Part shown: positions 1-64,000 of the stretch, in pieces
How the letters are laid out: every line of letters starts with the position of its first letter
How positions within the stretch are numbered: position 1 is the first letter of the stretch
Origin: Nocardioides ungokensis
Lineage (GTDB): Bacteria > Actinomycetota > Actinomycetes > Propionibacteriales > Nocardioidaceae
NCBI RefSeq assembly: GCF_013466985.1
Contig: NZ_CP059164.1
Span: forward strand, 2,985,001 to 3,049,000
Reading direction: 5' to 3'
Length of the DNA: 64,000 nucleotides
Position numbers and translations under genes: made by a program
Notes under the pieces: generated by a model
What the model was told of the DNA's origin: nothing
The model's database searches: none
Seen by the model: only the letters and a program-made list of their open reading frames with translations

Positions 1-1105
1 AGTCCTGGCCCGCGTCCACTCGCTCGAAGCGACCGGGGACGCCGCCGCCTCGCGCCAGGCCGCCGGCGATGCGCCCGGCGTCGAAGCCGACCTCCGCGCA
101 GGCGGCCACCGCGGCCAGCGCGTTGGCCACGTTGAAGTCGCCCGGCAGCGGGACCTCCGCGTCGACGGCGAGGCCGTCGGGGCCGAGGATCGTGAAGCGC
201 GAGCCGGTCGGCTCCAGCTCCACGTCGACCGCCTGCCAGTGGGCTTCGCGGCCGGAGGGCGAGAACGTCCGCACCGGGACCTGCGCCTCGTCGACCAGCC
301 GGCGTCCGTGCTCGTCGTCGACGTTGACCAGGCCGAGCCTGGAACGCTCGGGGGTGAACAGCGACGCTTTGGCGGCGAAGTAGTCCTCCACGTCCTTGTG
401 GAAGTCGAGGTGGTCGCGGCCGAGGTTGGTGAACACCGCGACGTCGAAGACGACGCCGTCCACCCGTCCCATGACCAGGGCGTGGCTGGAGACCTCCATG
501 GCGCAGGCGGCCACGTGGCGCTCGCGCATCATCGCGAAGAGTCCGTGCAGGTCGGGCGCCTCCGGGGTCGTCAGCGCCGTCTTGAGGTCGGCGCCCGCGA
601 CGCGGGTGCCGACGGTGCCGATCACCGCGGCGGGCACGCCGGCCTGCTGCAGGCCGCTCTCGGCGAGCCGGGTGGTGGTGGTCTTGCCCTGGGTGCCGGT
701 GACCCCGATCATCCGCAGCCCGGTGGCCGGGTCGCCGTACACCCGGGCGGCCAGCCGGCCCAGCAGCGCGCGGGGGCTCTCGACGACCAGCAGCGGTACG
801 CCGCAGTCGGCGGCCGCCTGCGCGGCACCGGCCGGGTCAGTGAGGACGGCCTCCGCACCCGCGGCCACCGCGGCACCGGCGAACTCGATCCCGTGGACGC
901 GGGCTCCGGGCAGCGCGGCGTACAGGTCGCCGGGCCGGATCCGCTGCGAGCTCAGGGAGACTCCGGTGACCACCACCGTTGCGAGGTCACCGCGGGTCGA
1001 CAGGCCCCCCGCCGGACCGGCCTCGAGCCAGGCGGCGAGGTCGGTGAGCGGGGTGCGCACGGGATGTCGCGGGCGCGTCGCCGCCACGAGGTCGTCGCTC
1101 AGCAC
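1..1105 (-). CDS. murE: UDP-N-acetylmuramoyl-tripeptide synthetase (MurE), cut by window edge
   Basis: Cytoplasmic Mur ligase that adds the third stem-peptide amino acid (meso-diaminopimelate in most actinobacteria) to UDP-MurNAc-L-Ala-D-Glu using ATP. I read about 368 residues from a GTG at 1105; roughly the last quarter lies outside the window. The UDP-binding region carries RIRPGDLYAALPG (about residues 56-68) and the Mur-ligase P-loop TGTQGKTTT is at 136-144, followed by conserved MEVSSHAL and NLGRDHLDFH. The GTG start is favoured because TAACCT sits exactly 6 nt before it, a leaderless promoter arrangement. It is the downstream gene of the dcw cluster, 58 nt after pbpB. No frameshift seen. 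Confidence 0.95.
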   Translation of the reverse strand, partial: MLSDDLVAATRPRHPVRTPLTDLAAWLEAGPAGGLSTRGDLATVVVTGVSLSSQRIRPGDLYAALPGARVHGIEFAGAAVAAGAEAVLTDPAGAAQAAADCGVPLLVVESPRALLGRLAARVYGDPATGLRMIGVTGTQGKTTTTRLAESGLQQAGVPAAVIGTVGTRVAGADLKTALTTPEAPDLHGLFAMMRERHVAACAMEVSSHALVMGRVDGVVFDVAVFTNLGRDHLDFHKDVEDYFAAKASLFTPERSRLGLVNVDDEHGRRLVDEAQVPVRTFSPSGREAHWQAVDVELEPTGSRFTILGPDGLAVDAEVPLPGDFNVANALAAVAACAEVGFDAGRIAGGLARGGGVPGRFERVDAGQD

Positions 1106-1111
1106 GACGCG

Positions 1112-1117
1112 AGGTTA
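1112..1117 (-). promoter_or_regulatory. -10 box of a leaderless murE promoter
   Basis: TAACCT on the minus strand, 6 nt before the GTG of murE. It suggests murE can be transcribed from its own start as well as by read-through from pbpB. Confidence 0.45.
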
Positions 1118-1163
1118 CCGCCCGGGGGACGGCCGTCGGTCGGCCCCTGCCGCTGGGTGAGGC

Positions 1164-2932
1164 TCACCACTCGACGGGGAGGTGCGAGGGCTCGGTGCCG
1201 GTCGGGGGCACCGCGTAGCGACGCAGCGCGTAGCTCATGATCTTGGAGAAGGCCGGGCCCGCGACCGAACCGCCACCGCCGCCGTTGCGGGGGTTCTGGA
1301 CGACCACGTAGATGGTGAAGCGGGGTTGTCGGCGGGCGCGAAGCCGGCGAAGGACACGGTGAAGGTGCCGTCGTAGCAGCCGCAGGCGGTGCCGACCCGC
1401 TGCGCCGTGCCCGTCTTCCCGGCAACGCGGTAGCCCGGCACCGCCGCGGCCGGCGCCACGCCGACGTCGGGGTCGATCACGCGCTCCATCATGTGCGCCA
1501 TGTCCCGCGCGGCCTTCTCGCTGACCACCCGGTGGGTGGTCGTGGTGTCCGTTCCGACGGTGACGCCGTTGTCGGTCGTCGCGCTGCCCTCGATGAGGCT
1601 GGGCGAGACCCGGACCCCGCCGTTGGCGATGGTGTTGACGGCCGCGGCCATCTGGACGGCGTTGACCGAGAGGGACTGGCCGAACGCGATGCGGTCCTGC
1701 ACCTGGTGTCCACTGGCTGTCGGACGGCAGGATGCGGGCGACTCGCCGCGCACCCCGATGTCGGTGCGCTGGCCGAGGCCGAACCTGGTCAGGTACGAGC
1801 GCAGCTGGCCCGGGGCGAACTTGTCGGCGGCGAGCACGGTGCCGATGTTGGAGGACTTGGCGATCACGCCGGCGAGCGTGAGGTGGATCAGGCCGTGCGG
1901 GAACCAGTCGTGGATCGGACGGTCCTCGCGGTCGAGCTCGCCGGGCACCGACAGCCGGGTGCGCGGGGTGACCTTGCCCTCGTTGATCAGCGAGCTCAGC
2001 GTGAGGACCTTCTCGACCGAGCCCGGCTCGTAGGCGTCGCTCAGCGAGCGCGCCCCGCGGGCGTCGTCGGGCGCCTCCAGCGGGTGGTTGGCGTCGAACG
2101 TCGGGGCGTCGGCGTCGGCGAGGATCTCTCCCGTGCGGGTGTCCATCACCACGGCCATGCCGGACTCGGCGTTCGAGTCCTCGATGGTCTGGCTCAGCAC
2201 GCGCTGGGTGTACCACTGCAGGTCGAGGTCGATGGTGGTGTGCAGGTCGGTGCCGTTGACGGCGGGCTTGATCGTGCTCTCTCCGAGCGGGATCCGGTTG
2301 CCGCCACCGACCTCGTAGCGCGACGAGCCGTCGTGCCCGGCGAGCTGGGTCTGGAAGGTGCGCTCGAGGCCGGCGAGCGGTGCGTCCGTGCCCATGAAGC
2401 CGACGAGGTTGGCGGCGACGTCACCCGCCGGGTAGTCGCGGATCGGGTCGGGTCGGGTCGCGATGCCGGTGAAGCCCTTGCGCTCGGCCGCGTCCACCGC
2501 GTCGGTGGCCTTCGTGGCCGGGACGCGGCGCGCGATGTACTCGAAGCGGCTCCCCGAGGTGCGCAGCAGCTTGAGGGTGGAGAAGTAGTCCAGGTCGAGG
2601 CGGGTGGCCAGGAACTTGGCCAGCTCCGGCGCCTTGTCCGAGGTCATCAGCGGGTCGGCGACCACCATCATCCCGTCGACCGAGTCGGCCAGCGGCTTGC
2701 CGTTGCGGTCCAGGATGTCACCGCGCTCGGCCTGGAGGGAGACCTGCACCATGCCCTCGGCGGCCGCCATCGCGGCGTACGAGTTCGGGTCGATGCCCTG
2801 CAGCTGCACCAGTCGGCCGGCGAACACCGAGAGCACCATCGCGATGATCAGGAAGCCCACGCGCAGCCGGATGCGCGCCGAGCCGCGCAGGCTGCCACGA
2901 GGCCGGCGCTGCGGGGGGCGGGTGGGTCGCAC
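1164..2932 (-). CDS. pbpB: Septal class B penicillin-binding protein (FtsI/PbpB), one terminal frameshift
   Basis: Division-specific peptidoglycan transpeptidase that cross-links septal wall with FtsW. About 589 residues from GTG 2932: a basic N-terminal tail, one membrane segment (about 23-42), a dimerisation domain, then the transpeptidase domain with SVEK (Ser305, Lys308), SSN (360-362) and KTGT (506-509). Near 1321-1326 one C is missing from a CCCCC run; restoring it recovers the C-terminus with FTIYVVVQNP and a TGA at 1164. A second oddity is a pair of compensating indels between about 1700 and 1740, which replaces about 13 residues around the expected GILPSDSQWTPVQD by an out-of-frame stretch. 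Both are probably sequence errors, since the gene is essential in known relatives. It lies 35 nt after ftsL. Confidence 0.93.
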
Positions 2933-2967
2933 GTGGGTCTCCGGTCTCGCCGTCGGCTGCTGTGGCG

Positions 2968-3597
2968 CTAGTTGCTCGTGGGGTTGTTGTGACCTGTGTG
3001 GTTCTTTGTACCGTCACCGTGGCCCGCGCCGTCCGAGGACGCGCCGGGGACGAGGCCAGAGGCCTGCCCGGACGAGTGGCCGGACGAGTGGCCGGACGAG
3101 TGACCAGAAGGGTCGGCGGGCGGGTCGACGTAGGTCGGCGCCGGGTTCAGCACCGGAGGCTTGGCCGGGGCCGGCGGGACGATGCGAACGTTCTGGGTGG
3201 GGTCCGGCGGGGTGGCCGTGCCGAGGATCTTCCCGTCGGACAGCTTGAGGAAGGCGGGGCTGCCGGCGGTGACCATGCCCATCCTCCGGGCCTGCTCCGC
3301 CACGTGCTGGGGGTTGCGGAGGACGTCGAGCTCCATGCGCAGCGTCTGCTCGCGGGCCGAGAGGGTGCTCGCCTGGCCCTCCAGCGAGGTGGTCGCGAAC
3401 GACGCCTGCTGCATCGAGGTGTTGAAGAGCAGCAGGCCGATGACGCCGCCGAGCAGCACCAGGGAGACCAGGGTCACGAAGGGCACGCGCGCCGCTCGCA
3501 CCCGTCGTCGCGGGACGACGGTGAGTCGGGCCCGCTCCACCGCCGCCTCGGCGATGCGGGGCATGCGGGAGCGGAACTGGACGGCCGGGCTGCTCAT
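2968..3597 (-). CDS. ftsL: FtsL-like septum protein with Gly-His-Ser repeat tail
   Basis: Bitopic division protein placed between rsmH and pbpB, the usual position of FtsL. 209 residues: a basic cytoplasmic N-terminus, one membrane segment (about 40-58), a predicted coiled coil (about 65-105) ending in [15 protein letters not shown], as in FtsL/DivIC-type proteins, then a Pro-rich and Gly/His/Ser-rich tail containing [14 protein letters not shown]. FtsL partners with FtsB/FtsQ and FtsW/FtsI at the septum (family knowledge). Its start overlaps the rsmH stop by 4 nt (ATGA), implying translational coupling. The long low-complexity tail is unusual; its function is not known to me. Confidence 0.85.
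3069..3104 (-). repeat. Three 12-bp tandem repeats in the ftsL tail
   Basis: Unit CGGACGAGTGGC (plus strand), two perfect copies and one with a single change. It encodes the repeated Gly-His-Ser-Ser block, so copy number could vary by slippage without breaking the frame. Confidence 0.8.
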
Positions 3598-4562
3598 GAC
3601 GCGACTCCTCGGGTGGTGGGTGCGACTCGTTCGACGGCGCGCAGGCGGACCGACGCGGCGCGGGGGTTCTCGGCGATCTCGTCGGGCGAGGCCTTCTCCG
3701 ACCCGCGGGTGACGAGCCGGAACGCCGGCTCGTGACCTTCGGGGACGAAGGGCAGGTCCTCGGGGACGTCGCTGCGGGTGGCTGCGGTGAACGCCTGCTT
3801 GACCAGGCGGTCCTCCAGCGAGTGGTAGGCCTCGACGACGACGCGACCGCCGGTGCCGATCGCGTCGATGGCCGCGGGGATGGCCCGGCGCAGGACCGCG
3901 AGCTCGTCGTTGACCTCCATGCGCAGCGCCTGGAAGGTGCGCTTGGCGGGGTGCCCGCCGGTACGCCGTGCCGGTGCCGGGATCTCGGCGTACAGCAGCT
4001 CGACCAGGCGGGCGGAGGTGGTGAACGGCTCGACCTCGCGCTCGCGCACGATCGCGGTGGCGATCTTGCGGGCGAACTTCTCCTCGCCGTACTCCCTCAG
4101 GACTCGCGTCAGGTCGGCGGCGGAGTAGGTGTTGAGGACGTCGGCGGCGGTGCGGCCGGTGGTCTTGTCCATCCGCATGTCGAGCGGGGCGTCCTCGGCG
4201 TAGGCGAAGCCGCGCTCGCGGACGTCGAGCTGCATGGAGGAGACCCCGAGGTCGAAGAGGACCGCGTCGACGTGGTCCAGGCCGAGGTCGTCCATCACCT
4301 CGGGGATCTCGTCGTAGACCGCGTGCACGCCGGTGAAGCGGTCACCGAAGGGCTCGAGCCGGCTGCCGGCGAGCTCGAGGGCGGACGGGTCGCGGTCCAC
4401 GCCGATCACACGGGCCTGCGGGATACGGGTCAGGACTGCCTCGGAGTGGCCACCGAGGCCGAGGGTGGCGTCGATGAGGACCGCACCCTCGCGCTCGAGT
4501 GCGGGCGCCAGAAGAGCGACGACCCGGTCGAGGAGGACCGGGACGTGGCGGGGGCTGCTCAT
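3594..4562 (-). CDS. rsmH: 16S rRNA (cytosine-1402-N4)-methyltransferase RsmH (MraW)
   Basis: SAM-dependent methyltransferase that modifies C1402 of 16S rRNA in the decoding centre. 322 residues, close to the family norm. The SAM motif is [13 protein letters not shown] (about 30-42), followed by [12 protein letters not shown], and by the family signatures [13 protein letters not shown] and DMRMD. A SYHSLEDR-like segment ([12 protein letters not shown]) is near residue 245. It follows mraZ in the dcw cluster with a 45-codon membrane ORF between them and overlaps ftsL by 4 nt. Confidence 0.96.
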
Positions 4563-4571
4563 GCTTGTCGC

Positions 4572-4709
4572 CTACCGACCCAGGCTCGTGAGGAGGAGCA
4601 GCGCGACTGCGAGGCCGATCGAAGTGGCGGCCGAGAAGGCCATCACGGCGGCGGCCTCCCGTGCTTGGTGACGCACCCGGCGAACGGGTGCCACGGGCGT
4701 GACGCTCAT
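4572..4709 (-). CDS. Small single-pass membrane protein, 45 aa
   Basis: Short ORF directly upstream of rsmH, reading MSVTPVAPVRRVRHQAREA at the N-terminus, then a hydrophobic segment (about 22-43) and a short C-terminal LGR. The basic N-terminus predicts N-in topology. It sits inside the dcw operon in the same direction, which is the main reason to believe it; there is no strong Shine-Dalgarno (only AGAAGG abutting the ATG). I do not recognise a family and assign no function. Confidence 0.5.
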   Translation of the reverse strand: MSVTPVAPVRRVRHQAREAAAVMAFSAATSIGLAVALLLLTSLGR

Positions 4710-4991
4710 CCTTCTCGACCCCCCTCGACGTGCTGGATGGTGCCGGCGTGTGACGCGCGGCCGTGCTCAGGTGATCCGCCGGACCAGGTCCCTGCCCGCT
4801 CCCCGGTGGGAAGTCGTCGTCTGGAACCGGGGAAGGTGCCCCAGATGACGAAGGTGTGAAAGGGAGCGGGCCCGAGACCTCGCCCTGCGGATCGCCCTGT
4901 GCAGTTGTGTGTTGCTGTCGTGTGTCATGTGCGGTGGAACGGTGCTGCTTGCTGGTGCCGGTGGTGCGGCCCCGGTGGTCAGACCCGGCGG

Positions 4992-5423
4992 TCAGACCCC
5001 GGGGAAGACCTCTTCGCTGAGCTCGGAGAACTTCTCCTCCTGCTCCGTGGAGTACTGCTGCCAGCGCACCGGGTCCCAGATCTCGATCCGGTTCATCACG
5101 CCGATGACCACGACGTCGCGGTCGAGCGAGGCGTACTCGCGCAACATCGGCGTGATCGTGATGCGGCCCTGCTTGTCGGGGGTCTCCTCCGAGGCCCCGG
5201 CGAACAGGAAGCGCGTGTAGTCACGCGCCCCCTTCATCGTGATCGGCGCTTCCTGGGCCTTGCGGGTGAGCTCGACGAAGTCGGCCATCGGCCACACCGT
5301 CAGACAGCGTTCCTGCCCTCGAGTCACCACGAGCCCCTCCGCGAGCTGGTCCCTGAACTTCGCCGGGAGGAAAAGTCGCCCCTTGTCGTCGAGCTTGGGG
5401 GTGTAGGTGCCCATGAAGAACAT
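4992..5423 (-). CDS. mraZ: Transcriptional regulator MraZ
   Basis: DNA-binding protein of the SpoVT/AbrB fold that controls the dcw operon it heads. 143 residues, the usual length, with the two half-repeats [13 protein letters not shown] (12-24) and [16 protein letters not shown] (83-98). The ATG at 5423 is chosen over the ATG three codons in because GGAGG stands 6 nt before it. MraZ forms ring oligomers that bind arrays of GTGG-type repeats (family knowledge), and such an array lies immediately upstream at 5462-5506, so autoregulation is likely. Confidence 0.96.
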
Positions 5424-5461
5424 CGAGCACCTCCAGTCCCCGACCCTCCCTGGGCGGATCC

Positions 5462-5506
5462 TCCACTGCGCACCACTTTAACCCACTTTGCACCACGGTC
5501 AACCAC
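5462..5506 (-). promoter_or_regulatory. MraZ operator: five GTGGN repeats at exact 10-bp period
   Basis: On the minus strand the order is GTGGT, GTGGT, GTGGG, GTGGT, GTGGA, each separated by 5 nt. The plus-strand CCAC cores are at 5463, 5473, 5483, 5493 and 5503. A one-helical-turn period puts all five on the same DNA face, as expected for a ring-shaped MraZ oligomer. Confidence 0.9.
5475..5502 (-). promoter_or_regulatory. mraZ/dcw promoter inside the MraZ operator
   Basis: TTGACC (5502-5497) and TAAAGT (5480-5475) on the minus strand with 16 nt between. The -35 and -10 are interleaved with the GTGG repeats, so MraZ binding would occlude RNA polymerase. Predicted transcription start is near 5468, leaving a leader of about 45 nt before mraZ. 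Confidence 0.75.
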
Positions 5507-5507
5507 A

Positions 5508-5878
5508 AAGCGCGTGTTGCGCCCCCTGATTCGAGCGATTTCCGAGGCAGCACGCCCCTGTCCGCCGGCGCTGGTCGCGACCGTGAGGTGAGCCGTTTGC
5601 GCAGGTCAGCAGCGCTTTCGGAGCCTTCGGAAGGCCCGAGTGGAGTGCCGGTGGGGAGATTCGGCGGGCGCGGTGGGGTGAAGTGGAGCGGGAGGTGGAG
5701 CACCGTGGCGCCGCCGCCGTGAGGGGACAAGGACCGACGGGCGAAAATCCGCAACCAAACCGTGACCCGAAGTGTCAGAACCATCAACAGACGCGACGCG
5801 TATCTTTCCCGGACGCCCTACGGTTGGGTGCAGGGGACGTCGTCGCCATGACGACGCGCATGACGGGAAGGACCGCAC
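5508..5878. other. Intergenic region between divergent mraZ and moxR
   Basis: 371 bp without a convincing gene. It must hold the promoter of the moxR operon, but I see no clear -35/-10 pair; A/T-rich islands around 5738-5760 and 5805-5812 are the most likely place. GGAAGG stands 6 nt before the moxR GTG. Confidence 0.4.
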
Positions 5879-6856
5879 GTGGGAACTCCGAGCACGGGGG
5901 GAGCGGATCTCGAGACCCTCGCCCGGGTCGTCGGGCGGGTGCGCCACAACATCGAGCGGGTCATCGAGGGCAAGCCGGACGTCGTGACCTCGGCGCTGGT
6001 GGTGCTGCTGGCCGAGGGGCACCTGCTGATCGAGGACGTCCCCGGCGTGGGCAAGACCATGCTGAGCAAGGCCCTGGCCCGCAGCATCGACTGCTCGGTA
6101 CGCCGCATCCAGTTCACGCCCGACCTGCTCCCGTCCGACGTGACGGGGGTGTCGGTCTTCAACCAGAACACCCGGGAGTTCGAGTTCCGGCCCGGCGGGG
6201 TGTTCGCCAACATCGTGGTCGGAGACGAGATTAACCGGGCCTCGCCGAAGACCCAGTCCGCGCTCCTGGAGTGCATGGAGGAGCGGCAGGTCACCGTCGA
6301 CAACATGACGTACCAGCTCGACGCGCCGTTCATGGTCATCGCGACCCAGAACCCCATCGAGATGGAGGGGACCTACGCGCTGCCGGAGGCGCAGCGCGAC
6401 CGGTTCATGGCGCGGGTCTCGGTGGGCTACCCCGTCGCGGCCGCCGAGATCGCCATGATCACCTCCCACACCGGGAGCAACCCGCTGGACGACCTCGAGC
6501 CGGTCACCGACGCCGGCGAGGTGCGCAAGCTGACCGCGATCGTCGGCCAGGTCTTCGTGTCCGAGGCCGTGCAGCGCTACGCGGTCGCCCTCACCTCCGC
6601 GACACGGCGCTCGGAGGAGCTCACCCTGGGCGCCTCGCCGCGCGCGACCCTGCACCTGGTGCGCGCCGCGAAGGCGATGGCGGCGATCCACGGCCGCGAC
6701 TACGTGCTCCCCGACGACGTGCACACCCTGGCCCGACCGGTGCTCGCCCACCGGTTGCTGCCCAGCGTCGAGGCCGCGATGAGCGGACGTTCGACCACCG
6801 CCATCCTCGACGGCGTGGTCGCGAGCGTGCCGGTGCCCGAGGGGAACCGTGCGTGA
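5879..6856 (+). CDS. MoxR-family AAA+ ATPase
   Basis: AAA+ chaperone-like ATPase, usually acting with a DUF58/VWA protein. 325 residues; Walker A EDVPGVGKT (52-60), Walker B IVVGDE (112-117), sensor region IATQNPIEMEGTYALPEAQRDRF around 156-178. The start is the GTG at 5879, with GGAAGG 6 nt upstream; an ATG upstream is out of frame. The stop overlaps the next gene by 8 nt, and the three genes moxR, DUF58, transglutaminase form one unit commonly seen in actinobacteria. Substrate unknown; envelope protein maturation is a guess from context. Confidence 0.93.
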   Translation: MGTPSTGGADLETLARVVGRVRHNIERVIEGKPDVVTSALVVLLAEGHLLIEDVPGVGKTMLSKALARSIDCSVRRIQFTPDLLPSDVTGVSVFNQNTREFEFRPGGVFANIVVGDEINRASPKTQSALLECMEERQVTVDNMTYQLDAPFMVIATQNPIEMEGTYALPEAQRDRFMARVSVGYPVAAAEIAMITSHTGSNPLDDLEPVTDAGEVRKLTAIVGQVFVSEAVQRYAVALTSATRRSEELTLGASPRATLHLVRAAKAMAAIHGRDYVLPDDVHTLARPVLAHRLLPSVEAAMSGRSTTAILDGVVASVPVPEGNRA

Positions 6857-8162
6857 GGCACTCGCCGGCCTGACCGTCCGAGGACGGGCGTTCCTGGCTG
6901 CGGGGGTCACCGCGATCATCTGCGCCGTGGTCCTCGGGCAGAGCTCCCTGACCCGGGTCGGCGTCCTGGTGCTCAGCCTGCCGCTGGTGACCGCGGTGCT
7001 GCTCGCGCGCAGCCGCTACCGGCTCGCGCTGGTGCGCACCGTCACCCCGCAGCTGGTGGCCGCCGGCCAGCCCGCCCGCGTCGACCTCACCCTGACCAAC
7101 GAGGGCCGGACCCCCAACGGGGTGCTGCTTCTCGAGGACCACGTGCCCTACGTGCTCGGGACCCGGCCGCGCTTCGTGCTGGGCGGGATCGGGCCGGGCT
7201 GGCGCCGACACGTGAGCTACCAGGTCCGCTCCGACGTGCGGGGCCGCTTCGAGATCGGGCCGATGACGGTGCGGGTCGGCGACCCCTTCGGGCTCATCGA
7301 GCTCGGGCGTGCCTTCCAGACCACGGTCCCGCTCGTGGTCACGCCGCGCACCGTCCCGCTGCCGACCATCCCGCTCGGCGGCGCGTGGACCGGCTCCGGC
7401 GACAACCGGCCACGGGCCTTCGCGACCGGCAGCGCCGAGGACGTCACCGTGCGTGAGTACCGTCGCGGCGACGACCTCCGGCGCGTGCACTGGCGAAGCT
7501 CGGCGCGGGTCGGGGAGCTGATGGTCCGCCGCGAGGAGCAGCCCTGGCAGTCGCGCGCCACGCTGTTCCTCGACAACCGGCTGCGCGCCCACCGCGGGCA
7601 GGGCGTGGCCTCGTCGCTGGAGGCGGCGGTCTCCGCGGCCGCCTCGGTGGCGGTGCACCTCAGCCACCGGGGCTTCACCGTCCGGCTGGTGACCGCCACC
7701 GGCGAGGACCCCAGCAGCGCCTGGCACGCCCGGGACGCCGACCTCAACACCGGCCCGTTGCTGGAGGCCCTGGCCGTCGTCCAGGCCACCCACCACGCCC
7801 AGCTCGACACGAGCTGGCTGACCGAGAGCGGCCACGGCGGCCTGACGGTCGCGATCTTCGGCAGCGTCGGGGACACCGACGTCCCGGTGCTGCGCCGGAT
7901 GCAGCTGCACGCCGGCTCGGCGATGGCCATCGCCCTCGACGTCGACGCCTGGGTCTCGCCGGCCCGCAGCACCGGGGGCTCCTCCCCCGTGCTGACCCAG
8001 CAGGGGTGGCGGGCCGTCTCCCTGCGTCCCCGCGACCGGCTCGACGGCGTCTGGCAGGAGCTCGGCCGCAGCAGCGCGCACCTCTCGCGGTCGGGGGGCC
8101 AGGCGGGGGCGCCCCCCGCACCACCCGTACCCCCCGTACCGCCCCGGGAGGCGATCCGATGA
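6849..8162 (+). CDS. DUF58 domain membrane protein
   Basis: 437 residues: two adjacent membrane segments (about 14-30 and 36-53), a beta-rich extracytoplasmic stretch, then the DUF58 signature VREYRRGDDLRRVHWRSSAR (201-220) and a VWA-like remainder. The C-terminus is a Pro-rich linker. DUF58 proteins are partners of MoxR ATPases; a biochemical role is not established. It overlaps moxR at its start and the transglutaminase at its end (ATGA at 8159-8162), so stoichiometric translation is likely. Confidence 0.9.
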   Translation: MREALAGLTVRGRAFLAAGVTAIICAVVLGQSSLTRVGVLVLSLPLVTAVLLARSRYRLALVRTVTPQLVAAGQPARVDLTLTNEGRTPNGVLLLEDHVPYVLGTRPRFVLGGIGPGWRRHVSYQVRSDVRGRFEIGPMTVRVGDPFGLIELGRAFQTTVPLVVTPRTVPLPTIPLGGAWTGSGDNRPRAFATGSAEDVTVREYRRGDDLRRVHWRSSARVGELMVRREEQPWQSRATLFLDNRLRAHRGQGVASSLEAAVSAAASVAVHLSHRGFTVRLVTATGEDPSSAWHARDADLNTGPLLEALAVVQATHHAQLDTSWLTESGHGGLTVAIFGSVGDTDVPVLRRMQLHAGSAMAIALDVDAWVSPARSTGGSSPVLTQQGWRAVSLRPRDRLDGVWQELGRSSAHLSRSGGQAGAPPAPPVPPVPPREAIR

Positions 8163-10539
8163 CGGCCCGCCGTGGCGGCCACCGCGCCGACCTCGCCCTC
8201 GCGATCACGGCCGCCCTGACCACGTGGATCGCGATGTGGTCGTGGGGTGGCTTCACCATGGTGCCCGGGCGTTACCTCCGGCCGCTCTTCCTCCTCGCCG
8301 CGGTGGTCGTGGCGACCGGTGTGCTGGCCCGCTGGTGGCGGCTGCCGGGCGCGGTGGTCATCGCAGTCCAGGTGGTCGTCTCGGGCATGGCCTGCAGCAT
8401 GGTGCTGAGCGGGTCGCCGATCCCGGTGGGCGGCGCCTGGGACCGGATGGTCCAGGGTTCACCGACGCCGTGGAGACCGCGAACCGGTTCGCCGCCCCCG
8501 TGCCCGACGGCGTGCCCGGCGTCCACCCGCTCCTCATCCCCGGCGGACTTGTCTGCCTGCTGGTCGTGGACGCCCTCGTGTGCACCGCACGTCGCGTGCC
8601 GCTCGCCGGACTGCCGCTGCTCACGATCTACAGCATCCCGGTCAGCCTCGTCGGCGGCGGGGTCTCCTGGTGGATCTTCGTGCTCACCGCGGCCGGCTTC
8701 CTGACACTGCTCTTCCTCCAGGAGAGCGAGCAGGTCGCGCGCTGGGGCCGGCCGCTCGGCCAGGACCCGGCCGACGCCGACTCCTCGGGGCTGCGGGTCG
8801 GCAGCGCGGCCACCCACACGAGTGCCGGCACCATCGGCTCGGTCGCGACCGCGCTCGCGCTGTGCGTGCCACTGCTGGTCCCGACCCTCGACCTGCACCT
8901 GCTCAACGGCGGTCACGGCTCCGGGGGCAACGGCGACATCTCGATCAGGAACCCGATCACAGACCTTCGTCGCGACCTGACCCGCCCCGCGGACTACCCC
9001 TCCTGCGGGTCACGACCGACGATCCGACCCCCGACTACCTGCGCATCTCGGTGCTCAACAGGTTCTCCGACAACGAGTGGAGCTCCGGGGACCGGGACGT
9101 CCCGACCGCCAACCTGGCCGAGGGCTCGATGCCGACCCTCGTCGGCGTGTCGTCGACGGTGCCGCGGACGGAGTACCACTACGACGTGATGATCGGCCCC
9201 GACTTCAAGTCGACCTGGCTGCCCACGCGGGCCCCGATCAGCCAGATCGACGCCCCCGGCGACTGGCGCTACGACGACTCCACGATGGACTTCATCGCCG
9301 GCGACAAGAACCTGACGACCGCGGGCATGAGCTACTCCATGACCGCCGTCGACCTCAACCCTCGGCCGTCGACCTGGCCAACGCCACCACCACGGGCAAC
9401 ATGGTCGGCCAGGAGTACACCGCGCTGCCGACGGACCTGCCTGCCATCGTGTCGACCCTCGCCACCCAGGTCACCCGGGACGCGCCGACCCGGTTCGAGA
9501 AGGCCGTCGCGCTCCAGCAGTGGTTCAGCTCCACCGGCGGCTTCACGTACTCGACCCGTGCGGCGCCGGGCAACGGCGTCAACGACCTGGTCAGGTTCCT
9601 CAGCGACAACGAGGGCGGCCGCACCGGCTACTGCGAGCAGTTCGCCTCGGCGATGGCGGTGATGGCCCGGGTCCTGCACATCCCGGCCCGCGTGGCCGTG
9701 GGCTTCCTGGAGCCGGACCAGGTCGGTCCGAACACCTATGAGTACAGCACCCACGACCTCCACGCCTGGCCCGAGCTGTTCTTCCCCGGCTCGGGCTGGG
9801 TGCGCTTCGAGCCGACGCCCGCCGGTGCCGGCACCTCGGTGCCGTCGTACACCACCCAGCAGCTGCCGGTCGTCAACCCCACCAGCCGGCCCAGCGCCTC
9901 GGCGTCCAGCAGCATCCTGCCGAGCCACCGCCCCAACGACACCGCGAACCCGAGCGAGTCGGCCGCGGCTGCGACTCACTCCGACGGCGGCCCCGGCTTC
10001 CCGTGGCTCCCGGTCGGGGGTGGGCTGCTCGTCGTGGTCCTGGCCGCGGGGCTGGCGCTCGTGCCCGCGCGATGCGTCGTACGCGTCGTCAGCGCCGGCT
10101 GGCCGGCGGCCCGGAGGAGGCGTGGGCCGAGCTGCGTGCCACCGCGCTGGACCTCGGGGTGCCCTGGCCCGAGGGGCGGTCACCACAGGAGACCCGCCGC
10201 CGTCTCGCGCGCTTCTTCGGCGCTCCCGTGGACGGCCACACGGCCGAGCGTCCCGCCCACGGACCCGAGGTGGCCCCGCAGGCCGTGGCCGCACTCGACC
10301 GGATCGTGCGGACGCTCGAGCTGTCGCGCTACGCACGCCACCCGGGACCGGACACGCCGCTGAGCGAAGACGTGGAGACCTGCCTGGCCGCGCTGTACGG
10401 CGGCGCCACCCGCGGTGCGCGCCGGCGGGCCGAGTGGTGGCCACGGTCGGTCGTCTCCCGGCCGGGCCGCCCGCACCCGGCGCAGGTCCGGCGCCCGGTG
10501 GAGGCGAGGTACGGCGGAGTCGTGGACCACGTCGGCTGA
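8159..10539 (+). CDS. TgpA-type membrane transglutaminase-like protein, four frameshifts
   Basis: Large membrane protein: several N-terminal helices (about 8190-8900), an extracytoplasmic region, a transglutaminase-like core with GYCEQFASAMAVMARVLHIPARV (about 9628-9700, nucleophilic Cys in GYCEQ) and the His motif DLHAWPELFF (about 9757-9786), a Ser/Pro-rich linker, one more helix (about 10005-10070) and a cytoplasmic DUF4129-like tail. The reading frame changes at about 8455, 9000, 9359 and 10068, each time in the direction of one missing base, mostly in C or G runs (AGGG(G)TTC, CCCC(C)TCC, AACCC(C)TCG). Restoring them gives one protein of about 794 residues. Third gene of the MoxR unit. 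Consensus errors are more likely than decay, but a pseudogene cannot be excluded. Confidence 0.85.
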
Positions 10540-10587
10540 CCAGCCGGCGTCGTCCCTCCCAGCATCATCCCCCGTGAGGGACGGGGC

Positions 10588-11043
10588 TCAGAACCCGCCG
10601 TTCTCCTCGCGGCGACGGCGCCAGCGCTGCTCCATGCGCTCCATGAAGGAGCCTGAGCTCGACCGGCGAGAGCGGCGGGTCCGGCCGGAGCGGCCTCCGT
10701 CGATGACGGTGAAGCCGTGGGCGGGGTGTCCGTGCGAGCGGGGCTCGGCGGAGCCGGACTGCTGGCCGCGGATCGCGGTGACCGCGATCGTGGCCGAGCC
10801 GAGCATGATGACGAACCCGGCGATGCCGAGTGCCCAGAAGCGCGAGTCGTTGCCGGAGAGGACGGCGCCGGTCATCAGGACGGCAATGCCGAGCACGAAA
10901 CAGACTCCGGAGAAGATCGCCCGGCGGCGTGCCGACCGGCGCAGCGAGGTGCCGCGGAGCGTCGAGGCGAGCTTGGGGTCCTCCTCGACGAGGGCGCGCT
11001 CCATCTGCTCGAGCAGTCGGAGCTCCTCTTCCGAGAGCGGCAC
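10588..11043 (-). CDS. DUF3040 membrane protein
   Basis: About 151 residues beginning MPLSEEELRLLEQMERALVEEDPKL in register with the DUF3040 family, whose members are small actinobacterial membrane proteins of unknown function encoded near dcw genes. Two hydrophobic segments follow at about residues 44-62 and 68-86, then a basic, Ser/Arg-rich cytoplasmic tail. I start at the inner GTG (11043) because GGAGG stands 5 nt before it and the family begins there; an in-frame GTG four codons upstream is less likely. A TAGACT box lies about 60 nt upstream (11098-11103). Confidence 0.85.
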   Translation of the reverse strand: MPLSEEELRLLEQMERALVEEDPKLASTLRGTSLRRSARRRAIFSGVCFVLGIAVLMTGAVLSGNDSRFWALGIAGFVIMLGSATIAVTAIRGQQSGSAEPRSHGHPAHGFTVIDGGRSGRTRRSRRSSSGSFMERMEQRWRRRREENGGF

Positions 11044-11171
11044 CGGTTCCTCCACGGGTCGAACTCAGGCCAGCCGACGTGCACGGCCTTGGCGTGCCAC
11101 AAGTCTAGGCAGCGGGTGGTCATCGCGGTAGGCGGGTTGGGGAAATTAGTGATCAATCTGTCGGGCGGGGA

Positions 11172-11188
11172 CCGGACCGCAGGTCCGG
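11172..11188 (-). terminator. Short GC hairpin after dinB
   Basis: CCGGACC, 3-nt loop GCA, GGTCCGG: a perfect 7-bp stem 3 nt beyond the dinB stop. No T tract, as is common for actinobacterial terminators. Confidence 0.5.
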
Positions 11189-11191
11189 GGC

Positions 11192-12379
11192 TCACGACAG
11201 CAGGCTCGCCGGCCCCACCGCGGCCGACCCGAACCGCAGCGTCGCACGGTCCACCGCACGGTCGGCGTCCGACCAGCCGTGCTCCCGCTCGCCCAGGACC
11301 AGCTGCCGGTGGACGGTCTCCCGCGGGACCAGCCCCTCGACCCGCACCCCCACCAGCCGCAGCCGGGCCCGCTGCAGCCCGAGGGCGTCGTAGAGCCGGG
11401 TGGCGGCGCGGTAGACGTCCTGCGTCACGTCGGTGGCCTCGGGGAGGGTGCGGGAGCGGGTGATCGTGGTGAAGTCGGCGAACCGCACCTTGATCGTGAC
11501 GGTGCGGCCCGCCACCCCCGCGACCCGCATCCGGCCGGCGACCTTCGTCGAGAGCCGCAGCAGCTCGCGCAGGACCACCTCGCGGTCGTCGGTGTCCCGC
11601 CCGAAGGTCTCGTCGGCCCCCATCGAGCGGTCGGGCTCGTCGGGGCCTCGTCGCGGGGTGATCACCCGGCGGTCGGCCCCCCAGGCCAGCTCGTGGAGGC
11701 TGCTGCCGAGGCCCTCGCCGACCGCACGCTGCAGCGTGCGCAGCGGGGTGTGGGCCACGTCTCCGACCGTGACCAGCCCCAGCCGGTGGAGCATCGCCCG
11801 GGTCTTCTCCCCCACGCCCCACAGCTCCCCGACGTCGAGCGGGTGGAGGAAGGAGGTGACCTCCTCGGGCGGGACCACGATCACGCCGTCGGGCTTGGCC
11901 CGGCGGCTGGCGAGCTTGGCCACCGACACCGTGGCCGCCACCCCGACCGAGCAGGTGATGCCCTGCTCGTCGTGGATCACCGCCCGGAGCTGCTCGGCGA
12001 TCTCCAGGGGTGACCCGAGCCGCCGGGTCGACCCGCGCACGTCGAGGAACGCCTCGTCCAGCGAGAGCACCTCCACCAGCGGGGTCACCTGCCGGAAGCT
12101 CTCCATCACCGAGGACGACACCTGCCCGAACGTCTCGAAGTCCGGCGGCACCACCACGGCCTGCGGGCACAGTCGTCGGGCGCGGGTCATCGGCATCGCC
12201 GAGCGCACGCCGTACTGACGGGCGGCGTAGCTGGCCGAGAGCACCACGCCCCGGGACCCACCTCCCACGATCACCGGGACCTCCCAGAGGTCGGGCCGGT
12301 CGCGGGTCGCCACGGAGGCGTAGAACGCGTCCATGTCGACGTGGAGGATCGGCGTGGCCGGAGCACCGGCGGAGGTCAT
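11192..12379 (-). CDS. dinB: DNA polymerase IV (DinB), Y-family translesion polymerase
   Basis: Error-prone Y-family polymerase that bypasses damaged template bases. 395 residues. The catalytic acids are intact: Asp in HVDMDAFYAS (13-22) and the Asp-Glu pair in LSLDEAFLDV (105-114). The helix-hairpin-helix (ELWGVGEKTRAMLHRLG) and little-finger regions follow. It is therefore a catalytically competent DinB, not an ImuB-type scaffold, which lacks these acids. It lies 24 nt after the methyltransferase stop, in the same direction as the DnaE2/HEPN/DUF6504 genes. Confidence 0.95.
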   Translation of the reverse strand: MTSAGAPATPILHVDMDAFYASVATRDRPDLWEVPVIVGGGSRGVVLSASYAARQYGVRSAMPMTRARRLCPQAVVVPPDFETFGQVSSSVMESFRQVTPLVEVLSLDEAFLDVRGSTRRLGSPLEIAEQLRAVIHDEQGITCSVGVAATVSVAKLASRRAKPDGVIVVPPEEVTSFLHPLDVGELWGVGEKTRAMLHRLGLVTVGDVAHTPLRTLQRAVGEGLGSSLHELAWGADRRVITPRRGPDEPDRSMGADETFGRDTDDREVVLRELLRLSTKVAGRMRVAGVAGRTVTIKVRFADFTTITRSRTLPEATDVTQDVYRAATRLYDALGLQRARLRLVGVRVEGLVPRETVHRQLVLGEREHGWSDADRAVDRATLRFGSAAVGPASLLS

Positions 12380-12403
12380 GCCGATGCTCCCGGCGATCCC
12401 GGG

Positions 12404-13135
12404 TCAGCGGGCGAGCACGTGCACCTGGGTCGCGAGGGGGAGGTACTCGGGCCGCTCCGCGACGGCGCGCTCGAGTTCGACCAGCGAAGCGGTGGCGCCG
12501 GGCTCGAGGTCGAGCAGGGAGCCGGGGACGAGGTCGGCGAAGACGCGCACCCCGTGCACCGAGGCGACCTCGAAGCCGGCGCCGACGAGCAGCGCGGTCG
12601 CCTCGTCGGGAGTGAACCGGTGACCGGACCGGGTCGGGGCGCCGTCGCGCGGACCGGCGGGCTCGAGCATGGCCAGGGCCTGCTGGAAGTGCCCGGCCAT
12701 GGCCCGGGCGACCACGGCGGCGTGCCGCTGGGCGACCAGCAGGCTGAGCGTGCCCCCGGGGCGCAGCACCTCGCGGATCGTGGCCAGGGCGGCGGCGGGG
12801 TCGTCGACGACCTCGAGCACCCCGTGGCAGAGCACCACGTCGGCACTGTCGCTGCCGGTGATGTCCAGCAGCGTCGACAGGTCGCCCTGCTGGCCGACGA
12901 CCTCCACGCCGCGCTCGCGGGCACGGCGGGACAGCGAGGCCAGGGCGTCGGGGCTGGGGTCGACCACCGAGACCCGGTGACCGAGCTCGGCGACCCGCAC
13001 TGCGAACCCGCCGGTGCCGCCGCCGATGTCGAGGACGTCCCGGGGCTCCTCACCGAGGACCGGGAGCAGCGCCTCCCACACCACGGCGGTACGGGCGGCG
13101 CCCCGGCGTTCGCTGGGCCGATCACTGACTGGCAT
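12404..13135 (-). CDS. Class I SAM-dependent methyltransferase
   Basis: 243 residues from ATG 13135. Motif I is VLDIGGGTGGFAVRVAELGH (about residues 34-53), the acidic motif II is VVDPSPDALASL, and the post-motif DVVLCHGVLEVVDDP fits small-molecule methyltransferases. The substrate cannot be told. An in-frame upstream extension exists but overlaps dnaE2; the ATG is preferred because TAGGGT stands 7 nt before it, giving a leaderless promoter. It lies between dnaE2 and dinB; whether it belongs functionally to lesion bypass is unknown. Confidence 0.85.
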   Translation of the reverse strand: MPVSDRPSERRGAARTAVVWEALLPVLGEEPRDVLDIGGGTGGFAVRVAELGHRVSVVDPSPDALASLSRRARERGVEVVGQQGDLSTLLDITGSDSADVVLCHGVLEVVDDPAAALATIREVLRPGGTLSLLVAQRHAAVVARAMAGHFQQALAMLEPAGPRDGAPTRSGHRFTPDEATALLVGAGFEVASVHGVRVFADLVPGSLLDLEPGATASLVELERAVAERPEYLPLATQVHVLAR

Positions 13136-13142
13136 GCCCCCA

Positions 13143-13148
13143 ACCCTA
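13143..13148 (-). promoter_or_regulatory. -10 box of a leaderless methyltransferase promoter
   Basis: TAGGGT on the minus strand, 7 nt before the ATG and downstream of the dnaE2 stop. The methyltransferase and dinB may thus be a transcription unit separate from dnaE2. Confidence 0.5.
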
Positions 13149-13166
13149 GGGCGTTGACGGGGCACC

Positions 13167-16100
13167 TCATCCCGCACTCCCGGGGCTGCGGTGCCAGAGC
13201 TTCCGCGAGACGTCCTTGGTGGACTCGCCGGCCGGCTTGATGTCGGCGTACGGCGAGAGCTTGAACCCGCTGGAGTGCACCAGCACCCGTCGACGGCCCA
13301 TGCCGCCGGCCGCACTGTGGTGCGCGGGCTCCTCGGCCTCCCCCTCCCCGGTCGCGGGGAAGGACTGGGGACGTGCCATGACCGGCCGGGTGGCGCGGCT
13401 CTCGGCGGCACCGGCGACCGCGGCCTCCCCGACGAAGGCGTTGCCCTCGGGCACCACGGCCATCACCTCACGGACGGCGTCCAGGCCGGCGTCACCACCT
13501 CCACGCGACCGCCACAGCGCGAACAGCCCGGGCAGCTCCCAGCAGCCGGTCGCGCGCAGCGAGACGCCGCGGCGGCCGGTGCGTCGCAGCTCGCCGCGGA
13601 CCACGAGCAGCCAGGAGTGGAAGACCGTGGCGGCGTAGGGCCCCTGGGCGTCCTCGAAGAACGTCGCATCGACCGGGCCGGTGGCGTCGTCGAGGGTCAG
13701 GAAGATGACCCGGCGCCCGGACCGGATCGGTGGGGTCTGGGTCGCGACCTTGACGCCCGCGACCAGCAATTCGGCCTTGCTGCGCCGGGACAGCAGGTCA
13801 CGGCTGCGGGTCACCCCGAGCTCGTCGAGGAACCGGAGTAGGTGTCGACGACGTGCCGGCTGGCGTCGAGGCCCAGGATCTCGAGCTCGGCGCGCATCTT
13901 CTCCTCCGCGTCCATCTCCGGCAGGCCGCTGACCATCTCGTCCGGTCCCTCCCGGGCGCGTCCCCGAGGTCGAGGGCGAGCTGCACCGACGTCACCGGCC
14001 GCGGTGGCGGGGTGGCCCGGGACTGGGCGGCAGCCTTGGCCCACACGCCCGGGTCGGCCAGCGGGTGCCGCTCGAGGGCGGGCGCCCCCTCCCGGACCGC
14101 GGGATCGGTGCTGTTGCGGGCGGCGGCGTCCTCGGCCCGCGCCCGGGCGGTGGCGACGGTCCCGCTCCACGACTTCCGGCCGGCCAGCCCCCGACCCCGG
14201 CCGGCCCGCTCGACGGCCCGGGCGTGCCGGTCCAGCTCGGAGACCTGCAGCAGCAGGTCACGGCGGGTCACCCGGCCGCGGCGGCCGACCCCGTCGAGCG
14301 AGGTCCCGATGCCGTAGACGGAGTCGAACCCGCCGGCCAGCACGAGGCGCTCCGCGATCGGCCGGGACACCCCGGCGCGGTGCCAGAAGTCGGTCAGCGA
14401 GTGGTAGGGCCGGGCCGCGGTGACCCGCTCCACCTCGGCCTCGCTGATGCCCTTGACCTCCGCCAGCGCCAGCCGGATCCCCCACGGCCGCCCGTCGGGG
14501 ATCCCCGGCTCCGGGGGCGGCTCGCCGGACACCTGGTCGACCCGCTCCACGACGTACTCCTTCTCCGAGGCGTTGACGTCGAGGCCGAGGACGGCGACAC
14601 CGAGCTGGCGCGCGTCCTCGAGGATCAGCCGCTTGGGGTACATGCCCGGGTCGTGGGTGAGCACCCCGGCGAGGAAGTGGGCCGGCCAGTGCGCCTTGAG
14701 CCAGGCCGACTGGTAGGTCGGCAGCGCGAACGCCGCGGCGTGGGCCTTGCAGAAGCCGAACGACGCGAACGCCTCGAGGACCTTCCAGATCCCCTCGACC
14801 ACGGCAGGGGGTAGCCGTGCGCCAGCGCCCGCGGGAAGAACCACAGCTTCGTCTCGGCCATGCCGTCGACGTCGCCGAGCGCGCGACGCTTCTCGTCGGC
14901 CTCGGCGTTGGAGATGCGGGCGAACCGGGCGATGATCTCGATGACCTGCTCGTGGAAGACCACCACGCCGTGGGTCTGCGCGAGGATCGGGCGCAGGTCC
15001 TCGTGGAGGTACGCCGGCTGCTTCCACCCCTGCTTGACGTCGAGGTAGGGCGTGATCATGTCGCTCTTGACCGGCCCGGGCCGGAAGAGCGAGATGTCGG
15101 TGATGATGTCCTCGAAGCTCTCGATGCCGGACTTGCCGACCAGCTCGCGCTGGCCGGGTGACTCGATCTGGAAGACGCCCAGGGTCCTGGCGGTCGAGAT
15201 CATCGCGTAGGTCGCCGGGTCGTCGAAGGGCACCTGCTCCTCGTCGTCGAGGTCGATCTCCACGCCGTCGACCGCCGGATCTCGGTGAGGGCGTGGGCCA
15301 TCGAGGACTGCATGCGGATGCCGAGCACGTCGAGCTTGAGCAGGCCGAGGTCCTCCACGTCGTCCTTGTCGAACTGGCTCATCGGGAAGCCGGCGTACGA
15401 CGCCTCCACCGGGGTGCGGTCCAGCAGCGTGGCGTCGGAGAGCAGCACCCCGCACGGGTGCACCGCGATGTGGCGCGGCAGCCCGTCGAGCCGCTCCACG
15501 AGCCGGAACATCAGGTCGAGCCTTTCCTCCCCCAGGCCCGAGGCCCGCAGCTCCGGAGCTCGCGCAGGGCCACCGGGCGTCGCGGGCCCGGATGTGCGGG
15601 AACGCCTTGGCGATCGCGTCGATCTCGCCCGGCGGCATGCCGAGCGCGGCGCCGACGTCGCGGACGGCGTGGCGGACCCGGTAGGTGTCCATCATCGAGA
15701 CGCACACGCACCGCTCGCCGCCGTAGCGGTCGAGGACCCGCTCGTAGACCTCCAGGCGGCGCGCCGACTCGACGTCGACGTCGATGTCGGGCAGCGCCTG
15801 GCGCAGTGGGGAGAGGAACCGCTCCATGAGCAGGCCGTGGCGGATCGGGTCGACCCGGAGATGCCGAGCAGGTAGTTGACCAGGCTGCCCGCCCCCGAGC
15901 CGCGCGCCGCGCAGCGCACGCCCATGTCGCGGATCAGGTCGGTGACGTCGCCGACGGTGAGGAAGTACGACGCGTAGCCGAGCTCGCGGATCACCTCCAG
16001 CTCGTCGTCGAGCCGCTTCCAGAGGACCTGGCGGGGCGCCGAGCCGTAGCGGTCGCCGACCGCGCCCTCGGCCCGGGCGCGGAGCAGGGCGTCGGCCGGG

Positions 16101-17149
16101 CTCGCGCCGGGGGTGGCCCGGGGCACGACGCCGCCGGCAGAGAGCTCGAACTCCGGGAAGTGCACCTCCCCCAGCCCCAGGTCGGCGCGGGGGTCGAGCG
16201 CGCACCGGTCCGCCACCGCGCGGGTGCGGGCCAGCAGCTGCCGGGCCTCGCGGGCCGGGTCGGCGGCCAGCCCGGCGAGCCGGCAGATCTCCTCGGCGAC
16301 CTCGGCCATCTCCTTGCCGGACTTGAGGAACCCCTCGGCGTTGCCCCGGTCCACGTGCCGGCGGTCGAGGGCGACCAGCCGGCGGGCGGCGTCGAGGACG
16401 TCCACGGTGGGGGCGTCGCGGCGGTCGGCGTAGCGCACTGCGTTGGTGAGCACGGTCCCGAGACCGGCCTGCCGGGCCACCCCGGCCATCCGGGCGGCGT
16501 GCGGGGTGGTGCCGGGGCCCCAGCTGCCACCGGCCCCCCGAGGCGGTGGGAGACCAGCTCGACCAGGAGGTTCTCCCTCGGCACCAGCGACCGCCAGGGC
16601 GCGAGCGCCGCGTGGGCAAGGTCGTCGCGACGCCGGGTGACCGCGGCCCCCAGCTCGGAGGCGGGCCCCAGCAGCACCAGCAGGTCGCCGGAGCCGAGCA
16701 GCTCGGCCACCGCCGGCCCCCGGGTCGAGCACGGGCGTGCCCCGCTCACCGGCCAGGTGGGTGGCCGAGACGAGCCGGCACAGCGCCGCCCACCCCGCCG
16801 GCCCTCGGCCAGGAGCGTCGCCCGGGGCAGCCGGGGGTCGCGGAAACGCCCCGCCCCGCACCGGCGTGCGGGCCCGGCCCGGGACGGCGGACGAACCGGT
16901 CGCCCGGCCGGCCCCGTCGTACGACGTCGCGGGCCGTGGGCGAGGTCCACGCCCAGCACCGGGCGCACCCCCGCGGACAGGCACGCCTTGGCGAACTTCA
17001 CCGCGCCATAGGTGCCGTCCCGGTCGGTCAGGGCCAGGGTGTCCATCTCGTGCTCGACGGCCCGCGCGACCAGCACGTGCGGGTGGGACGCGCCGTACTG
17101 CAGGGAGTAGCCCGAGGCCACGTGGAGATGGGGGAAGGGATCGGGGCAC
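13167..17149 (-). CDS. dnaE2: Error-prone DNA polymerase III alpha subunit DnaE2, many frameshifts
   Basis: C-family translesion polymerase. Pieces in three frames align end to end with an actinobacterial DnaE2: PHP domain (FPHLHVASGYSLQYGASHP, ALTDRDGTYGAVKFAKA) near 17130-17010; palm with GYASYFLTVGDVTDLIRDMG and RGSGAGSLVNYLLGISG (about 15990-15850); catalytic PDIDVDVESARR (about 15800); DLGLLKLDVLGIRMQS (about 15350); FQIESPGQRELVGKSG, FGFCKAHAAAFALPTYQSAWLK (about 14760-14690); OB region (FLTLDDATGPVDATFFED) and C-terminus VLVHSSGFKLSPYADIKPAGE. Start chosen at GTG 17149: AGGAGG is 6 nt upstream and removing one C after it gives MPDPFPHLHVASGYS. At least ten indels, mostly one-base deletions, at about 17145, 16935, 16720, 16535, 15855, 15585, 15550, 15285, 14807, 13955 and 13835. 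Probable consensus errors; a true pseudogene is the alternative. A LexA box lies 46 nt upstream. Confidence 0.85.
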
Positions 17150-17195
17150 GGGTCGCCTCCTGCGCGCGCAGCCGGCTCGACCCCTGACTGTCACA

Positions 17196-17211
17196 TCGAA
17201 CACCTGTTCGA
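17196..17211. promoter_or_regulatory. LexA (SOS) box upstream of dnaE2
   Basis: TCGAACACCTGTTCGA: perfect TCGAAC-N4-GTTCGA palindrome of the actinobacterial LexA type. It lies in the gap between the HEPN gene and dnaE2, about 47 nt before the dnaE2 start, so dnaE2 should be damage-inducible. Confidence 0.93.
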
Positions 17212-17259
17212 ACAACACCACTCTATCCCGCTCCTCCCGCCGCACGCCACCCGAAGCGC

Positions 17260-17694
17260 TCAGCTCACGTGGCGCACGACCTGGGCCCGCGCCGGCGCGT
17301 GCGGCACCAGCCCGAGGGACTGCTCGACCGCGAGGAACCGGTCGGCGTCGCGGACCAGGTCGTCGGCCTCGCGCTCGGTCACCGCCCGCACCGAGCCCGC
17401 CTCCGCCGCGGCCCGCTTGCCCGCGCCGGCGGAGAAGAACCGGGCCCACTCGGCGAGCTCGGGAGCCACCTCGGCCAGCAGCACCCAGGCGTTCTTCTGG
17501 GGCCGCCGGCGCGCCGGCGCCGGGTGCGCCCGCGCCGCCAGCAGGGCGGCGGCGGCGCGCAGCGCGGCGACGTGGGCACAGGCATAGCGGGCCGGCACCT
17601 CGGCATCGACCATCGCCTCGCTCAGCGACTCGGCCGCGCGTGCGAGGTAGGAGTGGGTGGTGGCCGGCAGCGCATAGGGGTTGGGGGCGCTCAT
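17260..17694 (-). CDS. HEPN-domain protein, SAV_6107 type
   Basis: 144 residues, largely helical, beginning MSAPNPYALPATTHSYLARA. The pattern (LARAAESL near residue 17, then YACAHVAALRAAAALLAAR and the later helical pair around RFLAVEQSLGLV) fits the SAV_6107 HEPN family of actinobacteria. Many HEPN proteins are RNases with an R-x4-6-H motif; I do not see a convincing one here, so a non-catalytic helical-bundle role is possible. Start set at ATG 17694 because GGGGGAG precedes it; the longer upstream reading overlaps DUF6504. It lies between two LexA boxes. Confidence 0.75.
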   Translation of the reverse strand: MSAPNPYALPATTHSYLARAAESLSEAMVDAEVPARYACAHVAALRAAAALLAARAHPAPARRRPQKNAWVLLAEVAPELAEWARFFSAGAGKRAAAEAGSVRAVTEREADDLVRDADRFLAVEQSLGLVPHAPARAQVVRHVS

Positions 17695-17705
17695 CTCGCT
17701 CCCCC

Positions 17706-18083
17706 TCAGTCCGCGCAGCCGACGAGCTGCCAGCGACCGTCGCCCCAGTCGAAGGAGAGGTCGAAGACCCCACCCCCGTCGGCGGCCTCGCCGGACGCGG
17801 GACCGCGCCCGGCCTCGACCCGCCACAGCTCGCGCTCGACCAGCAGGTCCCCGGCCACCGCCGACGACGCGCCCGCTCCGACGGCCCGCCCGCTCCGGAC
17901 GGCGAGTCCTCGGACCCGATCACCGCCCGCGCCCCGGACGACTGCCACCACGGCGTCGTCTCCACCCAGTGGGCGACCACCGCCCGCACCTTCCACAACC
18001 GCCCCCGCCACAGGAACTGCTCGGGAGCCTCCACGCCGTCACCATCCCCTGCGCACCTCCACCGGGTCGTCGTACCGCCTCAT
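17706..18083 (-). CDS. DUF6504-like protein, two frameshifts
   Basis: Small protein assembled from three frames: MRRYDDPVEVRR at the ATG 18083, then EAPEQFLWRGRLWKVRAVVAHWVETTPWW, then LLVERELWRVEAGRG and VFDLSFDWGDGRWQLVGCAD before the stop at 17706. The breaks are near 18048 (one extra G in a GGGG run) and about 17885 (one missing base). The combined pattern matches the actinobacterial DUF6504 family, found with translesion-synthesis genes; no activity is known to me. It heads the cassette, downstream of the LexA box at 18222-18237. Confidence 0.75.
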
Positions 18084-18221
18084 CACGCCACCTCTCGCGC
18101 CATCGGTCTCGACCCCGGACACCGACCCCGGCACCGCACCGCTCCCGGTCTCACCGGTCGCACCGACCAGCGGCCGGCCCGGCGGGGGCGGGGTCGAGGT
18201 CGCCCCCACCGAGCGGCTGGC

Positions 18222-18237
18222 TCGAACATCTGTTCGA
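18222..18237. promoter_or_regulatory. LexA (SOS) box heading the translesion cassette
   Basis: TCGAACATCTGTTCGA, a perfect TCGAAC-N4-GTTCGA palindrome, about 140 nt upstream of the DUF6504 start and 985 bp from the second box. It indicates SOS control of the DUF6504-HEPN pair. Confidence 0.92.
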
Positions 18238-18320
18238 ACACTCAGAACGGTACACCCCGGCGCCGACAGGACGTCAAGACCCGCGCGCGTGGCGGAGGCA
18301 GAACCCCTGCGGACGCGAAA

Positions 18321-18376
18321 GTCCCCGCCGCTCGGCACCTCGGCGGGGCTTCCGGAGGGTGCCGAACGGCGGGGAC
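18321..18376 (-). terminator. Long stem-loop terminator with an alternative hairpin
   Basis: Arms 18321-18339 and 18358-18376 are complementary over 18 of 19 positions, with an 18-nt loop. The loop contains CGGCGGGG, which can pair instead with CCCCGCCG of the left arm, so two structures compete. On the minus strand it follows the stop of the membrane protein (18391) and is followed by TTT. Confidence 0.65.
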
Positions 18377-18390
18377 CACCCGTGAGGTTG

Positions 18391-18852
18391 CTACCTGCCG
18401 GGGACGGGACGGGGCTCGTTCCACGCCCCGCGCATGAAGGAGGAGGTGTCGCGGTGCCACAGGAAGAACAGCAGCGCGAGGTCGAGCACGGCGGAGACCA
18501 CCGAGAGCACGTAGAAGAGCGCCGGCGGTTCGGTGCGCAGGCCGGCGAGGCTCGCCACGGCCATCAGCACCGCCAGGGCGGTGAGCGCCAGGCGCGCCCA
18601 CGCGTGCCCGCTGCGGAAGAACATCAGCAGCACGCCCGCCAGCAGTGCGAACACGACGAAGAGCACGATCGCCACCGGGACGAACGACGGCGGCTGCACC
18701 GAGCCGGTCTCGTCCGGGTGCCCGGAGGCCCAGGAGTCGACCAGGCTGCCACGCAGGAGGATCGTGAGCAGGGCGGTCAACCCGCTCAGGGCCACCAGCC
18801 CACCCAGGACCCAGGTCGCACCGCACACCGAGCGCGGACGCTGCCGACTCAT
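18391..18852 (-). CDS. Four-helix membrane protein of unknown function
   Basis: 153 residues from ATG 18852, with GGAGAGGAGAG before it. Hydrophobic segments at about residues 12-34, 58-80, 85-107 and 112-132, a short polar C-terminus. No motif that I recognise. It is transcribed away from ybaK and ends at a strong hairpin. The start shown excludes a long upstream extension that would overlap the divergent ybaK promoter and gene. Confidence 0.7.
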   Translation of the reverse strand: MSRQRPRSVCGATWVLGGLVALSGLTALLTILLRGSLVDSWASGHPDETGSVQPPSFVPVAIVLFVVFALLAGVLLMFFRSGHAWARLALTALAVLMAVASLAGLRTEPPALFYVLSVVSAVLDLALLFFLWHRDTSSFMRGAWNEPRPVPGR

Positions 18853-18939
18853 GCACTCTCCTCTCCCGGGTCTCCCCCGGGGCTCCGCCCGGCGTTCCCA
18901 CGCCGAACACCCACAGCTCGAGCGGCCCCCGCCCGTGGC

Positions 18940-18945
18940 TAGGGT
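18940..18945 (+). promoter_or_regulatory. -10 box of a leaderless ybaK promoter
   Basis: TAGGGT ending 6 nt before the ATG. Confidence 0.5.
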
Positions 18946-18951
18946 CGCAGT

Positions 18952-19425
18952 ATGACGACCGAGCACCCCACGATCACCCGATTTCGAGACGAACACCGGG
19001 CTCGTGGGGGGACCGGTGAGGTGGTCATTCTCCCCGACTCCGTCCACACCGCAGCATTGGCGGCCGAGGCGCTCGGCTGCGAGGTGGGGGCGATCGCCAA
19101 CAGCCTGCTCTTCGACGCCGAGGGCTCGCCCGTGCTGATCCTCACCTCGGGCGCGCACCGGGTCGACACCGGCCGCGCCGCCGAGCGCATCGGGGTCACC
19201 GAGCTCCGCCGCGCGAAGCCGGAGTTCGTGCGTGAGCACACCGGCCAGGTCATCGGCGGCGTCTCCCCCATCGGCCACCCCGCTCCGGTGCCGACGTACC
19301 TCGACCCCTGGCTGCGCACGTACGACGTGGTCTGGGCCGCCGCCGGCCATCCCGCCGCCGTGTTCTCCACGACGTACGACGAGCTGCTCACCCTCACCGG
19401 CGCCACCGAGGTCGAGGTCGACTGA
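18952..19425 (+). CDS. YbaK/EbsC-family aminoacyl-tRNA deacylase
   Basis: 157 residues of the YbaK/ProX fold: HTAALAAEALGCEVGAIANSLLF (about 32-54), GAHRVDTGRAAERIG (66-80), then FVREHTGQVIGGVSPIGH (94-111) with the conserved G-x-V-(S/C)-P-x-G-H signature. Family members hydrolyse mischarged tRNAs such as Cys-tRNA(Pro) in the cytoplasm; the exact substrate here is not decidable. The arsC-like gene starts 5 nt after its stop, so the pair is probably co-transcribed. Confidence 0.88.
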   Translation: MTTEHPTITRFRDEHRARGGTGEVVILPDSVHTAALAAEALGCEVGAIANSLLFDAEGSPVLILTSGAHRVDTGRAAERIGVTELRRAKPEFVREHTGQVIGGVSPIGHPAPVPTYLDPWLRTYDVVWAAAGHPAAVFSTTYDELLTLTGATEVEVD

Positions 19426-19429
19426 CGCC

Positions 19430-19791
19430 ATGGAGATCTGGATCAACCCCGCCTGCTCGAAGTGCCGCACCGCGACCGCCGAGCTCGACGCCGCGGGCGT
19501 CGACTACACGGTGCGCCGCTACCTGGAGGACCCGCCGACCGCCGCGGAGCTCGGCGAGGTCGTGGCACGGCTCGGGCTCGAGCCGTGGGACGTGGCGCGG
19601 CCGAAGGAGACCCGGGAGGCGGGCATCGACCTGCCCGCGAGCCGGGCCACCGCGAGGCCTGGCTGGCGGCGATGGCGGAGCACCCGGCGACCATCCAGCG
19701 GCCGATCATCACCGCCGCCGACGGCACCACCGTGATCGGCCGGGATGCGGACGCCCTGGCCCGCGTGGCCGAGGCCGAGGGAGCCCACTGA
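19430..19791 (+). CDS. ArsC/Spx-family thioredoxin-fold protein, one frameshift
   Basis: About 120 residues. The N-terminus has NPACSKCRTA: in ArsC this loop holds the catalytic Cys, and here it is a CxxC as in several Spx/YffB-like proteins. The frame breaks at about 19640 (one missing base); the second part reads REAWLAAMAEHPATIQRPII, the expected ArsC-family segment with the Arg-Pro-Ile motif. It could be a glutaredoxin-coupled arsenate reductase or a regulator; no ars gene is nearby, so I leave it open. Confidence 0.78.
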
Positions 19792-19817
19792 GGCTCGTGC
19801 CCGTCACCGAGCGCGCC

Positions 19818-19823
19818 TAGACT
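19818..19823 (+). promoter_or_regulatory. -10 box of a leaderless DUF4126 promoter
   Basis: TAGACT ending 6 nt before the GTG at 19830. Confidence 0.55.
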
Positions 19824-19829
19824 CCGCGC

Positions 19830-20453
19830 GTGGACTCGCTCGCACTGGCGTTCTCGAGCGGCTGGGCCAGCGGGGTGAACTGCTACCTGGTCGTGCTGGT
19901 CCTGGGCCTCGCGGACCGGGTCGGCGGGTTCGCCGGCATCCCCGACGCGCTGGGTCGCTGGGACGTGCTGGCGGTCGCGTTCTTCCTCTACTCCTTCGAG
20001 TTCGTGGCCGACAAGATCCCGTACGTCGACTCCACGTGGGACCTGGTCTCGACCGCGATCCGCCCGACCGCCGGCGCCGTGGTGGGCGTCCTGATCGCCG
20101 GCCAGGCGGACTCGCTCGACGCGGCGGTGCTCGGCGTGGTCGGCGGCGGGACGGCGCTGCTGTCCCACCTGGCCAAGGCGGGCGGGCGGCTGGCGCTGAA
20201 CACCTCCCCCGAGCCGGTCACCAACATCACGGCCAGCGTGGCCGAGGACGTCACGGTGCTGGCGGTCGTGTGGTTCGCGATCGAGCACCCGCGGGGCGCG
20301 GCCGCCGTCGCCGGGGTGCTGCTGGCGGCGGGGCTGCTCCTGCTCCTCCTGCTCGCGCGGCTGGTCCGGCGCGGCTGGCGCCGGTGGCGGCGCAGGCGCG
20401 ACCCGCGTCCCCGCCCCGGTATTCCGGTGGCCGACCCGCCGCGCACTCACTAG
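19830..20453 (+). CDS. DUF4126 integral membrane protein
   Basis: 207 residues with five or six hydrophobic segments and the DUF4126 features SGWASGVNCYLVVLVLGLADRVG near the start, FFLYSFEFVADKIPYVDSTWD (about 50-70) and a Gly-rich GGGTALLSHLAKAGGRLALN. Function of the family is unknown. The C-terminus is a basic Arg-rich cytoplasmic tail. GTG start supported by the adjacent -10 box. Confidence 0.8.
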   Translation: MDSLALAFSSGWASGVNCYLVVLVLGLADRVGGFAGIPDALGRWDVLAVAFFLYSFEFVADKIPYVDSTWDLVSTAIRPTAGAVVGVLIAGQADSLDAAVLGVVGGGTALLSHLAKAGGRLALNTSPEPVTNITASVAEDVTVLAVVWFAIEHPRGAAAVAGVLLAAGLLLLLLLARLVRRGWRRWRRRRDPRPRPGIPVADPPRTH

Positions 20454-20456
20454 CGT
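20451..20456 (+). promoter_or_regulatory. -10 box of a leaderless ATP-grasp gene promoter
   Basis: TAGCGT ending 6 nt before the ATG at 20463; its TAG is also the stop codon of the preceding gene. Confidence 0.5.
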
Positions 20457-20462
20457 CGGTGC

Positions 20463-21899
20463 ATGGGACGCACGACCGACCGGCCGCTCAGCGATCCCGC
20501 CACCCGCGCGGCGGTGACCGCCCGGCTCGGCGAGCTCTACGCCGGGCGCCCCGTGCTCGTCGGCCCGGGGGTGCTGGCGGGCTTCACCCCGGTCGTGCAC
20601 TGGCTGCGCGAGCTCGACTGCCCCGTGCTCGTGGTCTCCACCGCCCGCGGTGCCGGCCGGGTCCCCGACGCCGGCGAGTGCGTGGTCGTCGAGGTGGCCC
20701 CGCCGGCCGCGACCATGCCCACCGACGAGCTGCGCGCCCACGACAAGCTCGTCCGCCACCTGCCCGCAGAGGCGGTGGCCGCGATCGAGGCGTTCGACCC
20801 GGACCGGCAGGCGGTCTGGTACACCTCCCCCTTCGTCACCACCGACGAGCCGATCCTGGGCCGCCCGGTCACCGGCGGCCGACCGGCGTCGTTCCTCGCC
20901 CTCGAGGACAAGATGCTGGCCGACGGCATCTGGGCGGCGGCCGGGGTGCGGTCCGCGCCGTACGTGATCGAGCCCGTGGACGCGCGTGCCCTCGCCGCAG
21001 CCACCGCCCGGCTCTCCGGCCCCCTCGGCGCGGTCTGGTCCGGCGACGCCCGCGACGGCTTCAACGGCGGCGGCAACTACGTGCGCTGGATCCGTGACGA
21101 CCGGGACGCCGCGGCGGCCCGTGCGTTCTTCCTGCCGCGGTGCGACCGGGTCCGGGTGATGCCGTTCCTCGACGGCGTGCCCTGCTCGATCCACGGCTTC
21201 GTGCTCCCCGACGGCACCGCGGCGTTCAGGCCGGTGGAGATCGCGGTGCTGCGCGATCCCGTCAGGCGGGAGTTCGTCTACGGCGGGCTCGGCACCTTCT
21301 GGGACCCGCCCGAGGGCGATCGGGAGCAGATGCGTGACGTCGTCCGACGCGTGGGCGCGCACCTCCAGGAGACCGAGGGCTACCGCGGCGCGTTCGGGAT
21401 CGACGGGGTGCTCACGGCCGACGGCTTCCGGCCCACCGAGCTCAACACCCGCATGTCGGCCGGGGTGTCCACCGTCGCGCAGGTCGACCTCCGGTTCTTC
21501 ACGCTCCTGCAGGCCACCCTGGTCGCCGGCGTCGACCCCGGGGTGCGGGTCGCCGACCTCGAGGCGATGGTGCCCTTGATGGACGCGCGTCGCTGCGGCA
21601 GGGCCGTTGCCTTCGGCCGGGGCGCGACGGTCGAAGGCGACGTCAGCTTCCCGGTCACCTGGGACGGTCGGGCCTTCGAGCGGGCGGACGACGAGACGGG
21701 CAACACCCTGATCATGGCCGACACGCCCACCGGCTTCTTCGCCAAGCTCGACCCCTGCCTCGCGCTGGCCCCGGGGGCGCGACTGGCCGAGGTCAACGTG
21801 GCCCTGTTCGCCTTCGTCGACCGGCTGCTCGGCTCGGACTTCGGCGCCCTCGAGCCGGCGCCCGACCTGCGCCGCGTCGGGCTCACCACGGCACCGTAG
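20463..21899 (+). CDS. ATP-grasp domain protein of unknown substrate
   Basis: 478 residues. The central and C-terminal parts look like an ATP-grasp ligase: FLALEDKMLADGIWAAAGV (about 139-157) resembles the segment entering the nucleotide fold, FNGGGNYVRWI is a Gly-rich loop, and PTELNTRMSAGVSTVAQVDLRFF (about 322-344) carries the Glu/Asn pair that binds Mg-ATP. The N-terminus (about 1-130) is unlike common ATP-grasp enzymes. It is followed 11 nt later by an FAD-dependent oxidoreductase. Such enzymes join a carboxylate to an amine or thiol; the substrate is unknown. Confidence 0.75.
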   Translation: MGRTTDRPLSDPATRAAVTARLGELYAGRPVLVGPGVLAGFTPVVHWLRELDCPVLVVSTARGAGRVPDAGECVVVEVAPPAATMPTDELRAHDKLVRHLPAEAVAAIEAFDPDRQAVWYTSPFVTTDEPILGRPVTGGRPASFLALEDKMLADGIWAAAGVRSAPYVIEPVDARALAAATARLSGPLGAVWSGDARDGFNGGGNYVRWIRDDRDAAAARAFFLPRCDRVRVMPFLDGVPCSIHGFVLPDGTAAFRPVEIAVLRDPVRREFVYGGLGTFWDPPEGDREQMRDVVRRVGAHLQETEGYRGAFGIDGVLTADGFRPTELNTRMSAGVSTVAQVDLRFFTLLQATLVAGVDPGVRVADLEAMVPLMDARRCGRAVAFGRGATVEGDVSFPVTWDGRAFERADDETGNTLIMADTPTGFFAKLDPCLALAPGARLAEVNVALFAFVDRLLGSDFGALEPAPDLRRVGLTTAP

Positions 21900-21902
21900 G
21901 GT
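21897..21902 (+). promoter_or_regulatory. -10 box before the FAD oxidoreductase gene
   Basis: TAGGGT ending 8 nt before the ATG at 21911, its TAG doubling as the stop of the ATP-grasp gene. Spacing is slightly long for a leaderless start. Confidence 0.35.
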
Positions 21903-21910
21903 CTGGGGCC

Positions 21911-23212
21911 ATGGCGCGCGTCGTGGTGGTCGGTGGCGGGTACGGCGGCCTGGCCTCCGCGGCACGTCTGGCCAAGCTGGGCCACGAGGTGACGCTGCTG
22001 GAGCGCTCGCCGTCCCTCGGGGGTGCGCTCGTCGCGGAGTCCACGGAGGGGTTCGCGTGGGACGCCGGGCCGACCCACGCGCTGCTGCCCGCGGTGGTGA
22101 GGGACCTCTTCCGCAAGTCGGGGCGCCCGGTCGAGCGCGAGCTGGAGCTGGTCCCCGTGGACGTGATCAGCGAGCACCGCTTCGAGGACGGCTCCTCGGT
22201 CTCCCTGCCCGGCGGCTCGCGCGCGGCCCAGATCGCGGCCTTCGACGAGCTGGGCCCGGGCCTGGGCAGGCGCTGGGTCGACCACGTGGCGTCGTACGCC
22301 GACGACTGGGCCGTGCTCCGTCGGGGGTACCTCGAGCAGCCCTGGGACCCGGACGACCTCTCCCGGGAGCTGGCGGCGCGGCTGGACAGCCGCGAGGTGC
22401 TGCACAAGCGCCTGCGCCGGACGTTCAAGGACGAGCGGCTGCGGCTGGTGGCCGGCCACCCGTTCGTCGCCGAGGGCCACGACCTGCGCAACGTGCCCGC
22501 CTGGCTGGGGGTGACGGCGTACGTCCAGCAGCGTTTCGGCGCGTGGACGGTCGAGGGTGGGATGGCCGGGCTGGCCGCCGCCCTCGAGCGGCGGCTGGCC
22601 ACCCGCAAGGTGACGGTGCGGACGTCCACGGTCGTGTCGGACCTCGTCGTGCGCGAGGGTCGGGTGGTGGCCGTCGCGACGGCGGAGGGTGACGTGGACG
22701 CCGACGTCGTGGTGTGCGCCGTGGACCCGCGCCGGCTCCCGGCCCTCGCCGGCTACGTCCGGCGCACGATGCCGGCGATCCCGCCGGTGGTGGTCCACCT
22801 CGGGCTCGAGGGACCGGTGCCGGAGCTGCCGCGCGAGACGGTCCTCCACGGTGACCCGATGCTCGTGGTGCGCACCGGCGGTCGGGCCCCGGAGGGCCAT
22901 GCCGCGTGGACCGTGCACGGACGCGGCCGCCTCGCCGAGGACATGCTGCTCGCGCTCGCCCGCCGCGGGCTCGACGTGCGCGCCCACGTCGTCGCCCGGG
23001 TCGACCGTTCGCCCCGCGACCTGGTCGAGCGGTGGGGCGGGTCCCCCCTCGGCGTGCTGTGGCAGGGACGCGCGACGGTCCGGCAACGACTCGGCCCGGC
23101 CACCCCCGTGGCCGGTGTGTACGCCGCCGGCGCCCACGCCACCCCCGGCGCCGGTCTCCCGTTCGTCGGGCTCTCGGCGGCGCTGGTGGCCCAGGCCGTC
23201 GGCCCCGCCTGA
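21911..23212 (+). CDS. FAD-dependent oxidoreductase, phytoene desaturase-like
   Basis: 433 residues. The N-terminal dinucleotide motif VVVGGGYGGLASAARLAKLGHEVTLLERS (4-32) and the C-terminal GVYAAGAHATPGAGLPFVGLSAALVAQ, an FAD-contact motif of the CrtI/amine-oxidase family, are clear. GGMAGLAAALERRL near residue 217 fits the CrtI-like substrate-channel side. No crtB or other carotenoid gene is adjacent; a polyprenyl diphosphate synthase lies about 4 kb away. Substrate therefore unassigned. Confidence 0.82.
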   Translation: MARVVVVGGGYGGLASAARLAKLGHEVTLLERSPSLGGALVAESTEGFAWDAGPTHALLPAVVRDLFRKSGRPVERELELVPVDVISEHRFEDGSSVSLPGGSRAAQIAAFDELGPGLGRRWVDHVASYADDWAVLRRGYLEQPWDPDDLSRELAARLDSREVLHKRLRRTFKDERLRLVAGHPFVAEGHDLRNVPAWLGVTAYVQQRFGAWTVEGGMAGLAAALERRLATRKVTVRTSTVVSDLVVREGRVVAVATAEGDVDADVVVCAVDPRRLPALAGYVRRTMPAIPPVVVHLGLEGPVPELPRETVLHGDPMLVVRTGGRAPEGHAAWTVHGRGRLAEDMLLALARRGLDVRAHVVARVDRSPRDLVERWGGSPLGVLWQGRATVRQRLGPATPVAGVYAAGAHATPGAGLPFVGLSAALVAQAVGPA

Positions 23213-23244
23213 CCTCCTCGACCGACCGGGCGACGGGCAGGCGC

Positions 23245-24059
23245 CTACGCCGCGGTGGCCACGGGGTCGACCCGGGCAGCGGAACTTGCCCACGGGGAGC
23301 CGGTCCGGGTCAGCAGCGACCCGCACCGGAGCCCCTGCGCACAGGCCAACGGGTACACGTCGCGGGCCCGGGCCGCGTCGAAGAGCGCCAGCGGTCGGAG
23401 CCCGACGACTCGCGCGACCTCCCGGTCGGGTCGGATCAGGGTCACCGAGGACCTGGGGTGGCTCGCCCTCCACCGCCGCAGCTCCAGCCTCAGCAGCAGC
23501 TCAGCGACGCGACCCACCGGCCCGAGCACGGGGCCCGCCAGCGGGGCCACGACGATGACGCGGTCGGCCTCCCTGGCGGCGTCGATCGAGGTGGCCGACC
23601 GCACCCCGCCGTCGACGTACAGCCGTCCCTCGACTCGGTGTGGCGCCAGGAGCCCGGGCACGGCGGACGAGGCCGCGACCAGGTCCGCGAGCGGGTGGCG
23701 ACCACCGTCCAGGATGTGTCGGCGACCGGTGCGCACGCAGACGGCCGAGACGGCGACGAGAGGGCTCCTGGCCTCCCCGAACAGCTGTCGGGCGAGATCG
23801 GCGAGGACGCCGGCGCGCAGGTCCGGCACCGAGGGTGCCTCCAGCTCCCGGAGGTCCTCGTAGGTCAGCCCGAGCGCCAGGGCCGAGGCCGTCCACGACC
23901 CCGCCGACGTGCCGAGCACCGGCGCCGCGGCGGCCGGGATCCCGGACGCGGCGAGCCGGCCGCGACCCCAGCGGTGTAGGCGATCCCGACGATCCCGCCA
24001 CCGCCGTAGACCATGGCCAACGGGGGACGGCCGTCGACGCGCCCTGCGAGCGTCGTCAT
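23245..24059 (-). CDS. Patatin-like phospholipase, one frameshift
   Basis: Serine acyl hydrolase of about 271 residues. The N-terminus has the Gly-rich oxyanion motif GGGGIVGIAY (about 19-28), the nucleophile elbow is GTSAGSW and the catalytic Asp lies in VDGGVRS. The frame breaks at about 23965, one missing base between AYTAGVA and the continuation RLAASGIPAAAAPVLGTSAG. The start is ATG 24059. Patatins release fatty acids from lipids; the cellular substrate is unknown. Confidence 0.82.
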
Positions 24060-24163
24060 GGGAACGATCGTGCCCGGGCTCGTTGTGGCGACCGTGGGTC
24101 ACGGCTGTGCGGCGGCTGGGAGCCGGCACGTCGCACTCGGGTGCGCCCACGGGCTCCGGTGTA

Positions 24164-24191
24164 TCACTGGTGACAGGGGTTCACCTCGTGA
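24164..24191. promoter_or_regulatory. Two TCAC-N2/3-GTGA elements in a divergent promoter region
   Basis: TCACTGGTGA (24164-24173) and TCACCTCGTGA (24181-24191), 17 bp apart start to start, between the patatin gene and the DUF4118 gene. They resemble operator half-site pairs; short enough to be chance. Confidence 0.25.
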
Positions 24192-24206
24192 CAGGAGCGC
24201 GGACGC

Positions 24207-24971
24207 ATGGTCGACGGCGTCGGGGAGAGGATGCTCGGGGCGCGGTGGCGCACGATCGCCCGCATCGGGGCGGCGGCGCTGCCGCTGGTGACCTGCGCCC
24301 TGCTCTCGACGGTCCGGGACGGCGTCCCGGCCGCGACCGCGGTCCTCGTCCTGGTGCTGTGGGTGGTCGCGGCAGCGGCCACCGGGGACCGGGTCGCCGG
24401 ACTCGTCGCCGCCGTCTCCGGTGGCGTCTGGTTCGACTTCTTCCTCACCGCGCCGTACCAGCGGTTCACGATCTCGGACTCCGATGACCTCGAGGCCACC
24501 GTCCTGCTCGTGCTGATCGGCTCGATCGTCACCGAGATCGCCCTGTGGGGCTACCGGGAGCAGTCCCGAGCGGCCCGTCGCTCCGGCTACCTCGACGGCG
24601 TGCTCGGCGCCGCGAGGCTGGTGGCGGAAGGAGACACGCCTGCCGCGGCGATGGTCGACGTGGTCGCCCGCGAGATCACCGACGTCCTGGGCGCCGACGA
24701 GTGCCGTTTCGTCCCGGGTCGGGTCGGCGACGCACGTGTCGCCGTCCTCGACCACGACGGCGTCGTCACGCGGGGCGACCGCCCGGTCGACGTCGACCGG
24801 CTGGGGCTGCCCTCCGACGAGTACGTCGCCATCCCGGTCCGGAGAGGGGCACGCGTGGTCGCCCACTTCCTGGTCACCGCCACCTCCCGCATCACCTACC
24901 CGACCCACGAGCAGCGTCGGGTCGCGGTGCTGCTGGCCGACCAGGTGGCGGCAGCTGTCGACACCGGTTGA
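24207..24971 (+). CDS. DUF4118 (KdpD-like) membrane sensor without kinase domain
   Basis: 254 residues: membrane segments between about 18 and 110, with FDFFLTAPYQRFTISDSDD, the hallmark of the KdpD-type DUF4118 module, then a region (about 130-254) resembling a GAF-type domain. There is no H-box, ATP-binding or receiver domain, so it cannot signal as a histidine kinase on its own. GGAG precedes the ATG by 9 nt. Downstream is a convergent secreted-protein gene, with no kdp genes visible. Confidence 0.75.
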   Translation: MVDGVGERMLGARWRTIARIGAAALPLVTCALLSTVRDGVPAATAVLVLVLWVVAAAATGDRVAGLVAAVSGGVWFDFFLTAPYQRFTISDSDDLEATVLLVLIGSIVTEIALWGYREQSRAARRSGYLDGVLGAARLVAEGDTPAAAMVDVVAREITDVLGADECRFVPGRVGDARVAVLDHDGVVTRGDRPVDVDRLGLPSDEYVAIPVRRGARVVAHFLVTATSRITYPTHEQRRVAVLLADQVAAAVDTG

Positions 24972-25001
24972 GGTCGCCTGCCCCGGCGCGGCGTGCCGGA
25001 C

Positions 25002-25985
25002 CTAGACCGAGCCGAGGTCGACGACGTACTCGGCGCCGACGGTCTCGGTGGTGAACTCCGCCACTCCGGCCCAGCCCTGGAGCACCAGGACCACCTCGGT
25101 CGGTCGCGTCTCGCCGTCGGTGCGGGGGAACCACAGCATGCTGTAGCGGTCGTCGACCCCGGACTCGATGTCGGTGAGGTCGGCGTCGGTGAGCTCGTTG
25201 ACCGGCACGTTCCGGGCGCTCGAGAGCTGCTGGATCTGCTCCGCCACCTGCGTCGTCGCGTCGATGAGCTGGGCCCGCTGCCCGGCCCTGGACAGGTCGT
25301 GGGTGCTGCGAGCGGGAAGGTCACCGCACGCGGCGTTCACGACCCGGGTGCTGCTCTCGTGGTCGAGCGGCAGCACCAGGCACACCGCCGAGCCGTCCTT
25401 GCGGAACGTCACCCGGCCGTCGTCGTCGAGTCCGTCGTCGTCGCGGTCGGTGATCCCGGCCGCCCGGCCGCCGCTCGGCGCGGCGCTGCCGGCGAACGTC
25501 GCGAGCCGGCGTGGGTCGAGCCCGCGCCAGTAGGTGGAGGGGAAGGAGGTGTCGAGGGTGCCGACGCGCAGCACGTCCACGGAGAGTGCCGCGGTCCGCA
25601 GCGGGCTCAGCGCCGTGGGGGCGTCACCGGGACTGCAGGCGCCGGCGCGGACCGTCCGGGCGCCGGGGGTGGCGTCCAGGCACGCGTAGTCGGCGACGAC
25701 CCGCACGGTGAACGAGCGCCCCCGCAGCGGTCCGGCCGCGAAGAAGGGACGCTGGTCCGCGGGCAGGTCGTGGATCTCGGCGCGCAGGTGCGCGCGGGCG
25801 GCCCGCGTCGTGTCAGCGCCACGCACCAGCTCACGCCCAGCGGCGACGGCGTAGTTCCGGTTCGCCGCGGTGTACACGCCGTCGGCAGGGGCAGTCGGGG
25901 CGGCCTGTGCCGGCGGCGCAGCGAGCGGGGCGGCACACATCAGTACCGCGGCGGTCCCGGCGAGGACGGTCTTCGGGGTGGCCAC
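25002..25985 (-). CDS. Secreted protein of unknown function
   Basis: 327 residues with a Sec signal peptide (basic MATPK, hydrophobic core to about 20, cleavage likely after AQA near residue 29). The mature part contains four or more Cys residues (in ADYACLD, GACSPG, AVCLVLP and NAACGDL), compatible with disulphides, and an acidic DRDDDGLDDDG stretch that could bind calcium. No enzymatic motif recognised. The GTG start has AGGAG about 9 nt upstream. Confidence 0.7.
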   Translation of the reverse strand: MATPKTVLAGTAAVLMCAAPLAAPPAQAAPTAPADGVYTAANRNYAVAAGRELVRGADTTRAARAHLRAEIHDLPADQRPFFAAGPLRGRSFTVRVVADYACLDATPGARTVRAGACSPGDAPTALSPLRTAALSVDVLRVGTLDTSFPSTYWRGLDPRRLATFAGSAAPSGGRAAGITDRDDDGLDDDGRVTFRKDGSAVCLVLPLDHESSTRVVNAACGDLPARSTHDLSRAGQRAQLIDATTQVAEQIQQLSSARNVPVNELTDADLTDIESGVDDRYSMLWFPRTDGETRPTEVVLVLQGWAGVAEFTTETVGAEYVVDLGSV

Positions 25986-26105
25986 GAGCGCGAGCTCCTA
26001 TGCGGTCGGGAACGCCGCGGAGCGGCAGCGGACGAGTGCCCGCCGCGGCGATGATGCACCGCCGGATCCCGGGTGCGCAGACGATTCGCCGAGAACGACG
26101 ACCGC

Positions 26106-26996
26106 TCAGACGGTCATGTTGAGGGCCGCGAAGATCTCGAGCGTGGCCTTGGAGCGGTTGAGCGTGTAGAAGTGCAGGCCGGGCGCACCACCCGCGAGCA
26201 GCTCCTCACACAGCTCGGCGGCAACGGCGACGCCCTCGGCCCGCACCGCGGCCGGGTCGTCCTCGCGAGCGGCGACACGGGCCACCACCTCGGCGGGGAC
26301 CTCGCGGCCCGACAGCTGGGCCATCCGCGTGACCTGGCCCAGGCTGGTGATCGGCATGATGCCGGGCAGGATCGGGATGTCCACGCCGACCGCCCGGCTG
26401 CGCTCGACCAGCCCGAAGTAGTCGCTCGCCCGGAAGAACATGTCGGTGATCGCGAACTCGGCGCCCGCCTGCTGCTTGCGGGCGAGGACGGCGACGTCGT
26501 GGTCGAGCGACTCGGCCTCGCGGTGGCCCTCGGGGAACGCGGCGACGCCCACGCTGAACCCCCCGGTCTCGCGGACCAGCGCGACCAGCTCGTCGGCGTA
26601 GGTCAGCCCACCCTCGGTGGGCGTCCAGGGCGTGCCCGGACCGCCCGGCGGGTCACCGCGCAGCGCCAGCACGTTGTGCACCCCGGCGTCAGCGTACGAG
26701 CCGAGGATCGCGGTGAGCTCCGCGCGTGTGTGCCCCACGCAGGTCAGGTGCGCCATCGGCGTGAGCGAGGTCTCCCGGGCGATCCGCCCGGTCACCCGGA
26801 CCGTGGTGTCCCGGGTGCTCCCGCCCGCGCCGTACGTCACCGACACGAAGGTCGGCCGGTAGGGCTCCAGCGCGCTGATGGCTCGCCACAGCTGCTCCTC
26901 GCCGGCCTCGTCCTTGGGCGGGAAGAACTCGAAGGAGAACGAGCGCCCCCCGGTGCGGATGAGCTCCCCGATGCTCTGGGCGCGATGGTCGGTCAT
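26106..26996 (-). CDS. metF: Methylenetetrahydrofolate reductase
   Basis: Reduces 5,10-methylene-THF to 5-methyl-THF with FAD, supplying the methyl group of methionine. 296 residues, the bacterial MetF length. FEFFPPKDE (23-31), SVTYGAGGS (52-60), HLTCVGHTRAEL (83-94), NVLALRGDPP and AITDMFF match the family. It is divergent from the polyprenyl synthase gene, each with its own leaderless-type -10 box. A related metF-type gene is adjacent to idsA2 in mycobacteria as I recall. Confidence 0.94.
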   Translation of the reverse strand: MTDHRAQSIGELIRTGGRSFSFEFFPPKDEAGEEQLWRAISALEPYRPTFVSVTYGAGGSTRDTTVRVTGRIARETSLTPMAHLTCVGHTRAELTAILGSYADAGVHNVLALRGDPPGGPGTPWTPTEGGLTYADELVALVRETGGFSVGVAAFPEGHREAESLDHDVAVLARKQQAGAEFAITDMFFRASDYFGLVERSRAVGVDIPILPGIMPITSLGQVTRMAQLSGREVPAEVVARVAAREDDPAAVRAEGVAVAAELCEELLAGGAPGLHFYTLNRSKATLEIFAALNMTV

Positions 26997-27003
26997 GGCG
27001 TCG

Positions 27004-27009
27004 AGTGTA
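27004..27009 (-). promoter_or_regulatory. -10 box of a leaderless metF promoter
   Basis: TACACT on the minus strand, 7 nt before the metF ATG. Confidence 0.5.
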
Positions 27010-27061
27010 GGTAGCGACAGGGCCCCTCGGGGGCGTTGTCCACCGCACTGGGGGCTCTGTC

Positions 27062-27067
27062 TACCCT
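27062..27067 (+). promoter_or_regulatory. -10 box of a leaderless polyprenyl synthase promoter
   Basis: TACCCT ending 6 nt before the GTG at 27074. With the metF box it makes a compact divergent promoter pair. Confidence 0.5.
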
Positions 27068-27073
27068 CTTTGC

Positions 27074-28156
27074 GTGACGAGCAGCGGGTGGGACAGCGCA
27101 GATTTCCGCGACCGCGTGCAGGCAGCGCTCGACGCGTTCCTCGAGGAGCAGGCCGGGCGCCTGGCGCCCCTCGGTCCCGACGCCGCTCGACTCCTGGACG
27201 AAGCGCGGGCCGCGGTCTCCGGCGGCAAGCGCTTCCGCGCCGCCTTCTGCTACTGGGGCCACCTCGCCGTCGCCCCCGACGTCGCCGACCGGCCCGCCGA
27301 GAACGACGCCCTGATCCGCGCCTGCGCCTCGCTGGAGCTGCTGCACGCCAGCGCCCTGGTCCACGACGACCTCATGGATGCCTCCGACACCCGGCGCGGA
27401 CGGCCCGCGACGCACCGTCAGTTCGAGACCGACCACCGCCGAGCCGGGTGGCGCGGCGACCCGGAGCAGTACGGCGGCGCCGCCGCCATCCTGCTCGGTG
27501 ACCTGCTGCTCTCCTGGGCCGACGAGCTGCTGCGTCGCTGCGGCCTGCCCGCAGAGCAGGTCGCGCCGGCCCTCGACGTCTTCGACCTCTGCCGGTCGGA
27601 GGTGATCGCCGGCCAGTTCCTCGACGTCTCCGTCCAGGCCCGCGGCCTCGCCGACGTGGACGCGGCGATGACCGTGCTGCGCTACAAGTCCGCGAAGTAC
27701 TCCATCGAGCGGCCCCTGCACATCGGCGCGGCCCTCGCCGGCGCCGGGCCGGGCACGATGGCGGACCTGACCGCCTTCGGGCTCCCCCTCGGCGAGGCCT
27801 TCCAGCTTCGCGACGACCTGCTCGGCGTGTTCGGCGACCCGGCCGCGACCGGCAAGCCCGCGGGCGACGACCTGATCGAGGGCAAGCGCACCGTGCTGGT
27901 CGCCCTCGCACTGGACGCCGCCGGCCCCGACGAGGCGGACGCCCTCCACCGGGCGCTCGGCAGCGACCTGGACGAGGCCGCCGTGCAGCGCCTCCGGGGC
28001 ATCATCGACGCCTCCGGGGCCCACGGCCAGGTCGAGTCGGTGATCGGCGAGCTGGCCGGGCGCGCGGTCACCGCGCTGGAGCGCGCCGGGGTCGACGACC
28101 GGGCACGCGGGGTGCTGCGCGACCTCGCGTCCGCGGCGACCGATCGCGCCGTCTGA
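27074..28156 (+). CDS. Short-chain polyprenyl (GGPP-type) diphosphate synthase
   Basis: Condenses isopentenyl diphosphate onto allylic diphosphates to give C15-C20 (or longer) prenyl diphosphates. 360 residues; first Asp-rich motif VHDDLMDASDTRRG (96-109) and second motif FQLRDDLLGVFGD (243-255), in which the last Asp of DDxxD is Gly, as is common in actinobacterial IdsA/CrtE-type enzymes. GGKR (50-53) binds IPP. The product could feed quinone, decaprenyl or carotenoid synthesis. GTG start supported by the -10 box 6 nt upstream. Related to mycobacterial idsA2 by position. Confidence 0.9.
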   Translation: MTSSGWDSADFRDRVQAALDAFLEEQAGRLAPLGPDAARLLDEARAAVSGGKRFRAAFCYWGHLAVAPDVADRPAENDALIRACASLELLHASALVHDDLMDASDTRRGRPATHRQFETDHRRAGWRGDPEQYGGAAAILLGDLLLSWADELLRRCGLPAEQVAPALDVFDLCRSEVIAGQFLDVSVQARGLADVDAAMTVLRYKSAKYSIERPLHIGAALAGAGPGTMADLTAFGLPLGEAFQLRDDLLGVFGDPAATGKPAGDDLIEGKRTVLVALALDAAGPDEADALHRALGSDLDEAAVQRLRGIIDASGAHGQVESVIGELAGRAVTALERAGVDDRARGVLRDLASAATDRAV

Positions 28157-28188
28157 GTCCGAGGTCGGCTACAGCGCCGGGGCGAGGC

Positions 28189-28560
28189 TCAGAACGCCAT
28201 CGCCTGGGCCCGGCGCTTCACCTCCGAGCCGCGGTTCTCCCGCAGCGCGTCGATGGGGCGTCCGGGGAGGTCCGCGTCGGTGAAGAGCCACGCGATGCAC
28301 TCGCGGTCGTCGTACCCGCCGTCGTGCAGCACCGTCAGCAGTCCCGGCAGGCCCTTGACGACCAGCCCGTCCTGCACGAAGTCAGCGGGGACCTGCTGGC
28401 CGGCACCGGGGGCCGGGACCGCGGCCGCCAGCTCGTGCTCACGGATCATCGTGCGCACCTTGCCCACCGTGACCCCGAGCCTGCGGGCCGTCTCGGCCCA
28501 GTCGATCCAGTCCGGAACCAGCGCGCCCAGGTCGGCTTCGGCAAGCCTCGATTCACTCAT
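28189..28560 (-). CDS. Rv2175c-like DNA-binding protein
   Basis: 123 residues with an N-terminal winged-helix segment, DWIDWAETARRLGVTVGKVRTMIRE (about 16-40), and a C-terminal domain with VQDGLVVKGLPGLLTVLHDGGYDDRE. This matches mycobacterial Rv2175c, a DNA-binding substrate of the kinase PknL, and here too a Ser/Thr kinase gene is close (29734). Targets are unknown. GGAAGAG lies upstream of the ATG. It is divergent from the LysM/transglycosylase gene. Confidence 0.85.
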   Translation of the reverse strand: MSESRLAEADLGALVPDWIDWAETARRLGVTVGKVRTMIREHELAAAVPAPGAGQQVPADFVQDGLVVKGLPGLLTVLHDGGYDDRECIAWLFTDADLPGRPIDALRENRGSEVKRRAQAMAF

Positions 28561-28752
28561 GGGACCACTCTTCCACCTGGCGGGTGACCGGCGAAACCGA
28601 CGACCGCGGGACCGGCCCCCACCTCCCTCAGGTCACTCCAGTCCCTTGAGTCACAGCCCGTCCCGGGTTACGGTCGACGATCGTTCCCCGGCGTCCCCAC
28701 CGGGCCTCTCGGGTCCCGGGTGCCGCGCGGGACGACGAAGGGAGTGTCCGAG

Positions 28753-29594
28753 ATGACCCCGAACCCCCGACCGCGACCGGCACGCCGCACCCGCACACGC
28801 AGCCGCCTCCCGGAGCTGGCCACCGGCCTGCTGACCGGCCTGGCCCTGCTGCTGAGCGTCGCCCCGGCCGACGCCGCAGCCGGCGACCTGCCCGCGGGGC
28901 GCCGGATCGTCGACCACCGGGTCCGTGCCGGCGAGACGGTGACCGGGCTGGCGGTGCGCTACCACGCCTGGACCGCCGAGCTGATCTCCCACAACCACCT
29001 CGGGCCCTCGGCGGCGATCCGCGTCGGCCAGCGCCTCGAGATCCCGGTCGTGGTCTCCGCGCTGCCGCACCACCGCACCCGCACGCCGCAGCACCCGGCG
29101 CCGCACCACGCGGCTCGGCACCACGCCGCGACGCACCACACGGCGCCGCACCGGGCACCGGCGCCGGCCGCGAGCCCCGGGAGCCCCGGGAGCGCGACGG
29201 TGCGACGCACGGTGGCGAGGACGGCGGCGCGGCACGGGTCGACCCCCAGCTCGCCCTCGCGGTCTCGTGGCAGGAGTCCGGCTGGCAGATGGACCGGCGT
29301 TCCGACGCGGGCGCCATCGGCGCGATGCAGGTGCTGCCGAGCACCGGCGCCTGGATGTCGCTCTACGCCGGGCACAGGCTGCACCTGCACCGGCTGGCCG
29401 ACAACGCCGTCGCCGGCGTCCAGCTGCTGCGCTTCCTGGGCGAGGAGACCGGCTCGCCGCGCCACCTCGTCGGCGCCTACTACCAGGGCCTCGGGGCGGT
29501 CCGCTCCGACGGCCTCTACGGGGACACCAAGGACTACGTGGCCAACGTGCTCGCGATCAAGAGCCGTCTCGAGGCGGGTCGCCCGCCGGCCTGA
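28753..29594 (+). CDS. LysM plus lytic transglycosylase-like secreted protein, one frameshift
   Basis: About 281 residues: signal peptide (basic start, hydrophobic core about 20-40), a LysM domain (VDHRVRAGETVTGLAVRYH to IRVGQRLEIP), a striking His/Ala/Pro linker (about 29080-29165), and a C-terminal SLT-like domain with QESGWQ, GAIGAMQVLPSTG and YYQGLGAV. The frame breaks at about 29237 by one missing G in a GGGG run; repaired it reads ARHGVDPQLALAVSWQESGW, giving the catalytic Glu. It should bind and cleave peptidoglycan outside the membrane. ATG 28753 has GAAGGGAG upstream. Confidence 0.82.
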
Positions 29595-29733
29595 GCCCGT
29601 CCCTCACTGGCCCCCGACGGCCCCCGACGCCCTCTGCGCGCCACGCCGGTGACGCCTCAACGCGGCGTGGAGGCGGGGCGTCCGTACGATTGGGGTCCCG
29701 GATCCTTCCCCATCCGGCCGCAGGAGGGTCGTA

Positions 29734-31831
29734 GTGCAGCCACGTCGGCAGTCAGATCGGCACGCCCCCACGGGCGCCGACGCTGCCACTGGCGACCCCA
29801 TGACCGGCCGCCTCCTCGACGGCCGCTACCGGATCGGACCCCGGATCGCCCGGGGTGGCATGGCCAGCGTCTACGAGGCCGTCGACCTGCGCCTGGACCG
29901 CACCGTCGCGGTCAAGGTGATGCACTCCGGCCTCGGTGACGACGAGGAGTTCGCGGCCCGGTTCGTCCGCGAGGCCCGGGCGGCGGCGCGCCTGTCCCAC
30001 CCCAACGTGGTGGGCGTCTACGACCAGGGCCAGGACGACGGGACCGTCTACCTGGCGATGGAGCTGGTCCCCGGCCACACGCTGCGCGACGTGATCCGCA
30101 AGGAGAGCCCGATGCCGGCGCCGCGCGCGCTGGCGCTGCTCGAGCCGGTGCTCTCCGCACTCGCCGCCGCCCACCGGGCCGGTCTCATCCACCGCGACGT
30201 CAAGCCCGAGAACGTGCTGATCGCCACCGCCCCGGACTCCGGGGCGACCGTGATCAAGTGGCCGACTTCGGCCTGGCGAAGGCGGTCAGCGCCGACACCC
30301 AGCACACCGCGACCTCCGGCATCCTGATCGGCACGGTCTCCTACCTCGCGCCCGAGCTGGTCCTCGACGCCGCGCCGACACCCGCGCGGACGTGTACGCC
30401 GCGGGCGTGATGCTCTACGAGCTGCTCACCGGCACCAAGCCGCACGAGGGCGAGTCGCCGATCCAGGTCGCCTACAAGCACGTCCACGAGGACGTCCCGC
30501 CGCCGTCACGGTCGGTGCCGGGCCTGCCGGCGTACGTCGACGCGCTGGTCGCCCGCGCGACCGCACGCGACCGGGACCTGCGCCCGGCCGATGCCGGGGT
30601 GATGCTGCACCAGCTGCACCGGGTGGCGCACGCGCTCGCCGACGGCGTGCACGACGACCCCGAGCTCACCGCCGACCTCGCCCCGGCCCTGCTGCACCCG
30701 GACACCGGCGAGATCGTCGCCGTCGAGGTCCCGCCCGGGCAGCGCGACGACACGGCTGCGGACCCGTTCGACGGCGCTGTGCCGGCTGCCCTCTTCGCAA
30801 CCGCGGGCGACGACGAGCACACCACCCTGATCCCCCAGTCGCCCCGTGGCACCGTGGCCACCACGAGCCACCGGCCGCCGGCGCCGCCTGCCGCCGGCGC
30901 GCCCGGCCGCACCGCGCCCACCGGCCCGCGGCGGACCGGGCGTTCGCGACGGGGCCCGATCCTGCTCGTGCTCCTCCTGCTGCTCGTCGTGGGCGCCGGC
31001 GTGGGGGCCTGGTGGTTCGGCTGGGCCCGCTACACCTCGACCCCGGCGGTGCTGGGGCTGACGAGGTCCGCCGCGATCGAGAAGATCCAGGCGGCCGGCC
31101 TCGACGCCGACACGGGCAAGAAGGCCTACTCCGAGACCGTCCCCGCCGGCCACGTCATCGACACCGACCCCGGCGCGGGCGAGCGCGTCCTCGACGGCGG
31201 CACGGTCAGCGTGGTCATCTCGCTCGGCAAGGAGCGGTACGACGTACCCCGCACCAAGGGCATGAGCGAGGACCAGGCCCAGGACGCCCTGATGCAGTCC
31301 CACCTGACCTTCGGCACGGCGATCGGCCGCTGGTCCGACACCGTCCCCGAGGGCACGGTCATGGGCAGCGACCCCAAACCGGGCACCAGCGTGCGCCCGG
31401 GCACGGCGGTCGACCTGTTCGAGAGCCGGGGGCCACGCCCGATCAAGATCGCCGACTGGACCGGCAAGGACGCCGACCAGGCCCAGCAGGCGTTGGAGGC
31501 CAAGGGTCTCCAGGTCGACCGCGGGACCGAGGAGTACTCCGACAGCGTGGCCGAGGGCGACGTCATCAGCCAGACGCCCACCAGCGGCACCCTCTACCGC
31601 GGTGACACCGTCAAGCTCGTCGTGTCCCGGGGTCCCGAGCTGGTCGAGGTGCCGGGTGGCCTGGTCGCCTCCGGCGTGGACTCGGCCACCGCCAAGCTCG
31701 AGGCGCTCGGGTTCAAGGTCGTGGTCCACAAGAACGACCACTACATCGGCGTGGGCTACGTCTACTCGGTCGACCCGGGCTCCGGGACGAAGGTCCCCAA
31801 GGGGTCCACCATCGTCCTGTCCATCCTCTGA
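29734..31831 (+). CDS. Membrane Ser/Thr protein kinase with four PASTA domains, two frameshifts
   Basis: Receptor-type eukaryote-like kinase. Kinase domain: GPRIARGGMASVYEAVD (Gly loop), VAVKVMH (Lys), LIHRDVKPENVLI (catalytic loop), then after a frameshift VADFGLAKAV (DFG) and GTVSYLAPE. One membrane segment at about 30955-31015, then four PASTA repeats (about 31040-31230, 31240-31430, 31440-31630, 31640-31831) that bind muropeptides or lipid II in relatives. Breaks at about 30257 (missing G in AAG(G)TGG) and about 30375 are one-base deletions. GTG 29734 has AGGAGG upstream. It sits where mycobacteria have pknL next to Rv2175c, but its PASTA array is PknB-like. Confidence 0.88.
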
Positions 31832-31897
31832 CCGGGCCTCTCCTGCGGGCACGCCGCCGAGGACGCCCCGGGAGCGCGGGCCCGCGCGGGCGCCGGA

Positions 31898-31903
31898 TAG
31901 CGT
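31898..31903 (+). promoter_or_regulatory. -10 box of a leaderless nfo promoter
   Basis: TAGCGT ending 7 nt before the ATG at 31911. Confidence 0.5.
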
Positions 31904-31910
31904 CTGCGCC

Positions 31911-32840
31911 ATGGTCGACTCCCCCACCCGCAACCCGATCGGGACCCACGTGCTGGTCGGCAAGGGCCTGGTCGACGGGGCGCTCGCCAACGCCGACCTG
32001 CTGCGGTGCGAGATCCTCCAGATCTTCGTGGGCAACCCGCGCGGCTGGGCGCTCTCTGCCGGGCGGCCCGCGGAGGACGCCCGCTTCCGTGCGGAGGTGG
32101 AGCGCCGCGGCACGCGGGCGTTCATCCACTCGCCCTACCTGGTCAACCTCGGGTCCCCCACGCCGGCGACCTACGACAACTCGGTGGCGTCGGTCGCCCA
32201 CAATCTGCGCCGGGCGGCCCAGATCGGCGCCGAGGGGGTCGTGGTCCACACCGGATCGTTCGTGGACCCCTCCGACGACCCGGCCGAGAGCGAGGCCAGG
32301 TATGCCGCGGCGATGCGGCAGGTGCGCGAGGGCCTGCTGCCGCTGCTCGACGTGGTGGCCGGCGACGACGCGCCCTGGCTGCTGCTCGAGCCGACCGCCG
32401 GCCAGGGCCGCTCGCTGTGCGCGGGCGTCGACGACCTGGAGCCCTACCTCGCCGCCCTCGACTTCCACCCGAAGGCCGGCATCTGCCTGGACACCTGCCA
32501 CGTCTTCGCCGCCGGCGCCCCGCTCGACGAGGCCGGCGGCGCGACCGCCACGGTGGACCGGATCGTCGAGATCGGCGGTCCCGGCCGGCTGCGACTGGTG
32601 CACGCCAACGACTCGATGGACGTGCGCGGCGCGTTCAAGGACCGGCACCAGCTGATCGGGCAGGGGCACATCGGCACCGAGGCGTTCGTGGAGCTCTTCG
32701 CCCACCCCGCCACCGAGGGCGTTCCGTTCGTCCTCGAGACGCCCGGCTCCCGGGACGCCGACAACGTGGACATCCCCCTGCTCAAGCAGTTGCGCGAGTC
32801 CGGTCATGCCCGGCTCGGCGTACCTGTCCCGACCTCGTGA
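31911..32840 (+). CDS. nfo: Endonuclease IV (AP endonuclease)
   Basis: Base-excision repair enzyme cutting 5' of abasic sites with three metal ions. 309 residues of the AP-endonuclease 2 TIM barrel: FIHSPYLVNLGSP (about 65-77), VVHTGSF with the metal His, LLEPTAGQGRS (metal Glu), GICLDTCHVFAAG (Asp/His) and LVHANDSMDVRGAFKDRHQLIGQGHIG near the end. No SOS box at its promoter, so constitutive expression is likely. The EamA gene follows 25 nt after the stop. Confidence 0.93.
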   Translation: MVDSPTRNPIGTHVLVGKGLVDGALANADLLRCEILQIFVGNPRGWALSAGRPAEDARFRAEVERRGTRAFIHSPYLVNLGSPTPATYDNSVASVAHNLRRAAQIGAEGVVVHTGSFVDPSDDPAESEARYAAAMRQVREGLLPLLDVVAGDDAPWLLLEPTAGQGRSLCAGVDDLEPYLAALDFHPKAGICLDTCHVFAAGAPLDEAGGATATVDRIVEIGGPGRLRLVHANDSMDVRGAFKDRHQLIGQGHIGTEAFVELFAHPATEGVPFVLETPGSRDADNVDIPLLKQLRESGHARLGVPVPTS

Positions 32841-32865
32841 GCGCCGACCACATGAGCTCGGCGCG

Positions 32866-33744
32866 ATGAGCCGTCGTACCGGTCTCCTGGCGGCCCTGGC
32901 CCTGCTGGGGGTCACCGCGATGTGGGGCTCGACGTTCTTCCTGATCCGCGACCTGCTCGAGCGGGTGCCGACCCTCGACTTCCTCGCGGTGCGGTTCGCG
33001 ATCGCCAGCGTGGCGCTGCTGCTCGTGGCCCCCCGCGCCGTCGCGCGGCTCTCCCCCGCCTCGCGGCGCAGCGCGGTCGTGCTGGGGCTGCTCTACGGCG
33101 TCGCCCAGATCCTGCAGACGGCCGGCCTCGCCCACACGCCCGCGACCGTGTCGGGCTTCATCACCGGCATGTACGTCGTGCTCACCCCGGTCTTCGCGGC
33201 CGTGCTGCTGCGCAGCCGGATCACCGCGATGACCTGGGGTGCGGTCGTGCTGGCCACGTCCGGCCTGGCGGTGCTGACGCTCAACGGCCTCTCGATCGGG
33301 TACGGCGAGGCCATCACCCTGGTCGCCGCCATGCTCTACGCGCTGCACATCGTGGGGCTGGGCGCCTGGTCGACGCCGCACGAGGCCCTGGGGATGTCCA
33401 TCGTGCAGATCGTCGTGATCACCCTGGTCTGCCTGGCCGCCACGGCCCCCGACGGCATCGTGCTGCCCGACACCCCGGGTGACTGGCTCTCGGTGGTCTA
33501 CATGGCGCTGTTCGCGGGCGCGCTCGGCCTGGTCGGCCAGACCTGGGCGCAGGCGCACCTGGCGCCGACCCGCAGCGCGATCATCATGAGCATGGAGCCC
33601 GTGTTCGCGGCGTTCTTCGCGGTGCTCCTGGGCGGCGAGTCGTTCACGCTGCGCATGGTCTGCGGCGGGCTGATGGTGCTGGCCGCGATGCTCGTCGTCG
33701 AGCTCGCGCCGCGCCGCAAGGTCGAGCCGAAGTGCAGCACCTGA
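32866..33744 (+). CDS. EamA/DMT-family transporter (ten-helix)
   Basis: 292 residues with about ten hydrophobic helices in two EamA repeats; GVTAMWGSTFFLIRDLLERVP at the start and GLVGQTWAQAHLAPTRSAIIMSMEPVFAA (about 217-245) in the second half match drug/metabolite exporters. The solute is unknown. The ATG at 32866 is the first that excludes overlap with nfo. A hairpin follows the gene. Confidence 0.88.
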   Translation: MSRRTGLLAALALLGVTAMWGSTFFLIRDLLERVPTLDFLAVRFAIASVALLLVAPRAVARLSPASRRSAVVLGLLYGVAQILQTAGLAHTPATVSGFITGMYVVLTPVFAAVLLRSRITAMTWGAVVLATSGLAVLTLNGLSIGYGEAITLVAAMLYALHIVGLGAWSTPHEALGMSIVQIVVITLVCLAATAPDGIVLPDTPGDWLSVVYMALFAGALGLVGQTWAQAHLAPTRSAIIMSMEPVFAAFFAVLLGGESFTLRMVCGGLMVLAAMLVVELAPRRKVEPKCST

Positions 33745-33776
33745 CGGTGTGACGAGGCCCTCACCGGACCGGGGGT

Positions 33777-33797
33777 CCGGCCCCTGCACGGGGCCGG
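33777..33797 (+). terminator. GC hairpin after the EamA gene
   Basis: CCGGCCCC, loop TGCAC, GGGGCCGG: perfect 8-bp stem, 32 nt after the stop, no T tract. Confidence 0.5.
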
Positions 33798-33863
33798 TCC
33801 TACGGCCCGGTTCAGGGCGTCCCCTACGCTGGCCTGCGGAACTGAACGACCTGAGGAGGGTGG

Positions 33864-34977
33864 ATGGACACGTGCAAGAGCTGCGGCCACGCACTCGGTG
33901 GCGCCCGGTTCTGCACGAGCTGTGGTGCCCCGGCACAGCGCGCCGAGGACTCCGTCGAGCGGACCATGGTGCTCCCGGCGGTGGCGAGCCCGCCCGCCGA
34001 GGCGGAGCCCACGGTCGCCGTGGACGGCCCCGACTGGCGCCACGACACCGCTGAGCGGCCCCCGGTCGGCCGGCCCCCGGTCAGCCAGGGTTCGCCGCGT
34101 CCCACCACGCCCCCGCCGTCGTTGCCGCCGCCTCCCCCGGTCGCGGGCGCGCCCGGCGACGGCCCCCGGTTCCCGCTGTTCGCCGACCAGGTCGACGCGC
34201 CCCCGGCGGCTGCGCCGGCCTCGACTCCCGCACCCACCCCGGTGCCCACCCCGATGCACGGGGCGCCGGCCATGCCCACTCCCGGCGAGCACTCCCACCG
34301 CGCCCCGGGTGACGGGTCGGGTGCCCGACCCTGGCTCCCCTGGGCCGTCGGCGCGCTCGTGCTCGTCCTGGTCGCCGGTCTGGGCTTCTGGCTGCTCGCG
34401 GGTCGCGACGACTCGCCGGCCGCGGGCACCGCAGGATCGGGCCGCCCGGCGCACGGGTCGCGCTCGACCGGCGGCTCGTCCGGAGGTCCCGACGACGTGG
34501 CCCGCGACGCCACGGCCACGGTCCCGGCGACGGCCCCGCCCAACCAGGACCTCGACGGCAACATGGTCCGCTACGAGGCCCGCAACATGCTCGACGGCGT
34601 ACCGACCACCTGCTGGCGGATGGCCGGCGACGGCACGGGCGCGGAGCTCACCTTCGACCTCGGTGCCCCGACGCGGCTGACCGAGGTCGGCCTGATCAAC
34701 GGCTACGCCAAGACCGCGGTGGACCCGAGCGGTCGCGAGCTCGACTGGTACCACGGCAATCGGCGCGTCCTGAAGGTCGAGTGGACCTTCGACGACGGCT
34801 CCACCGTCTCCCAGGACCTCGGCGACAGCGAGCGGATGCAGTCGGTGAAAGGTCGACCCGGTGACCACCCGGACCGTGCGTCTGCGGCTGGTGTCCGTCT
34901 CGCCCCCGGGCAAGGGCCGCGCGGCGCGCGACTACACGCCGATCAGCGACGTCAGCCTGGTCGGCACGCCCGGCTGA
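33864..34977 (+). CDS. Zinc-ribbon, single-pass membrane protein with discoidin-like domain, one frameshift
   Basis: About 371 residues. The N-terminus is a zinc ribbon, CKSCGHALGGARFCTSCG (4-21), followed by a long Pro-rich cytoplasmic linker, one membrane segment (about 158-178) and an extracytoplasmic discoidin-like (F5/8C, NADase-type glycan-binding) domain with RYEARNMLDGVPTTCWRMAG and FDLGAPTRLTEVGLINGYAK. At about 34848 an extra A (GAAAGG for GAAGG) shifts the frame; removing it gives VDPVTTRTVRLRLVSVSPPG and a TGA at 34977. AGGAGGG precedes the ATG. Glycan binding is inference. Confidence 0.8.
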
Positions 34978-35074
34978 CCAGACGTACGCCGCGGGCCGCG
35001 GCGAATCATCGGCTCGACGTCGGAACCTGTGGGTAGCCTGTCGCGCGACACGCACCACCGGACGGGGGACTCCA

Positions 35075-36652
35075 ATGCTGACGTGCGCCCACTGCGGCTC
35101 CGACAATCCTGGGACGAGCCGCTTCTGCGGCAGCTGCGGACGGCCGACTGCTGCCGCGGGACCGCCGACGACCACCCCACCGGCCACCCCACCGGCTGGG
35201 CCACCTCCGACGGCGCCGATCGCGGCGGCCCCCACGGCTCCGCCGGCCGCACCGCCGGTCCTGCCGCCCGCCGCGGGCGCACCCGGCCCAGCCATGGGAC
35301 CGCGCACCCCGATGCTGCCCTCGATCAGCTGGCAGAAGCTCCTCGTGGGCAACTGGGTCGGGGCGGCTCTCACGGCGGCCACCGCGCTCGTCGTCGCTGG
35401 GGCGCTGTCGACGGTGCTGGCGCTGCTCTCCAAGCCCGCCGACTTCGGCGTCGACAACGGCCTCACGCTCGTGGCGGCACTGCTCGCGGCGACGTTCGGT
35501 GCCGACCTGGTGCTGAACCTCGACGACGGCCACCAGTCGGCCCACGCCCACCTGGGCATGTTCCCGCTGACCGTCACGATCCTCGCCCTCGTCGGCGCCG
35601 TGCTGGTGTTCCGTCGCGTGACGGCGCGTTACCCGCGAGCGCTCGACGCCGTCGCCGATGCGGCGCGGGCCGCACTGCTGCTCGGCCTGGCGGTGATGCT
35701 CGTCGCGATCGTGTTCCGCGGGGACAACGACAAGATGGGACGGGGCTGGGGCGCCGAGCTCACCGCCGCCCGGCTCGGCTTCGACGCCGAGTGGGGCGTG
35801 AGCATCGCCGGCGCCTTCTTCCTGTCCTTCCTGCTGCTCCTGTCGACCCTCGTCGCAGTGCTGTTCGCCTCCCGCCGCGACTGGTGGCCGGCCCCAGTGC
35901 AGCGGGTGCACGACTGGACGGCCGCACCTCTCTACGGCATCGGCACGATCTTCGTGATGCTGCCGGTCGCCGGCATCGTCGGCCTGCTGCTGATGGTCTT
36001 CACCGGGAGCCTGCTGAGCGACTACGACCCCACCCAGGACGACCTGTCGGCCGGGATCGCGCTGATCGCCGGGCTGATCGCCAGCGGCGGCTTCTGGCTG
36101 ATCTCGCTCGGCGCGGGAGCGGCGTTCGGCACCACCTCGCACGAGTCCGGGCCGGGCACGGGGGGCGGCTCCTCGGACGTGCACCGCCTGGGCCACTACG
36201 CCGACGACACCCCGGGGCTCTGGGCGGCGCCCGTGGTGATGCTCGTGGTGCTCTTCCTCGCGGCGTTCGCGGTCGCCCGCAGGACCGGATCCGCCCAGCG
36301 CATCCTCGGCAACCTCGCGGTCTTCGTCGGCCTGCTGCTCGTGGCCCTGCCGCTGATGTCGCGGCTCACCTCCGCCCACGCCGGGATCACCGTCGACGGG
36401 GACAGCTCCCGTGGCAGCTACTACCTCGGACAGATCGGCTGGCAGGCCACCGTGCTGCTGGCTCTGTTCGCGGTGCTGTGCGCCGCCGCCGTCGCGCTGA
36501 TGAGCGGGGCCGTCACCCCGGCGGCCGTGCGTGTGCAGGCCTCCGCCCTCGCGGGCCGGATCCAGTCGGATCCCGGCCGCCCGGCAGGTCGGCCCACCGC
36601 CCCGCCGCACTCGGGACAGCCCGGTGGTCCCGGGTATCCGCCGCAGGAGTAG
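35075..36652 (+). CDS. Zinc-ribbon polytopic membrane protein
   Basis: 525 residues: zinc ribbon CAHCGSDNPGTSRFCGSCG (4-22), a Pro/Ala-rich linker to about residue 80, then about eight to ten membrane helices and a Pro/Gly-rich C-terminal tail. The zinc ribbon has the same CxxC-N-FCxxCG layout as the preceding gene, and the two are adjacent and parallel. No transport motif recognised. Function unknown. Start ATG 35075, about 33 nt downstream of TAGCCT. Confidence 0.75.
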   Translation: MLTCAHCGSDNPGTSRFCGSCGRPTAAAGPPTTTPPATPPAGPPPTAPIAAAPTAPPAAPPVLPPAAGAPGPAMGPRTPMLPSISWQKLLVGNWVGAALTAATALVVAGALSTVLALLSKPADFGVDNGLTLVAALLAATFGADLVLNLDDGHQSAHAHLGMFPLTVTILALVGAVLVFRRVTARYPRALDAVADAARAALLLGLAVMLVAIVFRGDNDKMGRGWGAELTAARLGFDAEWGVSIAGAFFLSFLLLLSTLVAVLFASRRDWWPAPVQRVHDWTAAPLYGIGTIFVMLPVAGIVGLLLMVFTGSLLSDYDPTQDDLSAGIALIAGLIASGGFWLISLGAGAAFGTTSHESGPGTGGGSSDVHRLGHYADDTPGLWAAPVVMLVVLFLAAFAVARRTGSAQRILGNLAVFVGLLLVALPLMSRLTSAHAGITVDGDSSRGSYYLGQIGWQATVLLALFAVLCAAAVALMSGAVTPAAVRVQASALAGRIQSDPGRPAGRPTAPPHSGQPGGPGYPPQE

Positions 36653-36693
36653 CCGCGGCCCGTCGCTGACGGCCGGCCCGGCGAGAGGCAGGC

Positions 36694-37689
<996 letters not shown>

Positions 37690-37695
37690 CGCCCC

Positions 37696-37701
37696 AACCT
37701 A
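37696..37701 (-). promoter_or_regulatory. -10 box of a leaderless ltaE promoter
   Basis: TAGGTT on the minus strand, 6 nt before the GTG. Confidence 0.5.
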
Positions 37702-37706
37702 ACGAG

Positions 37707-37750
37707 TCGTGCGGTGGAGGGTGCGCCCGGGCGCACCCCTGCCCGCACGA
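37707..37750 (-). terminator. Two-tier hairpin terminator of aroG
   Basis: Inner perfect 20-bp palindrome GGGTGCGCCCGGGCGCACCC (37719-37738) flanked by TCGTGCGG (37707-37714) and CCGCACGA (37743-37750), which pair outside it. It lies between the aroG stop and the ltaE promoter. Confidence 0.65.
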
Positions 37751-37760
37751 GCCGCGGGCC

Positions 37761-39095
37761 TCAGGCCTTCCGCAGCATCTCGGCGACGAGGAACGCCAGC
37801 TCGAGGGACTGGACCCGGTTCAGGCGCGGGTCGCAGACCGACTCGTAGCGGCCCCCCAGGTCGGCCTCGAGGAGCTCCTCGCCACCGCCGACGCACTCGG
37901 TGACGTCGTCACCGGTGAGCTCGACGTGGATGCCGCCGGGCCAGGTGCCGAGCGAGCGGTGCACGTCGAAGAAGCCCTGGACCTCGTCGATGACGTCGTC
38001 GAAGCGGCGGGTCTTGTAGCCCGAGCTCGCCTCGAAGGTGTTGCCGTGCATCGGGTCGCAGACCCACGCGACCTGCACGCCGGCGGCCTGAACCTTCTCG
38101 ACCAGGTGCGGCAGCCCGTCGCGGATCTTCCCGGCACCGAAGCGGGTGATGAAGGTCAGCCGGCCGGGCTCGTTGTGCGGGTTGAGCTTCGCGGCCAGGG
38201 CCAGCGCGTCGTCGGGGGTCGTGGTCGGCCCGAGCTTGACGCCGATGGGGTTGCGGATGTGGCTGAGGAGCTCGACGTGCGCGTTGTCGAGCTGGCGGGT
38301 CCGCTCGCCGATCCACACGAAGTGGCCGGAGACGTCGTACGGCGTCTGGGTGCGGGAGTCGATGCGCGTCATGGCGTGCTCGTACTCCAGGACCAGCGCC
38401 TCGTGGCTGGAGTGGAAGTCGACCCGGTGGAACTCGTCGGGGTCGGCGCCGATGGCCTGCATGAAGGTCAGGGCGCGCTCGATCTCGTTGGCCATCGCCT
38501 CGTACTGCTGGCCGACCGGGGACTCCCGGACGAAGTCGGTGTTCCAGGTGTGGACCTGGCGCAGGTCGGCGTAACCGCCGGTGACGAAGGCGCGGACGAG
38601 GTTGAGGGTCGCGGCCGAGGAGTTGTAGACGTCCACGAGGCGCTGCGGGTCCGGGATGCGCGCGGCCTCGGTGAAGTCGAAGCCGTTGACGGCGTCACCC
38701 CGGTAGGCCGGCAGCGTCACGCCGTCGCGGGTCTCGAGGTCCGAGGAGCGCGGCTTGGCGTACTGACCGGCGATGCGGCCCACCTTCACGACCGGCACCG
38801 AGGCGGCGTAGGTCAGCACGACCGCCATCTGCAGCAGGACCCGGAGCTTGTTGCGCACGTTGTCGGCGGTCACGCCGGCGAACGTTTCGGCGCAGTCACC
38901 ACCCTGCAGCAGGAACGCCTCGCCACGGGAGACCGCCGCGAGCTTGGTCTTGAGGTCGTCGCACTCGCCGGCGAAGACCAGCGGCGGCATGGTGCGCAGG
39001 CGCGCCACGGCAGCGTCGACGGCGCCCGCGTCGGGGTACGTCGGCTGCTGGGCCGGGCCGAGGGCGTGCAGGGTCTCGAGATCGGGGATGCTCAC
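37761..39095 (-). CDS. aroG: Class II 3-deoxy-D-arabino-heptulosonate 7-phosphate synthase
   Basis: First enzyme of the shikimate pathway, joining phosphoenolpyruvate and erythrose 4-phosphate. 444 residues of the class II (plant/actinobacterial) type: LLQGGDCAETF (62-72, metal Cys), AGQYAKPRSS (109-118), SSHEALVLEYE, WIGERTRQ, GVKLGPTTTP, VCDPMHGNT and GGIHVELTGDDVTEC. In M. tuberculosis the orthologue interacts with chorismate mutase and is feedback-inhibited by aromatic amino acids. GTG start with TACGCT 6 nt before it. Confidence 0.96.
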   Translation of the reverse strand: MSIPDLETLHALGPAQQPTYPDAGAVDAAVARLRTMPPLVFAGECDDLKTKLAAVSRGEAFLLQGGDCAETFAGVTADNVRNKLRVLLQMAVVLTYAASVPVVKVGRIAGQYAKPRSSDLETRDGVTLPAYRGDAVNGFDFTEAARIPDPQRLVDVYNSSAATLNLVRAFVTGGYADLRQVHTWNTDFVRESPVGQQYEAMANEIERALTFMQAIGADPDEFHRVDFHSSHEALVLEYEHAMTRIDSRTQTPYDVSGHFVWIGERTRQLDNAHVELLSHIRNPIGVKLGPTTTPDDALALAAKLNPHNEPGRLTFITRFGAGKIRDGLPHLVEKVQAAGVQVAWVCDPMHGNTFEASSGYKTRRFDDVIDEVQGFFDVHRSLGTWPGGIHVELTGDDVTECVGGGEELLEADLGGRYESVCDPRLNRVQSLELAFLVAEMLRKA

Positions 39096-39101
39096 CGGTC
39101 C

Positions 39102-39107
39102 AGCGTA
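39102..39107 (-). promoter_or_regulatory. -10 box of a leaderless aroG promoter
   Basis: TACGCT on the minus strand, 6 nt before the GTG. Confidence 0.5.
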
Positions 39108-39272
39108 CGCGCGGGCACACCCCTCTCCCGAACTCGCGAGCGACGGCGAGACACCCCCGGTCTCCTCACTCCTCGAGGCGCTCGATGCCGCGGAAGCGCG
39201 ACTTGCGGGCCCGGACCCCGCGGTTGGTGGCCCAGGTCACCACCCGCGCGTCCTGGGCGATACTGGGCCCCG

Positions 39273-40028
39273 ATGCGCGTCGCGTCGTTCAACATCCTCC
39301 ACGGCCGTTCGCCCGACGGCCGGGTCGACGCCGACCTGCTGGCGCGGGTGGTGCGGGACCTCGACGTCGACCTGCTCGCCCTGCAGGAGGTGGACCGCGC
39401 CCAGCCACGGTCGGGACGTCTGGACCTCACCGCGGTGGCTGCCTCGGCGATGGGCGCCGTCGACCACCGCTTCCTGCCTGCGCTGCTGGGGACGCCGGGC
39501 GGGGCCTGGGCGCCGGCCACCGACGCACGACCGACCGACGGGCCGGCGTACGGGATCGCCCTGCTCTCCCGGCTTCCGGTCGCCTCGTGGCGAGTGGTGC
39601 GGCTGCCGTGGCTCCGGGTCCCCGTCCCGATGCGACTGCCGGGGCGAAGGCTCCCGGCCGTCGTCCGCGAGGAGCCCAGGGTGGCGCTGGTCGCCGGGGT
39701 CTCCTCACCCGCCGGGCCGTTGACGGTGGCCGCTACGCACCTGTCGTTCGTGCCCTGGTGGAACGCGCGCCAGCTCCGGTCGCTGGTCGCGGCCGCGACG
39801 GCCTCGCCCGGGCCGCTGCTCCTGCTGGGCGACCTCAACATGGGAGTCGGGAAGGCCGAGTCGGTGTCCGGCCTGCGCAGCGTGGCGGAGCACCCGACGT
39901 TCCCGGCCGACGCGCCGACACGCCAGCTCGACCACGTGCTCACGGACGCGCCGCTGCAGGCCACCTCCTCCGAGGCGCGGGCCACCGGGCTCTCCGACCA
40001 CCGCGCGCTGGTGGTCGACCTGTCCTGA
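39273..40028 (+). CDS. Endonuclease/exonuclease/phosphatase-family hydrolase
   Basis: 251 residues of the EEP superfamily: FNILHGR (6-12), LLALQEVDRAQPRSG (34-48, metal Glu in QEVD), TVAATHLSF (about 148-156), LLLLGDLNMG (about 177-186) and the C-terminal SDHRALVVDL with the catalytic His. These enzymes cut phosphoester bonds in DNA, phosphoinositides or sphingolipids; the substrate is not decidable. No signal peptide, so cytoplasmic. Confidence 0.88.
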   Translation: MRVASFNILHGRSPDGRVDADLLARVVRDLDVDLLALQEVDRAQPRSGRLDLTAVAASAMGAVDHRFLPALLGTPGGAWAPATDARPTDGPAYGIALLSRLPVASWRVVRLPWLRVPVPMRLPGRRLPAVVREEPRVALVAGVSSPAGPLTVAATHLSFVPWWNARQLRSLVAAATASPGPLLLLGDLNMGVGKAESVSGLRSVAEHPTFPADAPTRQLDHVLTDAPLQATSSEARATGLSDHRALVVDLS

Positions 40029-40081
40029 CCGGGTCGTCGCCCGCCGTGCAGCCCGGGAGTTCTGCACCCCGCAGGGGGGCG

Positions 40082-40100
40082 GTTCCCGGGACCCGGGAAC
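40082..40100. promoter_or_regulatory. 19-bp palindrome before the small membrane gene
   Basis: GTTCCCGGGACCCGGGAAC, perfect 9-bp arms around one A. It may be the terminator of the preceding gene or an operator for the following small membrane protein and two-component genes. Confidence 0.45.
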
Positions 40101-40201
40101 GGGACCAGACCGGGACACCTCCTCCCATGCGCCCGGGACAGGTCCGCGCTGATGCTGGACGAAGCCCGGCACGGTGCCGGATCCTGACCGAGGAGGTCGC
40201 C

Positions 40202-40423
40202 ATGCTTCGTGAACACCCCTTCCGCGTCCTGGGCGTCGTCGCCGCCGTCGCCGTCGCGCTCTTCGCCCTCTCGGCGCCGGGCGCCGACGACACGAGCGGT
40301 GCGTGGTACTACATCAGCGCGTTCGGCTGGTTCGGCTTCCTGATCACGATGCTCGTGCTCATCGTGCTGGCCGTCGCTGCCGCCGTCATGGCCATGGGCC
40401 GGCACCGTGGCCGCAGCGTCTGA
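40202..40423 (+). CDS. Small two-helix membrane protein, 73 aa
   Basis: Short N-terminal MLREHPFR, hydrophobic segment about 8-27, an acidic turn (GADDTSG), a second hydrophobic segment about 38-65 and a basic end (RHRGRSV). GGAGG stands 5 nt before the ATG. It is 45 nt upstream of a histidine kinase gene and may be co-transcribed, which suggests an accessory role in signalling, unproven. No family recognised. Confidence 0.65.
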   Translation: MLREHPFRVLGVVAAVAVALFALSAPGADDTSGAWYYISAFGWFGFLITMLVLIVLAVAAAVMAMGRHRGRSV

Positions 40424-40468
40424 GCAGAACAGCTCCGCCGGGCGGGCGTCGGTGGCACGCTGGCAGCC

Positions 40469-41689
40469 ATGCTGACCGTGGCTGGCGGCTCCGCCCGGCG
40501 CCTGCTCGAGGCGTCTCTGCACCGCGTGGTGTACACGCTGCTGTTCGCGCTCGTGGCGCTCGCGATGGCGACGATCGCCGTACCCCTGCTGCGGGAGTAC
40601 ACCGGCACCAACGAGCAGGTCGTCGGCACCGCAGTGATCCTGGTGCTGGTGATCGAGCTGGTCGGCAGCCGGCTGCACCGGTTCGTGGACTGGTTGCTCT
40701 ACGGCCAGCGCGACGACCCGACCGCGGCCACGGCCCGGCTGTCGCGGGCCGTGGAGGACGTCGACGACGACCAGGCCCTGGAGGCCCTGGTGACCGCGCT
40801 CGCCGACACCCTGCGGCTCACCTACGTGGCCGCGGTGCTCGACGTCGACGGGACCGCGCTGGTCGAGGTCGGTGAACCCCCGGCGAAGGTCTCGGAGTTC
40901 CCGGTACGGCACGCCGGCACCCCGCTGGGTGAGCTGCGGGCCGCCCGGCGTGGCCAGGCGCTGGACCACCGGGACCAGAGATTGCTAAGGGCGGCGGCCA
41001 CCCAGATCGGCCTGGTGCTGCACGCCGCCCGGCTGGCACGCGACCTGCGCACGGCCCGCGAGGACCTGGTGCTGTCGGTCCAGGAGGAGCGCCGCCGGCT
41101 GCGCCGCGACATCCACGACGGCGTCGGCCCGACCCTGGCCGGCATCGCCCTGGGCGTCGAGTCGGCCCAGCGGGCCGTCGGCAACGACCCCGCCCGGGCG
41201 ACCGCGCTGCTCTCCGACGTCCGCGCCGACGTGTCGGCCCTGGTCGACGACGTACGACGGGTCGTCGACGGGCTGCGCCCTCCGCTGCTGGACGAGATCG
41301 GACTGGTCGGGGCACTGGAGCAGCTCGCGCGGTCGTTCGACGCGCGGGGCACCTGTCGCGTCGACGTCACCGCGACGGCCCTGCCGACGCTGCCGGCCGC
41401 CGTGGAGGTCGCGGCCTGGCACATCGGGGCCGAGGCGATGACCAACGCCGCCCGGCACGCGTTCGCCCGACACGCCGAGGTTCGGCTCTCCGCGACCGGT
41501 GAGGTGCTGGAGCTCCGCGTGTGCGACGACGGGCGTGGCGGCGCCGAGGACCGCCCGGGCGGGACCGGCCTGACCTCCATGCGCCAGCGCGCCGAGGAGG
41601 TGGGCGGCGTCGTCGAGGTCGCCAGTGGGCTGGCCGGCACGACGGTCACGGCCCGGTTGCCGCTGCACCGGGAGGACGTCGATGCCTGA
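40469..41689 (+). CDS. NarL-type sensor histidine kinase
   Basis: 406 residues: two membrane segments (about 18-40 and 50-68), a GAF-like region (about 85-195), a HisKA_3 domain with the phospho-accepting His216 in RRDIHDGVGPTLAG and a HATPase_c domain (AEAMTNAARHA, DDGRGG, GTGLTSMRQRAEEVGG). It overlaps its response regulator by 8 nt, so the two are translationally coupled and surely partners. The stimulus is unknown. Confidence 0.92.
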   Translation: MLTVAGGSARRLLEASLHRVVYTLLFALVALAMATIAVPLLREYTGTNEQVVGTAVILVLVIELVGSRLHRFVDWLLYGQRDDPTAATARLSRAVEDVDDDQALEALVTALADTLRLTYVAAVLDVDGTALVEVGEPPAKVSEFPVRHAGTPLGELRAARRGQALDHRDQRLLRAAATQIGLVLHAARLARDLRTAREDLVLSVQEERRRLRRDIHDGVGPTLAGIALGVESAQRAVGNDPARATALLSDVRADVSALVDDVRRVVDGLRPPLLDEIGLVGALEQLARSFDARGTCRVDVTATALPTLPAAVEVAAWHIGAEAMTNAARHAFARHAEVRLSATGEVLELRVCDDGRGGAEDRPGGTGLTSMRQRAEEVGGVVEVASGLAGTTVTARLPLHREDVDA

Positions 41690-42368
41690 GCCGGGACGCC
41701 GCCTGCGGGTGCTGGCCGTCGACGACCACCCCGTCTACCTGCGCGGCCTGGTGGCCACGCTGGAGGACGCCGAGGACCTCGAGCTGTGCGCGACCGCCGC
41801 GAGCGCCGCCGAGGCCGTCGAGGCGGCCACCCGCGAGCAGCCCGATGTGGTGCTGCTGGACCTGAACCTCCCCGACGGGCACGGCGTCGAGGTGACCCGC
41901 ACCCTCCGCGAGCAGGGCTTCTCGGGCGCGGTGCTGATGCTGACGATGTACGAGGACGAGGTCGCGCTGCGGGCCGCGCTGGAGGCAGGCGCCCGGGGCT
42001 ACCTGGTCAAGGGCGCCGACCAGGACGAGATCGTCGGCGCGGTGCGGGCGGTGGCCCACGGCGGCGTGGTCGTCGGGCCGCAGCTGGCCGAAGCGCTGGC
42101 CGGCATGCTCGCCGGCGGGCGCACCCCATCGCCGCGCCGCGTCGCGGGGCTCAGCGAGCGGGAGACCGAGATCCTCGGCCTGATCGTCCGTGGCCGCACC
42201 AACGCACAGATCGCCCGCGACCTGGTCCTCAGCGAGAAGACCGTCCGCAACCACATCACCAGCATCTTCGCCAAGCTCGGCGTCGGCGACCGGGAGCAGG
42301 CCCGCGCGCGGGCGCGGGAGCTCGGGCTGCGCGACGGGCTGGCCACCGGCTGGTCTCCCGGCGGCTGA
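41682..42368 (+). CDS. NarL/FixJ-family response regulator
   Basis: 228 residues: receiver domain with VDDHP (13-17), phospho-acceptor Asp60 in VVLLDLNLPDG and Lys in YLVKGADQDEI, then a LuxR-type helix-turn-helix (LSERETEILGLIVRGRTNAQIARDL). ATG 41682 lies inside the end of the kinase gene. It converges on pfkA, with 15 nt between the two stops. Confidence 0.93.
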   Translation: MPEPGRRLRVLAVDDHPVYLRGLVATLEDAEDLELCATAASAAEAVEAATREQPDVVLLDLNLPDGHGVEVTRTLREQGFSGAVLMLTMYEDEVALRAALEAGARGYLVKGADQDEIVGAVRAVAHGGVVVGPQLAEALAGMLAGGRTPSPRRVAGLSERETEILGLIVRGRTNAQIARDLVLSEKTVRNHITSIFAKLGVGDREQARARARELGLRDGLATGWSPGG

Positions 42369-42383
42369 CGGGCGCCGGGCGTC

Positions 42384-43412
42384 CTAGCCGAAGAAGACCT
42401 GCGCCTCGGCGTACTCCTCCGGGCTGACCAGCTTGAGCTCGCCGGTGCCCTCGATCAGCGGGACCCGGATGATCCTGGTGCCGCGCAGCGCCATCATCTT
42501 CCCGAAGTCGCCCTCGGCGACGGCGTCGATGGCCTGCAGGCCGAAGCGGGTCGCCAGCCAGCGGTCGAACGCCGTGGGGGTGCCGCCGCGCTGGGTGTGG
42601 CCCAGCACGACCGCCCGCGCCTCCTTGCCGGTCCGGGACTCGATCTCCGAGGCCAGTCGCTCGCCGATGCCGCCGAGACGGACGTGCCCGAAGGCGTCCT
42701 TCTCGCCCGTCAGCAGGGTCATGTCGCCACCCTCGGCGGGCACCGCGCCCTCGGAGACCACGATGATGGGGGCGTAGCGGGTCTCGAAGCGCTCCTCGAC
42801 GTAGGCGCACAGCGCGCCGATGTCGAAGGGCTGCTCGGGGATCAGCACCGCGCTCGCACCGCCCGCGATCCCGGAGTGCAGGGCGATCCAGCCTGCGTGG
42901 CGCCCCATCACCTCGACGACCAGCACCCGGTGGTGGGACTCCGCGGTCGTGTGGAGGCGGTCGATGGCCTCGGTCGCGATGTTGACGGCGGTGTCGAAGC
43001 CGAAGGTGAAGTCGGTGCCGGACAGGTCGTTGTCGATCGTCTTGGGGACCCCCACGACGTTGACGCCCAGGTCGGCCAGCTTGGTGGCGACGCCCAGGGT
43101 GTCCTCGCCACCGATCGCGACGAGCGCGTCGACGCCGTCCCGGGCGAGGTTGTCCTTGATCTTCTCGACGCCGTTGTCGATCTTGAACGGGTTGGTCCGC
43201 GAGGAGCCGAGGATGGTGCCGCCGCGGGGCAGGATGCCGCGGCACTGCTCGATCCCGAGCTCCATCGTCACGCCCTCGAGCGGGCCGCGCCAGCCGTCGC
43301 GGTAACCGACGAACTCGAAGCCGTGCTGGCGCACCCCCTTGCGGACCACCGCACGGATCACGGCATTCAGTCCGGGGCAGTCCCCGCCTCCGGTGAGCAC
43401 TCCGACGCGCAT
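42384..43412 (-). CDS. pfkA: 6-phosphofructokinase, GGED-type (possibly pyrophosphate-dependent)
   Basis: Phosphorylates fructose 6-phosphate. 342 residues, actinobacterial group III PFK. GGGDCPGLN (8-16), catalytic TIDND (125-129) and MGRHAGW (169-175) are present. The phosphoryl-donor signature is GGEDT (101-105). In ATP enzymes the position after the acid is Gly (GGDG/GGEG); Asp there is characteristic of PPi-dependent enzymes such as the Amycolatopsis one, so PPi use is possible. I would test rather than assume it. Confidence 0.93.
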   Translation of the reverse strand: MRVGVLTGGGDCPGLNAVIRAVVRKGVRQHGFEFVGYRDGWRGPLEGVTMELGIEQCRGILPRGGTILGSSRTNPFKIDNGVEKIKDNLARDGVDALVAIGGEDTLGVATKLADLGVNVVGVPKTIDNDLSGTDFTFGFDTAVNIATEAIDRLHTTAESHHRVLVVEVMGRHAGWIALHSGIAGGASAVLIPEQPFDIGALCAYVEERFETRYAPIIVVSEGAVPAEGGDMTLLTGEKDAFGHVRLGGIGERLASEIESRTGKEARAVVLGHTQRGGTPTAFDRWLATRFGLQAIDAVAEGDFGKMMALRGTRIIRVPLIEGTGELKLVSPEEYAEAQVFFG

Positions 43413-43505
43413 GCCAACTCCCTGTTTGGATCGTTCACAACGGGCTGCTCGACTCTAGTGGTCCCACGGGGTCTCGGCCAGAGGCGCCCGATCTGCGGGC
43501 GACGA

Positions 43506-44753
43506 TCAGGCGGCGACCGGCTCCTCGGCGCGGTTGGTCACCCGGCGGGCGGCCTGGGGCAGCGTCGTACCCAGCCGGGCGGCGAGCAGCCCGCCCACCG
43601 CGGCGACCGCGGTCAGCCCGAGCCAGATCGGCGCCGTGCCGCGGTCGAGCAGCCAGGCGAACGCCACGGGCGAGATGGTCCCGGCGAGGTTCCACGCCAG
43701 CTGGATCAGGGAGAGGTAGCGACCTCGCAGGTGCTCCGGCGCCGCCTCGGCCGAGAGCGCGCCGTGCACCGGGCCGCCGAGCACCTCCCCCGCCGTGTAG
43801 ACGACCGCGCCCACGAGGACCACGACGGTGGCCAGCGCGATCGACAGGCGGCTGGCCCCGAGCATGATCAGGAACGACGCACCGAAGACCGTGTTGGTCA
43901 GCACGAGCACCCGCCACCGGACCGCACCCGTCATCGCCCGCACCACCAGGCCCTGCCCGAAGCCGACCATCACGGTGTTGATGGTGAACACGGCACCGGT
44001 GACCCAGCCGGGCAGGCCCAGCACGGTGGTGGCGTAGACGGGCATCGCGAAGTTCAGCGCCATCATCGAGGTCGAGAAGGCCAGCTGCGTCGCCCAGAGC
44101 AGGCGGTAGGGCCGGTCCCGCAGCACCACGCCCCAGGCCCCCTCGGGGCTTCGGTGCTCGCTGCGCGGCGTCGGCGGCACGGCGAGGAGCAGCACGAACG
44201 CCAGGACGTACGACGCCGCGTTGGCCACCACGACCGCGGAGTACGCCGTGGTGGTGCCGATCGTGATGGCCAGGCCGGAGAGCAGGCCACCGAGGGCGAA
44301 CCCCACGTTGCGCAGCGCGCCCAGGAAGCCGAACCACTTCTCCCGCTCCCCCGGCACCGAGATCGCGGCCACGATGTTGCCGTAGGAGCCCCAGAACGCC
44401 GTCCGGCCGACGGTCACCACGACCGTCCACAGCGTCAGCGCGACGAAGGAGTCGGTAACGAGGTAGGCGACGTACCCCAGCGCCTGCAGGGCGTTGCCCG
44501 CCAGCAGCACGTGCTTGGCGCCGTACCTGTCGACGATGCCGCCGAGCAGCGGACCGGCCGGCAGGGCCACCGCCGAGGCCAGCGAGATCGCCGCCCCCAC
44601 CTGCACGAGGCTCAGGTCGGTGGTGACCAGGAAGTAGAGCATGCAGACCGGCATGAAGACGCCGCTGCCGACGGCGTCCACCGCGATGGCGGTGACGAAG
44701 CGGCGGTGGTCGCCGACGGAGGGGAAGCCGAGTCGATGCAGCACGGGAGACAT
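43506..44753 (-). CDS. Major facilitator superfamily transporter
   Basis: 415 residues with about twelve hydrophobic helices. GPLLGGIVDRYGAKHVLLAGN (about 72-92) is the MFS loop 2-3 motif (G-x-L-x-D-R-x-G). YLSLIQLAWNLAGTISPVAFAWLLDRG near residue 345 fits multidrug-exporter-like MFS proteins. Two starts are possible: ATG 44753, directly abutting GGAGG, or GTG 44744 with 9-nt spacing, which is the better-spaced one. It is divergent from DUF1028 across an array of GAGTCGGCGC elements. Confidence 0.88.
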   Translation of the reverse strand: MSPVLHRLGFPSVGDHRRFVTAIAVDAVGSGVFMPVCMLYFLVTTDLSLVQVGAAISLASAVALPAGPLLGGIVDRYGAKHVLLAGNALQALGYVAYLVTDSFVALTLWTVVVTVGRTAFWGSYGNIVAAISVPGEREKWFGFLGALRNVGFALGGLLSGLAITIGTTTAYSAVVVANAASYVLAFVLLLAVPPTPRSEHRSPEGAWGVVLRDRPYRLLWATQLAFSTSMMALNFAMPVYATTVLGLPGWVTGAVFTINTVMVGFGQGLVVRAMTGAVRWRVLVLTNTVFGASFLIMLGASRLSIALATVVVLVGAVVYTAGEVLGGPVHGALSAEAAPEHLRGRYLSLIQLAWNLAGTISPVAFAWLLDRGTAPIWLGLTAVAAVGGLLAARLGTTLPQAARRVTNRAEEPVAA

Positions 44754-44791
44754 CCTCCGACCTCAACCCCACGTGAAGGCAACCCGATTAC

Positions 44792-44898
44792 GCCGAGTCG
44801 GCGCAGATGTACCTCACCCCACCCGAGTCGGCGCTCCTCGACGGTCGACCAGCGCCGACTCGGGGTGCTGGCCTGGTCAACGAGCGCCGACTCGGCGC
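44792..44898. repeat. Four-copy palindromic motif array in a divergent promoter
   Basis: CGAGTCGGCGC at 44794-44804 and 44824-44834, and its inverse GCGCCGACTCG at 44852-44862 and 44884-44894. Copies 1 and 4 are themselves near-palindromes (GCCGA-G-TCGGC; copy 4 extends to 44898). The two pairs nest, so a double hairpin is also possible. Copy 4 abuts the -10 box of DUF1028. Confidence 0.8.
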
Positions 44899-44904
44899 TA
44901 GGGT
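44899..44904 (+). promoter_or_regulatory. -10 box of a leaderless DUF1028 promoter
   Basis: TAGGGT ending 6 nt before the ATG at 44911 and touching the last motif copy, so a protein bound there would block transcription. Confidence 0.55.
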
Positions 44905-44910
44905 CGCGCC

Positions 44911-45735
44911 ATGACGTTCTCGATCGTGGCCAGGTCTGCAGACGGAGAGTCGTGGGGCGTGGCGGTTGCCTCGAAGTTCCTCGCCGTGGGGTCGGCGGTG
45001 CCGGCGGCGGTGGCCGGTGTCGGCGCCATCGCCACCCAGGCCGACGCCAACGTGGCCTACAAGGGCCAGGCCCTCGCACACATGGACGACGGGGCCACTG
45101 CCTCGGTCGCGCTCCAGCGGCTGATCGAGGACGACGAGAGCCGCGACCACCGTCAGGTGGGCATCGTCGACGTCGACGGCGGCGCGGCCACGCACACCGG
45201 CCATGCCTGCCTGGACTGGGCCGGGGGCACCACCGGGGACGGCTACGCGATCCAGGGCAACATCCTGGTGGGCGAGGAGGTCGTCGAGGCGATGGAGGCG
45301 GCCTGGCAGGAGTCCGGCGACGACGAGCCGCTGGCCCGACGGTTGCTGCTCGCCCTGGCCGCGGGCGACGCCGCCGGTGGTGACAGCCGGGGCCGGCAGT
45401 CGGCCGCGCTGCTCGTCGTACGCGAGGACGCAGGGTACGGCGGCCTCGACGACATCGCGGTGGACCTGCGCGTCGACGACCACGTCGACCCGGTCGCCGA
45501 GCTGGCGCGACTGCTCGACCTCAACGACCTCTACCTGACCGCCTCGACCGAGGAGGAGAAGGTGCCGGTCACCCCGGAGCTCGAGCAGGAGCTGGAGGAC
45601 TTCGCCCGGGCCGGGGGCCACCGCGACTTCCACGCCTGGGTCGGCACCGAGAACTACGAGATGCGGGTCGCGCCCGACCTGTCGTGGATCGACCAGCGCA
45701 TCCTCGACATCGTCCGCGGCACCCCGGCGCCGTGA
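44911..45735 (+). CDS. DUF1028 (Ntn-hydrolase-fold) protein
   Basis: 274 residues: [31 protein letters not shown] at the start, [15 protein letters not shown] (about 47-61), [13 protein letters not shown] (about 109-121) and a peptidoglycan-binding-like or extra C-terminal region ending in the ENYEMRV segment. DUF1028 proteins have an Ntn-hydrolase-like fold; the activity is unknown. No signal peptide. Its TGA overlaps the GTG of glpK (GTGA at 45732-45735), so the two are translationally coupled. Confidence 0.88.
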
Positions 45736-47201
45736 GCGTCCTCGCGATCGACGCCGGGACCACCGGCGTCACCGCGGTCGTGGTCGACGACGACGGCACG
45801 ATCGCGGCCACCGGCTACCAGGAGTTCGGCCAGCACTTTCCGCAGCCCGGCTGGGTGGAGCACGCCCCCGAGGAGATCTGGCAGGCCACCCTCGAGGCGA
45901 CCCGCGACGTCCTGAAGAAGTGCGACCGGAGCAGCCTGCAGGCGGTCGGGATCACCAACCAGCGCGAGACGATCCTGTTGTGGGACCGCGAGACCATGGG
46001 CTCCCCCCGGCGCGCGATCGTCTGGCAGGACCGGCGCACCGCCGACATCTGCAAACGCCTCCGCGACGAGGGCCACGAGGACCGGGTCACCGAGCTGACC
46101 GGCCTGCGCCTCGACCCGTACTTCTCCGGCACCAAGCTGGCCTGGCTGGCCGAGCACGAGCCGCACACGTGGGCACTCGTCGAGTCGGGGCGGTACGCCG
46201 TCGGCACCGTCGACTCCTACCTGATCGCCCGGATGACGCGCGGCACCTACCACGTCACCGACGTCTCCAACGCGTGCCGGACCCTCCTCCTCGACCTCTC
46301 CGAGGGCGACTGGTCCGACGAGCTCTGCTCGCTGTTCGGGGTGCCCCGGGACGCGCTCCCGGAGCTGGTGCCCAACTGGGGCGAGGTCGCGACCACCGAC
46401 CCCCGCTCGTTCCTGGACCTGTCGCTGCCGATCGCGGGGATCGCCGGCGACCAGCAGTCGGCGCTGTTCGGCCAGACGTGCTTCGACGAGGGCGACTCCA
46501 AGTGCACCTACGGGACCGGGTCGTTCATCCTCACCAACACCGGCACGACCCTCGAGCGCTCCGACGCGGGGCTGCTGTCCACCGCGGCCTGGCGCTCCCC
46601 CGACGGGGAGCTGACCTACGCCCTCGAGGGCGCGATCTTCGTGACCGGCGCCGCGGTCCAGTGGCTGCGCGACGGTCTGCAGATCGTCGGCTCTGCTGCC
46701 GAGACCGCGGCGATCGCGGCGACCGTGCCCGACAGCCAGGGCGTGGTCTTCGTCCCGGCGCTCACCGGTCTCGGCGCGCCGCACTGGGACCCCCACGCCC
46801 GCGGGCTGCTGATCGGGATGACCCGCGGCACGACCCGGGCCACGTCGTCCGCGCGACGCTCGAGGCGATCGCGTTCGAGGTGCGCGACGTGCTCGAGACG
46901 ATGCCGGCTCGCACCTCGCTGCGGGTCGACGGCGGAGCCGCCGCCAACGACCTGCTCTGCCAGGTCCAGGCCGACCAGATCGGCGTACCCGTTGAGCGCC
47001 CGGCGATCATCGAGACCACCGCACTGGGCGCCGCCTTCCTCGCCGGCCTCGGCACCGGGGTCTGGTCCTCCACCGACGAGCTCCGCGACACCTGGCGCCT
47101 GGACACACCTCTTCGAGCCCACCAGTGACCGCACCCGGGCCGACGCCGCCCACACCCCGCTGGCTGAAGGCCGTCGACCGCTCGAAGGGCTGGCCGACTG
47201 A
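45732..47201 (+). CDS. glpK: Glycerol kinase, frameshifted 3' end
   Basis: Phosphorylates glycerol to sn-glycerol 3-phosphate. About 490 residues of the FGGY family: [12 protein letters not shown] (phosphate loop), [18 protein letters not shown] and [12 protein letters not shown] (glycerol contacts), [27 protein letters not shown] and, after a break, [14 protein letters not shown]. Four indels lie at about 46840 (missing base), 47106 (extra), 47155 (extra C) and 47194 (missing G); repaired, the end reads RSKGWAD with TGA at 47201. No glpF or glpD nearby. Confidence 0.9.
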
Positions 47202-47206
47202 GCGGA

Positions 47207-47265
47207 TAGTCCGTGACGCTTCTGTCGTGGAAACAGCGTCATCACAACAGAAACGTCACGGACTA
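47207..47265. terminator. Hairpin between convergent genes
   Basis: Arms 47207-47225 and 47247-47265 (TAGTCCGTGACGCTTCTGT and its near-perfect complement, one mismatch in 19) with a 21-nt loop. The right arm contains the stop codon of the opposing gene. It can serve both strands as a terminator; no T tract. Confidence 0.65.
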
Positions 47266-48178
47266 CCCCTGGGAGTCCAACCTGGCCACCGCCGCCGCGG
47301 CCTCGTCGCGGAGCCGTTGCGCGTCGGCCACCTCCGACTCGGCGTCGGCGCGCGCGTCCTCGGCCTGCTCGAGCTCCTCGTCGACCTCGTCGCCCGTTCC
47401 TCGAGCTCGGCCAGGCGGCGGCGCAGCTCGTCGATCTCGCCCTGGACCTGCAGCCCGCGGGCCTCGAGCTCCTCGACTGCGGAGGCGGCCTCGGCCAGCA
47501 CCTCACGCGCCGAGGTCAGCTCCTCCTCCGCCTCCTCGACGCGGGCCTCGGCCTCGGCCCGCGCCTTCCGCTCCGCCTCGGGGTCGGGTACGACGTGCAG
47601 CTCGGGCCGCGGGGTGGGCTCGGCCTCGCGCGGGGTGGCGGTGAGCCCGAGGGCCTCCGGGAACGCCGTCGCCGAACCGAGGTGTCGACATCGCCCACGC
47701 CGGTGGCGCTCAGCGGCGCGACCAGCAGGCCGCTGCGGACCGCCTGGGCACAGTCCTCGTCGAGGATCGCGGCGGTGAGCGTGGCCTCGACCTGGTCGGA
47801 CACCGCAGACGTGACCTTGAGGCCGAGGTCGGCGGCCACCGCCCGGGCGCGGGCCGTCACGGCCGCGGTCAGCTGGCGCCGCTGCCGGGTCAGGGCCCGC
47901 AGCTCGTCGCCGGCCAGGTTGGCCTGGGCCTCGCGCAGCGCGGCGCCGACGGCGAGCACCTGTCCGACCTGCTCGGCCTCCCGACGGACGAGCAGGTTGA
48001 CCACCCAGGCGGCCGTGGAGGGCTTCCGCAGCGCCTTGACCCGCTGCGCGAGCTCGGCGTCCCCGGCCTTGAGCTCCTTGGCGCGGGCGTCCCGGGCGGG
48101 GGTGAACTCCGCCAGCGCCATCCCGTAGAGCGCATCCGCCTCCTCGAAGAGCCGGTCGGTCACGGACTCACTCGTCAT
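47263..48178 (-). CDS. Coiled-coil protein of unknown function, two frameshifts
   Basis: About 305 residues. The N-terminal half (DRLFEEADALYGMALAEFTPARDARAKEL, KPSTAAWVVNLLVRR) recurs in actinobacterial proteins of unknown function. The C-terminal part is a long Glu/Ala-rich coiled coil (EAEARVEEAEEELTSAREV, VEELEARG, QGEIDELRRRLAELEE) ending in VARLDSQG at a TAG inside the hairpin. The frame breaks at about 47683 and 47398, both one missing base. The ATG lies inside the end of the response regulator gene, overlapping by 11 nt. Confidence 0.72.
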
Positions 48179-48842
48179 CGTCGAGGCCCTGCTCGATGGC
48201 GTAGCGCGTGAGCTCCACCCGGTTGTGCATCTGGAGCTTGCGCAGCGTGTTCTGCACGTGGTTCTGCACGGTGCGGTGGGAGAGCACGAGCCGCTCGGCG
48301 ATCTGCTTGTAGGACATCCCCTTGGCGACCATCCGGAGGACCTCGGTCTCGCGCTCGGTCAGCTCGGGACGGTGGATCCCGTCACCGTCGGAGCGGTCCT
48401 CGGGCCCGCCGCCGGAGATCCTGCGGAACTCCCCGAGCACCAGGCCCGCCAGCCCGGGGGTGAAGACGGTGTCCCCCGCCGCCACCCGGCGTACGGCCGA
48501 GAGGAGCTCCTCGCGGGAGGCGGACTTCACCAGGTAGCCGGTGGCGCCTGCCTTGACCGCGGCGAGCACGTCGCCCTGCTCGCCCGAGGCCGAGAGGATC
48601 AGCACCCGCGCGGACGGGTCCTGCCGGATCACCTCGGCGGTCACCTCCACCCCGCCGGGGGCGGGGATCTGCAGGTCCAGGACCACCACCTGCGGGCGGG
48701 TGGCCGTGAAGCGCGCGAGCGCCTCGCGCCCGCTGGCCGCCACCGCCACGACCGTGAAGCCGGACGCCGCCAGGTCCCGCTCGACCGCGTCGCGCCACAT
48801 CGGGTGGTCGTCGACCACCATCACCCGGACCGGCTCGTCCAC
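48168..48842 (-). CDS. NarL-family response regulator (MacR-like partner)
   Basis: 224 residues from GTG 48842: receiver domain with VDDHP, Asp56 in VVVLDLQIP, Lys in YLVKSASREEL; LuxR-type HTH with [45 protein letters not shown] precedes the start. Its kinase is most likely the gene at 49431-50585, separated by a flavin reductase-like gene. Confidence 0.92.
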   Translation of the reverse strand: MDEPVRVMVVDDHPMWRDAVERDLAASGFTVVAVAASGREALARFTATRPQVVVLDLQIPAPGGVEVTAEVIRQDPSARVLILSASGEQGDVLAAVKAGATGYLVKSASREELLSAVRRVAAGDTVFTPGLAGLVLGEFRRISGGGPEDRSDGDGIHRPELTERETEVLRMVAKGMSYKQIAERLVLSHRTVQNHVQNTLRKLQMHNRVELTRYAIEQGLDDDE

Positions 48843-48886
48843 CGGGCCCCCTTCCCCTGCGACACCGTGCGGGGCCCGGCGTCGCG

Positions 48887-49399
48887 TCAGTCCTGTCCGC
48901 CGCGACTGTAGCGACCCCGGCGGTGCACGAGGGGGACTTCGTCCTCCCCCGCCTCGACGTGCTCGACGGTGCAGGTGACCAGCGTCGACCACCCGACGTC
49001 GCCGGTCGTCTCGAGCGCGACGCCCGCCCACGTCGGGGCGGTGACCAGCCGCGGCCCCCAGCGGGTCGACTCGAAGTCGGCCATCCGGAAGGCCCCGCCG
49101 GGGGCCGGGGCCGTCCCTGCGAAGGCGTCGGCGAGGTCGCGGTGCGCCCAGCCGAGCAGCTGCACCACCGCACGGCGAGTCCGGACCAGCTCGTCGGCCA
49201 GGTCGGAGTCGGGGTCCACCAGCGCGAGCACCCGCGCCGGCTCCCCGTTGGCCACCATCAGCGACGTCACGGTCAGGCCCGCGCGGCCCTCCGCGTCGCC
49301 GGCGGTCCACAGGCTCACCGCGCCGCCCAGCCGGCCGCGCCAGCGCCGGACCGGGTCCGGCTCGGGGTCCAGGAACGGGTGCTCGCTGTGGATCGTCAC
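48887..49399 (-). CDS. Flavin reductase-like FMN-binding protein
   Basis: 170 residues of the split-barrel flavin reductase type: GGAVSLWTAGDAEGRAGLTVTSLMVANGEPARVLALVDPDSDL (about 20-62) is the FMN-binding N-terminal part. GTG 49399 is preferred to the longer start. It lies between a sensor kinase and its response regulator. Whether it reduces flavin or binds FMN for another purpose is unknown. Confidence 0.78.
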   Translation of the reverse strand: MTIHSEHPFLDPEPDPVRRWRGRLGGAVSLWTAGDAEGRAGLTVTSLMVANGEPARVLALVDPDSDLADELVRTRRAVVQLLGWAHRDLADAFAGTAPAPGGAFRMADFESTRWGPRLVTAPTWAGVALETTGDVGWSTLVTCTVEHVEAGEDEVPLVHRRGRYSRGGQD

Positions 49400-49430
49400 G
49401 CAGCCGAGGGTACGGCGCACCCCGGCCCGG

Positions 49431-50585
49431 TCAGGGGGCTGTGACCGTCCGCGGCACCCGGAGCTCCCACTCGGTGCCGAACGAGCCGGTGGTGAGCGTG
49501 GCCGTGCCGCCGAGGTCCGCGATCCGGCCCCGGATCGACTCGACGACCCCCAGCCGGCCCTCGCGCTCCGCCTCGGCCAGGCGCCCCTCGGGGATGCCGG
49601 GCCCCTCGTCGCGGACGCTGAGGTCGAGGTGTCCGGGCAGCGCCTCGAGCAGCACCCAGGCGGGCGCCTGCGGCCCGACGTGACGGGCGACGTTGTCCAG
49701 GCAGGCCTCGACCACCGCGACCAGCTCGGCGGCCACCGCAGCCGGCAGCGGGACCGGCTCGGCGGGGACCGCGACGCTGACCGGGCGGGTCACCTCGAGG
49801 CGGGTCAGGGCCGCGACCAGGTCGGTGGCGGCGGTCCCGTCGGCCGCGGGACCGGTGACGGCGTCCTGGCGGCGAATGAGGGTGCGCAGCGCCGCCTCCT
49901 GCTCGCCGGCCAGGCGGCCCAGCTCGGCCGGCTCCCCGCCCAGCTCGGCTCCGCGCCGCTGGACCAGCGCCAGCACCTGCAGCACCCCGTCGTGGACGGC
50001 GCGGGCCAGGCGCGCGCGCTCGACGGCGGCCGCGGCCGAGCGCTCGGCGACGTCGCGCTCGTCGGCCATCTGCTGCAGCGACGCGCACATGAAGCCCACG
50101 ACCGGTCCCCCCACCAGCAGCAGGAAGACGTTGCCGTAGTTGGCCTGGGTCAGGTGGGTGCGCACCGCGAGGTCCGCGGCGGAGAGGCAGGCAGCGGCGA
50201 CCAGCCCGCCCACCCACCGCCAGTGCAGCGCCCACGCGAGCAGGGCGCCCATCACCCAGAAGCCGGGGATGGTCGTCTCGATCCCGTCCCCCTTGATCGC
50301 CGGCGAGACCAGCACGAGCGCCACGGCGATGCCGAGGTCGGCCACCAGCAACCAGGCCGTACGTCGCGCGGGCGCGGCGTACGCCCAGATCGCGAAGCCG
50401 GTCCAGAGCACCATCACCACCACGCAGGCCACCCCGGCTGCGGGGTGCGCGTAGCTGCTCGCCCGGTAGAGGTCGAGCACCACCGTGTTCAGCAGCACGA
50501 TGACCCGGAGCACCGCCAGGGCCCGGAAGAGCCTGCTCTCGACGGCGACAGCCGCCGGTCCCGTCCCGACGGGGGTGGCGGTCAG
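49431..50585 (-). CDS. MacS-like sensor histidine kinase
   Basis: Multi-pass sensor: about six hydrophobic segments in the first 165 residues, a HisKA_3-type H-box (RLARAVHDGVLQVLALVQRRG, His about 198) and a HATPase domain (VEACLDNVARHVG, DEGPGIPEG, GRLGVVESIRGRI). The first standard start is GTG 50513, but the conserved-looking ESRLFRALAVLRV lies upstream. I extend to a CTG at 50585 that overlaps the plsC stop as CTGA and has AAGG 4 nt before it. Resembles actinobacterial MacS kinases. Confidence 0.82.
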   Translation of the reverse strand: MTATPVGTGPAAVAVESRLFRALAVLRVIVLLNTVVLDLYRASSYAHPAAGVACVVVMVLWTGFAIWAYAAPARRTAWLLVADLGIAVALVLVSPAIKGDGIETTIPGFWVMGALLAWALHWRWVGGLVAAACLSAADLAVRTHLTQANYGNVFLLLVGGPVVGFMCASLQQMADERDVAERSAAAAVERARLARAVHDGVLQVLALVQRRGAELGGEPAELGRLAGEQEAALRTLIRRQDAVTGPAADGTAATDLVAALTRLEVTRPVSVAVPAEPVPLPAAVAAELVAVVEACLDNVARHVGPQAPAWVLLEALPGHLDLSVRDEGPGIPEGRLAEAEREGRLGVVESIRGRIADLGGTATLTTGSFGTEWELRVPRTVTAP

Positions 50586-51311
50586 GACGCCTTCTTCTGC
50601 TCGTCGGCGGACGCCTCGGCCGCTTCCTTCTCGAGCCGCTTGGACTCCTCCTTGGCGCGGCTGGCGTACATGTCGACGTACTCCTGCCCAGAGAGCCGCA
50701 TGATCTCGTACATGATCTCGTCGGTGATCGAGCGCAGGATGTAGCGGTCGTTCTCCATGCCCTCGTAGCGCGAGAAGTCGAGCGGCTTGCCGAAGCGGAC
50801 GACGGGCGCGTGAACGAGCCGAACTTCTTGCCGGGCGGGGCGACCACGTCGGTGCCGACGACGGCGACGGGGATCACCGGGACCCCGGTCTCGAGGGTGA
50901 GCCGGGCGACGCCGGTCTTGCCGCGGTAGAGACGGCCGTCGTGGGAGCGGGTGCCCTCGGGGTAGATCCCGAAGAGGCCGCCCTCGCCCAGCACCCGCTT
51001 GGCCGACAGCAGCGCCCCGCTGCGGCGTCGGCGCCGGAGCGGTCGATCGGCACCTGGCCGGAGCCGGAGAAGAAGGTCTTCTGCAGCCAGCCCTTGACGC
51101 CGCGACCGGTGAAGTACTCCGCCTTGGCCACGAAGGTCACGCGGCGCGGCAGCGTGAGCGGCATGAACAGCCAGTCCGCGTAGGAGAGGTGGTTGCTGGC
51201 CAGGATCGCAGGTCCCTCGGCGGGGACGTGCTCGGCACCGGTGACCCGGGGCCGGAAGACCAGCCTGAGCCACGGCCCGAGGGCAACCCACTTCAGGAAC
51301 CAGTAGAACAC
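50582..51311 (-). CDS. 1-acyl-sn-glycerol-3-phosphate acyltransferase (PlsC family), two frameshifts
   Basis: Membrane-associated acyltransferase of phospholipid synthesis, about 243 residues. SNHLSYADWLF carries the catalytic NHxxxxD-type box; GLFGIYPEGTRSHDGRLYRGKTGVARL is block III with the EGTRS motif. The frame breaks at about 51018 and 50813, each one missing base; the last part (about 50810-50585) reads an amphipathic Glu/Lys/Ala-rich tail ending KEAAEASADEQKKAS. GTG 51311 has GAGGG upstream. Confidence 0.85.
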
Positions 51312-51451
51312 CGTTGACCCTCCAAGACCCTCTGCCCCAAAAACCTCTGCACGGCTGCCCGACCGGACCGTTGCACGAAGCCTAGTCCCTGGACCGGCGA
51401 CACCGGCCCGTCCTTGCCCCACGGACCGGCCGACTACGGCACAATGCGCGC

Positions 51452-52220
51452 ATGACGGTGAACCCCCTCGCCACGCCGCTGTCGCTCCCGGCCCGCCCGG
51501 AGCTCACCGGCGGTCGCCCGCTCGGGGTGCTGCTCCTGCACGGCTTCAGCGGTTCGCCGGCCTCGATGAAGCCGTGGGCACACGCCCTCGCCGAGCGGGG
51601 GTACGCCGTCGAGGTGCCGCTGCTGCCCGGTCACGGCACCGCTGGCAGGACCTGAACAAGGTCGCCTGGACCGACTGGTACGCCGAGGCCGACGGCGCGC
51701 TCGACCGGCTCCGTGCGAGCACCGAGGCGTCGTGGTCGGTGCGCTCTCCATGGGCGGGTCGGTGGCGCTGCGGCTCGCCGAGGAGCGTGGCTCCGACGTC
51801 GCCGGCCTGGTCCTGGTCAACCCGTTCGTCTCCAGCACCCGCACCGAGCTGAAGGCGCTGCCGGTGCTCAAGCGCGTCGTACCGTCGCTCAAGGGCGTGG
51901 TCAACGACATCAAGAAGCCCGGCCAGGACGAGGTGGGCTACCCACGCCTCCCGCTGCGCGGCCTGGCCGCTGTGCTGGAGATGTGGCAGTCCGTCGTCCC
52001 CGACCTGCCGAAGGTGACCCAGCCGCTGCTCTACTTCCGGTCCTCGGTCGACCACGTGATCGACCCCTCGTCGAGCCCGACGGTCCTGGGCGCGGTCAGC
52101 TCCCGCGACGTGGAGGAGCGGATCCTCGCCGACAGCTTCCACGTGGCCACGCTCGACAACGACGCTCCCCGGATCTTCGAGGAGAGCGCCGAGTTCGTGG
52201 CCCGGGTCACCGCTTCCTGA
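51452..52220 (+). CDS. Alpha/beta hydrolase (carboxylesterase/monoacylglycerol lipase-like), two frameshifts
   Basis: About 256 residues. VLLLHGFSGSPASMKPWA is the oxyanion-hole region, GALSMGGSVALRLAEE the nucleophile elbow, PLLYFRSSVDHVIDP the Asp region, and DSFHVATLDND holds the catalytic His. The frame changes at about 51643 and 51732, each one missing base, in an otherwise intact gene. It resembles the Est30 carboxylesterase type. CACAAT stands 6 nt before the ATG, a weak leaderless promoter. Confidence 0.83.
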
Positions 52221-52265
52221 CCCCGGATCCGGGGAGGTCCGGTGGTCCCGGGACCGCCGACCACC

Positions 52266-52271
52266 TACCCT
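52266..52271 (+). promoter_or_regulatory. -10 box of a leaderless small-gene promoter
   Basis: TACCCT ending 6 nt before the GTG at 52278. Confidence 0.5.
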
Positions 52272-52277
52272 CGACCC

Positions 52278-52694
52278 GTGCAGCCCGACAGCGAGGACGA
52301 CGCCTGGCGCTCGATCGTCGAGAACTACGGCGACCGCGCCGAGCTCGGTCCTGACGACCACTGGTCCGCGCGGGAGGAGCCGGACAGGAGCCCGGACCGG
52401 AGCCCGGACCGGAGCCCCGACGACGACACGGACGAGGCCTGGGAGAGCGACGAGGAGCGGTACGTCCCGCCCCCGCCCCCGCCGCTGCCGCACCTCACGC
52501 CCGACCGGTTCGCCGCGTGGACCGGCGTGTTCGGCTCGCCGACGTTCCTGCTCGTCGCGCTGCTCGTGGGCTTCCACATCCCCGCCTGGCTGGGCTACCT
52601 GCTGGTGGCCGGCTTCGTCGGCGGATTCGTCTACCTGGTCATCCAGATGCCCCGCGAGCCACGCGACCCCGGCGACGACGGCGCCCGCATCTAG
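52278..52694 (+). CDS. Acidic membrane protein with Ser-Pro-Asp-Arg repeats
   Basis: 138 residues: an acidic cytoplasmic N-terminus containing SPDRSPDRSPD encoded by a 12-bp tandem repeat (about 52390-52420), a run of prolines, then two hydrophobic segments (about 87-103 and 107-125) and a short charged end. GTG start backed by the -10 box. No family recognised; the Ser-Pro repeats are possible phosphorylation sites. Confidence 0.68.
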   Translation: MQPDSEDDAWRSIVENYGDRAELGPDDHWSAREEPDRSPDRSPDRSPDDDTDEAWESDEERYVPPPPPPLPHLTPDRFAAWTGVFGSPTFLLVALLVGFHIPAWLGYLLVAGFVGGFVYLVIQMPREPRDPGDDGARI

Positions 52695-52749
52695 GGCGTG
52701 TCCTGGGCGGTCTCGTCGAGGGTCGGCCTCGAAGTCGGCGGCGTGTGGA

Positions 52750-52755
52750 TAGGCT
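52750..52755 (+). promoter_or_regulatory. -10 box of a leaderless TIGR00300 gene promoter
   Basis: TAGGCT ending 7 nt before the GTG at 52763. Confidence 0.5.
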
Positions 52756-52762
52756 CGCCCCC

Positions 52763-54007
52763 GTGAGTGAGAGCGAGACCGTCGAGATCAGCGGCCACCT
52801 GATGGACCACGGCATCCTGTCCCGGGTGCTGGACGACATCCGTGAGTACAGCGGCGACTACACCATCGACCGGTTCGACGTCGGCCGGGAGACCGATGAC
52901 ACCTCGCACGCCGTCATCACGGTGACCGCCGACGACGACGAGGCGCTCCAGCGGCTGCTGATGCGCCTGCAGACGCGCGGCGTCAACATGGTGGACCCGG
53001 GCGAGGCCGACGTGGCCGCCGCCCTGACCGACGGGGTGTTCCCGGACGGCTTCTACTCCACGACCAACCTCGAGACCCGGGTCCGCGTCGACGGCCGCTG
53101 GCTCAACGTCGGCAACCCCGAGATGGACTGCGGCCTGGTGCTCGAGCGCGACGCGCACGGGGCGCCGAGCCGGGTCTTCACGTTGCCGATGTCCGACGTG
53201 CGCGCCGGCATGCTCGTGGTGTGCGGCGCCGCCGGCGTGCAGGTCAGCGTGCCGAAGCCCGACAGGACCGCCGGCAGCTTCGGCTTCATGGAGTCCGACG
53301 TCTCCTCCGAGAAGCCCCAGGCCGTGCTGGTCCGCCAGGTCGCCGACGGCATGCGGGAGGCGAAGGCCGCCGGCAAGAAGGTGCTGTGGGTCGGCGGGCC
53401 CGGCGTCGTGCACACCGGTGCCGCGCCGGCGATGGTCGCGATGGTGAACGCCGGCTTCGTCGACGTCCTCTTCGCCGGCAACGCGCTGGCGACCCACGAC
53501 ATCGAGTCGGCCCTCTACGGCACCAGCCTCGGCGTCGACCTCGCCATGGGCAGCGGCGTGGAGCACGGCCACGAGCACCACATCCGGGCCCTCAACACCA
53601 TCCGCAAGGAGGGCTCGATCCACGCAGCCGTCGAGAGCGGCGTCCTGACCGGCGGCATCATGCACTCGCTGGTCACCCACGACAAGGAGTTCGTGCTCGT
53701 CGGCTCGGTCCGCGACGACGGCCCGCTGCCCGACGTCTACACCGACGTGATCGAGGGCCAGCGGGCGATGCGCGCCCACCTCACCGACGTCGGCTTCTGC
53801 CTGATGGTCGCGACCATGCTGCACTCGGTGGCGACCGGCAACATCCTGCCGGCCTCCATCCCGCTGGTGTGCGTGGACATCAACCCCGCGACCGTGACCA
53901 AGCTGGCCGACCGCGGCTCGTCGCAGGCCCGCGGCATCGTCACCGACGTGGGACTGTTCCTCGAACAGCTCGCCGTCGAGCTCGTCCCCGACTACCGGCG
54001 CTCCTGA
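52763..54007 (+). CDS. TIGR00300-family protein (LOR/SDH domain; archaeal-type ornithine cyclodeaminase-like)
   Basis: 414 residues. The N-terminal LOR/SDH-like regulatory domain reads GHLMDHGILSRVLDDIREYSGDYTIDRFDVG and VITVTADDDEALQRLLMRLQTRGVN. The catalytic part has KKVLWVGGPGVVHTGAAPAMVAMVNAGFVDVLFAGNALATHDIE, YGTSLGVDL and VCVDINPATVTKLADRG. Family members in archaea and cyanobacteria act on ornithine or as the C-terminal half of arginine catabolic enzymes; for actinobacterial copies the reaction is inference. Its 3' end overlaps the convergent ROK gene. Confidence 0.85.
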   Translation: MSESETVEISGHLMDHGILSRVLDDIREYSGDYTIDRFDVGRETDDTSHAVITVTADDDEALQRLLMRLQTRGVNMVDPGEADVAAALTDGVFPDGFYSTTNLETRVRVDGRWLNVGNPEMDCGLVLERDAHGAPSRVFTLPMSDVRAGMLVVCGAAGVQVSVPKPDRTAGSFGFMESDVSSEKPQAVLVRQVADGMREAKAAGKKVLWVGGPGVVHTGAAPAMVAMVNAGFVDVLFAGNALATHDIESALYGTSLGVDLAMGSGVEHGHEHHIRALNTIRKEGSIHAAVESGVLTGGIMHSLVTHDKEFVLVGSVRDDGPLPDVYTDVIEGQRAMRAHLTDVGFCLMVATMLHSVATGNILPASIPLVCVDINPATVTKLADRGSSQARGIVTDVGLFLEQLAVELVPDYRRS

Positions 54008-54965
54008 CCCGGCGCCCCTCGCCGCGTACGACGGTGCGGGCCAGGTCGGCGGCCCCCACGGCCCCGGCCTCGGGCCCGAGCGTGGCGCGGAGCACCGGCG
54101 GGATCACCCGGTGCTCGGCGCCGACCAGCGAGCGGCCGAGCGCGGTGCGGGCCGGGTCCAGCAGCAGGTCCCCGGCGGCCGAGACGCCGCCGCCGACCAC
54201 CACCACGTCGGGGTCGAACGCCGCCACCAGGTTGGCCACCCCCACCCCCAGCCAGTCGCCGACCGAGCCGAACGCCTCCAGCGCCAGCGCGTCGCCGGCC
54301 TCGGCGGCGGCGGTGACCATCGGGCCGGTCAGCTGGTCGGGGTCGCCCTGGCACAGCTCCCGCAGCATCGCCGACGCGTCGAGCCGGGCCCGGGCGTAGC
54401 GGGCCAGGGCGTTTCCGCTGGAGTACTGCTCCCAGCAGCCCCGGCCACCGCACTCGCAGGGCAGCCCGTCCGGCACGACCTGCATGTGCCCGAACTCCCC
54501 GGCCATGCCGTTGGTACCGCGGTGGACCCGGCCGTCGATGACGACCGCGCCGCCGATGCCGGTCCCGAGGGTGACGACGATGCTGTCGCTCGCGCCCCGG
54601 GCCGCGCCGTACGCACACTCGGCCCGGGCGGTGCAGTTGGCGTCGTTGTCGAGCACCACCGTGGTGGCCCAGCGCTCCATGAGCCGGGCGCGCAGCTCCT
54701 CGCCGCGGAACGGCAGGTGCGGGGCGAACATCACCCGCTCCCCCGCGGCGTCCACGAACCCGGCCGCGGCGATGCCCACGCCGTCGACCCGGCGCCCGCG
54801 GGCGACGTCGCGCACCGCCTCGGTCAGCGCGTCCTCCACCAGGGCGGCGTCCACGGTCCGGCCGGGCGTCGACCGTCGCGCGGTGCGCACCAGCCGGCCC
54901 GAGGTCGAGACGGCGGCGGCGAGGACCTTGGTGCCCCCGACGTCGACCCCGATGAAGAGCGGCAC
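53992..54965 (-). CDS. ROK-family sugar kinase/regulator-like protein, uncertain C-terminus
   Basis: About 324 residues from GTG 54965: ATP-binding GVDVGGTKVLAAAV, catalytic LDNDANCTARAE, GTGIGGAVVIDG, EFGHMQVVPDG and the Zn-binding CECGGRGCWEQYSSG. As written, the frame runs on to 53940 across the convergent TIGR00300 gene; one missing G near 54012-54016 would instead end it at 53992 as GAPGQERR. I prefer the shorter end. It begins 3 nt after the stop of the glucokinase gene, so the two are a tandem paralogous pair; it has no N-terminal HTH and is a kinase rather than a repressor. Confidence 0.8.
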
Positions 54966-54967
54966 CG

Positions 54968-55909
54968 CTAGCTCCGCGACAGGTCGGCGGCGCCGATGAG
55001 GCCCGCCCGGTTGCCCAGCCGCGCCTTGCGGATCTCGGGGATCGGCCGGAATCCCCGCCCGACCAGCTGGCCGGCGAAGGCCTCCCGGGCCGGGTCGAGC
55101 AGGAGCTCGTCGGCCTCGCTGACGCCGCCCCCGACCACGACGACGCCGGGGTCGAGGATCTCGGTGAGCGAGGCGATCCCCTCGCCGAGCCACCGGCCGA
55201 GCTCGGCCAGCTGCTGCCGCGCGCCCGGGTCACCCTGCTGGGCCGCCTCGGTGATCAGCGGGCCGGTGATCTTGTTCAGGTCGCCGTCGGCACGCCGCAG
55301 CATGCCCTGCGCGATCATCGCGCCGCTGAGTGCCAGTGCGCGAGCCTCGCGGACCAGCGCCGAGCCGCTGGCGTACTGCTCGAAGCAGCCGTGCTTGCCG
55401 CAGCCGCAGAAGATGCCGTTGGGCACCACCCGCATGTGCCCGATCTCGGCGCCGACGCCGTTGGCGCCGCGATAGACCTCACCGTCGAGGACCAGCCCGC
55501 CACCGACCCCCGTCCCGACGGTGACCAGGAGCAGGTCCTCGGCGTCGCTGCCGGCGCCGTAGACGAACTCGCCCCAGGCGGCCGCGTTGGCGTCGTTCTC
55601 GATGACCACCGGCAGCTCGATCCGCTTCTCGAGCTCACCCTTGAGGTCCTCGTTGCGCCAGGCGACGTTGGGCGCGAAGAGCACGACGGCACGGGCCTTG
55701 TCGACGTAGCCCGCCGCGCCGACGCCGACCGTCTCGATCTCGTGCCGCGACCTGAGCTCGCCGACGAGACCGGCGATCGCCTCCTCGATGGCCTCCGCGT
55801 CGGTCGCCGGGGACTCCACCCGGAGCTCCTCGACGATCGTGCCGCGCTCGTCGACCACGCCCCCGGCGATCTTGGTGCCACCCACGTCGATCCCACACGC
55901 CAGCGTCAT
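54968..55909 (-). CDS. glk: ROK-family glucokinase
   Basis: Phosphorylates glucose to glucose 6-phosphate; in actinomycetes ROK glucokinase also takes part in carbon catabolite control. 313 residues: GIDVGGTKIAGGVVDE (6-21), IENDANAAAWGEFVYGAG with the catalytic Asp, GTGVGGGLVLDGEVYRGANGVGAEIGHMRV and the zinc loop CGCGKHGCFEQYASGSAL. The ATG overlaps the stop of the upstream DUF5304-like gene (ATGA), implying coupling. Confidence 0.93.
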   Translation of the reverse strand: MTLACGIDVGGTKIAGGVVDERGTIVEELRVESPATDAEAIEEAIAGLVGELRSRHEIETVGVGAAGYVDKARAVVLFAPNVAWRNEDLKGELEKRIELPVVIENDANAAAWGEFVYGAGSDAEDLLLVTVGTGVGGGLVLDGEVYRGANGVGAEIGHMRVVPNGIFCGCGKHGCFEQYASGSALVREARALALSGAMIAQGMLRRADGDLNKITGPLITEAAQQGDPGARQQLAELGRWLGEGIASLTEILDPGVVVVGGGVSEADELLLDPAREAFAGQLVGRGFRPIPEIRKARLGNRAGLIGAADLSRS

Positions 55910-56322
55910 TCGTCGTCCTCCTCGGGCCAGGCCCCGTCCGTCTCGTCATCAAGGTCGATCCGCTCCACCCCGCCACGGGCCGGCGCGTCGCCGGGCGCGG
56001 CTGATGCCAGGATCCCGGCGGCGGCCTGCAGCAGCGAGGACGCTGCCACGGCCAGGTGGGCCCGAACCTCCGGGCTGGTCTGGCGTACGGCGTGCACCGT
56101 GCGGCAGATCGGGCAGTAGGTGCACTCGGGTGCGCCGGTGGCCAGGTGCTCGTCGACGTCGCGCACCGACGCCGCCGCCTGGTCCGCGAGCCCGCTCAGG
56201 CCCTGGCCGAGGTCGGAGCCGTGGTCGCGCGCCCAGTCCGAGAGCGCGCCGAAGAGCTTCAGCGCCTCCTCGGAGACGCTGCCCACGGGGTCCCGTCCGC
56301 CGGGATCGTCCGGCTCGCTCAC
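55906..56322 (-). CDS. Small DUF5304-like protein with CxxC motif
   Basis: 138 residues, acidic at both ends. The middle has CTYCPICRTVHAVRQTSPEVRAHLAVAASSLLQAAAGILA: a CxxCxxC-like Cys cluster followed by a helical segment. Position between an ArsA-like ATPase and glucokinase matches the arrangement I recall in other actinobacteria. Function unknown; the family name is tentative. Confidence 0.65.
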   Translation of the reverse strand: MSEPDDPGGRDPVGSVSEEALKLFGALSDWARDHGSDLGQGLSGLADQAAASVRDVDEHLATGAPECTYCPICRTVHAVRQTSPEVRAHLAVAASSLLQAAAGILASAAPGDAPARGGVERIDLDDETDGAWPEEDDE

Positions 56323-56323
56323 G

Positions 56324-57499
56324 TCACTGCTCCTGCCCAGTTGCCTCGAACCTCACCTGAAGCTCGCCGTCGTCCACCCGTGCCCCGGCGATGCGGTGAC
56401 GCGAGAGGCCGGCGGGCAGGGTGAGGAGACGACGATACGACCCCACGGTCACGACGAGGTCGTCGCCGTGGCGGGCGAGATCGACCTCGGCCCGGGTCAC
56501 GTTCGGAAGGGCCAGCCCGAGGACCGCCCCGCGGGTGTTCCGGGTCACCCGGAACGGACCCTCCCCGCCGGGTGCGGCGAGCGGGTCGGCCCCGTCGTAC
56601 AGCTCGCGGGCGAGCTCGGTGAGGGTCGCGACCCCGACGGGCTCCCCGGCGCGGTAGAGCGACTTCCACACCGGGAGGCCGGCGAACGACTGGGCCACCT
56701 CGGTGAGCACCCGGTCCTGCGCGGTCACCCAGCCGGCGCGCCAGTCGTCGCTCCCACCGTCGGGGAAGACGCGGTTGGCGATGACCCCGTCGACGCGGTA
56801 GCCGTAGAGGGAGAGCGTCGTGTAGGAGCGCCGGGCCTCGGCGAGCACGACGTTCTCCGGCGTCAGCACCAGGCGCACGCTGGCCCCGGGACCCGACAGC
56901 AGGGCCTGCACCTCGTCCAGCTCGGCGTGCAGCCGCTCCACCGCGTCGAAGACGCTGTCGCCCGGCATGGGTACGCCGGCGGCCCGGGTGAGCACGGGCT
57001 TGAGCGCCTTCACGACCCGCCGCTCGACGGGCAGCACCCGGTGCATGTACCAGCCGAGGGCCTCCGGCAGGGCCAGCAGGCGCAGCGTCTCGGCGGTCGG
57101 CGCGCAGTCGACGACGATCACGTCCCAGTCCCCGGAGAGCGCGTGCAGGCGCAGCTCGAGGAGCGCGAGCACCTCCTCGGCGCCGGGGATGACGGTCAGC
57201 TCCTCGGCCGCCAGCGGGTCCACGCCCGCCACGTCGAGCACCGAGAGCAGGTAGCGCTGGATCTCCGACCACGACTGCTCGAACCGCAGCTGGGCGTCGA
57301 CCTGCTGGACGAACAGCCCCTCGGCCACGCGGGTGGGCTCGGGGCCCACGTGTGCACCGAAGGCATCGGCCAGCGAGTGCGCCGGGTCGGTCGAGAGGAC
57401 CAGGGTCCGGTGGCCGGAGGCCGCGGCCAGGGCGGCCGTCCCGGCGGCCACGGTCGACTTGCCGACCCCGCCCTTGCCGGTGAACAGGAGGATGCGCAC
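56324..57499 (-). CDS. ArsA/GET3-family ATPase
   Basis: 391 residues from GTG 57499. Deviant Walker A GKGGVGKST (8-16), DPAHSLADAFG switch region, DVIVVDCAPTAETLRLLALP (Walker B/switch II). There is no second ATPase half and no Cys triad of true arsenite pumps, and no ars genes nearby, so arsenite export is unlikely; actinobacterial members are of unknown role, with GET3-like cargo handling a possibility. It follows the SRPBCC gene by 22 nt. Confidence 0.87.
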   Translation of the reverse strand: MRILLFTGKGGVGKSTVAAGTAALAAASGHRTLVLSTDPAHSLADAFGAHVGPEPTRVAEGLFVQQVDAQLRFEQSWSEIQRYLLSVLDVAGVDPLAAEELTVIPGAEEVLALLELRLHALSGDWDVIVVDCAPTAETLRLLALPEALGWYMHRVLPVERRVVKALKPVLTRAAGVPMPGDSVFDAVERLHAELDEVQALLSGPGASVRLVLTPENVVLAEARRSYTTLSLYGYRVDGVIANRVFPDGGSDDWRAGWVTAQDRVLTEVAQSFAGLPVWKSLYRAGEPVGVATLTELARELYDGADPLAAPGGEGPFRVTRNTRGAVLGLALPNVTRAEVDLARHGDDLVVTVGSYRRLLTLPAGLSRHRIAGARVDDGELQVRFEATGQEQ

Positions 57500-57521
57500 G
57501 ATGAGCCGGTCGCCGCCCGCC

Positions 57522-57974
57522 TCAGGCAAGCGTCTCGACGCGCTTCTTCAGGCCCTTGAGCGCGGTGTCGATCAGGATCTTCTCGCCCTTGCGCTTGAGC
57601 ATCCCGATGAGCGGGATGGACACGTCGAGCGCCAGGCGGTAGGTCACCTCGGTCAGGCCGCTGGCGCGCTGCTGGAGCACGTAGGCGCCGTCGAGCGCCC
57701 GCAGCATCTTGCCCTCGACCAGGGTCCACGTGACCGTGCGGTCCCCGTCCCACTCGTAGGCGAGGGTGTACTCGTCCTTGATCGGGGAGACGTCGAGCTC
57801 GAAGAACACCTGCTCGGCCCGGCCGCGGGCCTCGCCCGAGTCGTAGGAGGAGACCACGTCGGCGGTGCGCACGCCCTTGGCCCACTGCGGGTAGGCCCCG
57901 AAGTCCGCGATGACGGCCATGACGTCGGCGGGGGCGGCCTCGATCTCGATCGAGGACGTCGTCTGCTCGGCCAT
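57522..57974 (-). CDS. SRPBCC (START-like) lipid-binding protein
   Basis: 150 residues from ATG 57974, GGGGAG upstream. SSIEIEAAPADVMAVIADFGAYPQWAKGVRTADVV at the start and YEWDGDRTVTWTLVEGKMLRALDGAYVLQ in the middle fit the polyketide-cyclase/START-like fold that binds hydrophobic ligands. The end (LKGLKKRVETLA) is a C-terminal helix. It is divergent from fadD; a lipid or acyl role is inference from that. Confidence 0.82.
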   Translation of the reverse strand: MAEQTTSSIEIEAAPADVMAVIADFGAYPQWAKGVRTADVVSSYDSGEARGRAEQVFFELDVSPIKDEYTLAYEWDGDRTVTWTLVEGKMLRALDGAYVLQQRASGLTEVTYRLALDVSIPLIGMLKRKGEKILIDTALKGLKKRVETLA

Positions 57975-58168
57975 GGGGCTCCCCTGTCCTTCGGTGCCGC
58001 CCGGGGCCCGTGCCCCTGCTGCTTGGTCGCGTCGGGGGCCGAGCGTACCGGATACGAGCAGACCGGGTCGCAACGGTAACCTCCGTCGTTGACCCTCGTT
58101 CCCCGGTGTGCAGCAGCCGCGCCGTCGACCGTGACGGCCCGCCCGAGGAACAGCCACAGGAGGCACCA

Positions 58169-59959
58169 GTGCGTGAGTTCTCCACGCCCCTGACGATCGA
58201 GGTCCCGGCGACGGGGAACCTCACCGACGACGTGGTGAGCAACGCTCACGAGGCTCCCGACTCCGTGGTCTTCAGCCGGCACACCGCCACCGGCTGGGAG
58301 GACGTCACCTCGGCGACCTTCCTCGCCGAGGTGAGCGCGGTCGCCAAGGGCCTCGTCGCGGCCGGCATCGAGGTGGGCGACCGCGTCGCCCTGATCTCCA
58401 AGACCCGCTACGAGTGGACCCTGCTCGACTACGCCATCTGGTTCGCGGGCGCGGTCACCGTCCCGGTCTACGAGACCTCGTCGGCCGAGCAGATCGCCTG
58501 GATCCTCCAGGACTCCGGGGCCCGCGGCGTGGTCGCCGAGAGCGCCGACCACGTCGCCCGCGTCGCGGAGGCACGGGCCGACCTCGAGCACCTCAACCAC
58601 GTCTGGTCGCTCGCCGACAACGCCGTCGACGTGCTCGGCCGCCTCGGCGAGGACATCGCCGACGAGGTGCTGGAGGAGCGGCGCAGCACCGCGACCCCGC
58701 TCGACCTCGCGACGCTGATCTACACCTCGGGCACCACGGGCCGCCCGAAGGGCTGCATGCTCACCCACGGCAACTTCATGTTCGAGCTCGGCGTCGCCGT
58801 CGACGAGCTCGAGCGGCTCTTCACCACCGAGGGCGCCTCGACGCTGCTCTTCCTGCCGCTGGCGCACGTCTTCGCCCGGATCATCCAGGTCGGCGCGGTG
58901 AAGTCGCGGACCCGCCTGGGCCACAGCTCCGACATCAAGCACCTCCTGGCCGACCTCCAGGAGTTCCAGCCGACGTTCATCCTCGCGGTGCCGCGGGTCT
59001 TCGAGAAGGTGTTCAACACCGCCTCCCAGAAGGCCACCGCCGACGGTCGGGGCAAGATCTTCGACCGCGCAGCGGAGACCGCGATCGCCTGGTCGCGCGG
59101 GCTCGACAAGGGTCGACCCTCGCTCGCAGTCCGCGCCCGGCACGCCGTCTTCTCGCGCCTGGTCTACGGCAAGCTCCGCGACGCGCTCGGCGGCCGGTGC
59201 CTGTACGCCGTCTCCGGGGGCGCGCCGCTCGGGGAACGGCTGGGCCACTTCTACCGTGGCATCGGCCTGACCGTCCTGGAGGGCTACGGCCTGACCGAGA
59301 CGACGGCCGCCCTGACCGCGAACCTCCCCGACGCCACCAAGATCGGCACCGTGGGCAGGCCGCTGCCGGGCACCACGGTGCGGGTGGCCGACGACGGGGA
59401 GCTGCTGTTCCGGGGCGGGCAGGTCTTCGCCGGCTACTGGGCCAACGAGGAGGCGACCGCCGAGGCTCTCGAGCGGGAGGGGTGGTTCCACACCGGCGAC
59501 GTCGGTGAGGTCGACGACGAGGGCTTCGTCCGGATCACCGGGCGCAAGAAGGAGATCCTCGTCACCGCGGGCGGCAAGAACGTGGCGCCCGCCGTGCTCG
59601 AGGACCGACTGCGCGCCCACGCCCTGGTCGACCAGTGCATCGTCGTCGGGGACGGCCAGCCGTTCATCGGGGCCCTGGTGACCATCGACCCGGAGTCGCT
59701 CCCGGCCTGGGCGGAGGCCCACGGCAAGAGCGGCCACGTCGAGGACCTGGTCGACGACGCCGACCTGCGCGCGGAGATCGAGGCCGCGGTCGAGGAGGCC
59801 AACAAGGCCGTGTCGAAGGCCGAGTCGATCCGCAAGTTCACGATCCTGCCCGACTCCTGGACCGAGGAGGGCGGCCAGCTCACGCCCAGCCTCAAGCTCA
59901 AGCGCAACGTGGTGATGCGCGAGTTCCGCGACGAGGTCGCCGCGCTCTACGGCTCCTGA
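58169..59959 (+). CDS. Long-chain fatty acid-CoA ligase (FadD15-type)
   Basis: Activates fatty acids with ATP and CoA at the membrane. 596 residues of the AMP-binding superfamily: P-loop LIYTSGTTGRPKGCMLTHGN (about 184-203), LPLAHVFAR, VSGGAPLGERLGHFYRGIG, EGYGLTETTAALT (A5) and FHTGDVGEVDDEGFVRITGRKKEILVTAGGKNVAP (A7-A8). GTG 58169 has AGGAGG upstream with a 6-nt spacer. It converges with the M48 protease gene. Confidence 0.93.
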   Translation: MREFSTPLTIEVPATGNLTDDVVSNAHEAPDSVVFSRHTATGWEDVTSATFLAEVSAVAKGLVAAGIEVGDRVALISKTRYEWTLLDYAIWFAGAVTVPVYETSSAEQIAWILQDSGARGVVAESADHVARVAEARADLEHLNHVWSLADNAVDVLGRLGEDIADEVLEERRSTATPLDLATLIYTSGTTGRPKGCMLTHGNFMFELGVAVDELERLFTTEGASTLLFLPLAHVFARIIQVGAVKSRTRLGHSSDIKHLLADLQEFQPTFILAVPRVFEKVFNTASQKATADGRGKIFDRAAETAIAWSRGLDKGRPSLAVRARHAVFSRLVYGKLRDALGGRCLYAVSGGAPLGERLGHFYRGIGLTVLEGYGLTETTAALTANLPDATKIGTVGRPLPGTTVRVADDGELLFRGGQVFAGYWANEEATAEALEREGWFHTGDVGEVDDEGFVRITGRKKEILVTAGGKNVAPAVLEDRLRAHALVDQCIVVGDGQPFIGALVTIDPESLPAWAEAHGKSGHVEDLVDDADLRAEIEAAVEEANKAVSKAESIRKFTILPDSWTEEGGQLTPSLKLKRNVVMREFRDEVAALYGS

Positions 59960-59968
59960 CGCCCCGGG

Positions 59969-61198
59969 TCACGACCCGCCGAGCTGGCGCGCGATCGCGA
60001 TCCGGGTCAGCGTCGTCGGGTGGCTGCCGAACCAGAACTGTGACCAGGCGGGTGGGGTCGGGTCGGCGAGGGAGGTCAGCGAGAGCTGGCGCTGCATCGC
60101 GATGAAGGCCTGCGGGTCGTGGGTGGCCTCGAGGGCGTCCACGTCGGCCCGGGTCTCGATCTGCCGGCTGACGGCGTTCTCCAGCGGGCTCGCCAGCACG
60201 GTCCCGATCGCGAGCAGGGCGAGCAGGAGCGGCACGAGGGCGGGGTCCCCCATCGCCCGGCGCCGGCCGAGCGGCCCGACCAGCAGGCCGAGGAGCCCCA
60301 CGCCGGCCAGTGCGCCGGCGGCGCCGAGCAGGGAGCCGATCACCACGTCGTCGTGCCGGGCGTGGCCGAGCTCGTGGGCCACGACGGACAGCACCTGGTC
60401 GTCCGGCAGGTCCTTGAGCAGGTTGTCGTAGACGACGACCCGCCTGGTGCTGCCGAAGCCGGACACGTAGGCGTTCAGCGTGGTCGTACGCCGCGAGGCG
60501 TCGGCCACCAGCACGTCGTCGACGTGCACGTGCTCGCGGTCCGCCAGCCGCAGGATCTGGGAGCGCAGGGGGCCGTCCGGGAGCGGTGTGAAGGAGTTGA
60601 ACAGCGGCTCCACCACCAGCGGGTAGACGAACGACCCGGCCAGCACGAGCACGGCCAGCAGCCCGCCCGCCACGGCCGGCCACGCCCGGCGCCAGCGCCG
60701 GGCACACGCGAGCAGGACGACCAGCCCGACCGACGTCGTCACGATCGTCACCAGCTCGGTCCGCACCAGGTCGGACGCGAACCCGCCCCAGGACTGGTGG
60801 GTGAGCCCGCGGTCGAGCAGGAGCCGGTGCATCAGCACGGCGAACGGCAGGGTGACCACGCGACCGACCAGCACCAGCGCGGCCACGGTCAGCACGACCT
60901 GCACCCACCACCGGCCCGGCAGCCGTTCCACGAGTCGTGCCCCCAGCCGCGTGAAGCCGAGCCAGCCCGCGACCAGCAGCGAGACGGCCAGGGAGCTCCA
61001 GCTCCAGACCCGGGCCCAGGTCGAGAAGTCCTCGGCGGCACTGATCTGGCGGGCGGTGAAGACCGAGCCCGGTGACGCCGGGGGCGGCGTACCACCGGGG
61101 ACGGGGTGCCAGGGCACCAGCCAGGCGGCGAGGCCCACGAAGGCGACCACCCCGACGACCAGGACGACGAGGGACGTCCTCCGGTCGCCGTGGGTCAC
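59969..61198 (-). CDS. M48-family membrane metalloprotease (CAAX protease-like)
   Basis: 409 residues with about five to six N-terminal helices and two more after the active site. The zinc motif is HELGH (275-279) in VLSVVAHELGHARHDD, with the third ligand in ENAVSRQIETRADVDAL. Topology and motif match Ste24/HtpX-type proteases, which cut membrane or misfolded proteins. GTG start overlaps the stop of the upstream metalloprotease gene (GTGA). Confidence 0.9.
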   Translation of the reverse strand: MTHGDRRTSLVVLVVGVVAFVGLAAWLVPWHPVPGGTPPPASPGSVFTARQISAAEDFSTWARVWSWSSLAVSLLVAGWLGFTRLGARLVERLPGRWWVQVVLTVAALVLVGRVVTLPFAVLMHRLLLDRGLTHQSWGGFASDLVRTELVTIVTTSVGLVVLLACARRWRRAWPAVAGGLLAVLVLAGSFVYPLVVEPLFNSFTPLPDGPLRSQILRLADREHVHVDDVLVADASRRTTTLNAYVSGFGSTRRVVVYDNLLKDLPDDQVLSVVAHELGHARHDDVVIGSLLGAAGALAGVGLLGLLVGPLGRRRAMGDPALVPLLLALLAIGTVLASPLENAVSRQIETRADVDALEATHDPQAFIAMQRQLSLTSLADPTPPAWSQFWFGSHPTTLTRIAIARQLGGS

Positions 61199-62448
61199 GA
61201 CGCCAAGTCTGACAGGCCCTGTCGCCAGCGTTGCGTCAGCTCACCGACGCCCAGGCCGAACGACGACTTCAGCGCCACCCCCAGCGGCGTCCCGTGGTCG
61301 ACACGTTCGTAGAGGTGGACCAGCGCCGCCTCCCCGCCGGTGCGGGCGAGGAGCCGGCAGGCCAGCCACGCGCTCTCGTAGGTGGCCCCCAGGTGGGTCG
61401 TGGTGGTGCCGAACTCTGCGGCCCCCGGCAGGTGGGCCGGCGGACCGTCCCGGCGGACCCGCTTGATGATCTGGCCCGCGGTCGTGGTGATGGGCAGGTC
61501 GACGTCACGCAGGGCCACGTAGTCGGCGAACCCCTCGAGCAGCCACAGCGGCATGCTGCTCGTGGCGGCACCCGTCGCGACGTGGACGGCCTCGTGGCTC
61601 ATCACCACCTGGGCGCCCTGCGGCCGCAGGGAGTCGAAGACGTCGGGGTTGACGAAGACGTGCACCGGGGCGCCGGCGGCACCCGATCCGTCGACGGTCG
61701 AGGTGACCGCCGCGATGTTGGCGTACTCCCCCGGGTCGGCGTCCAGGGTGGAGTCCAGGGCCTGTCCCGAGGACGGCACCTCCACGACGAGCCCGGAGTG
61801 CCACTGCGGGAGGACCCGGCGTACGACGGGGACCGCGGTGGTGGCGCGTCGCGCGTAGGCGTCGGCCTCGTGGACCGAGCCGGCCACCATCACCAGCGTC
61901 GAGGGGGTGCGCCGCACCTGCAGGGCCGTCGTCATCCACAGCGGCGAGCGGCGGCCACCGCCGCCGACTCCCTCCAGGGCGACGTGGTCGCCCTGCGTCA
62001 CGAACCGGACGGTCATCTCGACGTGGGCGGGTTGGCGGTCGAAGCCCGCGAACCGCCAGGTCGCGTCCACCGCCGCCGACCAGGACCCGTCGTCGGCCAC
62101 GCCCCCCTCCTCGTCGACGTAGCGCAGCGTGAAGTCGCGCACGCGCAGCGCGCGGGCGTTGGCGGCCACGGCGCCGAGCAGGGAGCGGGCGTGGTCGTCG
62201 CCGGACGGGGCGAGCGCCCGGGCTGCGGCGGGGTCACCGTCGTCGACGGCGTGCTCGAGGTGCTGCAGGGCCGTGGCGGCCTCGGACGGCTGGACACCGG
62301 GCGCGGACCGGTGCGTGGGGGTGGCCACGTAGGGCTCGCGGCCGAGCACCAGCCACGTGACCAGCGCGGCGACCAGGATCAGGGACAGCGAAAGGCCGGC
62401 CGCCCACCACAGTGAGCGACCGGCCTTCGCGCGGGCGGGGTCAGCCAG
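61195..62448 (-). CDS. Membrane-anchored metalloprotease-like protein (HEAVH)
   Basis: About 417 residues if read from a CTG at 62448; the only standard start (GTG 62349) would remove the membrane anchor (LWWAAGLSLSLILVAALVTWL). The extracytoplasmic domain has a gluzincin-like motif HEAVH with SHEAVHVATGAATSSMPLWLLEGFADYVA, giving two His and a downstream Glu as zinc ligands. A region before it (about residues 60-170) resembles a cystatin- or NTF2-like fold. Substrate unknown. It starts inside the end of the NlpC/P60 gene. Confidence 0.75.
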   Translation of the reverse strand: MADPARAKAGRSLWWAAGLSLSLILVAALVTWLVLGREPYVATPTHRSAPGVQPSEAATALQHLEHAVDDGDPAAARALAPSGDDHARSLLGAVAANARALRVRDFTLRYVDEEGGVADDGSWSAAVDATWRFAGFDRQPAHVEMTVRFVTQGDHVALEGVGGGGRRSPLWMTTALQVRRTPSTLVMVAGSVHEADAYARRATTAVPVVRRVLPQWHSGLVVEVPSSGQALDSTLDADPGEYANIAAVTSTVDGSGAAGAPVHVFVNPDVFDSLRPQGAQVVMSHEAVHVATGAATSSMPLWLLEGFADYVALRDVDLPITTTAGQIIKRVRRDGPPAHLPGAAEFGTTTTHLGATYESAWLACRLLARTGGEAALVHLYERVDHGTPLGVALKSSFGLGVGELTQRWRQGLSDLAS

Positions 62449-63441
62449 GGCGGACCGCGCCGACGTACGGCATCTCGTGCAGGCTCGTCACCTTCACACC
62501 GGCGCTGGGGTTCTCGGCGTTCACGATCATGCCGTTGCCGATGTACATGCCGACGTGGCTGATCGGGCTGTAGTAGAACACCAGGTCACCCGGCTGCAGG
62601 TCGGACTCCGCGATGTGCGGGCCGGAGCTGTACTGGGCGCTCGAGGAGTGCGGCAGCGCCACACCGGCCTGGGCCCAGGCCATCATCGTCAGGCCGGAGC
62701 AGTCGAACGCGTTCGGGCCGGCCGCGCCGTAGACGTAGGCCTTGCCGACCTGCGCCATGGCGTACTGGACCGCGGCGGCCGCATTGCCGGAGGCCGGCAC
62801 GCTGGGCGTACGGGTGGTGCTGCGGGAGGTGATCGCATCGCGCTGCTGGGCCTCGAGCTTGCCCAGCAGGGACTTGGCCTCGGCGAACTTCTTGTCGATC
62901 GTCGCCTTCTCCGCGGCCAGCTTCTTCTGGGTCGCGGCGACCTCGGCGGCACGCTTCTCCGTCGCCTGGCGGCGGATGTCCAGCGCCTTGAGCTCGGAGG
63001 AGTAGTCGTCGAACAGCTGGCCCTGCATGTCGTCGAAGGCCGACATGGTCGAGAGCTGCGAGAGGAAGGCCTTGGGGTCCTTGGACACGACGACCTGACC
63101 CACCGCGGAGAGGCTCTGCCCCTCGTACTGGCGGACGATCGAGTCCTTGACCTCCGACTGGACCGCGCCGAGGCGATCGTCCTGCCGGCGCTGGTCGGCC
63201 TTCAGCGACGCCATGTCGTGGCGCAGCTCCTTGAGCTCGAGCTTCGCGTTGTTGTAGCGCTCCGAGGCCACCTCGGCCTGGTGGTAGAGCGAGTCGACGC
63301 GGCTCTTGACATCATCGATGTTCGGCGCGGCCTGGGCGGGGGTGGAGGTCGAGGGACGACCCCGACGACGGCCGCGAGGGCCAGTCCCGACAGGACGACG
63401 CCGAATGGGCGCGAAATGGCGCGCTTCCGACCGTTCAGCAC
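62441..63441 (-). CDS. NlpC/P60 peptidoglycan hydrolase, one frameshift
   Basis: About 334 residues. Signal peptide VLNGRKRAISRPFGVVLSGLALAAVVGVV from GTG 63441; one missing base near 63357 then shifts the frame. After it come a long coiled coil (ERYNNAKLELKELRHDM to KKFAEAKSLLGKLEAQQ, about 63270-62850) and a C-terminal NlpC/P60 domain with FDCSGLTMMAWAQAGVALPHSS (catalytic Cys) and PISHVGMYIGNGMIVNAE (catalytic His). RipA-like hydrolases of this layout cleave cross-linked peptides during septation. Expression is under a c-di-AMP riboswitch upstream. Confidence 0.9.
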
Positions 63442-63460
63442 GAGCGGGCGGTCTCCCTTG

Positions 63461-63612
63461 CGTGTCGTACGCCTACCGGGTGAGCTGACGGGTTCGGGCA
63501 CGACAGGCCCTACTCCAGCTCCTCGGTGGCACGAGTGCCACCGCCTTGCAGGAGATTCACCCCAGATGGGTTGGTTCCCCGGCTCCCAGACCACCGAGGC
63601 GGCCTGGAACTC
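63461..63612 (-). promoter_or_regulatory. ydaO-type c-di-AMP riboswitch
   Basis: In the leader of the NlpC/P60 gene. On the minus strand it carries the family core: GCCGGGGAACC, CTGGGGTGAATC, AGTAGGGC, CCCGAACCCGTCAGCTCACC and CGGTAGGCGTA in the expected order, with a variable hairpin (GGTGGCACTCGTGCCACC) between. The ydaO class senses cyclic di-AMP and in actinobacteria commonly precedes wall-hydrolase genes (family knowledge). The 3' end is about 20 nt before the GTG start. Confidence 0.9.
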
Positions 63613-63669
63613 GACGCGGTGCCCGCGTGGATCCGGTCTGATCCACGTTCACGGACACCTGAGCGCCAC

Positions 63670-63696
63670 ACACTAGTGGGGGGATCGGCGAGTCAA
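63670..63696 (-). promoter_or_regulatory. Likely promoter of the riboswitch transcript
   Basis: TTGACT (63696-63691) and TAGTGT (63675-63670) on the minus strand, spaced 15 nt, in an otherwise A/T-richer stretch about 60 nt upstream of the riboswitch. The spacing is short of the ideal 17. Confidence 0.5.
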
Positions 63697-63778
63697 CAAA
63701 CTTCCGTCCCCAAGTTTCGTCGTGTTTTTGCCCACGTGCATGGTCATTTCGGGGGAAACGCCACACGCGTCACTCTGG

Positions 63779-63985
63779 TCACGCAGACTCGATCTCGATG
63801 CCGTCCACGGCCTGCACGAGCCGGAGCGGAGGGACCAGGCCGCCCTCGGCCAGGACGTCGAGCGCGCGGCGCTCGTCGTCGTCGAAGGTCAGCTCGGGCG
63901 GCGGCCCCAGCAGCACGGTCACCACGCAGTCGTGGCACGCCAGCCCACGCACCACGCAGGTGTCGCAGTCGATTCGCGTCGTCAT
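63779..63985 (-). CDS. Small Cys-rich protein, 68 aa
   Basis: 68 residues with four Cys in two pairs, CDTCVVRGLACHDC (7-20), suggesting a small zinc or disulphide centre, then an acidic stretch and VLAEGGLVPPLRLVQAVDG. It is the gene upstream of the riboswitch-controlled hydrolase, on the same strand. The ATG is 15 nt from the window edge, so the promoter is not visible. No function assigned. Confidence 0.65.
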   Translation of the reverse strand: MTTRIDCDTCVVRGLACHDCVVTVLLGPPPELTFDDDERRALDVLAEGGLVPPLRLVQAVDGIEIESA

Positions 63986-64000
63986 GTCCCGGACGCTGCC

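Follow-up and report, generated by a model that had tools for sequence, protein, structure and literature searches.

The divergent promoter region between an MFS exporter gene and a DUF1028-glpK unit in the window (the whole 64-kb stretch analysed here, from Nocardioides ungokensis, genome G000) raises a question: is the repeated motif that it contains an operator for these genes, or one representative of something found elsewhere in the genome? It is apparent from Table 1 that the array has the form given in the original prediction, with two direct and two inverted copies and the last copy touching the -10 box. Four exact copies of CGAGTCGGCGC, in the order ++--, begin at the core positions listed, at start-to-start steps of 30, 28 and 32 bp. 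Copy 4 is the near-palindrome GCGCCGACTCGGCGC, which reaches up to the TAGGGT box. The window as a whole contains five exact copies, the four in the array and a lone fifth at 15761. When two mismatches were allowed, 170 matches were observed in the window against 163 expected, a total not above chance, so that the observation rests on the exact copies being clustered.

Table 1. Features of the array and of the genes on either side of it (window coordinates)
Feature	Coordinates	Strand	Remarks
MFS exporter gene (PF07690, MFS_1)	43506..44753	-	Pfam
Unit 1	44791..44812	+	CGCCGAGTCGGCGC-AGA-TGTAC, core 44794-44804
Unit 2	44821..44842	+	core 44824-44834, arm TCC-TCGAC
Unit 3	44844..44865	-	core 44852-44862, arm TGG-TCGAC
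Unit 4	44876..44897	-	core 44884-44894, arm TCG-TTGAC; near-palindrome abutting the -10 box
TAGGGT, likely -10 box of DUF1028	44899..44904	+	by eye
DUF1028 gene (PF06267)	44911..45735	+	Pfam

The TAGGGT box is 7 nt from the DUF1028 ATG, and the DUF1028 start is likely leaderless; by eye, a TANNNT box is found shortly 5' of this ATG in many relatives. Consensus scans of the window found neither promoters nor terminators (no T-run terminator was present), and Rfam gave no match at the gathering score. The glpK-like gene beside the array encodes an FGGY kinase (Pfam), the reading frame of which (45732-47128) shifts midway: the N-terminal part is in the 45684-47201 frame and the C-terminal part in the 45920-47128 frame. 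This is either a pseudogene or an assembly indel, and assembly indels are therefore possible in G000.

A search of the whole genome revealed that the motif is far from confined to this locus. The 11-mer CCGAGTCGGCG occurs 136 times in G000, against 22 occurrences of the reversed control pattern. The full unit, as seen from other arrays, is approximately 22 bp long, CGCCGAGTCGGCGC-NNN-TTGAC, and CGAGTCGGCGC-TGS-TTGAC with no more than one mismatch gave 60 matches in G000 and none for the control. In an alignment by genome, with one exact-core unit taken per strand block and array, information was limited to about positions -2 to +19 of the unit, and the spacer was near random in genomes with 32-bp spacing. 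At least 28 multi-unit arrays were found in G000. With genes called by our own simple codon-usage gene finder, 15 of these lie between convergent and ten between co-directional genes, two are within predicted genes, and one, that of the window, is divergent. The motif is thus dispersed over unrelated sites, mostly at the 3' ends of other genes.

Nor is the array conserved upstream of DUF1028. The divergent MFS/DUF1028 pair was present in 22 of the 80 relatives' loci compared, which are mostly from Nocardioides and from which very near relatives may be missing. The core was found in the gap between the two genes in none of the 21 relatives with a readable gap; in the 22nd, the genes overlap. 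In all but two of the 22 the genes are separated by 26 to 96 bp (the outliers being -115 and 1596), compared with 157 bp in the window. Judged from these comparisons, the window array looks like a private acquisition. Units 1 and 4 cover the two divergent promoter regions, so that protein bound to the array would probably act on both promoters; the probable outcome would be repression or insulation of the MFS and DUF1028-glpK genes, as a side effect of the privately acquired array.

Tandem pairs of the form GAGTCGGCGC-N(8-26)-GAGTCGGCGC, with the arm left free, were found in 79 of 215 Nocardioides genomes, some of them with just one pair; by our count, the reversed pattern used as a control was present in 7 of the 215. 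The arm seen in the window is much more restricted: among 196 genomes of the genus, it occurs in 60 copies in G000, 42 in G044 and 222 in G061, with 0 to 3 in the others. A scan of the class gave matches in 20 of 296 genomes, six of which are Nocardioides, and the matches outside the genus appeared by eye to be microsatellite-like or to have a different unit. The array spacing was, in addition, present in G205, from another genus of the family.

A set of 143 arrays was assembled for comparison. This is a non-random sample, in which the places listed by the searches were supplemented by single arrays or small numbers of them from additional genomes, with arrays identical letter for letter left out. 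In this sample 73 arrays are convergent, 49 co-directional and seven divergent, and 14 are inside genes or unclear, whereas the gaps of 30 bp or more without an array at the same loci comprise 17 convergent, 98 co-directional and 51 divergent. The median distance from the edge of the array to the closer of the two stop codons is 5.5 bp, and it is no more than 20 bp in 106 of 122 cases.

The arm is alike inside most genomes and differs between genomes, with TTGAC, CTGAC, TGTCC, TTGCC, CTGCAG, GAGGCA and others observed. The core is thus shared across genomes, and the arm that follows it is a genome-specific 'dialect'. Two genomes, G001 (L304-L313) and G114 (L334-L339), have two types of array that differ in arm and in spacing, and one of the types has a near-perfect central hairpin (inner distance 20). 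In G044 some arrays of a 21-bp unit (L171, L172, L174, L178 and L182) are situated inside predicted genes, where a unit of this length keeps the reading frame.

The orthologous place is also occupied by an array in another genome for 33 of the 143 arrays. These form 31 pairs, 19 of them at the locus of a gene next to rbpA (described below) and 12 elsewhere. Among these 12 the arm differs in ten and is the same in two (G089/G178 and G000/G044), from which it follows that places can persist through a genome-wide change of sequence. Several places contain an array in one genome and are empty in another; for example, L188 of G061 is 210 bp long and the corresponding place in G000 is 18 bp. It is possible that the array places are insertion hot spots. 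A first impression that L208 of G000 shares its place with L328 and L298 was overturned by the comparison of orthologous places.

The spacing of the units is markedly quantized. The 306 same-strand spacings in the 143 arrays are mostly 32 (174), 31 (30), 33 (29), 21 (39) or 22 bp (12), and a separation of two or three turns of the helix puts neighbouring sites on the same face of the DNA. The inner distances between + and - units (n=94) cluster at 18-20, 25-29, 36-40 and 47-50, with a best period close to 10 bp (R 0.73, the arrays of one genome being non-independent). Facing arms within an array differ by 2.46 mismatches of 9, compared with 2.59 between different arrays, and so are hardly more alike, while same-strand neighbours differ by only 1.71 mismatches of 9 and are closer than the arms of different arrays. 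On this sequence evidence, proteins bound on one face of the duplex fit better than hairpin pairing.

A candidate for such a protein is encoded at a place common to eight genomes. Comparison of masked flanks revealed that this place adjoins rbpA and a gene of approximately 320 codons, next to pgl. The protein has an AbiEi-type domain: PF13338 (AbiEi_4) scored above the cut-off in L180, L314, L289 and L339, just below it in L278 and L299, and below it in L270, and AbiEi_1 was just over the cut-off in L349. All three of the proteins scanned with the PADLOC AbiEi models gave a match. A second domain resembles REase_MTES_1575, with 25 and 29.5 bits in L314 and L339, below the cut-off of 38.2; the match was weaker still in L270 and L278, and there was none in L180, L289 and L299. 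The columns of D244, E255 and H262 are invariant across nine members. NCBIfam supplied no name for the four AbiEi-type proteins scanned, and solved structures gave no match at E≤1. A phage origin of the gene was considered and rejected: the viral contigs contained 86 stretches with the pattern, and tblastn showed none of these to be a relative.

There are one to a few close copies of the gene per genome. It is adjoined by rbpA at 30 of 34 loci (pgl being found at 25 of these) and lies away from rbpA in G044, G061, G128 and G024. Where pgl is not adjacent or is one gene further (L385, L387, L390, L393 and L350), an Endonuclease_1 protein is encoded beside the gene, and DUF6359 is present in four of the five cases. 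The other neighbours scanned were uppS, ABC transporters, malate synthase, acyl-CoA dehydrogenase, YkuD, cytochrome b, Endonuclease_1, a symporter and an amidase; no AbiEii (DUF1814) toxin was seen among the neighbours scanned.

The association of this gene with arrays was assessed by a motif-free scan of 67 loci of the family (homologs with E below about 1e-50), in which an array was called on finding at least three tandem pairs and their inverse across the gene. Such arrays were found at 53 of the 67 loci, at none of 74 DUF1028 control loci and at none of 16 distant homologs. Eight of the 67 loci were the source of the alignment and had been picked for their adjacent arrays; a recount without them gave 46 of 59. 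By taxon, the figures were 45 of 53 in the genus, four of five in other genera of the taxonomic family and four of nine in other families of the class. The remaining 14 of the 67 had either nothing (12) or two pairs (2), and two pairs were also reached at six of the 74 controls and four of the 16 distant homologs. When the helical spacings were preset, pairs on both sides were found at 49 of 67 family loci compared with one of 74 controls. When any spacing from 14 to 50 was allowed, 13 of the 53 loci had a modal spacing of 21/22 and 36 one of 31-33; the remaining four had some other value.

The arrangement around the gene is also specific in orientation. At the 34 loci of the top homologs, arrays with the GAGTCGGCGC core point inward on both sides at 19, outward on both sides at one, occur on one side only at ten and are absent from four. 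Three of the latter (G125, G075 and G167) have another core, and the array of the fourth (G011) was found by a more tolerant scan. As had been predicted for G125, in which the gene is present and GAGTCGGCGC pairs are not, arrays of another core lie on both sides of the gene. In G075 the gene is flanked by a core that differs from that of the dispersed arrays examined, which keep GAGTCGGCGC. Distinct cores accompany distinct genes in further genomes, ACCGGGCACTTC in G084 and G141 and GAGACGGCAGTC in G061. Of 20 lower-scoring homologs none has the GAGTCGGCGC core, and the five closer ones (L354-L357 and L364) are accompanied by arrays that differ in sequence. Among ten array-rich genomes, nine have their own arrays on the flanks of the best homolog.

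Several individual loci may be mentioned here. The single outward-pointing case is G001 (L350), with the arrangement -- gene ++, unlike the 19 other two-sided loci. The rbpA/pgl gene is bracketed by other-core arrays at L391 (G125), L389 (G075) and L397 (G167), the core at G125 being CGCCGARCTGACGC-TTGTGCACG with a period of 32. Three homologs from outside the genus, L420 (G364), L424 (G231) and L425 (G484), are accompanied by phased inverted arrays of quite different sequence with spacings of 21-22 or 31-35; L420 and L425 are from outside the family. Two other genes were found between arrays, an AraC-type regulator at L176 and, at L190, one that matched nothing, and a pair of arrays therefore does not always bracket an AbiEi gene.

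Gene and arrays also co-occur across genomes. With the gene at about 1e-110 or better and at least four tandem pairs as cut-offs, 42 genomes have both, nine arrays only, 33 the gene only and 131 neither. The corresponding Fisher p of 1e-15 is the strongest of 15 pairs of cut-offs, all with p≤3e-6 (kinship ignored). Among genomes with at least ten pairs, 30 of 35 have the gene at about 1e-110 or better. The exceptions are G024, with an array-flanked homolog at 1e-88, and G000, G610, G144 and G180, whose completeness is 91.7, 61, 87 and 94 %, respectively. In G000 no homolog was found at E≤1e-45. The best, at 428.7 kb (L353, G000:C1:427269-430724), is broken over several frames and has no flanking arrays; it may have read another dialect. 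As no intact close homolog was found in G000, the window array is possibly an orphan.

The arms next to the gene match those dispersed in the same genome. In ten genomes, gene-flanking and dispersed arms gave 1.6 vs 4.5 mismatches of 9 (p=5e-5); G075 was outside this comparison because it has no arms of the shared core at its gene. Arm and protein distances were then compared by a sliding Mantel analysis of 28 genes in 30 windows, six of the 34 genes having been dropped for mixed arms (G001 and G128) or for having no arms of this core (G075, G125, G011 and G167). The correlation peaked at residues 31-50 (r 0.45, kinship ignored), the predicted recognition helix, and remained 0.41 (p 0.001) when made partial on the whole protein. 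Three other windows reached p<0.05: 21-40 and 41-60, which overlap the peak, and 231-250, far from it. The nuclease part gave no arm signal once the winged helix was held constant. A window of 30-50 had at first been chosen post hoc, and the sliding scan is the unbiased version.

Taken together, the anatomy of the arrays, their phasing, their linkage to the gene, the dialect match in ten genomes and the co-variation of arm and recognition helix are the observed basis for the explanation offered here. The window array is probably one dispersed copy of a genus-wide population of phased binding-site arrays, and the AbiEi/Vsr-fold protein is its likely reader. Each site, on this reading, is a duplex of approximately 22 bp, consisting of a constant, near-palindromic half and a genome-specific arm, and an array comprises one to several sites per strand block, typically a + block and then a - block. 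The most likely cognate reader combines an AbiEi-type winged helix (AbiEi_4, with AbiEi_1 in one member scanned) with a Vsr-fold domain like that of REase_MTES_1575. The gene for this protein is bracketed by arrays, and the same dialect is scattered at the 3' ends of genes in most genomes tested. The reader may bind the units cooperatively, its nuclease domain may be active, and it may spread or maintain the arrays, by analogy with RAYT and REPs.

A different function, that of a bidirectional terminator or mRNA 3'-end stabilizer, in which selection would act on a hairpin formed by the + and - copies through pairing in RNA or extrusion in DNA, seems unlikely. The closeness of arrays to stop codons is as this function would have it, as are the share of convergent gaps (73 among the 129 intergenic arrays, compared with 17 among the 166 gaps without an array), the near-perfect hairpins of the G001 and G114 arrays with an inner distance of 20, and the RNA fold of the window array (z = -5.7). 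The arm comparisons do not agree with it, however, since facing arms are no better matched than stated above and it is the same-strand neighbours that are alike. Tandem same-strand copies phased at 21-22 or 31-33 bp, the bracketing of one gene family and the arm/helix co-variation would be left unaccounted for, and the window copy lacks a T-run terminator and sits in a divergent promoter. The nested RNA or DNA hairpins that had been proposed as an alternative are a possible by-product, though not one for which the facing arms are matched.

A regulator acting locally on the MFS exporter and the DUF1028-glpK unit is very improbable. Such an operator would agree with the span of the array over both promoter regions and with the position of copy 4 against the -10 box. 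Against it are the arrays beside the 3' ends of so many other genes in G000, the absence of the core from the readable gap in all 21 relatives, and the lack of a regulator among the immediate neighbours (MFS, DUF1028 and kinase). The local operator was rejected as the main reading on the grounds of dispersal and of absence in relatives, and is largely refuted. The look of a protein-binding array, which was part of the original prediction, is retained by virtue of the helical spacings and the arm/winged-helix co-variation; the dedicated MFS/DUF1028-glpK operator is not.

We regard as highly doubtful the proposal that the arrays are neutral satellites, i.e. short units growing by tandem duplication at tolerant 3' junctions, with the gene hitch-hiking. 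Same-strand neighbours do share the arm, and often the spacer too, and the in-gene arrays of G044 would be expected of such growth. On the other hand, cores and arms are much alike across the arrays of a genome while the spacers are near random, the spacings are helically quantized, the arms differ at ten of the 12 shared pairs outside the gene locus, and arm and helix co-vary. Classical REP/BIME elements spread by a RAYT (Y1 HUH) transposase are scarcely credible, and were rejected barring an unrecognized HUH enzyme: the dispersed, palindromic, inverted intergenic sets and the gene flanked by its repeats are REP-like in distribution, as had been foreseen for a scattered motif, but PF01797 at E≤0.001 is all but missing from the genus (1 of 215 genomes, none in G000; 5 of 14 control genomes positive), and no tetranucleotide foot and hairpin were seen in the unit consensus.

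Returning to arrays read by the AbiEi/Vsr-fold protein, we consider the chances about even that they constitute an undescribed repeat system of actinomycetes, in which the reader binds phased arrays, brackets its own gene with them and seeds or maintains arrays at the 3' ends of genes throughout the chromosome, and in which a drifting code re-tunes the arrays in place from lineage to lineage. Such a system might have been domesticated from a mobile element, might insulate 3' ends along the whole chromosome, or might combine the two. If this is true, it would represent a second, unrelated solution of the REP/RAYT type, one chromosomal protein with a population of short repeats, in a genus nearly free of RAYT. 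It would also provide a natural series of protein/DNA dialect pairs for solving the reading code of the AbiEi winged helix, a candidate role for proteins annotated so far by AbiEi or DUF559-like domains alone, and, at dozens of gene ends in each genome, extra sites with a possible influence on transcription.

In the open-licence literature searched, AbiEi and DUF559 were never found together, and neither a link between Vsr-like/DUF559 proteins and repeat arrays nor a description of the Nocardioides array/AbiEi-REase system was found. One paper in that literature, on Legionella, matched DUF559 together with tandem repeats. STAR elements are one kind of intergenic direct-repeat array. To our knowledge, no cognate gene is bracketed by STAR elements or by the TAACTGA repeats of Beggiatoaceae. 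The latter are described, in the part of the source available, as short repeats in many intergenic sets (PMC4679880), and both kinds differ from the Nocardioides arrays in sequence and spacing.

Vsr repairs T:G mismatches. The C-terminal domain of the reader matches, below the cut-off in some members, MTES_1575, named in an excerpt as a novel Vsr-REase (PMC3710099), and may resemble the Vsr-like/DUF559 group; a Vsr-like DUF559 protein of Caulobacter is tied to the DNA damage response in the available text of another report (PMC12907096). With type IV AbiE toxin-antitoxin systems the array reader shares the DNA-binding domain family of AbiEi and Rv2827c. According to excerpts from the relevant study, these two proteins recognize repeats of 23 bp, of which a promoter has two or four, at separations of 3, 4 or 13 bp, and the DNA is bent by AbiEi (PMC7319586). 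The array reader differs in that no AbiEii (DUF1814) neighbour was seen, in its extra Vsr-fold domain, and in having sites genome-wide, not confined to its own promoter. REPtrons, as far as the accessible part of their description goes, consist of a mostly single-copy, housekeeping-like gene with repeats beside it and many more dispersed, protein and repeat co-evolving (PMC8266576). The array system is similar, being also a gene bordered by its own repeats with copies dispersed in extragenic space. It differs in its enzyme, an AbiEi winged helix with a Vsr-fold nuclease-like domain and not HUH, and in its sites, which are probably phased duplex arrays where REPtrons have single-strand hairpins with a tetranucleotide foot. 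The array system thus belongs neither with the AbiE systems nor with the REPtrons, and combines the reader of the former with the logic of the latter.
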